This document shows positions 1 to 46,003 of a DNA stretch of 46,003 nucleotides, piece by piece. The notes under the pieces are model-generated. The model saw only the letters and a program-made list of their open reading frames with translations, was not told the origin of the DNA and made no database searches. Each line of letters begins with the position of its first letter. Positions within the stretch are counted from its first letter, which is position 1. The translations under genes and the position numbers were made by a program. The DNA comes from Rhodocyclales bacterium RIFCSPLOWO2_02_FULL_63_24 (GTDB taxonomy: Bacteria; Pseudomonadota; Gammaproteobacteria; Burkholderiales; Rhodocyclaceae): the NCBI GenBank assembly GCA_001828935.1, contig MHZX01000050.1:1-46003 (forward strand). The letters run 5' to 3'.

Positions 1-137
1 TGAAATTCAAAACCCAAAATCAACCCCGGCTTGCCCTGCTCGCTACCAAGACAATTCGTCGCCGCCAGATTTCTACGGAAATCCGACACCGTTAACATGG
101 ATACCTCGGAGCAGTGACTGGCTGCTAAAATAACCTC

Positions 138-1106
138 ATGAAAACTACCTTTCTGGAATTCGAACAGCCGATCGCCGAACTTGAGGCGAAGATTGAGCAG
201 TTGCGCTTTGTTCAGGACGATTCGGCAGTCGATATTTCCGAGGAGATTTCCCGTCTCGACGCGAAGAGTCAGAGCTTGACCAAGGAGATTTATGCCAAGC
301 TCACACCATGGCAGTGTGCCTTGGTGGCGAGGCATCCGCAGCGGCCTTATACGCTGGACTATCTGGGTTTGGCATTTACCGACTTCGAGGAACTCCACGG
401 CGATCGAAACTATGCAGACGACCATGCCATTGTCGGTGGTTTGGCGCGGTTTAACGGACAGTCTTGCATGGTGATTGGGCACCAAAAAGGACGGGATACC
501 AAGGAAAAGATCTTTCGCAATTTCGGCATGCCCCGCCCTGAGGGTTATCGCAAGGCTCTGCGCCTGATGCGTCTGGCCGAAAAATTCGGAATCCCGATTT
601 TTACCTTTGTCGATACTCCCGGAGCCTATCCGGGGATTGACGCGGAGGAGCGCGGCCAGTCGGAAGCAATTGGGCGCAATCTGGCGGTTATGACGGAATT
701 GAAGGTGCCGGTGATTGCCACCGTGATTGGTGAAGGCGGGTCGGGCGGCGCTCTGGCAATCGCAGTAGCCGATGTGGTTTTGATGCTTCAGTACGCGACG
801 TACTCCGTGATCTCGCCAGAGGGCTGCGCATCAATTTTGTGGAAGAGCGCGGAGCGTGCCGGCGACGCTGCCGAAACAATGGGAATTACGGCGCCTCGAC
901 TCAAGTCGCTCGGGCTGATCGACCGCATAATCAATGAACCGATTGGCGGCGCGCATCGTGACCATCGAGCCATGGCGCAAGGCGTAAAGAAATCCCTGCA
1001 GGAGGCGCTCAAGCAACTTGCCTGCCTTTCGTCAAGCGAGCTCATCGAGCGGCGCTTCGAGCGCCTGATGAGCTATGGTCGATTCAAGGAACAAGCAATC
1101 CACTGA
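138..1106 (+). CDS. accA: Acetyl-CoA carboxylase carboxyltransferase subunit alpha
   Basis: Alpha subunit of the carboxyltransferase half of acetyl-CoA carboxylase, which with AccD transfers the carboxyl group from biotin to acetyl-CoA to give malonyl-CoA, the first step of fatty acid synthesis in the cytoplasm. The 322-residue length and the family N-terminus ([16 protein letters not shown]) match full-length AccA. The central crotonase-like core has the glycine-rich stretch [10 protein letters not shown] near residues 199-208, followed by the [11 protein letters not shown] segment. The ATG at 138 follows an AT-rich stretch (TAAAAT at 126-131), so the leader may be very short. The 3' end overlaps tilS by 32 nt, which suggests coupled translation. 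The 137 nt upstream show no complete gene; dnaE often lies there in relatives, but that cannot be tested here. Confidence 0.97.
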
Positions 1107-2043
1107 TCCCGTCTTGCGGGCGGTCGCCTCCTGTCTGCTCCGCTACGCCCGCCCGAGGCAAGCCGTCGTGGTCGGCTTTTCCGGGGGGCTCGATTCCACG
1201 GTGTTGCTGCATGCCGTCCATGCCTTGGCAAAAGGCATGGAGTTGGAACTGTCGGCGCTCCACGTGAATCACGGACTGAGCGCCAATGCCGACAGTTGGG
1301 CTGCTTCTTGCGCTCACTTTTGTCGGGAACTGGGACTCCTGCTGACGGTACGTCGCATCGACGTACCGCTTGATAGTGGTGAAGGTATTGAAGCGGCGGC
1401 CCGGCGTGTGCGCCATAAACTGCTGGCCGATCATCCCGCCGACTGGATCCTTCTGGCACACCACGCTGACGATCAGGCGGAAACCGTTCTGCATAACCTG
1501 TTACGTGGTGCGGGCGTGCGCGGGGCCGCGGCAATGCAGGAAGCACGAGGTCGCATATTGCGCCCTTTGCTGGGCGTGGCTCGCGATGCGCTGCTTGCCT
1601 ACGTACGGTCTTGCAAACTGGTGTGGATCGAGGATGAGAGCAATGCCGATCACCGATACACACGGAACTTTCTGCGGCATCGGGTGCTTCCTCTTGTCGC
1701 ATCGCGCTTTCCCAGGGCGGGAGAGCAACTTGCCGCTGCGTCGGCTCGCTTCAGCGAGGCGGACTCATTGCTTGATGACCTCGCCACACTGGATCTTCGG
1801 GGAAGTCCCCCGGAATTTCCTTTGCCCCTGAAATTATTTCGCGAGTTGCCAGCTGCCCGCGCCAGAAACCTGTTGCGCGCCATGCTGACCTGGCATTGCG
1901 CTCAAGCCCCTGATGAGCGTCGTCTGAACGAGTTCGTGCGCCAGTTGCAGACAGCGGCTCCCGACCGGCATCCGCGCCTTGATCTTGCGCGGTATGCCTT
2001 ATGGTGTGAGAGAGGTAGGCTTTGGTATAAAAGCTTGGCCTAG
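1075..2043 (+). CDS. tilS: tRNA(Ile)-lysidine synthase, short form
   Basis: Modifies cytidine 34 of the CAU-anticodon tRNA-Ile to lysidine, so that it reads AUA instead of AUG. The PP-loop ATP-pyrophosphatase motif SGGLDS is at residues 36-41, followed by the family signatures [18 protein letters not shown] and the RNFLRH segment near residue 195. At 322 residues it is about 110 shorter than the E. coli enzyme and ends after the central domain, so the C-terminal tRNA-binding domain appears to be absent. Short TilS proteins exist in other bacteria, so the gene may still be functional. The start lies inside accA. The stop codon overlaps the convergent response-regulator stop by about 3 nt, leaving no room for a missing domain. 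Confidence 0.93.
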
Positions 2044-2657
2044 AATTCAGGCCTGTCACTGAAAATACTGAGCATTTGCGATAACTCGACCGCGGAGCGG
2101 ACTTCCATTTTGTCGAAAATACGGGAACGATGGACTTCCACGGTGCGCATGGCTATGCCTAATTCGTCGGCGATGATCTTATTCAACTTGCCGGCCAGAA
2201 TCCTTTGCATGACTTCCTGCTCGCGCTGCGTAAGCTGCGCCAGTTTTTGCTCCAACAGCAGGACCGAATTTTCTTTTGTATTCCGTTTCGCGTCATGTTC
2301 CATCGCAGCTACGACTTTGTCGACAAGTGCGTTGTCGTCGTAAGGCTTCTCGATGAAGTCGAAGGCGCCGTCCTTTAAGGCCTGAACTGCCATGGGCACA
2401 TCGCCGTGCCCTGTTAAAAAAATTACCGGCAGACGGCAATGCAAAACCCGCAACCGGTCGAACAACTCAATGCCGCTCATTCCCGGCATCCGCACATCCA
2501 GCAGCAGACAGCCGCAGAGGTTCCGGCTCACGAACGCCAGAAAATCGCCGGCCGAGTTCCACGTATTCGACGGCACGCCGCGAGATTGCAACAGCCACTG
2601 CAGGGCATCGCGCACCGCTGGATCATCATCGACAATATGCGTCGTGGCTCCGCTCAT
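2040..2657 (-). CDS. dctR: FixJ/DctR-type response regulator of the dicarboxylate system
   Basis: Two-component response regulator of 205 residues. The receiver domain has the acidic cluster D10-D12, the phosphoacceptor D54 (LLLDVRMPGMSG), T82 and K104 (FIEKPYD). A LuxR/FixJ-type helix-turn-helix at about 135-200 includes LTQREQEVMQ and a recognition segment around IADELGIAMRTVEVHRSRI. The start overlaps the end of the upstream kinase gene by 4 nt, so the two are translated as a pair. Its position beside dctPQM, and resemblance to the DctS/DctR pair of dicarboxylate TRAP systems, suggests it activates the transporter in response to C4-dicarboxylates. The ligand and target are inferred from context. 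Confidence 0.9.
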   Translation of the reverse strand: MSGATTHIVDDDPAVRDALQWLLQSRGVPSNTWNSAGDFLAFVSRNLCGCLLLDVRMPGMSGIELFDRLRVLHCRLPVIFLTGHGDVPMAVQALKDGAFDFIEKPYDDNALVDKVVAAMEHDAKRNTKENSVLLLEQKLAQLTQREQEVMQRILAGKLNKIIADELGIAMRTVEVHRSRIFDKMEVRSAVELSQMLSIFSDRPEF

Positions 2658-4621
2658 TGGTGTGCCATGGGCAAAAGAATGTGGAACACCGTACCTCCTC
2701 CCACATTGGCCTCGAATGAAAGGCGACCCCGGTGATTTTCCACCACCGAACGGCAGATTGCCAGCCCCATGCCCATGCCTTCTGCCTTGGTTGTGAACAA
2801 CGGATCAAATAGTTTGTCGGCGACACCGGCGTCTATGCCACAGCCGCGATCGGCAATCGTCAGCAGGGCATATTGGTCTGCGCATGTAAGCCTGATGTCG
2901 ATTTGCCGTTGGTGGATGGGAGTATCCCGCATCGACTCCACCGCGTTGCGGAAGAGGTTGAACAGCGCCTGTTCGAGCAGCACCGGATCACCTTCAATGG
3001 ACGGCTGGGCCTGCAGGTCAAGAGTAACGCGGATGCCTTTCTGGCGAATTTCACCTTCCATCTGAGCCAGGGCTGCGTCGATTCTTTCGCCGAGACGGAT
3101 CGACTCGAAGCGATCTTCGCTATGTCGGGCAAGATTGTAGATACGGCGGATGACTTGTCCGGCACGCCGGGCCTGTTCTACCGCCTTGTCAAGCGCCGGG
3201 ACAACTTCCGCGGGTGGCGCGTCATTGCGCAGCAGATTGACGGCCCCGGTGCAGTAGCTCGAGATGGCTGCCAGAGGCTGGTTCAACTCATGCGCGATAC
3301 TGGACGCCATTTCACCCATGGCGACAAGACGCGCAGTGGACTGCAGACGATCCTGCTGCTGGCGCGCGCGCTCTTCAGCCTGCTTTCGCTCTGTGATATC
3401 GACCATCGAGCCCATCCATCCGGAATGTCGCCCGTGGGCATCGATCAAAGGAGCTTCGTGAATCAGGACGTCGATGACTTCGCCGTTACGACGCTTGAGC
3501 TTTAGTTCAAAACCCTCTTCAGGTCCTTCCCCGGCCAGGACGCGATCATGAATGGCGAGGGTTGCGTCGAGATAATCGTCCGCCCAGTAGGGCATAGGCG
3601 GGTGGCGACCGATCAGCTCTTCCGCGGACCAGCCGACCATGCGACAAAAGGCCGGGTTTACGTAGATGATTTCGCCATCCAGGTTTCGAGCTCGCATGCC
3701 GGTGTCGAGAGAGTCTTCCATCGCCTTGCGAAAGGCATGCTCCTGTCGCAGTTGCTCTTCCACAGCCTGTCGACGCAGCACGTGGCGACGGAGAATCCAG
3801 AGACTCCATAGTACGATCGTGGCAAGGATGACCAGGCTGGCCGACAGCAAGGTACTGGCTAGCGGCCGTGGTGCATGGTAGGGCACCGCGTGTAGGGTAA
3901 GCCCCCATCCAGGAGGATCGAAAGCGACCTGGTAGCCTTCCTCGGTGACCGAGGATTCGATTTTCGATCGCGTTCCGAGTGCCTTGCCGGAATCCCCGAT
4001 TATGCTGATTCGATAGCGTTCGGCCAGCCACCACGGCACGCTGTCGCCGAGCAGATCCCGAATCCGGTAGACCCCAACCGCAACACCGACAATTCTGCCC
4101 TCGCGGGATACCGGGACGTGCACCTCGAATTGCCAGTCGTTCGTAAAAAAGGGATATGCAGCACTGTAAACAGGTTTTCCGAGCGACCGTGCGAGGCGAA
4201 AGCTCTGCCTGGATGGAGCGGCATCCATGGCATCGCCGACCAAATTGGGGTCCATGGTGATCGGATGGGCCAGCCGCACGGCTCCATCGTTGCCAAGCCA
4301 GATCAGTTGCCGAAGGCCGCTTTCGAAGCCAAACAAGGTGCGGGTGAAAGATTCGAAAGCCGCCGGGCTGGCGGTATGCGCCTGATCGATGCGGCCGAGC
4401 AATTCCTCGTTGCGGATCAGGTGAAATCGCAGATTCTGCTCCAGCCAGAGGATGTCGCTGATCAGTGTGGCGCGCCGTTCTTCCTTGTCGGCACGATCGG
4501 ACATCCAGAGCAGGAGGGCGACACCGCCGACAAACAGGATGAAGGCCAATCGTGGCAATATCCACAGCCAGCGCCAGCGGCTGATGCGTTCCCCGGATGG
4601 TAATGCCGTCGATAATCCCAT
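2654..4621 (-). CDS. dctS: DctS-like sensor histidine kinase with PAS domain
   Basis: Inner-membrane sensor kinase of 655 residues. Two transmembrane helices at about 20-40 and 258-278 enclose a periplasmic sensor region of about 215 residues, of the kind seen in dicarboxylate sensors DctB/DctS. A cytoplasmic PAS/PAC domain follows (about 298-415, ending SMVDITERKQ). The dimerisation/phosphoacceptor box AHELNQPLAAI has its histidine at 444. The ATPase domain has N-box LFRNAVES, G1 box DRGCGI and G2 box GMGMGLAIC. It overlaps the regulator gene by 4 nt and diverges from dctP across 147 nt. It probably senses a dicarboxylate outside the cell and phosphorylates D54 of the partner; the ligand itself is inferred. 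Confidence 0.9.
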   Translation of the reverse strand: MGLSTALPSGERISRWRWLWILPRLAFILFVGGVALLLWMSDRADKEERRATLISDILWLEQNLRFHLIRNEELLGRIDQAHTASPAAFESFTRTLFGFESGLRQLIWLGNDGAVRLAHPITMDPNLVGDAMDAAPSRQSFRLARSLGKPVYSAAYPFFTNDWQFEVHVPVSREGRIVGVAVGVYRIRDLLGDSVPWWLAERYRISIIGDSGKALGTRSKIESSVTEEGYQVAFDPPGWGLTLHAVPYHAPRPLASTLLSASLVILATIVLWSLWILRRHVLRRQAVEEQLRQEHAFRKAMEDSLDTGMRARNLDGEIIYVNPAFCRMVGWSAEELIGRHPPMPYWADDYLDATLAIHDRVLAGEGPEEGFELKLKRRNGEVIDVLIHEAPLIDAHGRHSGWMGSMVDITERKQAEERARQQQDRLQSTARLVAMGEMASSIAHELNQPLAAISSYCTGAVNLLRNDAPPAEVVPALDKAVEQARRAGQVIRRIYNLARHSEDRFESIRLGERIDAALAQMEGEIRQKGIRVTLDLQAQPSIEGDPVLLEQALFNLFRNAVESMRDTPIHQRQIDIRLTCADQYALLTIADRGCGIDAGVADKLFDPLFTTKAEGMGMGLAICRSVVENHRGRLSFEANVGGGTVFHILLPMAHQ

Positions 4622-4768
4622 GCTGTGATGTTAGCGTGCCTGACCGCATTGGAAGGATATTTGCGGAAATCCACAATAGTCAAGCTTGGGGCGCTCGCGG
4701 AGAATTCGCGACACCGCAACGTGCGGCGTGTAGCTTCGTGCATACAACACAGTCTAGGAGGTTCAAAA

Positions 4769-5773
4769 ATGAAAATTCGTACCGTATTCGTTGGTTTGGT
4801 GGCCGCGACTTTCTCGGCGATTGCGCTGGCTCAAGCGCCGATCGTTATCAAGTTCAGCCATGTGGTCGCCGCAGATACGCCGAAGGGCAAGGCGTCGGAG
4901 TTTTTCGCCAAGAAAGCCGCCGAACTGACCAAAGGCAAGGTCAAGGTAGAGGTCTATGCCAACAGTGCCTTGTACAAGGACAAGGAAGAGATGGAAGCGC
5001 TGCAACTGGGCGCCGTGCAGATGCTGGCGCCCTCGCTGGCAAAGTTCGGCCCGCTCGGCGTCAAGGAGTTCGAGGCCTTTGATTTGCCTTACATCTTTGA
5101 CAACACCGCCGAACTTCACAAGATTACGCAAGGCCCGGTCGGCGCTTCGCTGCTGGCCAAACTGGAACCCAAGGGCATCAAGGGACTGGCATTCTGGGAC
5201 AATGGATTCAAGTCTTTCTCTGCCAACAAGCCGCTGAAAACTCCGGCGGATTTCAAGGGCCTCAAGATGCGGATTCAGTCGTCAAAGGTGCTGGAATCGC
5301 AAATGCGTGCCTTGGGCGCCTTGCCGCAGGTAATGGCATTCTCCGAGGTCTATCAGGCGTTGCAAACCGGCGTGGTGGACGGGACCGAGAACCCGCACTC
5401 GAATCTTTACACGCAGAAGATGCATGAAGTGCAAAAGCACATGACCCTGACTGAGCATGGTTACCTCGGCTACGCGGTGATCACCAACAAGAAATTCTGG
5501 GATGGCCTGCCGGGCGATGTTCGCGGCCAGTTGGAGCAGGCGATGAAGGAGGCGACCGTGTTTGCCAACGGCATAGCCAAGCAGGAGAACGATGGCGCGC
5601 TGGAAAAGATCAAGGCGTCGGGGAAAACCCAGGTCTATACGCCGACCGCCGCCGAGCGTAACGCGATCAAGAAGGCATTGGTAAAGACCCACACTGACAT
5701 GGAATCCCGTATCGGCAAGGAGGCCATTCAGGCCATCTACAAAGAGACCGGTTTCGATCCGAGCAAGCTGTAA
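4769..5773 (+). CDS. dctP: TRAP transporter dicarboxylate-binding protein
   Basis: Periplasmic solute-binding protein of a tripartite ATP-independent periplasmic transporter, delivering its ligand to DctQM. The ATG at 4769 follows a strong Shine-Dalgarno (TAGGAGG) and gives a clean Sec signal peptide (MKIRTVFVGLVAATFSAIALAQA), so I reject the longer in-frame reading from 4625. The 334-residue product has the DctP pattern: IVIKFSHVVAADTPKG at the mature N-terminus, LKMRIQSS with the conserved carboxylate-binding arginine, and VDGTENP in the second lobe. The adjacent DctS/DctR pair favours C4-dicarboxylates such as succinate, fumarate or malate. The ligand is not proven by sequence alone. Confidence 0.95.
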   Translation: MKIRTVFVGLVAATFSAIALAQAPIVIKFSHVVAADTPKGKASEFFAKKAAELTKGKVKVEVYANSALYKDKEEMEALQLGAVQMLAPSLAKFGPLGVKEFEAFDLPYIFDNTAELHKITQGPVGASLLAKLEPKGIKGLAFWDNGFKSFSANKPLKTPADFKGLKMRIQSSKVLESQMRALGALPQVMAFSEVYQALQTGVVDGTENPHSNLYTQKMHEVQKHMTLTEHGYLGYAVITNKKFWDGLPGDVRGQLEQAMKEATVFANGIAKQENDGALEKIKASGKTQVYTPTAAERNAIKKALVKTHTDMESRIGKEAIQAIYKETGFDPSKL

Positions 5774-5788
5774 AGCCTGTCGTCCCGC

Positions 5789-5818
5789 ACCCTGCCGGCG
5801 CAAGAGCGGCGGCAGGGT
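5789..5818 (+). terminator. Intergenic stem-loop between dctP and dctQ
   Basis: A perfect 9-bp inverted repeat, ACCCTGCCG (5789-5797) and CGGCAGGGT (5810-5818), with a 12-nt loop. It starts 15 nt after the dctP stop and is followed by only three T residues. The short T-run makes it a weak terminator at best. It more likely protects the 3' end of the dctP message or partly attenuates, so that the binding protein is made in excess over the membrane subunits. Confidence 0.6.
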
Positions 5819-5878
5819 TTCCACGAATTTGCAAGATCACGTACAGTCGAAGAACCGCTCTACGGGGGAGTTCCGTTC

Positions 5879-6619
5879 ATGAAATATCTTGATCACCTGG
5901 AGGAATGGATAATTACATTCCTGATGGGCGCCGCGACCCTGATCATTTTTGTCGCGGTGATCCATCGCTACGCTGCCGGAATGAGCATCCCCGGTCTGCA
6001 GGATTGGCTGCTGGCCCTCGATCTGGGCTGGGCGCAGGAACTGACCATCATCATGTTCGTCTGGATGGCCAAGTTCGGTGCCGCCTATGGGGTGCGCACA
6101 GGCATTCACGTCGGGGTCGATGTTCTGATCAACCGGCTCGACGACAAGATGCGAAAGAAATTCATTGTCTTCGGCCTGCTCGCCGGAGCAACCTTCACCG
6201 GCATTGTGGGTTCGCTGGGCGCTTACTTTGTCTGGGAAAACGGCGCACACCATGCGTTCCTCACGCTGGCGGGAATGCCTGTCGGTGACATTCCCGAAGG
6301 CCCCACGACGCCCGACCTCGAATGGCCGACCTGGATGGTTTATTCGGCGATTCCGCTCGGCACCAGCCTGATGTGCTTCCGCTTTTTGCAGGTGCTGGTC
6401 GACTTCCTCAAGACCGGCGAATTGCCGCATCACGATCACGGCCATGTCGACGGCCTCGAAGAAGACGCAGTGGCGGACGAAATAAACGCGTACGCGATGG
6501 ACGACAATCTGCACATGCACGACCTCGCACACACCATGGTCGGCGACAATCGGCGCAAGGAAGACGTGCCGGTCGATCCCGATCGTCGTAAGGACGACCT
6601 CGGAGGCGAGCCGAAATGA
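5879..6619 (+). CDS. dctQ: TRAP transporter small permease with long charged tail
   Basis: Small membrane subunit of the dicarboxylate TRAP transporter, which joins DctM in the inner membrane. A GGGGGAG Shine-Dalgarno precedes the ATG. Four hydrophobic segments fit DctQ: about residues 10-32, 50-70, 98-122 and 148-180. At 246 residues it is longer than most DctQ proteins. The extra length is a hydrophilic C-terminal tail of about 60 residues, rich in His, Asp and Glu (HHDHGHVDG; later MDDNLHMHDLAH and DRRKDD), predicted to be cytoplasmic. The gene ends in an ATGA overlap with dctM. The tail has no function I recognise. Confidence 0.92.
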   Translation: MKYLDHLEEWIITFLMGAATLIIFVAVIHRYAAGMSIPGLQDWLLALDLGWAQELTIIMFVWMAKFGAAYGVRTGIHVGVDVLINRLDDKMRKKFIVFGLLAGATFTGIVGSLGAYFVWENGAHHAFLTLAGMPVGDIPEGPTTPDLEWPTWMVYSAIPLGTSLMCFRFLQVLVDFLKTGELPHHDHGHVDGLEEDAVADEINAYAMDDNLHMHDLAHTMVGDNRRKEDVPVDPDRRKDDLGGEPK

Positions 6620-7899
6620 ATGCCGCCATAATTTTCCTGCTGCTGCTGGCCCTGATGCTGACGGGCATGCCGATTTCGATTTCGCTCGGACTTACCGTAC
6701 TCAGCTTTCTCTTCATGTTCACGCAGGTACCGCTGGAGTCGGTGGCGCTGAAGCTGTTTACCGGCATCGAGAAGTTCGAGATCATGGCCATCCCCTTCTT
6801 CATTCTGGCCGGCAACTTCCTGACCCACGGCGGTGTCGCGAAACGCATGATCCGCTTCGCCTCGTCAATGGTAGGGCATTGGTACGGCGGTCTCGGACTG
6901 TCCGGCGTGCTTGCCTGCGCCTTGTTTGCGGCGATTTCCGGGTCTTCTCCGGCGACAGTGGTGGCGATCGGCTCGATTCTGCTGCCCGCGATGGTGAAAG
7001 CTGGCTTTCCGAACAAGTTTGGCGCCGGCGTGATTACCACCTCGGGCGCGCTGGGCATTCTGATCCCGCCATCGATTGTGATGGTCATGTACTCGGTGGC
7101 GACCAATACCTCGGTCGGCGCCTTGTTCATGGCGGGGGTTGTGCCCGGGATCGGATTGGCCATGGTCTTGGGCGCCGTGACCTACTATCGGGCGCGGAAG
7201 TACGATTATCCGCGCCTCCCGAAAGCGACTTTCCCTGAGCGTTTCAAGGCCTTTCGCGAATCGGCCTGGGGTTTGTTGCTGATCGTGATCGTCATGGGCG
7301 GCATTTACACCGGCATGTTCACCCCAACCGAGGCAGCGGCGATGAGTGCGGTTTACGCGTTCTTTGTGGCCGTGTTTGTGTACAAGGATCTGGGGCTCAA
7401 GGATGTGCCGCGCGTGTTGCTCAACTCGGCCAACATGTCGGCAATGTTGCTCTACATCATCACCAATGCCGTGCTGTTCTCCTTCATCATGACCAACGAG
7501 AACATCCCGCAGGCGCTGGCCGACTGGATGTTGGGCCACGGGCTGGGCATGATCACCTTTCTGCTGGCTTGCAACGTCATTCTGCTGCTGGCCGGCAACT
7601 TCATGGAGCCTTCGTCGATCGTGCTGATCTTCGCCCCGATCCTGTTCCCGGTGGCCGTCAAGCTGGGTATCGACCCGGTGCATTTCGGCATCATGATGGT
7701 GGTGAACATGGAAGTCGGCATGTGTCATCCGCCGGTCGGGCTCAACCTTTATGTGGCTTCGGGCATTACCAAGATGGGGATTACCGAATTGACCGTCGCG
7801 GTCTGGCCGTGGCTGCTGGCCATGCTGGGGTATCTCCTCGTAGTGACCTACTGGCCAGGTTTGTCGCTTTGGTTCCCGAGATACTTGGGCATGATGTAA
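6616..7899 (+). CDS. dctM: TRAP transporter large permease
   Basis: Large 12-helix permease of the dicarboxylate TRAP transporter, catalysing sodium-coupled uptake together with DctQ. The 427-residue product shows the DctM family pattern: MTGMPISISLGL near the N-terminus, the ISGSSPATVVAIGSI loop, GALGILIPPSIVMVMY, and a second inverted half with GMCHPPVGLNLYVA. Its ATG overlaps the dctQ stop (ATGA), so dctP-dctQ-dctM form one unit. A strong terminator begins 18 nt after the stop. Confidence 0.96.
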   Translation: MNAAIIFLLLLALMLTGMPISISLGLTVLSFLFMFTQVPLESVALKLFTGIEKFEIMAIPFFILAGNFLTHGGVAKRMIRFASSMVGHWYGGLGLSGVLACALFAAISGSSPATVVAIGSILLPAMVKAGFPNKFGAGVITTSGALGILIPPSIVMVMYSVATNTSVGALFMAGVVPGIGLAMVLGAVTYYRARKYDYPRLPKATFPERFKAFRESAWGLLLIVIVMGGIYTGMFTPTEAAAMSAVYAFFVAVFVYKDLGLKDVPRVLLNSANMSAMLLYIITNAVLFSFIMTNENIPQALADWMLGHGLGMITFLLACNVILLLAGNFMEPSSIVLIFAPILFPVAVKLGIDPVHFGIMMVVNMEVGMCHPPVGLNLYVASGITKMGITELTVAVWPWLLAMLGYLLVVTYWPGLSLWFPRYLGMM

Positions 7900-7917
7900 G
7901 TTCTTTCGTGCCAGCGA

Positions 7918-7950
7918 CAAGGGCCCGGCGATGCCGGGCCCTTGTTTTTT
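7918..7950 (+). terminator. Rho-independent terminator of dctPQM
   Basis: A perfect 12-bp stem, CAAGGGCCCGGC (7918-7929) and GCCGGGCCCTTG (7933-7944), with a three-base loop and six T residues. It sits immediately after dctM and separates the uptake operon from ndk. Confidence 0.95.
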
Positions 7951-7994
7951 ATGGTGCCGGAGCCCGGTTCAGCCGGGTTCATGGGAAGAAACTG

Positions 7995-8015
7995 AGCTAA
8001 AATATTAAGTTAGCT
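7995..8015. promoter_or_regulatory. Inverted repeat upstream of ndk
   Basis: AGCTAA (7995-8000) and TTAGCT (8010-8015) form a 6-bp inverted repeat around an AT-rich spacer that contains AATATT. It lies in the only AT-rich part of the ndk upstream region and could be a protein-binding site or part of the promoter. No convincing -35/-10 pair was found. Confidence 0.3.
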
Positions 8016-8019
8016 ATTT

Positions 8020-8062
8020 ATGTCCGCAGCACCTCGCTGCGGACGGTATCCCTTGGCGGGAT
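8020..8062 (+). repeat. Single copy of the two-hairpin intergenic repeat (family A)
   Basis: This 43-nt stretch is a divergent copy of the 44-nt units at 35641-35728 and 40768-40899, read in the opposite orientation. It forms two adjacent stem-loops. The first has a 9-bp stem, GTCCGCAGC and GCTGCGGAC, with loop ACCTC. The second has a 5-bp stem, ATCCC and GGGAT, with loop TTGGC. The first stem differs in sequence from the other copies but keeps the fold. It lies in the ndk leader region, 42 nt before the ndk start, and downstream of the dctM terminator. Confidence 0.7.
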
Positions 8063-8104
8063 GTCTGACCAAAAACTGTAGCTCAACCTGTTCTGGAGAA
8101 AGTA

Positions 8105-8530
8105 ATGGCTGTCGAACGTACCCTGTCGATCATCAAACCCGATGCAGTTGCAAAAAATGTGATCGGCAAGATCTATTCCCGCTTCGAGACCAACGGTCTC
8201 AAGATCGTTGCCGCGCGCATGGTGCACCTGTCGCGCCAGGAGGCCGAAGGTTTCTACGCCGTGCACAAGGCGCGTCCCTTCTTCAAGGATCTTGTCGAGT
8301 TCATGATTTCGGGTCCGGTGATGGTCCAGGTACTGGAAGGCGAGGGCGCGATCACCAAGAACCGCGACCTGATGGGCGCCACCGATCCGAAGAAGGCCGA
8401 AGCCGGCACCATTCGCGCCGATTTCGCCGACAGCATCGATGCCAATGCCGTGCATGGCTCCGACGCCGCGGAAACCGCCGCCGTCGAAATTGCCTATTTC
8501 TTCCCCGCGCTGAACGTCTATTCGCGCTGA
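8105..8530 (+). CDS. ndk: Nucleoside-diphosphate kinase
   Basis: Transfers the gamma phosphate of ATP to nucleoside diphosphates through a phosphohistidine, balancing (d)NTP pools. The 141-residue protein is standard length. It begins [17 protein letters not shown], and its active-site histidine lies in [16 protein letters not shown] at about residue 117. A GGAGAA Shine-Dalgarno precedes the ATG. rlmN starts 6 nt after the stop, and the ndk-rlmN-pilF-rodZ-ispG-hisS order is widespread in Beta- and Gammaproteobacteria. Confidence 0.98.
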
Positions 8531-8536
8531 TCGTCA

Positions 8537-9670
8537 ATGACGACAAACCTCCTCGATTTCGATGCCGAAGGCCTGACCGCCTGGTTCGCGCAGCAGGGCG
8601 AGAAGCCCTTCCGCGCGCGCCAGGTGTTGCGCTGGATGCATCATTTCGGGGAGAGCGACTTCAACGCGATGACCGACATCGCCAAGTCGCTGCGGGAGAA
8701 ACTTCTCGCAACAGCCACCGTATCGCCACCGCCGACTATCAGCGACAAACTGTCTGACGACGGCACGCGCAAGTTCCTGTTCGACGTCGGCAATCGCAAT
8801 GCGGTGGAGACGGTCTTCATCCCGGAGGATGATCGCGGGACGCTGTGCATCTCTTCGCAGGCAGGCTGTGCGCTGGAATGCGCGTTTTGTTCAACCGGCC
8901 GCCAGGGCTTCAACAGAAACCTGAGCACGGCCGAGATCATCGGTCAGCTTTGGCAGGCCAACCGTGCGTTGGGTTACGCGCCAACGAGCGGCAACTGTGG
9001 TGAAAGAGTCATCAGCAATGTCGTGTTGATGGGCATGGGCGAGCCGCTGGCGAACTTCGACAATCTGGTGCCGGCATTGCGCCTGATGCTGGGCGACAAT
9101 GCCTACGGCTTGTCGCGGCGACGCGTGACGGTATCAACCTCGGGCATCGTCCCCGCCATGGACAGACTGGCGGAAGCCTGTCCGGTGGCCTTGGCGGTGT
9201 CCCTGCATGCGCCGACCGACGGCCTGCGCGACAAACTGGTGCCGATCAATCGCAAGTACCCGTTGGCCGAGCTCATGGCTGCGTGTCGGCGCTATCTGAT
9301 CCACGCACCGCGCGACTTCATTACCTTCGAGTACGTGATGCTCGACGGGGTCAACGACAGCGATGCCGATGCGCGCGCGCTGTTGCATCTGGTGCGGGAC
9401 GTTCCCTGCAAGTTCAACTTGATTCCTTTCAATCCTTTCCCGGCGTCCGGTTTCCAGCGTTCGCCCGCCGAACGGGTGCGGCGCTTCGCCTCGATTTTGA
9501 TCAACGGCGGCATCGTCACCACGACACGCAAGACACGAGGCGACGACATTGATGCCGCGTGCGGGCAACTGGCTGGCCAAGTGCAGGACAAGTCGCGGCG
9601 CATCCAGCGAACCGCCGGTGCGGTTAGCGGGGCGGCGGCTAGATCTGTTGGAGTCGAACTGCACCTATGA
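8537..9670 (+). CDS. rlmN: 23S rRNA/tRNA adenine-C2 methyltransferase (radical SAM)
   Basis: Radical SAM enzyme that methylates C2 of A2503 in 23S rRNA and A37 in several tRNAs. The [4Fe-4S] cysteines C111, C115 and C118 form the CxxxCxxC motif (GCALECAFC). The methyl-carrier cysteine is probably C342 in the [12 protein letters not shown] segment, and [10 protein letters not shown] is the SAM-binding GGE-like motif. The N-terminal helical RNA-binding region spans about residues 5-70. The length is 377 residues. About 35 residues after C342 form a basic, alanine-rich tail. The stop overlaps the pilF start (ATGA). Confidence 0.97.
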
Positions 9671-10452
9671 ACAAGGCCATGCTTGTTTGCGGGATGCTGT
9701 TGCTGGCTGGGTGCACGGCGACCGGCTCGGGTTCCGGGAAGGGCGCGCAGCAGGCGGTTTCGGCGCAGCCTGCCGAAGGCGAACAGCAGCAGCGGGCGAA
9801 GGTGCATACCGAACTCGGTTCGCTATACATGCTCGATGGCCGTTCGGCGATTGCACTCGAAGAAGCGCGCATCGCCCTTGCGGCCGATCCCAACTACGCC
9901 CCCGCGTACAATTTGCTGGGCCTTACGCACATGGTGCTCAATGAGCCGCGCCTGGCGGAGGACAATTTTCAAAAGGCCCTGCGCCTGGCTCCCGGCGATC
10001 CGGAAATCAGCAACAACTACGGCTGGTTTCTCTGCCAGAACGGGCGCGAACTAGGCTCGATAGCCTATTTCATGGCGGCGGCGAAGAATCCGCTGTATAC
10101 GGCACCGACCAAGCCCTACACCAACGCAGGCGTTTGTTCGGTGCGACTGAAGGACGACAAGGCCGCCGAAGACTACCTGATGACCGCCTTGCGCCTATCC
10201 CCGACCAATACCCAGGCCTTGTTCTGGCTGGCCGATATCGCGCATCGGCAGGGACGTTACAGCGAAGCGCGGCAGTGGGCCGGGGATATCGAGAAAATGA
10301 TGGAGCCTACGGCCGAAGTGATCTGGCTGACCTTGCGGATTGAACGCAAACTGGGCAACCGCGAGGCGGAGGCCCGCTACGCATCGCAACTGCGTCGTCG
10401 GTTTCCTGGCTCCCCGGAACAACGCCTGCTGACCCAGGGGCAATACGAGTGA
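9667..10452 (+). CDS. pilF: Type IV pilus biogenesis lipoprotein with TPR repeats
   Basis: PilF/PilW pilotin that helps the PilQ secretin reach and assemble in the outer membrane. A lipoprotein signal peptide ends at the lipobox LLAGC, with C16 as the lipidated residue. The rest of the 261 residues is tetratricopeptide repeats, with clear units around [29 protein letters not shown] and the following [19 protein letters not shown]. Its place between rlmN and rodZ is the normal pilF position in Proteobacteria. It starts inside the rlmN stop codon, so translation is probably coupled. Confidence 0.92.
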
Positions 10453-10459
10453 AGCGCGA

Positions 10460-11338
10460 GTGACCGAAAGCCTGGACACGCAACCCACTGATTTGCTCCC
10501 CACCGAGCCAACCGAGGCTGCCGCGCCGGATCAGTCCGCGCAAGCGGCGGCGCCGATCGAGCCATGCACTCCGGGAACTGCGTTGCGCCTGGCGCGCGAG
10601 GCGCGCGGCCAGTCGATTGCAGACGTGGTGCAAGTGATTCGCTTCAGCGCACGGCAAATCGAGGCACTGGAGCGCGACGATTACGCCAGCCTGCCGGGTT
10701 CGACCGCGGTGCGTGGCCTGGTTCGCAGCTACGCCAAGTTTCTCAAGCTCGATGCCGTACCTCTGCTGGCGCAACTGGAGCCGGCGGTGCCGGTTCCCGA
10801 GGCGGATGTGCGTCCGCCCACCAATATGGGCGAAGCGGAACAGCCGACGCTCGTCGAGCGGGTTCCGCCCAGGTTCATCGCCACCGGTGTCGCCATCGTC
10901 GTGCTGGCGTTGGCAGGCTACTGGTATGCCAGCTTGCCCGGAGACGAGGGCTCGAGCGGGTTGCGCGGTGAGTCGGGAAGTGCCGGCGCGATTGCGCCCA
11001 ATGCGGTTGTGGCGCCGGCGACGGTCCCCGTCGTCGCGCCAGTGCCGGTGGTTGCCGAGCAGGAGCCGGCTGTTGCTGGCGCGACGTCTGCTGCATCGCC
11101 ATTCGGTGGCTTGCGGGTCGAGTTCGACGACCGTTCCTGGATCGAGGTTCGCGACGCGACACAGAAAATCGTTTTCGTCGGCGAGTATCCGGCCGGGACG
11201 CGCCAGAACATCGACGGAAAACCGCCTTTCCAGATCTGGATCGGCAAGGCATCCGGTGTCCGCGTCTTCATGGGCGAGCGCAGCATCGATCTCAAACCAC
11301 ATACCCGCGAAGAAGTCGCCCGGTTTAACTTGGAATGA
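10460..11338 (+). CDS. rodZ: RodZ-like cytoskeletal/cell-shape protein
   Basis: Bitopic inner-membrane protein that links MreB to the cell-wall elongation machinery. The 292-residue product has the RodZ layout: a cytoplasmic Cro/C1-like helix-turn-helix at about 38-105 ([16 protein letters not shown], then [18 protein letters not shown]), one transmembrane helix at about 138-157, an Ala/Val/Pro linker, and a periplasmic DUF4115 beta-domain from about 208. The start is GTG at 10460, seven bases after the pilF stop; I chose it because it fits the domain edge and there is no better ATG. Its end overlaps the ispG start by 4 nt. Confidence 0.9.
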
Positions 11339-12579
11339 GCGAGATGTCTCAAGTTTCGTCGGCGCGGCGCGCAAGTCGCCTCGCCATGGTGGGATCAGTC
11401 GGCGTTGGCGGTACGGCGCCGATTGTCATCCAGTCGATGACCAATACCGATACCGAGGACGTGTTCGGCACCTCGATGCAGGTGGCGCAATTGGCGCGCG
11501 CCGGTTCGGAACTGGTGCGCATCACGGTCAATACACGCGAGGCCGCCGCTGCCGTGCCGAAGATTCGCGAACGGCTGGCGCAGATGAATGTCGAAGTGCC
11601 GCTGATCGGCGACTTCCACTTCAATGGCCACAAGCTGCTGGCCGAGCATCCGGCGTGTGCCGAGGCCCTGGCCAAGCTGCGCATCAATCCCGGCAACGTC
11701 GGCAAGGGCGCGAAGCGCGACGAGCAGTTCGCGCAGTTGATCGAAATCGCTTGCAAGTTCGACAAGCCGATCCGCATCGGGGTGAACTGGGGCAGTCTTG
11801 ACCAGGCCTTGCTCGCCCGCGTCATGGATGAAAACGCCAAGCGTCCGGAGCCGAAGGATGCCACCGAGATCATGCGCGAAGCGATGGTGACTTCGGCGCT
11901 GGAATCCGCGGCGCAGGCCGAGCAACTGGGCTTGGCCGGCGACCATATCGTGCTTTCGTGCAAGGTCTCCGGCGTGCAGGACCTGATTGCAATCTATCGC
12001 GAGCTGGCAGTACGCTGCGATTATCCCTTGCATCTGGGGCTGACCGAGGCGGGCATGGGCAGCAAGGGGATCGTCGCCTCTACCGCGGCGCTCAGCGTGC
12101 TGTTGCAGGAAGGCATCGGCGACACGATTCGAGTGTCGCTTACGCCGGAGCCGAATGGCGACCGTACGCGCGAAGTGATCGTCGCCCAGGAAATCCTGCA
12201 GACCATGGGCCTGCGCGCCTTCACGCCGCTGGTGGCGGCCTGCCCCGGCTGCGGACGCACCACCAGCACGGTGTTCCAGGAGCTGGCGCAGGACATCCAG
12301 AACTATGTGCGCAGCCGCATGCCGGAATGGCGTCTGGTGCGCGTGGGCGTCGAGAACATGACGCTGGCCGTGATGGGCTGCGTGGTGAACGGCCCCGGCG
12401 AAAGCAAACACGCCAGCATCGGCATTTCGCTGCCGGGTACGGGCGAAGCGCCGGTGGCGCCGGTGTATGTCGATGGCGAGCGCGTCGTCACGCTGCGTGG
12501 CGACAACATTGCCGCCGAATTCCGCCAGATCGTTGACGACTATGTATCAAGAACATATCCGGAAAGACCGAGTCATTGA
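11335..12579 (+). CDS. ispG: 4-hydroxy-3-methylbut-2-en-1-yl diphosphate synthase
   Basis: Iron-sulfur enzyme of the MEP pathway that converts methylerythritol cyclodiphosphate to HMBPP. The 414-residue protein has the three cluster cysteines C303 and C306 (ACPGCGRT) and C349 (GCVVNGPGE), with E356 as the fourth ligand typical of the family. The N-terminal TIM barrel includes [12 protein letters not shown] and [10 protein letters not shown] second in-frame ATG at 11344 is possible; the first is kept because it makes an ATGA overlap with rodZ. Confidence 0.97.
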
Positions 12580-12624
12580 TCGCGGTGAGCACGGGCTTAC
12601 CGCACGCGTCGTGACCAAGCAACC

Positions 12625-13932
12625 ATGAGCCAGACACTGCAAGCCATCCGCGGCATGAATGACATCCTGCCGGCCGACGCCGAGCTCTGGGAGCAGTTCG
12701 AGGAAGCCGTGCGCGACTGGTTGCGCGCCTATGGCTACCGCCCGATCCGCATGCCCATGGTGGAGCCGACGCCGCTGTTTGCGCGCGCGATCGGCGAAAT
12801 TACCGATATTGTCGAGAAGGAGATGTATTCCTTCGAGGACGCCTTGAACGGCGAAAGCCTTACCTTGCGTCCGGAAGGCACGGCATCCTGCGTGCGCGCC
12901 GTACTCCAGCACAATCTGCTTTACGACGGTCCCAAGCGGCTGTGGTACATGGGACCGATGTTCCGCCACGAACGGCCGCAGAAAGGCCGCTATCGCCAGT
13001 TCCATCAAGTGGGGGTCGAGGCGATGGGTTTTCCCGGCCCCGACATTGATGCCGAGCAAATCGCGATGTGCGCCCGGTTGTGGGATGACCTCGGACTCGA
13101 CGGCATCCGCCTCGAAATCAACTCGCTGGGCCAAAGTGCGGAGCGCGCCCGACATCGTGCCGATCTGCTGGCCTATTTCGAACAGCGTCATGAGCAGCTG
13201 GATGGCGAGGCCCAGCGCCGCTTGCACAGCAATCCTTTGCGCATTCTGGATACCAAGAATCCGACAATGCAAGAACTGGTCGAGGCGGCACCAAAGCTGA
13301 TCGACTATCTCGGCGAGGAATCCCTCAAGCATTTCGAGGGCGTGCAGCAACTGCTCAAGGACGCGGCGATTCCATACCGCATCAATCCGCGTCTGGTGCG
13401 TGGGCTGGACTACTACAACCTGACCGTGTTCGAGTGGGTCACCGATCAGCTCGGTGCTCAGGGCACGGTATGCGCCGGCGGCCGCTATGACGGTCTGGTC
13501 GCCCAGCTCGGCGGCAAGCCTCAGCCGGCGTGCGGCTTCGCCATGGGCATCGAGCGTTTGCTTGCGCTGTGGCAGGATCAGGGACATCGTCACGAAGTCC
13601 CCGCACCCGACGCCTATCTCGTGCATCAGGGCGAAGCCGCCGGCCGCTTTGCCTTTCGCGTCGCCGAGGCATTGCGCAGCGCCGGATTTGCGATTCACCT
13701 GCATTGCGGCGGCGGCAGCTTCAAATCACAAATGAAGAAGGCCGACGGGTCCGGTGCGCAGATTGCGCTGATAGTCGGCGATGACGAGACGGCGGCGAAT
13801 GCGGTGAGCGTGAAACCTTTGCGTGCGGGCTTCGATCAGCCGGCAGCGCAGGTTCGCGTGAGTTTCGATGAACTGGCCGATCATCTCGGCGATATTCTTT
13901 TCCCCTTGGAAGACGACAATGGCAGCCTATGA
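12625..13932 (+). CDS. hisS: Histidyl-tRNA synthetase
   Basis: Class II aminoacyl-tRNA synthetase that charges tRNA-His. The 435-residue protein has the class II motif 2 region ([21 protein letters not shown], in part), the histidine-specific boxes [15 protein letters not shown] and AGGRYDGLV, and motif 3 around [13 protein letters not shown]-terminal anticodon-binding domain starts near residue 335. It begins 45 nt after ispG and overlaps yfgM by 14 nt. A paralogous regulatory subunit, hisZ, lies at 21180-22379. Confidence 0.98.
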
Positions 13933-14584
13933 CCTGGAAGAACAGGAGCAGCTCGACGAGCTGAAAACCTGGTGGAAGATGTATGGCAATCTGGTGACCG
14001 GCATCCTGGTCGCCGTGGCGCTGGCGGCGGTTGCCTGGCAGGGTTGGAACTGGTGGCAACGACAGCAGGCGACGCAGGCCTCGGCACTGTTTTCGATTTT
14101 GCAGACCGCGGCGACGCAGAAGGACGCCAAGCGCGCCCGCGAGCTGGCCGGCGAATTGATCGACAAGTATTCTTCCACTGCCTATGCCGGCATGGGCGCA
14201 CTGCTCGCGGCACGGGCGCAGATGGATGCCGGCGATGCGAAAAATGCCCGCGTTCAGTTGGGCTGGGCCGCGGAGAACGCCAAGGATCCGGCTCTGCGCG
14301 AATTGGCCCGGCTGCGGCTGGCCGCCGTGATGCTCGACGAGAAGGCTTACGACGAAGCCATGAAACAGCTTGCCGCTGAGCCGCTGGCGGCTTTTGCGCC
14401 GCGTTTCGGGGAGTTGCGCGGCGACATCTTTGCCGCGCAGGGCAAAACTGCGGAGGCACGCAATGCCTACGATCTGGCGCTGACAAAGCTCGAAGCCTTG
14501 GCCAAGAGTGATGAAACCAGGCAGCGTGGGGGCTACAGCGAAGTCATCCAGGCCAAGCGCGATTCGCTTGGGGCGGGCAAGTGA
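13919..14584 (+). CDS. yfgM: YfgM-like inner-membrane TPR protein
   Basis: Member of the YfgM/DUF2133 family, a membrane-anchored TPR protein that in E. coli associates with the Sec translocon and the PpiD chaperone. I start it at the ATG at 13919 ([20 protein letters not shown]), which matches the family N-terminus and overlaps the hisS end by 14 nt; the earlier in-frame ATG at 13868 lies deep inside hisS. One transmembrane helix spans about residues 22-42, and the rest of the 221 residues is helical TPR-like sequence facing the periplasm. It sits between hisS and bamB, its usual place. Confidence 0.9.
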
Positions 14585-15735
14585 ACGCCATGCGATTGCC
14601 GGTGGCGGCGATTCTTTCGGCGCTGGCGCTGGGAGCCTGCTCGACGGTCGAGAAGCTCAATCCCTTTGGTCCCAGTGAGCCCAAGGTCAAGCCCATGGAG
14701 CTTGCCGCCATCCAGCCCAGCGCGGAACTGCGCAGCTTGTGGCAAGCCGGTGTCGGCAGCGCCGGCGAATTCACGTTTTCGCCGGCCCTGGTGGGCGGCA
14801 GCGTGTATGCGGCGGCCCGTGACGGCGCCATCGCGCGTTTCGATGACGGACGCCAGGTCTGGCGCATTGCCGCCGGCCAGCCGATTTCCGGCGGCGTAGG
14901 CAGCGACGGCAAGTGGGTGGTGGTGGGAACATCCAAGGGCGAAGTATTGGCTTTCGATGCGGCGACGGGCCGCGAAACATGGAAGGCGCGCGTGAGTTCC
15001 GAAGTGCTGGCGGCGCCGGCTGTGGCCGACGGACTGGTAATCGTCCGCTCCGGCGACTCGCGGATCTTCGGTTTTGACGCCGTCGATGGCAAGCGGCGCT
15101 GGGTCTATCAGCGCAGCACGCCGACGCTTTCGCTGCGTTCCAACGTCGGCGTGGTGCTTGCCGGAAAAGTCACCCTGGCCGGGTTTCCCGGCGGCAAACT
15201 GGTTGCCATCGCCAACAACAACGGTGCCGCGGTGTGGGAAGTGACGGTCGCCTTGCCCAAGGGCGCGACCGAACTGGAGCGCGTCGCCGACATCACCAGT
15301 TCCCCCGTGGTGAGCGGCAGCACGGTATGCGCGGCGGCATTCCAGGGGCGCGTTGCCTGTTTCGACAGCAACAGCGGCAATACCCTTTGGTCGCGCGACA
15401 TGTCTTCCAGCGCGGGGCTCGATGTCGACGGCCGCTACGTTTATGTCGCCGACGACAAGGGCGCCGTGCACGCGTTGGATCGCAACAGCGGGGCTAGCGT
15501 CTGGAAGCAGGACAAACTGATCAATCGCGGTCTTTCGCGGCCGCTGGCACTGGGGAGCCAGGTGGTGGTCGCCGACTATCAGGGGGTGGTGCATCTTTTG
15601 CGCCGCGACGATGGTGCTTTTGCGGCGCGCGCCAACACCGACGGCAGTGCCGTGCGTGCCGAGCCGGCGCGTTTCGGCGCCGGTTTGCTGGTGCAGACCG
15701 TGAAAGGCGGACTATATGCGTTCGAGCCCCGCTAG
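14581..15735 (+). CDS. bamB: Outer-membrane assembly lipoprotein BamB
   Basis: Beta-propeller lipoprotein of the BAM complex, which inserts beta-barrel proteins in the outer membrane. The signal peptide ends in the lipobox ALGAC, with C20 lipidated. The body carries repeated PQQ-like blades (for example VLAFDAATGRETWKARV, VACFDSNSGNTLWSRD, VHALDRNSGASVWKQD). The length is 384 residues. The GTG at 14581 overlaps the yfgM stop; an ATG at 14590 is a possible alternative that would leave a signal peptide three residues shorter. Confidence 0.95.
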   Translation: MNAMRLPVAAILSALALGACSTVEKLNPFGPSEPKVKPMELAAIQPSAELRSLWQAGVGSAGEFTFSPALVGGSVYAAARDGAIARFDDGRQVWRIAAGQPISGGVGSDGKWVVVGTSKGEVLAFDAATGRETWKARVSSEVLAAPAVADGLVIVRSGDSRIFGFDAVDGKRRWVYQRSTPTLSLRSNVGVVLAGKVTLAGFPGGKLVAIANNNGAAVWEVTVALPKGATELERVADITSSPVVSGSTVCAAAFQGRVACFDSNSGNTLWSRDMSSSAGLDVDGRYVYVADDKGAVHALDRNSGASVWKQDKLINRGLSRPLALGSQVVVADYQGVVHLLRRDDGAFAARANTDGSAVRAEPARFGAGLLVQTVKGGLYAFEPR

Positions 15736-15810
15736 CGGAGGGCGGTGGACGCAGGGGCGAGGGCGGACCCTATCGGCCGCCTGCTTCCGATCATCTGTTC
15801 TTTCGTCAAG

Positions 15811-17130
15811 ATGAAACCTACGCTGGTGATCGTCGGGCGGCCGAATGTCGGTAAATCGACCTTGTTCAATCGCCTCACGCGCTCGCGCGATGCACTGGTG
15901 GCCGACCAGCCGGGCCTGACCCGCGATCGTCATTACGGACATGGCCGGCTCGGCCGCAAGCCCTATCTGGTGGTGGATACCGGCGGCTTCGAGCCACAGG
16001 CCAAAGACGGCATCGTGTACGAAATGGCGCGCCAGGCCGAGGCGGCGATCGCCGAAGCCGATGTGCTGATCTTCGTGGTCGACGTGCGCACCGGCCTCGC
16101 CCCGCAGGACAAGGTGATCGCCGAACTCCTGCGGCGCAGCGGACGACCGGTGCTGCTTGCCGCGAACAAGGGTGAAGGCATGGATCGCGCGGTGGTAGCC
16201 GCCGAGTTCTATGAGCTCGGTTGCGGCGATCCCTGCGTGATTTCCTCCGCACATGGCGAGGGTGTGCGCGAACTGGTCGAGCTCGCCTTGGCGCCGTTCC
16301 CCGATGAGAGCGAAGCCGATGATGAGACGGCGGGTCCCAAAGTAGCCATTGCCGGCCGGCCCAACGTCGGCAAGAGTACGCTGGTCAATACCCTGCTTGG
16401 CGAAGAGCGCGTGATCGCGTTTGACATGCCTGGCACCACGCGTGACGCGATCGAGGTGCCGTTCGAGCGCAACGGCCGTGCCTACACCCTGATCGATACG
16501 GCGGGCCTGCGGCGCAAGGGGCGCGTGTTCGAGACTATCGAAAAATTCTCGGTGATCAAGACCCTGCAGGCGGTCGAGGAAGCCAACGTGGTGGTACTGA
16601 TGGTCGATGCCAGCCAGGAGATCTCCGATCAGGATGCCCACATCGCCGGTTTCATCATCGACGCCGGACGGGCGCTGGTGGTTGCAGTGAACAAATGGGA
16701 TGCGGTGGATGATTACCACCGCGAGCGCGTCCGGCAGGACATTGCGCGCAAACTGAATTTTCTCGGGTTTGCCCGCGTGCACTACGTTTCGGCGCTGAAG
16801 GGGCAGGGCATTGCCGGCATCCTGTCCTCCGTGGACAAGGCCTACGCCGCCGCAATGGCCAAGCTGTCCACCCCGAAACTGACGCGCGTGCTGATTTCCG
16901 CTGTGGAAAAGCAGACGCCGCCGCGTCATGGGGCTTTCCGTCCCAAGTTGCGCTATGCCCACCAAGGCGGCAGCAATCCGCCGATCATCGTCATTCACGG
17001 CAATGCCCTGGAGCATATTCCTGCCTCTTATACCCGCTATCTGGAGCGTTACTTTCTTGAGGCCTTCAAGCTTCAGGGCACGCCGCTGCGCATCCAGTAC
17101 AAGACCACCAAGAATCCCTATGTCGATTGA
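15811..17130 (+). CDS. der: Ribosome biogenesis GTPase Der (EngA)
   Basis: Double-domain GTPase needed for 50S subunit maturation. Two P-loops are visible, GRPNVGKS at residues 9-16 and again near 182-189, each with its DxxG switch (DTGG and DTAG). The first G4 motif reads NKGE rather than NKxD, while the second is a standard NKWD. A C-terminal KH-like domain ends in [12 protein letters not shown] start at the ATG at 15811 ([16 protein letters not shown]), giving 439 residues; the longer reading from 15745 adds 22 residues not typical of Der. A 75-nt gap separates it from bamB. Confidence 0.96.
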
Positions 17131-17132
17131 TG

Positions 17133-17199
17133 CCTGCCCGCGAAGCGGCGTCCCAGGCATGCAAGGCACCTGCCCGCGAAGCGGCGTCCCAGGCATGCA
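17133..17199 (+). repeat. Two tandem 31-nt repeats after der
   Basis: An identical 31-nt unit occurs at 17133-17163 and 17169-17199, a period of 36. Each unit carries its own symmetry: TGCCTG near the start faces CAGGCA near the end, with an inner CGC-GAA-GCG core, so each can fold as a hairpin. The first unit begins three bases after the der stop. No other copy of this unit was seen in the window. Confidence 0.75.
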
Positions 17200-17220
17200 G
17201 AGCCCTTACCTGTAAGGCGT

Positions 17221-17240
17221 GAGTCGGCGCTGGTGGCACG
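17221..17240 (+). repeat. Copy of the 20-nt gene-end motif (family B)
   Basis: GAGTCGGCGCTGGTGGCACG. It matches 19 of 20 positions with the complement of 34369-34388, and is close to the complements of 35905-35923 and 37213-37232. It lies 90 nt after der and in the same orientation, just beyond the tandem repeats and before the hfq promoter region. Confidence 0.5.
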
Positions 17241-17293
17241 GAGAGGTAAAATCGATTACAGTATTTGGTCAAAAAACCAACAGTCTTTAAACG

Positions 17294-17310
17294 AAGCTTC
17301 AATGAAGCTT
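17294..17310. promoter_or_regulatory. Inverted repeat upstream of hfq
   Basis: AAGCTTC (17294-17300) and GAAGCTT (17304-17310) form a perfect 7-bp inverted repeat with a 3-nt spacer, 56 nt before the hfq start. It could be an RNA hairpin in the hfq leader or an operator. TAAAAT at 17247-17252 could be a -10 box upstream, but no good -35 was found. Confidence 0.35.
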
Positions 17311-17366
17311 GGCGCCAGTCCAGCCGGCGTTAAGCGAAGCGGTCATAACTAAAAGGATCACCAACC

Positions 17367-17603
17367 ATGAGTAATAAAGGGCAAATGCTACAAGACCCGT
17401 TTCTGAACACACTGCGTCGCGAGCACGTTCCGGTTTCCATCTATCTGGTAAATGGCATCAAGTTGCAGGGACAGATCGAATCCTTCGACCAGTATGTTGT
17501 TCTGCTCAAGAACACGGTGACCCAGATGGTGTACAAGCACGCCATTTCGACGGTAGTTCCCGCGCGTGCGGTCAATTTTTCGCAAGAACCCGAAGCCGAT
17601 TGA
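17367..17603 (+). CDS. hfq: RNA chaperone Hfq
   Basis: Sm-like hexameric RNA chaperone that pairs small RNAs with target mRNAs. The 78-residue protein has the proximal-face Sm1 motif (the Q-D-P-F-L-N-T-L-R start), [21 protein letters not shown], and the Sm2 motif [10 protein letters not shown]. The acidic C-terminal tail is very short. It starts 236 nt after der, across two repeats, and is followed by hflX after 45 nt, the common hfq-hflX-hflKC arrangement. Confidence 0.98.
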
Positions 17604-17648
17604 CCGCTCGCTGCCGTTGTCGGCGAATGCCGTGAAGGCATCGCCCTG

Positions 17649-18764
17649 ATGTTCGAGCGTCCCGCCAGCGGTGAGCAAGCCGTTCTGGTGCAACTTGATT
17701 TCGGCGAAGGTGACTTCGCCGAGCGTCTTTCCGAATTCAATCTGCTGGTTGCCAGCGCCGGTGCACGCGCGCTGGCGGTGGTTTCCGGCAAGCGATCAAG
17801 GCCCGACCCGGCGCTCTTTGCCGGAAAGGGCAAGGTGACTGAAATCGGCGATGCGGTGCGGCTGCATGAAGCTGATGTGGTGGTGTTTAACCATGAACTT
17901 TCGTCGGGTCAGCAGCGCAATCTGGAACGTGTCTTGGAATGCCGCGTGGTCGATCGCAGCAGTCTGATTCTGGACATCTTCGCTCTGCGCGCCAAAAGCC
18001 ACGAAGGCAAGTTCCAGGTCGAGCTGGCTCAACTCCAGCATCTGGCGACGCGCCTGGTGCGGGGGTGGACGCACCTTGAGCGGCAAAAGGGCGGTATCGG
18101 CTTGCGCGGTCCTGGCGAGAAACAGCTTGAAACCGACCGCCGCCTGCTGGGCAAGCGCGTCGCTCTGCTCAAGGATCGCCTTAAACAATTGGAACGCCAG
18201 CGCGAAGTGCGAAGACGCGCCCGGACCCGGGGCGAAGTGTTGGCAATTTCGCTGGTGGGCTACACCAATGCCGGGAAGAGCACGCTGTTCAACGTCTTGA
18301 CCAAGGCCGGGGCCTATGCCGCCGACCAGCTTTTCGCCACTCTGGATACCACCTCGCGCCGGCTGTTCATCGAGGGCGCCGGGCCGATTGTGCTTTCCGA
18401 TACCGTCGGTTTCATCCGCGACTTGCCGCATGCCCTGGTGGCGGCATTCCAGGCCACGCTGGAAGAAACTGCGCAAGCCGATCTGCTGCTCCATGTGGTC
18501 GATTCAGCCAGTCCGGACCGTGATCAGCAGATCGAGGCGGTGGGTTCGGTATTGAAGGAGATCGGAGCGCTCGGGGTGCCGCAGATACTGGTGTGGAACA
18601 AGGTGGACTTGACTGCCGCAAGCCCCGGAATCGAGCGTGATGACTGTGGTAACATTTCATGCGTTCGTTTGAGCGCCCGCACGGGGGCCGGGGTATCGTT
18701 GCTGCGCGAGGCGCTTGCTGAAGTGGCGAGCCGGCGCAACGAATTTCCCGCAGCCGTCGCCTGA
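17649..18764 (+). CDS. hflX: Ribosome-associated GTPase HflX
   Basis: GTPase that rescues or splits stalled ribosomes, mainly under stress. The 371-residue protein has the HflX N-terminal domain (FAGKGKVTEIGDAV; VFNHELSSGQQRNLE), the glycine-rich GGIGLRGPGEKQLETDRR linker helix region, and a TRAFAC G domain with P-loop GYTNAGKST, DTVGFI and NKVD. The start is the ATG at 17649, 45 nt after hfq. It is followed by hflK after 65 nt. Confidence 0.96.
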   Translation: MFERPASGEQAVLVQLDFGEGDFAERLSEFNLLVASAGARALAVVSGKRSRPDPALFAGKGKVTEIGDAVRLHEADVVVFNHELSSGQQRNLERVLECRVVDRSSLILDIFALRAKSHEGKFQVELAQLQHLATRLVRGWTHLERQKGGIGLRGPGEKQLETDRRLLGKRVALLKDRLKQLERQREVRRRARTRGEVLAISLVGYTNAGKSTLFNVLTKAGAYAADQLFATLDTTSRRLFIEGAGPIVLSDTVGFIRDLPHALVAAFQATLEETAQADLLLHVVDSASPDRDQQIEAVGSVLKEIGALGVPQILVWNKVDLTAASPGIERDDCGNISCVRLSARTGAGVSLLREALAEVASRRNEFPAAVA

Positions 18765-18829
18765 TATTTTCCTGACGCCTTTCTCCTTCTTCACTACCCA
18801 GACCAAACAACGTGATCGCCGGAATCCTC

Positions 18830-20092
18830 ATGTCTCTCAACGACCACGGCTGGGGCAACCAGCCCGGTGGCGGCAAGCGCGGTGGCGGCAATCAAGGCCC
18901 TCCCGATCTCGAAGAACTCTGGCGCGATTTCAATCGCCGCTTGTCTGGCTTGCTTGGCAACAAGGGCGGTGGCGGAGGCGGTGGCGATGAGGGCAACCGC
19001 ATGCCATCGATCAGCCCAAAGCAGTTCGGCGGCGGCATCGGCATCATCTTGATGCTGATAGCCGTAGTGTGGCTGGGCAGCAGCTTCTACATCGTCGATG
19101 CCTCCCAGCGTGGTGTGGTACTTCAGTTTGGCCGCTTCAAGGAAACCACCGAGCCGGGTTTGCGCTGGCGTCTGCCGTGGCCGATCCAGAGCCATGAAAT
19201 CGTCAATGTAACCGGTGTGCGCACGGTCGAAGTCGGCTATCGCGGTTCGGACAAGAACAAGGTGCTGAAAGAGGCATTGATGCTGACCGACGACGAGAAC
19301 ATCGTCAACGTCCAGTTCGCAGTCCAGTACTTGCTCTCCGACCCGAAGGCCTACCTGTTCAATAACCGCCATCCCGATGATACGGTCATGCAGGCAGCGG
19401 AAACGGCGATTCGCGAGGTGGTCGGCAAGAACAAGATGGACTTCGTACTCTACGAGGGGCGCGACCAGATCGCCGCGAATACGCAAAAGCTGATTCAGGA
19501 TATTCTCGACCGCTACCAGACCGGCATCCAGATTCGTTCGGTGAACATGCAGAGCACCCAGCCGCCGGAACAGGTGCAAGCCGCCTTCGACGACGCCGTC
19601 AAGGCGGGCCAGGACCGCGAGCGGCACAAGAACGAGGGCCAAGCCTACGCCAACGACGTGATTCCGCGGGCTCGTGGCGCCGCTTCGCGACTGATGGAGG
19701 AAGCTACCGGCTACCGCCAGCGCATCATCGTGACCGCCGAGGGCGATGCCTCGCGCTTCAAGCAGATTCTCGTCGAATACAGCAAGGCGCCGGAAGTAAC
19801 CCGTAGCCGCATGTATCTTGAGACCGTGCAACAGGTTTATGCCAATACCAGCAAGGTCATGCTCGACGCCAAAGGACCGGGCAACCTGCTTTATCTGCCT
19901 CTCGACAAATTGATGCAGGCCACGGCGGCCACAGTCGCTGCGCCGGCGGTGGAAGCGGCCGTTGTTCCGCGCGGCGTGGTACCCGGGCCGGGAATTGCGA
20001 TGCCGGATGCGCCACCGCAGACCGAGCGTTCAGCGCCAGGTGATGCGCGGGTTCGCGGCAACTTGGGATCGCGCGAGCGGGGAGAACGCTGA
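18830..20092 (+). CDS. hflK: HflK subunit of the FtsH-regulating HflKC complex
   Basis: SPFH/band-7 membrane protein that with HflC encloses the FtsH protease in the inner membrane. I start at the ATG at 18830 (MSLNDHGWGNQPGGG), since the Gly/Asn-rich start is typical of HflK; a GTG at 18812 would add six residues. The glycine-rich cytoplasmic N-terminus is followed by one transmembrane helix (IGIILMLIAVVWLGSSFYIV) and a band-7 domain from about residue 85. A Pro/Ala-rich tail follows. The length is 420 residues. The stop overlaps the hflC start by one base. Confidence 0.96.
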   Translation: MSLNDHGWGNQPGGGKRGGGNQGPPDLEELWRDFNRRLSGLLGNKGGGGGGGDEGNRMPSISPKQFGGGIGIILMLIAVVWLGSSFYIVDASQRGVVLQFGRFKETTEPGLRWRLPWPIQSHEIVNVTGVRTVEVGYRGSDKNKVLKEALMLTDDENIVNVQFAVQYLLSDPKAYLFNNRHPDDTVMQAAETAIREVVGKNKMDFVLYEGRDQIAANTQKLIQDILDRYQTGIQIRSVNMQSTQPPEQVQAAFDDAVKAGQDRERHKNEGQAYANDVIPRARGAASRLMEEATGYRQRIIVTAEGDASRFKQILVEYSKAPEVTRSRMYLETVQQVYANTSKVMLDAKGPGNLLYLPLDKLMQATAATVAAPAVEAAVVPRGVVPGPGIAMPDAPPQTERSAPGDARVRGNLGSRERGER

Positions 20093-20967
20093 TGCAGCGC
20101 CATTTGTCTTTTGTCGCGTCATTGGTATTCGGCCTGCTGGCCCTGTTTGCCATGACGATATTTACCGTCGATCAGCGCCAGTTCGCGATCATTTTCCAGC
20201 TCGGAGAAATAAAGGAAGTGGTTTCCGAGCCGGGTCTTGCGTTCAAGTGGCCGCTGATTCAGAACGTGCGGATCTTTGACAAGCGCATTCTCACCATGGA
20301 TTCGCCGGAGCCTGAGCGGTTTCTGACCGCGGAGAAGAAACCGGTGTTGGTGGATTCCTTCGTCAAATGGCGCATCCACGACGTCAAGCAATACTACATA
20401 TCGGTCGGTGGCGACGAAATGCTGGCCAAGACGCGGCTGTCGCAGACCGTCAATTCCGGCCTTCGTGAAGAGTTTGGCCGGCGTACCGTGCATGATGTGG
20501 TCTCTGGTGCGCGTGACGACATCATGGTTTCGGTCAAGAAAAAAGCCGATGCCGACATGCGCGCGATCGGTGTCGAAATTGTCGACGTCCGCCTGAAGCG
20601 AGTCGACCTGCCCCCTGAAGTTTCAGAGTCGGTCTATCGACGCATGGAAACCGAGCGCAAGCGCGTGGCCAATGAGTTGCGTTCCGAAGGCGCGGCGGAG
20701 GCCGAAAAAATCAAGGCCAATGCCGACCGCCAACGTGAAGTGATTCTGGCCGAGGCCTATCGAGACGCGCAGAAGATCAAGGGTGAGGGCGATGCCAAGG
20801 GGGCTGCCATCTACGGCCGCGCTTTTGGCGAAAACCCCGAATTTTATGCCTTCTACCGCAGCCTCGAAGCCTACCGCGGCAGTTTCAAGAACAAGAGCGA
20901 CCTCATGGTGATCGAACCCAATTCCGAGTTCTTCAAGTATCTGAAGAACAGCGGCAAGGGCAAGTGA
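20092..20967 (+). CDS. hflC: HflC subunit of the FtsH-regulating HflKC complex
   Basis: Partner of HflK. The 291-residue protein has an N-terminal signal-anchor (about residues 5-23), the band-7 domain beginning VDQRQFAIIFQLGEIKEVV, and the typical coiled-coil segment with ETERKRVANELRSEGAAEAEKIKANADRQ in part. It ends in the family motif PNSEFFKYLKN. It overlaps hflK by one base and precedes the DUF2065 gene by 21 nt. Confidence 0.96.
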   Translation: MQRHLSFVASLVFGLLALFAMTIFTVDQRQFAIIFQLGEIKEVVSEPGLAFKWPLIQNVRIFDKRILTMDSPEPERFLTAEKKPVLVDSFVKWRIHDVKQYYISVGGDEMLAKTRLSQTVNSGLREEFGRRTVHDVVSGARDDIMVSVKKKADADMRAIGVEIVDVRLKRVDLPPEVSESVYRRMETERKRVANELRSEGAAEAEKIKANADRQREVILAEAYRDAQKIKGEGDAKGAAIYGRAFGENPEFYAFYRSLEAYRGSFKNKSDLMVIEPNSEFFKYLKNSGKGK

Positions 20968-20988
20968 ATCAGTCGGTAGCGGATTGAA

Positions 20989-21174
20989 ATGCTGAATACC
21001 TTGCTGCTGGCTTTCGCCTTGATGTTGGTGATCGAAGGACTCCTGCCATTTCTCACGCCACGTGTGTGGCGTGAGACCTTCCGCCGCGTGACCGAACTGA
21101 GCGACGGGCAGATCCGCTTCATCGGCCTGTCTTCGATGCTGGTCGGCATCGTTCTGCTGACGGTATTCCGCTGA
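20989..21174 (+). CDS. DUF2065 (YjeT-like) small membrane protein
   Basis: A 61-residue protein with two hydrophobic helices (about 2-20 and 43-60) around a short basic loop ([21 protein letters not shown]). It matches the DUF2065/YjeT family, often found between hflC and hisZ or purA. Its function is unknown. It lies 21 nt after hflC and 5 nt before hisZ, so it is part of the same transcript. Confidence 0.88.
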
Positions 21175-21179
21175 CCGTC

Positions 21180-23691
<2,512 letters not shown>

Positions 23692-23707
23692 GGGAGCAGA
23701 AAAAAGA

Positions 23708-23736
23708 AAGGGCCGCATCGCGGCCCTTGCTTTTTT
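23708..23736 (+). terminator. Rho-independent terminator of purA
   Basis: A perfect 9-bp stem, AAGGGCCGC and GCGGCCCTT, with a three-base loop, followed after GC by six T residues. It begins 17 nt after the purA stop and separates the run from the tRNA gene on the other strand. Confidence 0.93.
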
Positions 23737-23755
23737 CGTCATCGCATAACATGCT

Positions 23756-23840
<85 letters not shown>

Positions 23841-23860
23841 AGGCGCGAAACGAGGCGCGA

Positions 23861-23888
23861 ATTCTAAAGGAAAAACCCAGATTGTCAA
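23861..23888 (-). promoter_or_regulatory. Promoter of tRNA-Leu, overlapping the rnr start
   Basis: On the minus strand, a consensus -35 TTGACA (23883-23888) and -10 TAGAAT (23861-23866) are separated by 16 bases. A GC-rich discriminator (TCGCGCC) follows, typical of stringently controlled stable RNA genes. The -35 box overlaps the proposed rnr TTG start at 23882-23884, so the two divergent genes share this DNA. Confidence 0.75.
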
Positions 23889-26119
23889 ACAAGTCACATA
23901 ACACCTACAAGCTTTCAAAAATCCGCCGCGCCGATCCGCAGTTCGAGCGTGAAAAAGCGCAGTACGAGCATCCCCTGCCGAGCCGCGAATACATCCTGCA
24001 AACGCTGACGGCGCAAGGGGCGCCTCTGGAACTCGGGCGTCTGGTCGAACTGCTCGACGTGCAGCCATTTGAACTGGAGTCGTTCCAGCGTCGCCTGGGA
24101 GCCATGGCGCGCGAGGCGCAGTTGATGCAGAACCGGCGCGGCGACTGGCTGATTCCGGACAAGGCGGATCTGGTGCGCGGTCGCATTGCCGGTCATCCAG
24201 ACGGCTTTGGTTTCCTGATTCCCGACGAGGGTGGTGCCGACCTGTTCCTCTCCGCCAAGGAAATGGACAAGGTGTTGCACGGCGACAAGGCCATCGCACG
24301 GGTCATTGGCGTTGATCGCAAGGGACGACCCGAAGGCAAGATCGTGGAAGTGACCGAGCGCGCCAACCGATTTGTGGTCGGGCGCGTGGTCGAAGAGCAT
24401 GGTGTACGTTTCGTCGTTGCCGAGAACAAGCGCATCAGCCAGGATATCCTGCTGGCTCCTGCCGAGAAGGGGGCGAAGAAGGCGCTCAGGGCGCAGTCCG
24501 GGCAGGTGGTGATGATCGAACTTATAGAGCAACCGAGCAAACATGCGCAACCCATCGGCCGGCTGGTCGAAGTGCTGGGCAACTATGCCGACCCCGGCAT
24601 GGAAATCGAGATTGCCCTGCGCAAACACGAACTGCCCTACGAATTTTCGGTTGGGGCACTGGCCGAAACCAAGAAGCTGCCGGAAGCGGTGCGCAAGTCG
24701 GACTGGAAAGGTCGCGAAGACCTGACTGGGTTGCCGCTGGTGACCATCGACGGCGAGACCGCCAGGGATTTTGACGATGCGGTGTTTTGCGAACGCAAGG
24801 GCAAGGGCTTCCGCCTGGTCGTGGCGATCGCCGATGTTTCGAACTATGTCACCGCGGGCGGTGCGCTGGACGGCGATGCCTATGCGCGCGGCAACTCGGT
24901 GTACTTCCCGCGCCGCGTGATTCCCATGTTGCCGGAGAAACTTTCCAACGGCCTGTGCTCGCTGAACCCCCAGGTGGAACGGCTGTGCATGGTGTGCGAC
25001 ATGGAAATCGCCGGTAGCGGGGCGATCAGGCGTTTCCGCTTTTATCCGGCGGTCATGTTCTCGCACGCGCGGCTGACCTACGAAGAGGTTGCGGCAGCCC
25101 TGTACGAGAAGGATGCGGGCGCGCGGGCAAGACTGGAACCCTTGCTGCCACATCTGGAGGCTCTGGATCTGCTCTATCGGCAATTGGCAAAGGAACGCGT
25201 CAAGCGCGGCGCGATTGATTTCGAGACCGTCGAAACGCGCATGATCTTCGATGACCACGGCAAGATCGAACGCATCGAACCTTACGAGCGCAATGACGCG
25301 CATCGCCTGATCGAGGAATGCATGCTGGCGGCGAATGTGTGTGCCTCGGAGTTTCTGCGCGAGCGCGAGCATCCGTCCCTCTATCGTATACATGAAGGCC
25401 CGACGCCGGAGCGTCTGGTCAAGCTGCGCGACTTTCTCGGCACTTTCGGTTTCCAATTGGGTGGCGGCGACGAGCCCAAGGCCAAGGACTATGCCAAATT
25501 GCTGGAGACGATCGGCCAGCGGCCCGACCGGCAACTGCTGCAGACCGTGATGCTGCGCTCATTACGCCAAGCCATCTACAGCCCCGACAATGTCGGTCAC
25601 TTCGGTCTGGCCTACGAGAGCTATACTCATTTCACGTCGCCGATTCGCCGCTATCCCGATCTGCTGGTGCATCGCGCCATAAAGTCGGCGCTGGCGGGAC
25701 GGCGCTACGAGCCCGCGGGCGGGGCAAATGCGTGGGAAGAAATCGGCCTTCAATGCTCGATGACCGAGCGTCGGGCGGACGAGGCGACGCGCGATGTCGA
25801 GGCCTGGCTCAAGTGTTTCTACATGAAAGACCGGGTCGGCGAAAGCTTCGAAGGCAGCATCTCCTCGGTGGTGCCCTTCGGCATCTTCGTCGCGCTGGAC
25901 GGCGTGTTTGTCGAAGGCCTGGTGCATGTCTCGGAACTCGGCCAGGACTATTTCCATTTCGACGAGAAGTTGCATGCCATGGTCGGTGAGCGCAGCGGCC
26001 GGCGCTTCCGTCTTGCCGATCGCGTCCGCGTGCAGCTGACGCGAGTCGATATGGAAGCCAACAAAATCGATTTCCGCCTTGCCGACGAGGCGCCGGTCCG
26101 CGTCAAAGCAAGACACTGA
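23882..26119 (+). CDS. rnr: Ribonuclease R
   Basis: Processive 3'-5' exoribonuclease that degrades structured RNA. The domains run in the order: N-terminal helical/OB cold-shock regions (to about residue 220), the RNB catalytic domain with the acidic cluster ARDFDDAVF, and a C-terminal S1 domain (about 655-735). I start at the TTG at 23882 (reading MSNKSHNTYKLSKIRRADP), which has an AAAGGA site upstream, giving 745 residues. The first in-frame ATG at 23813 lies inside the opposite-strand tRNA gene and encodes no family sequence. The lysine-rich tail of E. coli RNase R is absent. No plus-strand promoter was recognised, so how it is transcribed is unclear. Confidence 0.93.
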   Translation: MSNKSHNTYKLSKIRRADPQFEREKAQYEHPLPSREYILQTLTAQGAPLELGRLVELLDVQPFELESFQRRLGAMAREAQLMQNRRGDWLIPDKADLVRGRIAGHPDGFGFLIPDEGGADLFLSAKEMDKVLHGDKAIARVIGVDRKGRPEGKIVEVTERANRFVVGRVVEEHGVRFVVAENKRISQDILLAPAEKGAKKALRAQSGQVVMIELIEQPSKHAQPIGRLVEVLGNYADPGMEIEIALRKHELPYEFSVGALAETKKLPEAVRKSDWKGREDLTGLPLVTIDGETARDFDDAVFCERKGKGFRLVVAIADVSNYVTAGGALDGDAYARGNSVYFPRRVIPMLPEKLSNGLCSLNPQVERLCMVCDMEIAGSGAIRRFRFYPAVMFSHARLTYEEVAAALYEKDAGARARLEPLLPHLEALDLLYRQLAKERVKRGAIDFETVETRMIFDDHGKIERIEPYERNDAHRLIEECMLAANVCASEFLREREHPSLYRIHEGPTPERLVKLRDFLGTFGFQLGGGDEPKAKDYAKLLETIGQRPDRQLLQTVMLRSLRQAIYSPDNVGHFGLAYESYTHFTSPIRRYPDLLVHRAIKSALAGRRYEPAGGANAWEEIGLQCSMTERRADEATRDVEAWLKCFYMKDRVGESFEGSISSVVPFGIFVALDGVFVEGLVHVSELGQDYFHFDEKLHAMVGERSGRRFRLADRVRVQLTRVDMEANKIDFRLADEAPVRVKARH

Positions 26120-26171
26120 GATACCATCAACCCGGTGACCATGCTCCACCTGATCTCGAAAGGCGTTTTTC

Positions 26172-27335
26172 ATGTACTACGGAATTCTTGATCTCCCTTG
26201 GTGGGGCTATGTTCTCGTCACGCTGGCGCTGACCCATGTCACGATTGCCGGCGTCACTATCTTCCTGCACCGGCATCAGGCGCATCGTGCGCTCGAGTTG
26301 GGTCCTGTTCCCAGCCATTTCTTCCGGTTCTGGTTGTGGCTGACTACCGGTATGGTGACCAAGGAATGGGCCGCGATTCACCGCAAGCATCACGCCAAAT
26401 GCGAGACCGCAGCAGATCCGCACAGTCCGCAGGTACTTGGCCTGAATCGCGTCTTATGGGCCGGGGTGTTCCTTTACGTGAAGGAATCCCGCAATTGCGA
26501 CACCATGGAGCGCTACGGCCACGGCACACCCGACGACTGGCTGGAGCGGAAGCTCTATGCGCCCATGCACAAACTGGGCATCGTGTTGATGTTGGGCGTC
26601 GATGTGCTCCTGTTTGGTATTTGGCCTGGCCTGCTGATCTGGGGCGTGCAGATGGTCTGGATTCCGTTCTGGGCGGCAGGCGTGGTGAATGGCATCGGGC
26701 ATTTCTGGGGCTACAGGAATTTTGCCTGCGCCGATGCCTCGACCAATTTCTTTCCGCTGGGCATCCTGATCGGCGGCGAGGAGTTGCACAACAACCATCA
26801 CGCCTTTGCAACCTCTGCCAGGCTGTCGAACAAGTGGTACGAATTCGACATTGGCTGGTTATATATCCGCCTGATGGAGATGCTGGGTATGGCACGGGTC
26901 AAGAAGGTGGCACCAACTCCCCGGCTTGGCGCAATTCGACCCGCGATCGATCTGGATATGTTGCAGGCGGTCGTGACGCATCGTTATGACGTCCTGGGAC
27001 GATACCTTAAGACCCTGCGCCAGCTTGCCGCCGAGGAATTTGACCAGTTGCGGATCGATGCCCGCGAAGGCCGCATGATGAAGCGTCTCCTGGGCGAAGA
27101 CGGAGCGGCGTTGCCGGCACCGCAGAAGGAGCGCCTGGCAGCCCTGCTTGCCAGAAGCGAGGCCTTGGCCAAGGCATATGCCATGCGTGCCGATCTGGAG
27201 GCGCTATGGGCGCGTTCCTCAGCCTCGCACGACCAGTTGGTGAAGCAGTTGCAGGACTGGGTCGCCCGTGCCGAGCAAAGCGGCATCCGCCAATTGGAGG
27301 AGTTCTCGCGACGCCTGCGCAGCTACGCTGTTTGA
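26172..27335 (+). CDS. Membrane fatty-acid desaturase
   Basis: Integral-membrane di-iron desaturase of the acyl-CoA/phospholipid delta-9 type. All three histidine boxes are present: HRHQAH (about 34-39), HRKHH (about 71-75) and HNNHH (about 204-208). Hydrophobic segments surround them (about 10-30, 47-60, 138-170). The length is 387 residues. The last 110 or so residues form a soluble helical tail, longer than in many relatives. It would let the cell make unsaturated lipids aerobically, for example to adjust membrane fluidity. It follows rnr by 52 nt. In many betaproteobacteria rlmB lies here instead; no rlmB is seen. The exact double-bond position is not known. Confidence 0.88.
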   Translation: MYYGILDLPWWGYVLVTLALTHVTIAGVTIFLHRHQAHRALELGPVPSHFFRFWLWLTTGMVTKEWAAIHRKHHAKCETAADPHSPQVLGLNRVLWAGVFLYVKESRNCDTMERYGHGTPDDWLERKLYAPMHKLGIVLMLGVDVLLFGIWPGLLIWGVQMVWIPFWAAGVVNGIGHFWGYRNFACADASTNFFPLGILIGGEELHNNHHAFATSARLSNKWYEFDIGWLYIRLMEMLGMARVKKVAPTPRLGAIRPAIDLDMLQAVVTHRYDVLGRYLKTLRQLAAEEFDQLRIDAREGRMMKRLLGEDGAALPAPQKERLAALLARSEALAKAYAMRADLEALWARSSASHDQLVKQLQDWVARAEQSGIRQLEEFSRRLRSYAV

Positions 27336-27351
27336 CGCGGATTTGCCAGGC

Positions 27352-27383
27352 AATAAAAAACCCGCCGGAGGCGGGTTTTTATT
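27352..27383. terminator. Bidirectional terminator between the desaturase gene and rpmG
   Basis: CCCGCC (27361-27366) and GGCGGG (27370-27375) form a stem with a GGA loop, flanked by an A-run on the left and a T-run on the right that extend the stem. It can stop transcription from both sides of this convergent junction. Confidence 0.9.
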
Positions 27384-27396
27384 GCGCTCGGCCGAA

Positions 27397-27564
27397 TTAC
27401 TTCAGCTTCACTTCCTTATAGGCGACGTGCTTGCGCGCCTTCGGGTCATACTTCAGGAATTCGAGTTTTCCCGGGGTGGTTTTCTTGTTTTTTGTGGTGG
27501 TGTAGAAGTGTCCCGTACCGGCTGTCGATTCCAGCTTGATTTTTTCGCGTCCGCCCTTGGCCAT
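27397..27564 (-). CDS. rpmG: Ribosomal protein bL33
   Basis: Small 50S protein of 55 residues, translated from the minus strand: it begins [20 protein letters not shown] and ends in [11 protein letters not shown]. It lacks the two CxxC zinc motifs, so it is the zinc-independent form. It lies 15 nt downstream of rpmB; rpmB-rpmG is a conserved operon. Confidence 0.96.
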
Positions 27565-27579
27565 GATGCTTTCTCCTGA

Positions 27580-27816
27580 TTAGACGCGCTCGCCGCGCTC
27601 ACGCAGCTCGGCGAGGACAACGTCGATACCCTTCTTGTCGATGGTGCGCAGACCGGCGTTTGACACGCGCAGGCTGACCCAGCGGTTTTCGGTTTCGATC
27701 CAGAAGCGGCGGCTGTGCAGGTTAGGCAGAAAGCGACGCTTGGTCTTGTTATTGGCGTGGGATACGTTGTTCCCTACCATCGGGGCCTTGCCCGTCACTT
27801 GACATACGCGAGACAT
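27580..27816 (-). CDS. rpmB: Ribosomal protein bL28
   Basis: 50S subunit protein of 78 residues, starting [21 protein letters not shown], with the family basic segment [18 protein letters not shown] Shine-Dalgarno AGGAG precedes the ATG. It is the first gene of the rpmB-rpmG unit and has its own promoter just upstream. Confidence 0.98.
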
Positions 27817-27852
27817 GTAGTGCTCCTGAATGCTGATTTCGCAAAGCAGGCT

Positions 27853-27881
27853 AGTTTACAAACAATCGCCTGACAATTCAA
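27853..27881 (-). promoter_or_regulatory. Promoter of rpmB-rpmG
   Basis: On the minus strand, -35 TTGAAT (27876-27881) and -10 TAAACT (27853-27858) are separated by 17 bases, with the -10 about 37 nt before the rpmB ATG. It lies in the AT-rich gap after radC. Confidence 0.6.
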
Positions 27882-27889
27882 TCCCTTTT

Positions 27890-28570
27890 TTAAATCAACC
27901 CGCGTTCGGCGAAAGAAATTGGCGTGGAACTGCCGGCGACGATGAAATGGTCCAGCAGCTTGACCTCGACCAGCGCCAATGCCTGCTTCAGCGAAGAAGT
28001 AAGCACTTCGTCCGCGCGCGAGGGTTCGGCCAGGCCGGACGGGTGGTTGTGCGCCAGGATCACCGCTCCGGCATTGTGGGCCAGTGCCCGCTTGACCACT
28101 TCGCGTGGATAGACGCTGGTTTGCGTGAGCGTGCCGCGGAAAAGCTCCTCGCTGGCGATCAGCCGGTTCTGGGCATCCAGCCAGAGGGCGACGAAAACCT
28201 CGTGCTGCAGATTGCCGAGGGACAGGCGCAGCCAGTCGCGGACTGCTTGTGGCGAAGCCAGCGCATCCTTTTCCTTCAGGGGGCCGGCAAGCGAGCGGCG
28301 GGCGAGTTCCAGCGTGGCGGCGAGTTGGGCCGCTTTGGCGGGACCAATGCCGGGAAGCCGGGCGAGCTCCTTGGTACTGGCGGCGGCGAGGCTGGCCAGG
28401 TTGCCGTCGAAGCTTGCCAGCAGTTCGCGGGCCAGATCCACCGCGCTTTTGCCGCGAATGCCCACGCGCAGAAAGATAGCCAGCAGTTCAGCGTCGGACA
28501 GCGCGGCGGCACCCTGCTGCACCAGCCGCTCGCGCGGGCGTTCGGTTACGGGCCAATCGCGTATGGCCAT
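27890..28570 (-). CDS. radC: RadC family JAB-domain protein
   Basis: RadC family protein of 226 residues, starting [19 protein letters not shown]. An N-terminal helix-hairpin-helix region ([15 protein letters not shown]) is followed by a JAB1/MPN-like domain with the metal motif [14 protein letters not shown] near residues 174-187. The family was once linked to DNA repair, but its role is unresolved; the domain looks like a metal-dependent hydrolase. It diverges from coaBC across 46 nt, a common arrangement. Confidence 0.95.
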
Positions 28571-28616
28571 GGTTTAGAATCCCCGCTTGGTTGCCTGTGG
28601 GCAGGATTTTAATGTC

Positions 28617-29819
28617 ATGAACGAATTTCAGGGCAAACGCATTGTGCTGGGAGTGACCGGCGGCGTGGCGGCCTACAAGGCGGCCGAATTGGTGCGCCTG
28701 CTGGTCAAGGCGGGGGCGGAAGTGGATGTTGCCCTGACGGCGGCGGGCGCGCAGTTCGTCGGTGCCGCGACTTTTCAGGCACTCACCGGCCGTCGCGTCT
28801 GGCAGGCGTTGTGGGACGAGCGCATGGACAACGGCATGGCGCACATCGAGCTTAGCCGCGGCGCGGCCGCCTTGCTGGTGGCCCCGGCGACGGCGGATTT
28901 CCTGGCCAAGTTGGCGCACGGTTTTGCCGACGATCTGCTCTCCACCTTGTGCCTGGCGCGGGATTGCCCCTTACTGGTGGCTCCCGCGATGAACCGCCAG
29001 ATGTGGGAAAACCCGGCAACGCGGCGCAACGTGGAACAGCTGCGTACCGATGGCATAAGCATTCTCGGTCCTGCGCATGGCGAACAGGCCTGCGGTGAAG
29101 TGGGCGATGGGCGCATGCTCGAAGCCGACGAACTGTTTGACGACCTGTACGCTTTCCTGCAACCCAAGCCACTGGCCGGCAAGCGCGTGCTGCTGACCGC
29201 CGGGCCGACCTTCGAAGCCCTGGATCCAGTGCGTGGCCTGACCAACGCGAGTTCCGGCAAGATGGGCTTTGCATTGGCGCGGGCCTGCGCAGAGGCGGGC
29301 GCGGAGGTGACCTTGATCGCCGGACCGGTCGCGCTCGGCGCGCCACGCGGTGTGCATCGCGTTGATGTGCAAAGCGCCTTGCAAATGCGTGAAGCGGTGA
29401 TGCAGGCTTTGTCTGGACAACACGTGTTCATTGGCGTGGCCGCGGTGGCCGATTACCGGCCGCGGCAGGCGGCCGCGCACAAGATCAAGAAGGGTACAGC
29501 CAGTCTTGCGCTGGAACTGGACGCCAATCCCGACATCCTCGCCGAAGTGGCGGCGATGCCTAATGCACCATTCTGTGTCGGCTTTGCCGCCGAGAGCCGG
29601 GATCTGGCGGCCTATGCCGAAGGCAAGCGCGTGGCCAAGAAGCTCGCGCTGGTGGTCGGCAATCTGGTGCAGGACGGGTTGGGCGGCGACACCAATGCGG
29701 TGACCCTGTTCGATGCAGCCGGTACGCATGTCCTGCCGCTGGCGGGCAAGTCCGAGGTGGCACGTGGCATCGTCGCGCATATCGCCGCCTTGATGGAGAG
29801 ACAGCATGGCCAGCATTGA
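28617..29819 (+). CDS. coaBC: Phosphopantothenoylcysteine synthetase/decarboxylase
   Basis: Bifunctional enzyme of coenzyme A synthesis. The N-terminal CoaC half binds FMN and shows [11 protein letters not shown], the catalytic histidine in MAHIELSR, the PAMNRQMW loop and the cysteine of [10 protein letters not shown]. The C-terminal CoaB half has [13 protein letters not shown] and the KIKKGT lysine segment. I start at the ATG at 28617 ([12 protein letters not shown]), giving 400 residues; the longer reading from 28587 adds ten atypical residues. It overlaps dut by 14 nt. Confidence 0.96.
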
Positions 29820-30261
29820 CCTCAAGATACTCGACGTCCGCCTGAAGGACGCTCACTACGCGCCGCAATACGCCACCCCGGGATCGGCCGGGATCGACCT
29901 GCGCGCCTGCATCGAAATGGCGATAAAAATCCATCCGGGCGAAACCATCCTGATCCCGACCGGAATCGCGATTCATCTGTCCGATCCGGGTCTGGCGGCG
30001 ATGATCCTGCCGCGCTCCGGCCTGGGTCACAAGCATGGCATCGTGCTGGGCAATCTGGTCGGGCTTATTGATTCGGACTACCAGGGCGAGGTATTCGTCT
30101 CAACCTGGAATCGCGGACACGATACCTTTACGCTGAATCCAATGGATCGCCTGGCGCAACTGGTGGTGGTCCCCGTGGTGCAGGTCGCCTTCAACGTGGT
30201 CGATGAGTTTCCTGTCAGCGAGCGAGGCGCGGGCGGCTTTGGCAGTACCGGGCATCAGTAG
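29806..30261 (+). CDS. dut: Deoxyuridine 5'-triphosphate nucleotidohydrolase
   Basis: Homotrimeric dUTPase that cleaves dUTP to dUMP and PPi, keeping uracil out of DNA. All five motifs are visible: [40 protein letters not shown] and the C-terminal [11 protein letters not shown]. The 151-residue length is standard. It overlaps coaBC by 14 nt, as in many Proteobacteria, and ends in a bidirectional terminator. Confidence 0.98.
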
Positions 30262-30294
30262 AAGAACGCCAGCGTCCTGAGCGGTTTTCCAAAA

Positions 30295-30323
30295 AACAAA
30301 CCCCGCTCGTGGCGGGGTTTGTT
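30295..30323. terminator. Bidirectional terminator between dut and fccB
   Basis: AACAAACCCCGC (30295-30306) and GCGGGGTTTGTT (30312-30323) form a 12-bp stem with loop TCGTG. The A-run on one side and T-rich tract on the other allow termination of both dut and the convergent fccB operon. Confidence 0.92.
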
Positions 30324-30341
30324 GTTTTCGACTGAAGCAAC

Positions 30342-31622
30342 TCAGGTCGACATTTCCGTGAGGATGTTCTTCAGCCAGCTTTGGGCGTAGATCGCCTCCA
30401 GCTTCGACGCCGAGTAGTCGGCGGGTGATACGCCGCCGGAATTCGGCACGGCAATGATCTTGCCCTCCTTCACCGCATAGACAGCGGCAACGCTGATCGC
30501 GTCCTTGTCGGTGATATAGCTGTAGCAGGTATTGATTCCCGACAGGTCCGTGGTCTCCTTGCCGTTGATCAGCGCCACTACGTTGGCTGCGCAGACCTTG
30601 GCTTCGGAATTGGCCGAATAACCTGACTTCGGCATCGGACCGGCAACGCAGGCGTCGCCGATGACATGGATGCCGGCATGCTTGGTCGACTCGAAGGTGG
30701 TCTGATTGACGGGACACCATTTCTTGTCATCGCCGACAAGACCTGCGGCGACGGCGATTTGCCCGGCGCGCTGGGGTGGAATCAGGTTGATGACGTCGCC
30801 CTTGACTTCCTCCAATCCCTCGACCAGCACGGCCATGGCCTGGACGTTGACCTCGGTAACCTTCTTGGCCGGACGATAGTCGATGATGCCTTCGTAGTTG
30901 TCCTTCCAGCCCTTCTTGAACAAGGGACCCTTGGACGTGATATCCGGATTGGCATCGAGCACGACCAGCTTCGACTTCGGCTTGTTCTTCTTCAGGTAGT
31001 GGGCAACCATGCTGGCGCGTTCATACGGTCCGGGCGGGCAGCGGTAAGGCGCGAGCGGCACGCTCATCACCATGGTTCCGCCATCCTTCATGGCTTCCAG
31101 TTGCTTGCGCAACAGGACGGTCTGCGGACCGGCCTTCCAGGCATGCGGCATTTTTTCCATGGCGGCGGCGTCGTAGCCCTTCACTTCGTCCAGGCGGAAG
31201 TCGATGCCGGGGGAGACAACCAGACGGTCATAGCTGACGGTACCCTTGGAGGTCGTGACCACCTTGGCCGCCGGATCGATCGCGGTGACTTCGGCCTGCA
31301 CCACCTTGACGCCGTGATTCGATGCGAGCTTGTCGTACTTGATGGTCAGCGGATTGAGGTCCTTGAGGATACCGCCGATATAGAGATTGCTGAACGGGCA
31401 GGAAACGAAATGGTCGTTGCGCTCGATCATCACCACTTCGATGCTCTTGTCCATCATGCGGATGTACTTGGCGGCGATCGTGCCACCGTAGCCACCGCCG
31501 ATCACGACGACGCGCTTGCCCGCTTTCGGCATCAGTTCGGCGGCACGGCCGATCAGCGGCAGACCCGCGGCACCGGCGCCGGCACCCACCAGTTTGAGGA
31601 AACTTCTGCGATCCAGAGTCAT
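30342..31622 (-). CDS. fccB: Flavocytochrome c sulfide dehydrogenase flavoprotein subunit
   Basis: Periplasmic FAD protein of the FccB/SoxF family, which oxidises sulfide and passes electrons to a cytochrome c partner. It has a Tat signal (DRRSFLKLVGAG) and a Rossmann motif VVVIGGGYGGTIAAK. C75 in VSCPFSN aligns with the cysteine that binds FAD covalently in Allochromatium. C195 (YRCPPGPYE) and C303 (KWCPVNQ) correspond to the redox-active disulfide. The length is 426 residues. It is 13 nt downstream of the dihaem cytochrome gene, fitting a two-subunit flavocytochrome. The substrate may be sulfide or another sulfur compound. A GGGAGAA Shine-Dalgarno precedes the start. Confidence 0.9.
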   Translation of the reverse strand: MTLDRRSFLKLVGAGAGAAGLPLIGRAAELMPKAGKRVVVIGGGYGGTIAAKYIRMMDKSIEVVMIERNDHFVSCPFSNLYIGGILKDLNPLTIKYDKLASNHGVKVVQAEVTAIDPAAKVVTTSKGTVSYDRLVVSPGIDFRLDEVKGYDAAAMEKMPHAWKAGPQTVLLRKQLEAMKDGGTMVMSVPLAPYRCPPGPYERASMVAHYLKKNKPKSKLVVLDANPDITSKGPLFKKGWKDNYEGIIDYRPAKKVTEVNVQAMAVLVEGLEEVKGDVINLIPPQRAGQIAVAAGLVGDDKKWCPVNQTTFESTKHAGIHVIGDACVAGPMPKSGYSANSEAKVCAANVVALINGKETTDLSGINTCYSYITDKDAISVAAVYAVKEGKIIAVPNSGGVSPADYSASKLEAIYAQSWLKNILTEMST

Positions 31623-31635
31623 GTTGTGTTCTCCC

Positions 31636-32214
31636 TTATTTAACGCTGGCGTAGAAGTGCAGGAGAGCTTCCAGGTCTTCCTTGGACATCGGATCGACCT
31701 TCTCCTTCATTTTTTCCGGCATCTTGCGCTTGCCCGACAGATAGTCCGTCATCTGCATCTGCATATAGGGCAGCCACTGGCTCGCCATCACCGGGGTATC
31801 GTCCTTGCCTTCCTTGCCGTCCTCGATATGGCAGCGGCCGCAATTGCTTTCCTGCAGGCTGGCGCCCTTGGCGATCTTCGCCTTGTCGAGGGTCTGGTTG
31901 GTGGGATGGAGCTTCTGCTTGGAGAAGAACTCAGCCATCGCGGTGATCTCGGCGTCGCTGTAACCCTTGGCCAAGCGTCCCATGATCGTTGAAGGACGCT
32001 CGCCGCTCTTGAACTTCTTCATCGCGGCTTCGATGGCTTCTTTCGACTGGCTCGCCAAAGTCGGCATGCTTGGGCCTGCGCTGCCGCCGTTGGTGCCATG
32101 ACATCCCGCGCAAGCGTTCGACAACATCGCCGCTGAAGGCGGTGCAGCTTGTGCCATCGCGGATATCGCCAGGACGCCGGTAGCGAGCGCCCATCCTCTC
32201 CACTTCATCATCAT
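31636..32214 (-). CDS. fccA: Dihaem cytochrome c, FccA-like
   Basis: Periplasmic c-type cytochrome of 192 residues with a Sec signal (cleavage near AQA-AP). Two CXXCH haem sites are present, CAGCH at 35-39 and CGRCH at 125-129, each in its own cytochrome c fold, as in the dihaem FccA or cytochrome c4 families. Its place directly upstream of fccB marks it as the likely electron acceptor subunit. A strong AAGGAGG Shine-Dalgarno lies before the ATG. It follows the multiheme gene by 55 nt. A cytochrome c4-like role cannot be excluded. Confidence 0.88.
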
Positions 32215-32269
32215 TTTGTTCCTCCTTGGTTTTGACGAATTTACTGCCTACAAAAACCCCTTTGCCGCC

Positions 32270-33976
32270 TTATTGCTTTTGTACGTCGATATAGTTCTTG
32301 ACTCCCGGACTGGGCTTGTCGAGACCGAACTGATAGCCCAGTGAAACATAGTGGAAGCGGGCGCTGGTGTAGTCCTCGTGAATCGCGAAGCCGAAGTTAT
32401 ACACCTTGTCAGGAGTGATGGCATGGTTGCCCTTGCCGCCGCCAGCCAGGCTGCGCTCGAAAGTCACGACCCATTTGTTGCCATCCTTCTTGCCTTCGGC
32501 CTTGAGTTGGCTCTTGCCGCCGTCCATATGACGTTCGCTGTCGACCCAGCCGTCGACCGGCTTTTCGCCCTTGCCGCTGCGGTACTGGATCAGGTCCATG
32601 AACTTGCCGGCGGCGAGGTCGGCGCCGATGATGTATTTCGTCTTCTTGTCGTCCTTGGCATCTTTCATGGTGCGCAGGTCGACGTGGCAGGTGGCCCAGC
32701 AGCCGTTCTGGTCGCTGCCGTCGACCGTGCCGCCGCCGTCGAACATCATGGCGAGCTTGACTTCATGCTTCGGGTCCATCTTCTTGTCGCCATTCTTCGG
32801 CGGCACCCATTCGAAGCGGAAATAGATCTTGCTGTCGTCATGGGTCGTCTGGAATGTCACTGGGATGAATCCGACCTTGCCTGCGGGCGGATTCGGCTCC
32901 ATCACCGTCTTGGAAACGCCCACCGGTTTGCCGGCCACGATGGCTGCGCCGACTTCGTTGGCATCGCCTTCGTGGCACTTGGCGCAGGCGCGTTTCTTCT
33001 CGCTGATGTCCGTCGCGGATGAATGGTCGGCCTTGTTCATCACCCATTCCAGGCCAGCCTGGCCGGGATAGAACACCTTGATCTGGCGCGTCGGAACCTT
33101 GCTCCAGTCCACTGCGGTGATTGTGCTGCCGGCGGCGGCCGGTGCGGCGGCACTCGCTGCCTCGGCCTTCGGCGCCGCTTCAGCCTTCGGCGCCGGCTTG
33201 GCCGCCTGAGTCGGCGCAGCCGCTTGAGCCGCCGGTGCAGCAGGGGCGACTGCGGCGGATGTCGGGGTTGCCGGCGCGATGCCCTTGTCTTCCGCTGCGG
33301 GCGCTGCGGCCGGTTGCGCGGGTGCTTGCGGCGGCGGGGCACTTTCCTGGCCCGCGGCGACTTTTCCCTGCTCCTTTTCCAGCAGGTGGTGCACCGCTTT
33401 GTGCGCTATGCCCTTGTGGCAGTCGATGCAGGTCTTGCCATCCTGGACCGCGCCTTCATGCTTGACCACCGAACGATCCTTCTGTTTTTCCGGATCCATG
33501 GTTTTGAAATCGTGGCAGTTGCGGCACTCCTTGGAATCCCTGTCCTTCATGCGATCCCAGACGCGTTTGGCCATGGTCAGGCGGTAGGCCTCGAATTTTT
33601 CGGGCGTGTCGACCGTGCCCTGAATGTGCCCGATTACGTCGCGGGCAGCCATCAGCTTCTGTACCGACTTGAATATGTAGTCAGTGGGAGTCTTGCTGCT
33701 GGCGACATGGCAATCCGAACACTGCACCGTCGTGCCGCTGCGGTTCTTGTAGTGGACGGTCTTTTTCAGTTCCTCGAACGGAATCGTCATTTCGTGGCAG
33801 GACATGCAGAACTCGGAACGGTTGGTCCATTCCATGCCGGTATTGAGGCCGCCCCAGATGATGATGCCGCCCAGGACACCGATCACAATCATGCGCAACA
33901 AGGAGCATTTCGGTGGATTGAGGAGACACCGAAAAAATCCGTCCTTGCAATCGGCCTTCTGAGCTTCGTCCGCCAT
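32270..33976 (-). CDS. NapC/NirT-type multiheme cytochrome fused to an ethylbenzene-dehydrogenase-like haem domain
   Basis: A 568-residue fusion. Residues about 28-200 are a NapC/NirT-type quinol-oxidising module: one transmembrane anchor (about 28-46) and four CXXCH sites at 57-61, 86-90, 151-155 and 183-187. A low-complexity Ala/Pro/Lys linker spans about 208-285. The periplasmic C-terminal part (about 290-568) has CAKCH at 331-335 and a CX3CH motif, CWATCH, at 426-431, in a beta-rich domain resembling the haem-binding gamma-subunit domain of ethylbenzene dehydrogenase/DMSO reductase-type enzymes. It is first in an operon with fccA and fccB, so it could pass electrons between the quinone pool and the flavocytochrome. 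The direction is unknown. The Shine-Dalgarno is weak. Confidence 0.82.
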   Translation of the reverse strand: MADEAQKADCKDGFFRCLLNPPKCSLLRMIVIGVLGGIIIWGGLNTGMEWTNRSEFCMSCHEMTIPFEELKKTVHYKNRSGTTVQCSDCHVASSKTPTDYIFKSVQKLMAARDVIGHIQGTVDTPEKFEAYRLTMAKRVWDRMKDRDSKECRNCHDFKTMDPEKQKDRSVVKHEGAVQDGKTCIDCHKGIAHKAVHHLLEKEQGKVAAGQESAPPPQAPAQPAAAPAAEDKGIAPATPTSAAVAPAAPAAQAAAPTQAAKPAPKAEAAPKAEAASAAAPAAAGSTITAVDWSKVPTRQIKVFYPGQAGLEWVMNKADHSSATDISEKKRACAKCHEGDANEVGAAIVAGKPVGVSKTVMEPNPPAGKVGFIPVTFQTTHDDSKIYFRFEWVPPKNGDKKMDPKHEVKLAMMFDGGGTVDGSDQNGCWATCHVDLRTMKDAKDDKKTKYIIGADLAAGKFMDLIQYRSGKGEKPVDGWVDSERHMDGGKSQLKAEGKKDGNKWVVTFERSLAGGGKGNHAITPDKVYNFGFAIHEDYTSARFHYVSLGYQFGLDKPSPGVKNYIDVQKQ

Positions 33977-34441
33977 TGTTCAAATCCAAACTGTCCGTCG
34001 GCCGCGACCGGCGCTACGGTTGATTTCGACTCAACGGAAACGGCAAGGTGCGCAACGCGTCGACCGGACGCCAAACGCGAACGTGCGACGAAGTCGCGTT
34101 TGCGTCTGCCTTACCCATCTCCCCCCCACTGTGTAACGATTGGTTAACGTCACTATTAGTTTGCCGGCTGATTATTGCAGGCTGCGTCCGATAGAGCGAG
34201 TAAAAAAAAGTGATTACCCCATTGGCGAAGTTGTTTTTGGTTTGATCCATCTGTATGTCGCATTGCAGCGCGTTGCTGGCCGTGTTCGTGGCTGAAATTT
34301 GCAGTGGAAACCAATGTCTTCCGGCGATGGGCGGCGACGCTTGTCGATCTCCCTCGTCAGCTTTTCGGCGTGCCGCCAGCGCCGACTCTTGGCGCGGGCA
34401 GTGATTGAAGCCCACCGCGGGCCGCAGACGCGACAAAATAC
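33977..34441. other. Gene-free stretch upstream of the cytochrome operon
   Basis: This 465-nt gap lies between the aminotransferase end and the multiheme start, both on the minus strand, so it should hold the operon promoter. It contains an 8-bp inverted repeat, AAACGCGA (34073-34080) and TCGCGTTT (34094-34101), a GTTGA...TCAAC inverted repeat at 34019-34035, and the 20-nt family B motif at 34369-34388. An AT-rich patch near 34140-34250 is the likeliest promoter area, but no clear -35/-10 pair was found. A 140-codon minus-strand reading frame here looks non-coding. Confidence 0.5.
34369..34388 (-). repeat. Copy of the 20-nt gene-end motif (family B)
   Basis: On the minus strand this reads GAGTCGGCGCTGGCGGCACG, 53 nt after the aminotransferase stop and in the same orientation as that gene. 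It differs at one position from the copy at 17221-17240. GCGCC and GGCGC flanking GACTCTT on the other strand could form a small hairpin here. Confidence 0.5.
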
Positions 34442-35620
34442 TTAAGGCGCTGCCAGCAGCCTGCGCAGCATTTCCAGCATGCGCCCGATCTCATCGCGGC
34501 TCACCGTCAGCGCCGGCATGAAGCGCAGCACATTGGGGCGCGGCGCATTCAGCAGCAAACCCTCGGCAGCCAGCTTGCGTCCCGCCTCGACCAAGGCCGG
34601 CGCCCGCTCGTCGGCCAGCCGCAGGGCCCGCAGCAGGCCGGCACCGCGTTCGTCGCCGAGTCCGAATTCCTCGCTCAATGCGCGCAGCCCGGCGGCGAGG
34701 AAGTCGCCTTTGGCCGCGACTTCCTGCAAAAAGCCTGGCGCCAGCAGCGTCTCCAGCACGGCGATGCCGACGGCGGCCATCAGCGGATTGCCGTTGTAGG
34801 TGCCGCCCTGGTCGCCGGCCGCGAAGCAGCAGACCTCCTCGCGGGCAAGCAGCGCCGCCAGCGGCACGCCGCCACCGATGCCCTTGCCCAGGGTCATGAT
34901 GTCCGGTTCGATGCCCGCGTGTTGGTAGGCGAACAGGCGGCCGGTGCGGCCCATGCCGGTCTGCACTTCGTCCGCGATCAGCAACAGGCCGTGCCGCGTC
35001 GTCAATTCCCGCAAGGCGCGGAGGAACTCGGCCGTCGCCGGAATCGCACCGGCTTCGCCCTGCACCGGCTCCAGCATCACCGCCACCGTATCGCGGCCGA
35101 TCAATGCCGCGACCGAATCGATAGCGTTGAGCCGCGCCTTGGGGAAGCCCGCCACCTGCGGGGCGAAAAGCCTGTCCCAGCCGGGCTTGCCCGAGGCCGA
35201 CATGGTCGCCAGGGTGCGGCCGTGAAAGCCGTTCTCAAAGGTGATGATCTCGAAGGCGCCGCTGCGCCGCTGCTGTCCCCACTTGCGTGCCAGCTTGATC
35301 GCGCCCTCATTGGCTTCCGCGCCCGAGTTGGCGAAGAACACCCGATCGAAGCAGGAATGTTCGACCAGCAGTTGCGCCAGCCGCGCCGCCGGCTCGTTGA
35401 AGAACGCCGGGCTCGGATTGATCAGCGTCGCCGCCTGCTGCGCCAGCGCGGCGGCAATCTGCGGCGGGCAGTGGCCGAGGCAATTTACCGCCCAGCCCTG
35501 GACGAAATCGAGATAGCGCTTGCCGCGGTGGTCGGTGATCCACGAGCCGCGGCCTTCGACAAAGATCAGGTCGGGCCGCTCGGTGACCCACATCAAGGCA
35601 TCGGTACTTGGGCTGTTCAT
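34442..35620 (-). CDS. argD: Acetylornithine aminotransferase (class III PLP)
   Basis: PLP-dependent class III aminotransferase of the ArgD group, which interconverts N-acetylornithine and N-acetylglutamate semialdehyde in arginine synthesis. The 392-residue protein shows [20 protein letters not shown], the PLP-phosphate segment [30 protein letters not shown] and the PLP lysine in [10 protein letters not shown] start at the ATG at 35620 ([16 protein letters not shown]), which has a GAGGAG site; the longer reading from 35695 runs through the 44-nt repeats and is rejected. Closely related aminotransferases (4-aminobutyrate, succinylornithine) are possible alternatives. Confidence 0.88.
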
Positions 35621-35640
35621 GCGTCGCTCCTCGGGAAATG

Positions 35641-35728
35641 ACAAATCCCACCAGGGGATATCGTCCTCGTCCGGAGGGACTCGGACATATCCCACCGGGG
35701 GATACCGTCCTCGTCCTGATGGACTCGG
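35641..35728 (-). repeat. Two tandem 44-nt two-hairpin repeats (family A)
   Basis: Units at 35641-35684 and 35685-35728. Read on the minus strand each has an outer stem GTCC/GGAC, a symmetric GA/GA internal loop, an inner stem GTCC/GGAC with a four-base loop (CTCC or ATCA), then a second hairpin ATCCC/GGGAT with a five-base loop. The array begins immediately after the T-run of the minus-strand terminator at 35733-35763 and ends just before the argD ribosome-binding site. Confidence 0.85.
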
Positions 35729-35732
35729 ACAT

Positions 35733-35763
35733 AAAAAAGGCCACGGGGTGAGCCGTGGCCTTT
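35733..35763 (-). terminator. Minus-strand terminator downstream of fic
   Basis: Read on the minus strand, AAAGGCCACGG and CCGTGGCCTTT form an 11-bp stem (35736-35746 with 35753-35763) and a six-base loop, followed by a run of T. It would stop transcription coming from fic before argD, leaving argD to use a separate promoter, possibly within the repeat array. Confidence 0.8.
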
Positions 35764-35904
35764 GCGGGAAAGCGGGTGTGCGCGGTCTAGATCAGGGCAT
35801 CTCCCCAGGCGGCACGACACATCCCGGCAGCAAGCGGGAGGCATCGACGTCGCAGGATGAGGGTGCTGAAGTGCATGGAGCGGAGTATGCCACGGCGAAG
35901 CGCC

Positions 35905-35923
35905 GTGTCGCCAGCGCCGACTT
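35905..35923 (-). repeat. Copy of the gene-end motif (family B), adjoining the fic stop
   Basis: On the minus strand AAGTCGGCGCTGGCGACAC follows the fic TGA directly. It is the most divergent of the four copies. A separate 7-bp hairpin (CACGGCG/CGCCGTG, 35891-35907) overlaps its end but has no T-run. Confidence 0.4.
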
Positions 35924-37093
35924 TCAGGAATGTTGGTTGGATTCCCGGTTCAGTATTTCCATGTACCCGGCGTAGCTGTAAATCCGCCCTCGCTTCTGGC
36001 CGGTGATTTCACAGACGATGCCCAATTCGATCAGCTTGCCCAACATCTTGGCGACGGTGTTGGGGCTTTGGGTCGTTCGCTCGCAGATGCCGGCGATCTG
36101 GCTGATCGGGCGGGCGTAGAGCGCGTGATGCACGAGCAGGGCCGAGGTAGCGAGGCGGCCGAGTTCGACTTGGATGCGCTGGCGGTCGGTAGCATGCAAT
36201 TCAGTAAGGGCGCGGGCGGTGGCGATGGCCTGATTGGCCGAGTCCGCGACGGCGGTGGCGAAGAACCACAGCCATTCCTCCCAGTCGCCTTGCTCGCGGG
36301 CGGTTTGCAGCAGTTCGTAATAGGTTTCGCGGTGGGTCTTGAAGTGCAGCGAAAGATAGAGCAGCGGCTCGCGCAAGATGCCTGCATTGACGAGGATGAG
36401 CGGGATCAGCAACCGGCCGAGGCGGCCGTTGCCATCGAGATAGGGGTGGATGGTCTCGAACTGCACATGGGACAGAGCGGCCTTGACGAGGGGCGTGTGT
36501 CGCTGCGGTTGGTCGTTGAGGAAGCGCTCGAGCGCTGAGAGGCATTCCGCCAGTCGTTGCGGTGGTGGCGGCACGAAGGCGGCGCGGGAGGGGCGGGCGC
36601 CGCCGATCCAGTTCTGGCTGCGGCGGATTTCCCCTGGCGACTTGCCTGCGCCGCGACCGTGGGCCATGAGCTTGCCGTGCATTTCGTTCATCAGCCGCAG
36701 GCAGATGGGCAGACCGCCGCGCAGCAGGCCGAGACCATGTTCGAGTGCGGCGACGTAGCAGGACACTTCCTGCACGTCGTCCAGCGGCACGCCAGGCGCG
36801 CCGTCGGCCTCATAGACCATCAGGTCGGCGAGAGAGGACTGGGTGCCCTCGATCTGCGAGGAAAGCACGGCTTCCTTGCGCACATAGCTATAGAGAAAGA
36901 CGGCGGTGTCCGGTAGCAGGACGCCGATGCTGTCGAGCCTGCCGAGGGCAAGCAGGGCTGCATCCAGTCGTTCTTGAAGCTCCGGTGAAAAGACCAGCGG
37001 CGGATCGGGCGGCAGCGACGCGGGCACGAAGGCGCGGCAGGTTTCGCCGCCTGCCGTGGAGATGTCATAGCTGCCGGTGAGTCCGCGTTTCAT
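35924..37093 (-). CDS. Fic family protein, class II with C-terminal winged helix
   Basis: A Fic-domain enzyme, a family that usually transfers AMP from ATP to a target hydroxyl. The active-site motif HPYLDGNGRLGR is at residues 216-227, complete with catalytic histidine. An N-terminal helix carries the inhibitory motif S78-x3-E82-G83 (SSQIEG), typical of self-inhibited class II Fic proteins. The C-terminal region (about 320-385) looks like a winged helix (SQIAGICERTTQSPNTVAKMLGKLIELG), which could bind DNA. I start at the ATG at 37093, giving 389 residues; the longer frame adds 23 residues from the promoter palindromes. No separate antitoxin gene is seen. The target is unknown. Confidence 0.9.
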   Translation of the reverse strand: MKRGLTGSYDISTAGGETCRAFVPASLPPDPPLVFSPELQERLDAALLALGRLDSIGVLLPDTAVFLYSYVRKEAVLSSQIEGTQSSLADLMVYEADGAPGVPLDDVQEVSCYVAALEHGLGLLRGGLPICLRLMNEMHGKLMAHGRGAGKSPGEIRRSQNWIGGARPSRAAFVPPPPQRLAECLSALERFLNDQPQRHTPLVKAALSHVQFETIHPYLDGNGRLGRLLIPLILVNAGILREPLLYLSLHFKTHRETYYELLQTAREQGDWEEWLWFFATAVADSANQAIATARALTELHATDRQRIQVELGRLATSALLVHHALYARPISQIAGICERTTQSPNTVAKMLGKLIELGIVCEITGQKRGRIYSYAGYMEILNRESNQHS

Positions 37094-37100
37094 GATGTGT

Positions 37101-37133
37101 TTCGTGCAATAAGAAATGGCGTTATTGCACGAA
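37101..37133. promoter_or_regulatory. Palindromic operator in the fic promoter, site 1
   Basis: A perfect 12-bp inverted repeat, TTCGTGCAATAA (37101-37112) and TTATTGCACGAA (37122-37133), with a 9-nt spacer, 8 nt upstream of the fic start. It shares the TGCAATA core with site 2. Its position between promoter and gene suits a repressor, perhaps the Fic protein's own winged-helix domain. Confidence 0.65.
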
Positions 37134-37143
37134 GTTGTGAAAT

Positions 37144-37170
37144 TTGCAATAAGACAAAGCACTATTGCAA
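37144..37170. promoter_or_regulatory. Palindromic operator in the fic promoter, site 2
   Basis: A perfect 8-bp inverted repeat, TTGCAATA (37144-37151) and TATTGCAA (37163-37170), with an 11-nt spacer, centred 40 nt from site 1. The shared TGCAATA half-site means one protein could bind both. Confidence 0.6.
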
Positions 37171-37171
37171 G

Positions 37172-37202
37172 AAAAACGGCGCAGGGGTTATCCCGTGCGC
37201 CG
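37172..37202 (-). terminator. Minus-strand terminator of aceB
   Basis: Read on the minus strand, a 7-bp stem CGGCGCA/TGCGCCG (37177-37183 with 37196-37202) with a small inner GGG/CCC stem is followed by a run of five T. It stands 50 nt after the aceB stop and just before the fic promoter palindromes. Confidence 0.7.
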
Positions 37203-37212
37203 CTCTTGTCAC

Positions 37213-37232
37213 CGTACCGCCAGCACCGACTC
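37213..37232 (-). repeat. Copy of the 20-nt gene-end motif (family B)
   Basis: On the minus strand GAGTCGGTGCTGGCGGTACG, starting 20 nt after the aceB stop and in the same orientation as aceB, between the stop and the terminator. Confidence 0.5.
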
Positions 37233-37251
37233 TTGGCCGGCGCGGCTTTTC

Positions 37252-38844
37252 CTAGTCCATCGCCTCGTACAGCGGCAACGTAAGGAACTCGGGATAGTTG
37301 TCGGCGAGCGACATCTCTTCGAAAATCTTCGCAGCCTGATCGTAGGTTTCGGTCTTCTCGCCCTGGGCGATGACGGTGGCCTTGACCTTCGCCAACTCCT
37401 CGGGGATGAAGCCGCGCACCATGTCGGCGGTGACCTTGCGGCCGTCGTCGAGCTTGCCCTTGGGGCTAACGACCCATTGCCACACCTGCGAGCGGCTGAT
37501 CTCTGCCGTGGCGGCATCTTCCATCAGGTTGTGGATCGGCACGCAGCCGTTGCCGGCCAGCCAGCTGCCGAGGTAATGGATGCCGACATTGATGTTGTTG
37601 CGCACGCCGGTTTCCGTGATCGGCTGCTCGGGCTGGAAGTTGAGCCAGTCCTTGGGGCCGAAGCTTTCGTCGCGCTGCTTTTCCCACTGGTTGGGGCGCT
37701 CGCCCAGCACCTTCTGGAATTCTTCCGCGGCGATCGGCACCAGGCCGGGATGGGCCACCCAGCCGCCGTCGAAGCCGTCGTTGGCGTCGCGGGTCTTGTC
37801 GTGACGGATGCCGGCCAGCGCCTTCTCGTTGGCCACCGGGTCGTTCTTGATCGGGATCAGCGCGCTCATGCCGCCGATGGCCGGGGCGCCACGCTTGTGG
37901 CAGGCCTTGACCAGCGCCAGCGCATAGCTGCGCATGAAAGGCACTTCCATGGTGATGGCGCCGCGATTGGCGAGGCAGAAATCCTTGTTGCGCTTGAACT
38001 TCTTGATGCAGGAAAAGATGTAGTCCCAGCGCCCGGCGTTGAGGCCGGCGCTGTGCTGGCGTAGCTCGTAGAGGATTTCTTCGAGTTCGAAGGTGGCAAG
38101 GATGGTCTCGATCAGCACCGTGGCCTTGATGGTGCCCTGCGGCAGGCCGATCGCTTCCTGCGCCATGACGAAGACATCATTCCAGAGGCGCGCTTCGAGA
38201 TGGCTTTCCATCTTCGGCAGGTAGAAGTAGGGGCCGGCGCCGCGCGCGATCTGCTCCTTGGCGTTGTGGAACAGGAACAGGGCGAAGTCGAAAATGCCGC
38301 CGGAGACGCGCTGGCCGTCGATCAGCACATGCTTTTCGTCCAGGTGCCAGCCGCGCGGACGGACTTGCAAGGTGGCTATCTTGTCGTTGAGCTTGTATTC
38401 CTTGCCGGCTTCGTTCTTGAAGCTGAGTTCGCGGCGGATGGCCTTGTAGAGGTTGACCTGGCCCTGAATCTGGTTGTCCCACTTCGGGCTGTTGGAGTCC
38501 TCGAAGTCGGTCATGTAGCTGTCCGCGCCGGAGTTGTAGGCGTTGATGATCATCTTGGCCTCGACCGGGCCGGTGATCTCGGTACGACGGCGCTCCAGGG
38601 CTTTCGGCAGCGGCGCGATCTTCCAGTCGCCTTCGCGGATCTGCTGGGTTTCGGGCAGGAAATCGGGCATGTCGCCGGCATCGATGCGGGCCTGGCGGGC
38701 GACGCGGGCCTTGAGCAGTTCCTGGCGGCGTGGCTCGAAGGCGCGGTGCAGCTTTGCCACCAGCGCCATGGCTTCGGGGGTAAGAATCTTGGCGTATTCG
38801 GCCGTGATGGGGGCGTTGATCTGGATACCGGCGGGCAGGCTCAT
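37252..38844 (-). CDS. aceB: Malate synthase A
   Basis: Condenses glyoxylate with acetyl-CoA to malate, the second step of the glyoxylate shunt. The 530-residue length fits the A isoform. Visible family segments include the YMTDFEDSNSPKWDN active-site region, LEARLWNDVF, ALVKACHKRGAPAIGGMSA and FDGGWVAHPGL. An AAGGAG site precedes the ATG. It diverges from a LysR-type gene across 106 nt and pairs functionally with aceA at 40961-42271; the two are separated by the regulator and a hydrolase. Confidence 0.97.
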   Translation of the reverse strand: MSLPAGIQINAPITAEYAKILTPEAMALVAKLHRAFEPRRQELLKARVARQARIDAGDMPDFLPETQQIREGDWKIAPLPKALERRRTEITGPVEAKMIINAYNSGADSYMTDFEDSNSPKWDNQIQGQVNLYKAIRRELSFKNEAGKEYKLNDKIATLQVRPRGWHLDEKHVLIDGQRVSGGIFDFALFLFHNAKEQIARGAGPYFYLPKMESHLEARLWNDVFVMAQEAIGLPQGTIKATVLIETILATFELEEILYELRQHSAGLNAGRWDYIFSCIKKFKRNKDFCLANRGAITMEVPFMRSYALALVKACHKRGAPAIGGMSALIPIKNDPVANEKALAGIRHDKTRDANDGFDGGWVAHPGLVPIAAEEFQKVLGERPNQWEKQRDESFGPKDWLNFQPEQPITETGVRNNINVGIHYLGSWLAGNGCVPIHNLMEDAATAEISRSQVWQWVVSPKGKLDDGRKVTADMVRGFIPEELAKVKATVIAQGEKTETYDQAAKIFEEMSLADNYPEFLTLPLYEAMD

Positions 38845-38916
38845 GGGTGACTCCTTGATGTGGGATTGCTACGGTGTCTGAATTCTATTCTTGCCTGTTT
38901 GGATGGAGAAGCTATG

Positions 38917-38952
38917 ATTCGATCAATTGATTATTGACTAATGGTATCGAAT
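38917..38952. promoter_or_regulatory. Palindromes between aceB and the LysR gene
   Basis: ATTCGAT (38917-38923) and ATCGAAT (38946-38952) form a perfect 7-bp inverted repeat, with the right half covering the LysR ATG. Inside it is a second palindrome, ATCAATTGAT (38922-38931). LysR proteins often bind such divergent regions, so this may be the regulator's site, controlling itself and perhaps aceB. Confidence 0.45.
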
Positions 38953-39853
38953 GGATCAGTTCAAGCAGATTTCTGCCTTTGTTGGTGTCGCAAGTCGCGG
39001 CAGCATGTCGGCCACCGCCCGCGCCGAGGGCGTGACGCCGGCGATCATCGGCCGGCGCCTCGATGCGCTGGAAGAACGGCTGGGCGTCAAGCTCCTGTTG
39101 CGCACCACGCGGCGGATTTCGCTGACCTTCGAGGGGGCCGCCTTTCTCGAGGATTGCCAGCGCATCCTGCGCGAACTGGCGGATGCGGAGGGCGCGGTCA
39201 GTCTGGGCGGCATTCGGCCCGGTGGGCATTTGAAGATCTCGGCGCCGGCGGGCTTCGGCCGGCGCCACGTGGCGCCGCTGCTGACACGCTTCGTCGCAGA
39301 CAACCCGGAAGTCACGGTGCGCCTCGACTTGTCGGATCGGCTGGTCGATCTGGTCGATGAGAACGTGGACTGCGCCATCCGCATCGGCGATCTGGCGGAT
39401 TCGAGCCTGATCAGCATCCGTCTCGGCGAGATGCGGCGCGTGATAGTCGCCAGCCCGGACTACATCGCGAAAGTCGGCGTTCCGTCGGCGCCGACTTTGC
39501 TCGGCGAGTACAACTGCCTGTCGCTGCGCCAGCAGCGCGGCTGGACGCTGCGCGTGGAGGGCGAGGTGCGGGTGGTGAAGGTGAGCGGCAGCCTCGAGTG
39601 CAACGACGGCGCGGTGTTGCACGACTGGGCCCTGGCCGGCAAGGGGCTGGCGTGGCGCTCGCTGTGGGAAGTCGGCGCCGATATCGCGGCGGGGCGATTG
39701 GTGACGGTACTGGATGAGTTCGCCGCGCCGCCGGTGGGGATCCACGCCGTGGTGCCGCAACGTCGGCATCTGCCGTTGCGGGTGAGGCTGTTCATCGATC
39801 TGCTCAAGGCAACCTGGCGTGATCCAGCCTATTGGGCAGTCGCGGCCGGCTGA
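38951..39853 (+). CDS. LysR-family transcriptional regulator
   Basis: LysR-type regulator of 300 residues. The N-terminal winged helix-turn-helix (about 1-60: FVGVASRGSMSATARAEGVTPAIIGRRLDALEERLG in part) is followed by a substrate-binding domain with VDCAIRIGDLADSSLI. This type with DCAIRIG resembles the CrgA/AaeR group. It diverges from aceB, which hints at a role in glyoxylate-cycle control but does not prove it. No good Shine-Dalgarno is seen before the ATG. Its end overlaps the convergent hydrolase gene by 25 nt. Confidence 0.88.
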   Translation: MDQFKQISAFVGVASRGSMSATARAEGVTPAIIGRRLDALEERLGVKLLLRTTRRISLTFEGAAFLEDCQRILRELADAEGAVSLGGIRPGGHLKISAPAGFGRRHVAPLLTRFVADNPEVTVRLDLSDRLVDLVDENVDCAIRIGDLADSSLISIRLGEMRRVIVASPDYIAKVGVPSAPTLLGEYNCLSLRQQRGWTLRVEGEVRVVKVSGSLECNDGAVLHDWALAGKGLAWRSLWEVGADIAAGRLVTVLDEFAAPPVGIHAVVPQRRHLPLRVRLFIDLLKATWRDPAYWAVAAG

Positions 39854-40683
39854 CGCAGATCAGGCAGAGCCTGTCCCAGAAAACCGTCGAGTTGTTTGAC
39901 CCAGGCATCTTTGCCGAAGACGAAGCCGTCATTGTGGCCGCCTTCGATCTCAAGGAATTGCTTGGGCGGGCGGGCGGAGTCGAACAGACGGCGGCCGTGG
40001 GCATAGGGGATGATGTCGTCGCTGCGGCTATGGATCACCAGCAGCGGGCAAGCGATCTGCGATAGTCGTGTCAGGGTGTCATAGCGGATGTGCGCCAGCA
40101 GTCGTACCGGCAGCAGGGGATACAGGTCGGCTCCCATGTCGGGCACGGAGGTGAAGGTCGAAGCCAGCACCAGTGCGGCGGGACGGTTTGCCGTCGCCAG
40201 CTTTGCCGCTACCCCGCCCCCCAGCGATTCGCCGAAGACGACGATGCGATCGGCAGGGAAGCCGAGCGCTTGCGTGGCGTGGCGCCAGGCGGCTTCGGCG
40301 TCGAGATAAGTGCCTTGCTCCGATGGGTTTCCGCTGCTGAGACCGTAACCGCGGTAGTCGATGATCAGGGTCGCCAGCCCGAGCTCATGGAACATGCGCA
40401 GATAGTCGAGCCGGTGACCGATGTTGCCGGCATTGCCGTGGAAGAAGACAACCAGGCCACGTGCGCTGCGTTTGGCGTCGGCCGGCACAAACCAGCCGTC
40501 GAGGCTTTCGCCATCCGCGGTGGCCAGCTGCAGCGGGGTGAATGGCAGACCGATATCCGTCGGGCTGGCGCGGAAGTCGCGATCGATTTCCGGCAGGAAT
40601 ACCAGCGAATCCTGCTTGAAATAGATCAGGGCCATCACGCCCAGATAAATCATCAGACCAATCTGGAGTACCGACCAAAACAT
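39829..40683 (-). CDS. Membrane-anchored alpha/beta hydrolase (YfhR/BEM46-like)
   Basis: A serine hydrolase of about 284 residues with an N-terminal membrane anchor (FWSVLQIGLMIYLGVMALIYF). It has the oxyanion HGNAGN segment, nucleophile elbow GESLGGG, an acid region HSRSDDIIPY and the catalytic histidine probably in EGGHNDG. I prefer the ATG at 40683, which has an AGGAAGG site 8 nt upstream; an ATG at 40716 gives 11 more residues. It resembles YfhR/ABHD13-type proteins; the substrate is unknown. Confidence 0.85.
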   Translation of the reverse strand: MFWSVLQIGLMIYLGVMALIYFKQDSLVFLPEIDRDFRASPTDIGLPFTPLQLATADGESLDGWFVPADAKRSARGLVVFFHGNAGNIGHRLDYLRMFHELGLATLIIDYRGYGLSSGNPSEQGTYLDAEAAWRHATQALGFPADRIVVFGESLGGGVAAKLATANRPAALVLASTFTSVPDMGADLYPLLPVRLLAHIRYDTLTRLSQIACPLLVIHSRSDDIIPYAHGRRLFDSARPPKQFLEIEGGHNDGFVFGKDAWVKQLDGFLGQALPDLRQPAATAQ

Positions 40684-40767
40684 CGAAAAGACCTTCCTGG
40701 GGAGCTGAGCGGTCATCAATGGATCAAATCCGAACGGTTTGCGCTGGCCAATCAGGTGCCTACTCTA

Positions 40768-40899
40768 ACCCATCCCACGGGGGGATACCGTCCTCGCCCA
40801 GAGGGGCTCGGACATATCCCGCCAGGGGATACCGTCCTCGCCCAGAGGGACTCGGACATATCCCGCCAGGGGATACCGTCCTCGCCCAGAGGGACTCGG
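40768..40899 (-). repeat. Three tandem 44-nt two-hairpin repeats (family A)
   Basis: Units at 40768-40811, 40812-40855 and 40856-40899; the last two are identical and the first is divergent. Read on the minus strand, the inner stem is GCCC/GGGC in the first unit and GTCC/GGGC (one G-U pair) in the others, against GTCC/GGAC at 35641-35728: compensatory changes. The second hairpin is ATCCC/GGGAT in all. The array follows, on the minus strand, the T-run of the aceA terminator. Confidence 0.9.
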
Positions 40900-40901
40900 A
40901 C

Positions 40902-40940
40902 ATAAAAAATGCCGCACCGGTTTCCCGGTGCGGCATTTTT
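40902..40940 (-). terminator. Minus-strand terminator of aceA
   Basis: AAAAATGCCGCACCGG (40905-40920) and CCGGTGCGGCATTTTT (40925-40940) form a perfect 16-bp stem with a TTTC loop; the ends supply a T-run on either strand. It lies 20 nt after the aceA stop. Confidence 0.95.
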
Positions 40941-40960
40941 GAGCGCTGTCCGCTTGTAGC

Positions 40961-42271
40961 TTAGTGGAACTGCTCTTCCTCGGTCGAGCCGGTCAGCGCC
41001 TTGACGCTGGACGAGCCGCCCTGGATCACGGTGGTGACGTCGTCGAAGTAGCCGACGCCGACTTCCTGCTGGTGCGAGACGAAGGTGTAGCCTTGCTCGC
41101 GAGCCTTGAATTCCGGCTCCTGCACCATGTTCACATAGTGCTTCATGCCTTCGCCACGGGCGTAGGCGTGAGCAAATTCAAACGTGTTGAACCAGTTGAT
41201 ATGGATGCCGGCCAGGGTGATGAACTGGTACTTGTAGCCCAGCGCCGAGAGTTCTTCCTGGAACGAGGCGATTTGCGAATCGGAGAGGTTCTTCTTCCAG
41301 TTGAAGGACGGCGAGCAGTTGTACGACAGCAGCTTGCCGGGGCAGGCAGCGAGCACCGCCTGGGCGAATTCGCGGGCGAAGCCGATATCCGGCACGCCGG
41401 TTTCGCACCACACCAGGTCGGCATAGGGCGCGTAGGCGATGCCACGGCTGATCGACTGCTCAAGGCCGTTCTTGACGCGATAGAAACCCTCTTGGGTGCG
41501 CTCGCCGGTGATGAAGGGCTTGTCATTGTCGTCGTAGTCGCTGGTGATCAGGTTCGCGGCTTCCGCATCGGTACGGGCCAGGATGATGGTCGGCACGCCC
41601 ATGGTGTCGGCGGCGAAACGCGCGGAGATCAGCTTTTCAACGGCTTCGCGGGTGGGGACGAGCACCTTGCCGCCCATGTGGCCGCACTTCTTCACGGCCG
41701 CCAATTGGTCTTCGAAGTGCACACCGGCGGCGCCGGAGACGATCATGTTCTTCATCAGTTCGAAGGCGTTGAGCACGCCGCCGAAGCCGGCTTCTGCGTC
41801 AGCCACGATGGGCAGGAAGAAGTCGATGTATTCCTTGTCACCCGGATTGATGCCACGGCTCCACTGAATCTCGTCGGCGCGCTTGAAGGTGTTGTTGATG
41901 CGGCGGACCATGGTGGGGACGGAGTCGTAGGCATACAAGGACTGGTCCGGATACATGGTTTCGGACGTGTTGCCGTCGGCAGCGACCTGCCAGCCCGACA
42001 GATAGACGGCTTCGAGACCGGCCTTGGCCTGCTGCATGGCTTGCCCGGCACTGATGGCGCCAAAGGCATTGACGTAGCCCTTCTTGGCGCCGCCATTGAC
42101 CTTGGCCCACAGGTTTTCTGCGCCGCGCTTGGCCAGCGTGTGTTCGATTTGCACGGAACCGCGCAGGCGCACCACGTCTTCGGCGCTGTAACCACGCTTT
42201 ACGCCTTTCCAGCGGGGGTTCTCTTTCCAGTCCTTTTCCAGGGCTGCGACTTGTGCTTTGCGATCGGTCAT
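40961..42271 (-). CDS. aceA: Isocitrate lyase
   Basis: Splits isocitrate to succinate and glyoxylate, the first step of the glyoxylate shunt. The catalytic signature [13 protein letters not shown] is present, with further family segments [11 protein letters not shown] and the [14 protein letters not shown] loop. I start at the ATG at 42271 ([16 protein letters not shown]), which has an AGAGGA site; the longer TTG reading is rejected. The length is 436 residues. A promoter and palindromic sites lie upstream, suggesting control by carbon source. With aceB it allows growth on acetate or fatty acids. Confidence 0.97.
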
Positions 42272-42330
42272 GGTCAATCCTCTGTAGGGTCGTTGTCGAA
42301 GGGGATGCTCCAAGCGGGAGCAGTGACGAC

Positions 42331-42359
42331 AGTATAAAGAGGATTTTGCGTTGCAGCAA
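42331..42359 (-). promoter_or_regulatory. Sigma-70-like promoter of aceA
   Basis: On the minus strand, -35 TTGCTG (42354-42359) and -10 TATACT (42331-42336) are separated by exactly 17 bases. Transcription would start near 42324, giving a leader of about 50 nt. A 16-bp palindrome starts one base upstream of the -35 box. Confidence 0.75.
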
Positions 42360-42360
42360 T

Positions 42361-42376
42361 AGTCTTATATAAGACT
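42361..42376. promoter_or_regulatory. aceA operator, proximal palindrome
   Basis: AGTCTTATATAAGACT, a perfect 16-bp palindrome one base upstream of the aceA -35 box, centred near -45. That is where an activator can touch RNA polymerase, or a repressor can block the -35 box. The binding protein is not known to me. Confidence 0.7.
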
Positions 42377-42481
42377 TGAGAATTTTTTTTATTGTTCTTA
42401 AACAGTATATTGTATTGTTAATTTCACAATACGAGAACCATTCCGCGATAGCGAAACGATCCGGAACTTCTTTGATATATG

Positions 42482-42493
42482 TCTTATATAAGA
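42482..42493. promoter_or_regulatory. aceA operator, distal palindrome
   Basis: TCTTATATAAGA, the 12-bp core of the proximal site, 119 bp further upstream and only 6 bp after the rraA stop. Two identical cores at this spacing suggest co-operative binding or DNA looping. Confidence 0.6.
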
Positions 42494-42499
42494 TGGGGT

Positions 42500-42979
42500 C
42501 TAATGCAATGCGGTGGCGCTGACGATGACGCCATCTTCGTCCGCATAGAGCCATTCACCAGGGGTGAATGTGACGCCGCCGAAAGTCACCGGGATGTCTG
42601 CCTCGCCGACATTTTTCTTTACCGTCTTCATCGGATGGGTGTCGATCGCGAATACGCCGATGTCCATCTCGTCAATCGCGCGGGAATCCCGGATGCAGCC
42701 ATAGACGACGATACCGGCCCAGCCGTTCTTCACTGCCAGTGCGGCTAGTTGATCGCCCACCAAGGCCCGCCGCAAACTGCCGCCGCCGTCGATTACCAGC
42801 ACGCGATTGTTGCCCGGAGACTCCAGCGTCTTTCTGACCAGCGAGTTGTCTTCAAAGAGCTTAAGCGTGGCGATGCGGCCAAAAAAGGCCGCGCGGCCGC
42901 CAAAGCTGCTGAACATCGGTTCGACGACGCGGACCTTGTCTTCATGTGCGTCGCAGAGGTCGGTGGTAAGCAAATCCAT
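42500..42979 (-). CDS. rraA: RraA-family protein
   Basis: A 159-residue protein of the RraA/4-hydroxy-4-methyl-2-oxoglutarate aldolase family. It starts [21 protein letters not shown] and has the fold segments [29 protein letters not shown] and [13 protein letters not shown]. Members either regulate RNase E or act as aldolase/oxaloacetate decarboxylase; the GD...IRD residues needed for the metal enzyme are present, so sequence alone cannot decide. It lies upstream of aceA on the same strand, but the long gap and promoter suggest separate transcription. Confidence 0.88.
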
Positions 42980-43045
42980 AGGGAATGTATGCGAGAGGAA
43001 TGGATAGCCGGGCGCGCCTTCGACGCGCCTGGCAGCGAATCTAAA

Positions 43046-45316
43046 CTAGATTGCCGATGTCACCGTGGGTGTTCTGGCAGTCTCTTCGAAGCTGAGCATG
43101 ATTTTCTCGTGCTCATCGAGGTCAATGGTGACGCGGCCGCCATGAACCAGCTTGCCGAACAGGAGTTCGTCGGCCAGCGCGGATCGGATCGTGTCCTGTA
43201 TCAGGCGCGCCATTGGTCGCGCACCCATCAACGGATCGAAACCTTTCTCAGCCAACCAGGCCCGCAAGGCGTCTGTGAAAATGGCCTCAACCTTTTTCTC
43301 GTGGAGCTGGCCTTCGAGTTGCATGAGGAACTTGTCCACCACGCGCAGGATGATCTGGGCGTCGAGCGCGCGGAAGGAGATGATTGCATCCAGTCGATTG
43401 CGGAATTCAGGCGTGAACATGCGCTTGATGTCGGCCATTTCGTCGCCCTGTCCCTTGTTGGCGGTAAAGCCGATGCTGGTTTTCTGCAGGGCTTCGGCGC
43501 CGGCGTTGGTCGTCATCACGATCACCACGTTGCGGAAGTCCGCCTTGCGGCCATTGTTGTCGGTCAAGGTTCCGTGGTCCATCACCTGCAACAGGATGTT
43601 GAACACCTCCGGGTGCGCCTTCTCGATTTCGTCCAGCAGCAGCACCGCGTGCGGCTTCTTGGTCACGGCTTCCGTGAGCAGGCCGCCCTGGTCAAAGCCC
43701 ACATATCCTGGAGGTGCGCCGATCAGCCTGCTCACGGCGTGGCGCTCCATGTACTCGGACATGTCGAAGCGGATCAGTTCGATCCCCATGCCATAGGCCA
43801 ACTGGCGGGCGACCTCGGTTTTGCCTACGCCGGTCGGGCCGGAGAACAAGAAGCAGCCGATAGGCTTCTGCGGGTCACCCAACCCCGAACGCGACATCTT
43901 GATCGCCTTGGCCAAGGCTTCGATGGCGACATCCTGGCCGAACACCATGTTTTTCAGATCACGGTCGAGATTCTTCAGCGCCGAGCGGTCATCCGCCGAA
44001 ACGTGCTGGGGCGGGATGCGTGCAATCTTGGCGACGATGTCTTCAATTTCGAGCTTGCCGATGGTCCGCTTCTGTTTCGATTTCGGTAGGATGCGCTGCG
44101 CTGCGCCGGCCTCGTCGATGACATCGATGGCCTTGTCGGGCAAGTGGCGATCGTTGATGTACTTGGCCGCCAGTTCCGCCGCGCTGGAAATCGCGGCGGC
44201 GGAATATTTGACGCCGTGATGTTCTTCAAAGCGTGACTTGAGGCCGCGCAGGATCGACACCGTTTCATCTACCGAGGGCTCATTGACATCGACCTTCTGG
44301 AAGCGCCGGGACAGTGCATGGTCCTTTTCGAATACGCCGCGAAACTCGGTGTAGGTGGTCGCCCCGATGCATTTCAGAGCGCCGGACGACAAGGCGGGCT
44401 TGAGCAGATTGGAGGCGTCCATGGTGCCGCCCGACGCCGCGCCGGCGCCAATCAGCGTGTGTATCTCGTCGATGAACAGAATGGCGTTGGGGTTGTCGGC
44501 CAACTGCTTGAGGACACCCTTCAGGCGCTGTTCGAAGTCGCCGCGATACTTGGTTCCCGCCAGGAGAGCGCCCATGTCAAGACAATATACGGTGGCATTG
44601 GCGAGAATCTCCGGCACCCGTCCCTCGACAATGTGGCGGGCAAGCCCTTCCGCGATGGCTGTCTTGCCTACGCCCGCCTCGCCTACCAGCAGCGGGTTGT
44701 TTTTGCGCCGACGGCACAGGGTCTGGATTACCCGTTCCAACTCCTTGTCGCGGCCTATCAGGGGGTCAATCTTGCCGGTCAGCGCCAGTTGATTGAGATT
44801 TTGCGTGAAATTTTCTAAGGCGCCGCCTTTTTCCTGCGCTTCGACCTCGGTTTCTGCCGGTTCTTCTTTGCCCCGTGGTTGTGGCGTCTTGGTAATGCCG
44901 TGCGAAATGAAATTCACCACGTCAAGTCGCGTGATGTTCTGGCGCTGCAAGAAAAAGACCGCATGCGAGTCCTTCTCGCCGAAGATGGCCACCAGCACGT
45001 TTGCGCCAGTGACTTCCTTCTTTCCCGAGGACTGGACATGAAGGATCGCGCGCTGTATCACGCGCTGGAAACCAAGCGTCGGTTGCGTGTCAATTTCGTC
45101 GCTGCCGGCTACCGTCGGCGTATGCTCATTGATAAAAGTCAGCAACTCCTTGCGCAGGCCTTCGATATCGGCCGCGCAGGCACGCAATACCTCGGCGGCA
45201 GAGGGATTATCCAATAGCGCCAGCAGCAGATGTTCGACGGTGATGAACTCATGGCGTTTCTGCCGGGCTTCGACAAAGGCCATGTGCAAGCTGACTTCAA
45301 GTTCTTGGGCAATCAT
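43046..45316 (-). CDS. clpA: ATP-dependent Clp protease ATP-binding subunit ClpA
   Basis: AAA+ unfoldase that feeds proteins, including N-degron substrates from ClpS, to ClpP. The 756-residue protein has the N-domain (residues 1-145), then two AAA+ modules with Walker A GEAGVGKT and GPTGVGKT, Walker B segments [12 protein letters not shown] and [13 protein letters not shown], and C-terminal [11 protein letters not shown] start at the ATG at 45316 ([14 protein letters not shown]), behind a GGAGG site. It overlaps the clpS stop by one base. Confidence 0.97.
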
Positions 45317-45636
45317 CAGTTTTCCTCCATCACGCAAGCCAGCGGGTGCTGGTGCCGACGTGAAAATGCGCTCACCTGCTCAACTTTTGTCGCAGCGACA
45401 TCGCGAGGATACACGCCACAAGCGCCTTTGCCCTCGCGATGCACCTTGAGCATGACTTGCGTCGATTGCTCACGCGACAAACCAAAAAACTTCTCCAACA
45501 CTACTACGACGAAATCCATCGGCGTGAAATCGTCGTTGAGCAGCAAAACCTTGTACATCGGTGGCGGCTTGGTGCGGCTCTGCTCCGGTGCCAGTGCAGC
45601 GTCGCCTTCCGGTCCGACTTGCTTGCGTGTAACCAT
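45316..45636 (-). CDS. clpS: ClpS adaptor protein
   Basis: Adaptor that presents N-degron proteins to ClpA. The 106-residue protein has the core [20 protein letters not shown] with the conserved ND and M residues of the binding pocket, and the [16 protein letters not shown] segment. It is translationally joined to clpA by a one-base overlap. Confidence 0.97.
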
Positions 45637-46000
45637 GGTTGGATTCTAATGTGATTCCTTCCTAGTTCAACACCAGAAAAAAGAGGGGAATAGGGTGCCG
45701 ATGCAACCGTATTTTGGGATCGCTGCCGAATATGCAAGAGCCGGGCATGTGCGTTGCAACATCGAAAGTTGTTGACGCTGCTTGACAATGTGCGTAAAAC
45801 GCGAAACGTGTTTAGTTCAAAATCCCCCGCAGTGACCTACGGTCGTCTCACAGTCTGTCAAATTGCAGCTCCTCTGAATCGCCGCTTGGCCCCCTCTGCT
45901 ATTCCGACTTTGAACTTCAAACATGCCCCGGCCGGGGTGCGGTGTTTTGCAGCCCGCAGCGGTGGCCGATTCGTTCGTTTTTGATTAAGGAAAAAGTTAC
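45637..46000 (+). other. Gene-free intergenic region and long leader
   Basis: This 364-nt gap between divergent clpS and the gene starting at 46001 holds a good plus-strand promoter (45772-45800) and then an untranslated leader of about 195 nt ending in AAGGA and the ATG. No protein-coding frame is convincing. Long structured leaders of this sort are typical of cold-shock genes. Confidence 0.6.
45772..45800 (+). promoter_or_regulatory. Promoter of the gene beyond the right edge
   Basis: -35 TTGACG (45772-45777) and -10 TAAAAC (45795-45800) with a 17-base spacer. Transcription would begin near 45807 and give a leader of nearly 200 nt before the ATG at 46001. Confidence 0.55.
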
Positions 46001-46003
46001 ATG
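46001..46003 (+). CDS. Start codon of a gene cut by the window edge, probably a cold-shock protein
   Basis: Only ATG is visible, preceded by an AAGGA ribosome-binding site. Divergent placement from clpS and a long leader suggest a CspA/CspD-type cold-shock protein, since a csp gene often neighbours clpSA in Proteobacteria. No coding sequence beyond the ATG is in the window. Confidence 0.45.

What the first reader, a model, noticed from the sequence alone, without database searches (positions are those of the whole stretch)
40768..40899. Dispersed 44-nt element with two hairpins and compensatory base changes
Six copies at three loci (8020-8062 once; 35641-35728 twice; 40768-40899 three times). 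Read from the minus strand at the last two loci and plus at the first, each has a hairpin followed by a second ATCCC/GGGAT hairpin. In five copies the first hairpin has outer stem GTCC/GGAC, a symmetric GA/GA internal loop and an inner stem that varies as GCCC/GGGC, GTCC/GGGC or GTCC/GGAC. The ndk copy replaces it with a continuous 9-bp stem. Keeping the fold while sequence changes argues for selection on structure, as RNA or single-stranded DNA.
Basis: seen in the sequence. Interest (0 to 1): 0.72.

Follow-up and report, generated by a model that had tools for sequence, protein, structure and literature searches.

The report
Dispersed paired-hairpin repeat of Sulfuritalea
A 42-45-base DNA repeat made of two small hairpins is scattered through the genomes of one bacterial genus, is present or absent at exact places between sister species, and keeps the shape of its first hairpin while freely changing its letters, which looks like a tiny mobile element whose mover is unknown.

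Summary
They belong to a family with model matches in 31 of 31 genomes of the genus (named records: Sulfuritalea), 36 in the own genome and 4-54 per genome. A fixed pattern hit only one other genome among 300 of the order.

The unit is [TAT]GTCC-hairpin 1-GGACGG-TATCCC..GGGA(TAT). Hairpin 2 is nearly constant. Hairpin 1 has 122 distinct sequences, yet its free inner pairs form in 423 of 488 cells, against about 273 with shuffled arms. Orthologous empty sites show seamless, oriented insertion 3' of T-rich DNA, in a third of arrays directly behind a terminator-like T-run. Presence differs between sister species at all four sites examined. At one site the hairpin-1 type does not follow the tree.

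Best reading: a non-autonomous, REP-like miniature mobile element, probably moved as a folded single strand by an unidentified enzyme. It is not a canonical GTAG/RAYT or CGTC REP: no Y1 transposase was matched in the own genome, none of 30 Y1 loci read carries it nearby, and no replication-strand bias was seen. Selection on a cellular RNA is not shown; hairpin-templated correction is a live alternative.

The parts
8020..8062 (+). single copy, 43 nt, in the gap upstream of ndk; hairpin 1 is a continuous 9-bp stem (GTCCGCAGC/GCTGCGGAC)
   Evidence: read; R2 match 8018-8064 E 1.2e-11; no element at the orthologous place in 16 of 27 genomes with the locus
35689..35732 (-). copy 1 of a tandem pair, directly after a terminator-like hairpin and T-run, upstream of argD
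   Evidence: read; R2 E 2e-16; argD by NCBIfam
35645..35688 (-). copy 2 of the tandem pair (hairpin 1 GTCCGAGTCCCTCCGGACGAGGAC, GA instead of GG in the linker)
   Evidence: read; R2 E 3.1e-11
40860..40903 (-). copy 1 of a three-copy array after the isocitrate lyase terminator-like hairpin
   Evidence: R2 E 2e-16; isocitrate lyase by NCBIfam
40816..40859 (-). copy 2 of the array, identical to copy 1
   Evidence: R2 E 1.2e-6 for 40818-40857
40772..40815 (-). copy 3 of the array (inner stem GCCC/GGGC)
   Evidence: R2 E 3.6e-15
40904..40934 (-). terminator-like hairpin GCCGCACCGG-GAAA-CCGGTGCGGC plus T-run; the array starts at its T-run; the empty site in G002 is GGTGCGGCATTTTTTTGTGGGTTAG
35733..35760 (-). 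terminator-like hairpin GGCCACGG..CCGTGGCC plus T-run directly 5' of the tandem pair
   Evidence: read by eye

Best explanation
The element is a non-autonomous miniature mobile element of the REP-like kind, found almost only in one genus. Its unit is two adjacent hairpins: hairpin 1, read by shape (GTCC...GGAC foot, variable stem and loop), and hairpin 2, read by sequence (GGTATCCCCYGGYGGGAT). Shown: dispersal, seamless oriented insertion 3' of T-rich sites, tandem arrays in one orientation, presence and absence between sister species, and conservation of hairpin 1 as structure. Inferred: that the top strand folds as single-stranded DNA and is cut and rejoined next to its hairpins by an HUH/Y1-type enzyme (IS200/IS605-like logic), so that only copies with an intact hairpin 1 move and its letters drift freely; that arrays grow because the right end (GGGATAT) recreates a TAT entry site; and that losses occur by the same enzyme or by slippage between the flanking A/T repeats. 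Terminator T-runs and TATAAT-like sequence would simply be where TT/TTAT sites occur in a GC-rich genome. The mover was not found.
For: Family: 31 of 31 genus genomes. Structure: 423 of 488 free inner pair cells formed, against a shuffled-arm mean of 273 and a maximum of 303 in 2000; covariation score 0.204 against 0.064, 0 of 500 shuffles. Exact empty sites: ndk TTTAT^CTGATTAAT against TTTAT[GTTC..GGGATAT]CTGATCAAT (L168/L158), CGGTTAT^GATTATAGC (L064/L065), CTTTTAT^CG (L050/L041); GATTATAGCGA in 12 genomes against GATTAT[ATGTCC..GGGAT]AGCGA at the nucleotidyltransferase locus. Base 4 before GTCC is T in 101 of 123 arrays, TAT directly before GTCC in 110 of 123. Terminator-like hairpin plus T-run directly upstream in 32 of 60 arrays behind a co-oriented gene, against 1 of 36 behind an opposed gene, 9 of 27 others and 56 of 2460 random places. 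25 same-strand and 0 opposite-strand neighbour pairs within 300 bp among 146 copies. Patchy presence on a 4-locus tree: minimum changes 6 (ndk), 8 (nucleotidyltransferase), 4 (hup), 4 (aceA). Different elements at the same T-run of the aceA terminator in different species.
Against: No Y1_Tnp match in the own genome (36 copies) nor in G016 (99% complete, 35 copies) or G018 (99%, 7 copies). None of 30 Y1 loci fetched (of 45 matches) has the element within up to 1.5 kb. Hairpin 2 was not found without hairpin 1, so no longer autonomous copy with split ends was seen (4 of the 6 candidate places read). No replication-strand bias in the single-contig genome G002: 14 leading, 15 lagging of 29 loci (the copies at E<=1e-5), counted by hand. 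At ndk all filled species carry recognisably the same hairpin 1, which fits one old insertion followed by losses, not ongoing insertion. The tree rests on 1.5 kb, half of its inner branches are not firmly supported, and some presence states were set by hand. Losses alone, without recent movement, could explain ndk and hup, where presence follows the tree better than most shuffles (12 and 2 of 300).
Confidence: 0.62

Rival explanations
1. Functional RNA element: the hairpin pair is transcribed as a 3'-end stabiliser, attenuator or protein-binding site, and selection at each site keeps the fold.
For: Structure kept at a shared place: at hup 93.8% of cells paired against 88.2% shuffled (0/500), covariation 0.327 against 0.198 (0/500), with pair 7 seen as A-T, G.T and G-C and pair 8 as G-C, AxC and A-T in different species; 32 of 60 arrays behind a co-oriented gene sit at a terminator-like hairpin.
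Against: Present in some and absent in other species at all four sites examined; 42 of 123 arrays start directly behind a terminator-like T-run, where the upstream transcript should mostly end (inference); 36 of 124 arrays lie behind an opposed gene; units are not followed by a T-run of their own (by eye). Controls that do not exceed shuffles: at hup pairs with change on both sides 126/500 and pair types 466/500; at ndk pairs changed 83/500, pair types 236/500, cells paired 22/500, score 2/500.
Confidence: 0.15
2. Neutral relics with mutational correction: hairpins are kept tidy by template switching between their arms during replication (quasi-palindrome correction), and gain or loss is slippage between flanking TAT repeats; no selection and no longer any transposition.
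For: Compensated changes at hup and, more weakly, ndk; TAT-like repeats flank the unit at several sites; in L032 neighbouring copies have tips that are reverse complements of each other, GCCTCGCGGC and GCCGCGAGGC; no mover found.
Against: Does not explain dispersal or the nearly constant hairpin 2, nor different hairpin-1 types at one exact site in sister species with 92-94% identical flanks (G005 and G028).
Confidence: 0.15
3. A canonical REP family moved by one of the resident RAYT-like proteins (GTAG class) or a CGTC-class REP.
For: Size, mostly intergenic location (107 of 124 arrays by a home-made gene caller), palindromic form, patchy presence; 26 of 31 genomes have a Y1_Tnp match.
Against: No GTAG or CGTC tag at the hairpin foot; several RAYT-like loci carry other repeats in their flanks (GAGCCTGGCCCCTTT, AAATGACTCTGACCCCTTT, by eye); Y1 not matched in some genomes rich in copies.
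Confidence: 0.08

Closest known systems
CGTC-tagged REPs (Di Nocera et al. 2013, PMC3733652; abstract and found passages read)
   Same: Hairpin 2 has a stem beginning A-T and a 5-nt loop; short, mostly intergenic, dispersed, no dedicated transposase known.
   Different: Tag is CGGT instead of CGTC/TGTC/CCTC; stem 5-6 bp instead of 8-9; tail AT instead of CCA; an obligatory second, sequence-free hairpin; same-strand arrays (25 against 0 opposite-strand neighbour pairs) instead of mainly head-to-head dimers.
GTAG REPs / REPINs with RAYT (found passages of PMC8266576 read; other papers seen only in the search listing)
   Same: Small palindromes, dispersal, thought to be moved as single strands by Y1 enzymes.
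   Different: No GTAG; no copies found near the Y1 loci read; unit has two unlike hairpins in fixed order.
Non-autonomous derivatives of IS200/IS605 (mostly recalled; strand-specific ssDNA transposition and palindromic ends in passages of PMC8266576)
   Same: Hairpin near each end, no target duplication needed, insertion 3' of a short T-rich site, seamless empty sites.
   Different: No parent element found, no strand bias in G002, very short.
Whalefall-1 RNA, RF01762 (Rfam; found passages of PMC2864571 read)
   Same: A full-length but far sub-threshold match in the order hairpin 2 then hairpin 1, sharing GUAUC and GAGGAC (13.4 bits, E 0.37-0.72).
   Different: Gathering score is 37; not among the matches listed for L090 or L007, which carry the same element. 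Treated as chance.

Membership tests
GTAG REP with RAYT | unpaired GTAG (or near variant) at the hairpin foot | tested here: not met
   146 distinct copies; hairpin feet are GTCC/GGAC (136 of 146 exactly) and GGTATC
GTAG REP with RAYT | copies flank a RAYT gene | tested here: not met
   regex scan of 30 Y1_Tnp loci, up to 1.5 kb each side: 0 with the element; 30 of the 45 matches were fetched
CGTC REP | CGTC, TGTC or CCTC tag | tested here: not met
   the 4 nt before the ATCCC stem are CGGT in nearly all listed copies; the fetching patterns favour this
CGTC REP | A-T as first stem pairs, loop of 4-5 nt | tested here: met
   ATCCC-CYGGY-GGGAT
CGTC REP | stem of 8-9 bp and CCA tail | tested here: not met
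   stem 5-6 bp, right end AT/TAT
IS200/IS605-derived miniature element | seamless insertion 3' of a fixed short sequence | tested here: met
   empty sites at four loci clean to the base apart from point differences in the flanks; TAT before GTCC in 110 of 123 arrays; at the aceA terminator the site differs by 2 nt
IS200/IS605-derived miniature element | ends shared with an autonomous element that encodes TnpA | tested here: inconclusive
   none found at Y1 loci or by the split-end pattern; whole genomes not scanned exhaustively
IS200/IS605-derived miniature element | orientation bias to the lagging-strand template (recalled) | tested here: not met
   14 leading against 15 lagging of 29 loci in one single-contig genome, hand count
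any Rfam family | score above the curated threshold | tested here: not met
   whole window: only a tRNA
any of the above | single-stranded unit is bound and cut by the enzyme | not testable with these tools
   needs biochemistry

The most novel reading that the evidence does not exclude
A new class of structure-read miniature mobile DNA: an unknown enzyme recognises a sequence-constant hairpin plus a sequence-free hairpin whose shape alone licenses movement, and repeated exact excision and re-insertion swaps the hairpin-1 'identity' at fixed genomic sites faster than the flanking DNA changes. At the nucleotidyltransferase site the two hairpin-1 types need 6 changes on 14 species, a number no shuffle of 300 exceeded, and sister species G005 and G028 have flanks 92-94% identical but different types.
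Probability: 0.2. Interest if true: 0.7.

Novelty: new variant of a known kind. Interest (0 to 1): 0.5.

Why it matters
REP-like repeats without a known transposase (the CGTC class; PMC3733652) are a loose end of some standing. This family gives 20 genomes with 20-54 model matches each, one of them a single-contig genome, sites filled in one sister species and empty in the next, and a built-in separation between a part read by sequence and a part read by shape. That makes the question 'what moves them, and does it read structure' directly testable in a named genus. It also warns against reading covariation in dispersed hairpins as proof of a functional RNA.

Tried and rejected
Rejected: chance; a known RNA family (weak whalefall-1 matches were not among the matches for L007 or L090); movement by the resident RAYT-like genes; a split, longer parent element (6 places in 31 genomes; the script stopped after 4 of them, all full elements with a point change); a recurrent neighbouring gene as mover (the largest clusters of neighbouring genes hold 5-7 of 288 proteins and look like orthologous loci); insertion inside genes at L039/L061/L132 (no consistent reading frame; the element seems nested in another palindromic repeat). 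Viral contigs: 0 exact matches to the strict pattern. Model R1 was built and not used.

Limits: copies were fetched with patterns that fix the outer four pairs of hairpin 1 and most of hairpin 2, so only inner pairs are a free test. The gene caller is home-made; of 124 arrays 107 came out intergenic, 15 'inside' an ORF (13 of them opposed, many near a start or stop) and 2 partial. One array of 124 with under 60 bases upstream was left out of the counts. States for one search were partly set by hand from the sequences printed: at the nucleotidyltransferase locus seven further genomes were set filled and G021 dropped; at hup G004 and G016 were dropped as unclear; at aceA G007 was set empty. Genomes not in the 29-row tree (G013, G030) do not count there. 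For the hairpin-1 type test three degenerate filled copies (G011, G013, G017) of 17 were dropped. The ortholog search from the 35.6-kb locus gave few true orthologues and was not used. For print, the searches were (PMC open licences only); none of the listed papers is on this family by its title or abstract start.

Full report
What is there. The window holds six copies of a 43-44-nt unit at three places, as described. Read on its own strand the unit is ATGTCC-hairpin 1-GGAC-GG-TATCCC-loop-GGGAT. The neighbours were named with NCBIfam: ndk behind the first copy, argD behind the pair at 35.6 kb, and the array at 40.8 kb follows isocitrate lyase. The last two places begin directly at the T-run of a terminator-like hairpin.

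Family size. The own genome gives 36 matches to a covariance model (R2, built from 20 copies of one length class) at E<=0.001, and 20 at E<=1e-5 with stricter filters. All 31 genomes of the genus have matches, from 4 (G003) to 54 (G005); E-values of this model are rough. With a fixed pattern, one genome besides the own among 300 of the order has a hit, and with R2 one of the 67 other genera sampled in the family (G284, two matches). The Phycisphaeraceae hit (L105), and L147, lack hairpin 1 and are taken as chance.

Anatomy. From the loci then held, 146 distinct copies in 124 arrays were listed: 105 single, 16 double, 3 triple. Within 300 bp there are 25 same-strand pairs and no opposite-strand pair. 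Hairpin 2 is nearly constant: six sequences, led by GGTATCCCCTGGTGGGA, make 113 of 146, though the fetching patterns favour this. Hairpin 1 varies from 19 to 26 nt. Because the patterns fix its outer four pairs, only the inner pairs were tested: pairs 5-8 form in 423 of 488 cells over 122 distinct sequences, against a mean of 273 and a maximum of 303 in 2000 shuffles of arms between copies. On 20 copies of one length, six pairs show changes on both sides, covariation is 0.204 against 0.064 (0 of 500), and slid controls pair 37-54% of cells against 89%. In the single-contig genome G002 even the foot varies with compensation (GTCT/AGAC; GCCT/AGGC), and hairpin 2 has shorter structure-keeping forms.

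Insertion. Orthologous empty sites are clean: TTTAT^CTGATTAAT at ndk, CGGTTAT^GATTATAGC, CTTTTAT^CG, and GATTATAGCGA in 12 genomes against GATTAT[ATGTCC..GGGAT]AGCGA. The exact ends are ambiguous by up to 3 nt because both ends are A/T; no target duplication is needed. The base 4 before GTCC is T in 101 of 123 arrays, and TAT precedes GTCC in 110 of 123. A terminator-like hairpin with T-run lies directly upstream in 32 of 60 arrays behind a co-oriented gene, in 1 of 36 behind an opposed gene, in 9 of 27 others (42 of 123 in all), and in 56 of 2460 random places. At the aceA terminator the own genome has three copies, G024 one clear and one degenerate copy, and G020, G006 and (degenerate) G008 differently built ones, while G002, G010, G005 and G025, among others, are empty.

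Turnover. On a tree of 29 genomes from four loci (1523 columns; 13 of 26 inner branches well supported), the fewest presence/absence changes are ndk 6 (27 rows; 12 of 300 shuffles as low), nucleotidyltransferase 8 (28 rows; 76 of 300), hup 4 (22 rows; 2 of 300) and aceA 4 (28 rows; 81 of 300). So at hup and ndk presence is partly inherited; at the other two it hardly follows the tree. At ndk the filled species have recognisably the same hairpin 1, which fits one old insertion and several exact losses. At the nucleotidyltransferase site two hairpin-1 types (TGC-TCCT-GCA-like and CGC-GNNG-GCG-like) alternate across sister species: 6 changes on 14 rows, and no shuffle of 300 exceeds that. G005 and G028 have flanks 92% and 94% identical but different types. 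This fits independent insertions at one exact site, or replacement.

Compensation in place. At hup, nine hairpin-1 copies from eight species pair in 93.8% of cells against 88.2% shuffled (0 of 500), with three compensated pairs and visible intermediates; but the number of compensated pairs (126 of 500) and of pair types (466 of 500) is not above shuffles, I chose the nine of one length, and some may be independent insertions. At ndk (11 species) the excess is weaker: score 2 of 500, cells paired 22 of 500, compensated pairs 83 of 500.

What moves it. Y1_Tnp (PF01797) is matched in 26 of 31 genomes but not in the own one, nor in G016 and G018, which are 99% complete. None of 30 fetched Y1 loci has the element in its flanks, and several RAYT-like genes carry other repeats. 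In G002, with origin near 0 and terminus near 1.9 Mb by GC skew of sampled stretches, 14 loci run with the leading strand and 15 with the lagging strand (hand count). So the insertion logic resembles IS200/IS605 and REP elements, but the enzyme is unknown and two expected features were tested and not met.

Verdict. The structure is real and conserved; it is best explained as what a single-strand-reading mover requires, with hairpin-templated correction as a serious rival. A cellular RNA function is possible at single sites but is not needed for the pattern. It is filed as a new variant of REP-like miniature elements, not as a member of the GTAG or CGTC classes.

Noticed in passing
L366, L367, L373, L327, L333; also G002 around 2041274, 2222378, 3130558: A second dispersed palindromic repeat (GCTTTGCACGCCGGGGCTTCCGCTT-CGCGGGCCGGC and relatives). 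A short form of the present element sits inside its loop after CCGCTT (L366), and this repeat in turn sits inside hairpin 2 of another copy.
   Followed up: partly
L086, 8000-base locus, minus-strand coordinates 2264-3008 and orthologues: At the nucleotidyltransferase gene (murU-like by recall) the insertion falls at the stop codon: in L086 the ORF runs 15 codons through the element and reuses the TAA, adding a C-terminal tail.
   Followed up: partly
L185-L209: Several RAYT-like Y1 genes of about 247 aa in the genus have flanks with GAGCCTGGCCCCTTT or AAATGACTCTGACCCCTTT repeats, probably their own mobile repeats.
   Followed up: no
L032 array: Neighbouring copies have hairpin-1 tips that are reverse complements of each other (GCCTCGCGGC against GCCGCGAGGC), as if the tip had flipped.
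   Followed up: no
window 40790-40832 and 40834-40876, minus strand: Sub-threshold but full-length similarity to Whalefall-1 RNA (RF01762), sharing GUAUC and GAGGAC around two hairpins; that motif is reported only from whale-fall metagenomes in PMC2864571 (passage).
   Followed up: partly
L216 1498-1542 (G284, another genus of the family): A full copy in a genome of another genus, with one more weak match there; may mark the source or a transfer.
   Followed up: no
window 35924-37162, minus strand: Fic-type protein (NF046030, 153.5 bits, below its cut-off of 550) just upstream of the 35.6-kb pair.
   Followed up: no
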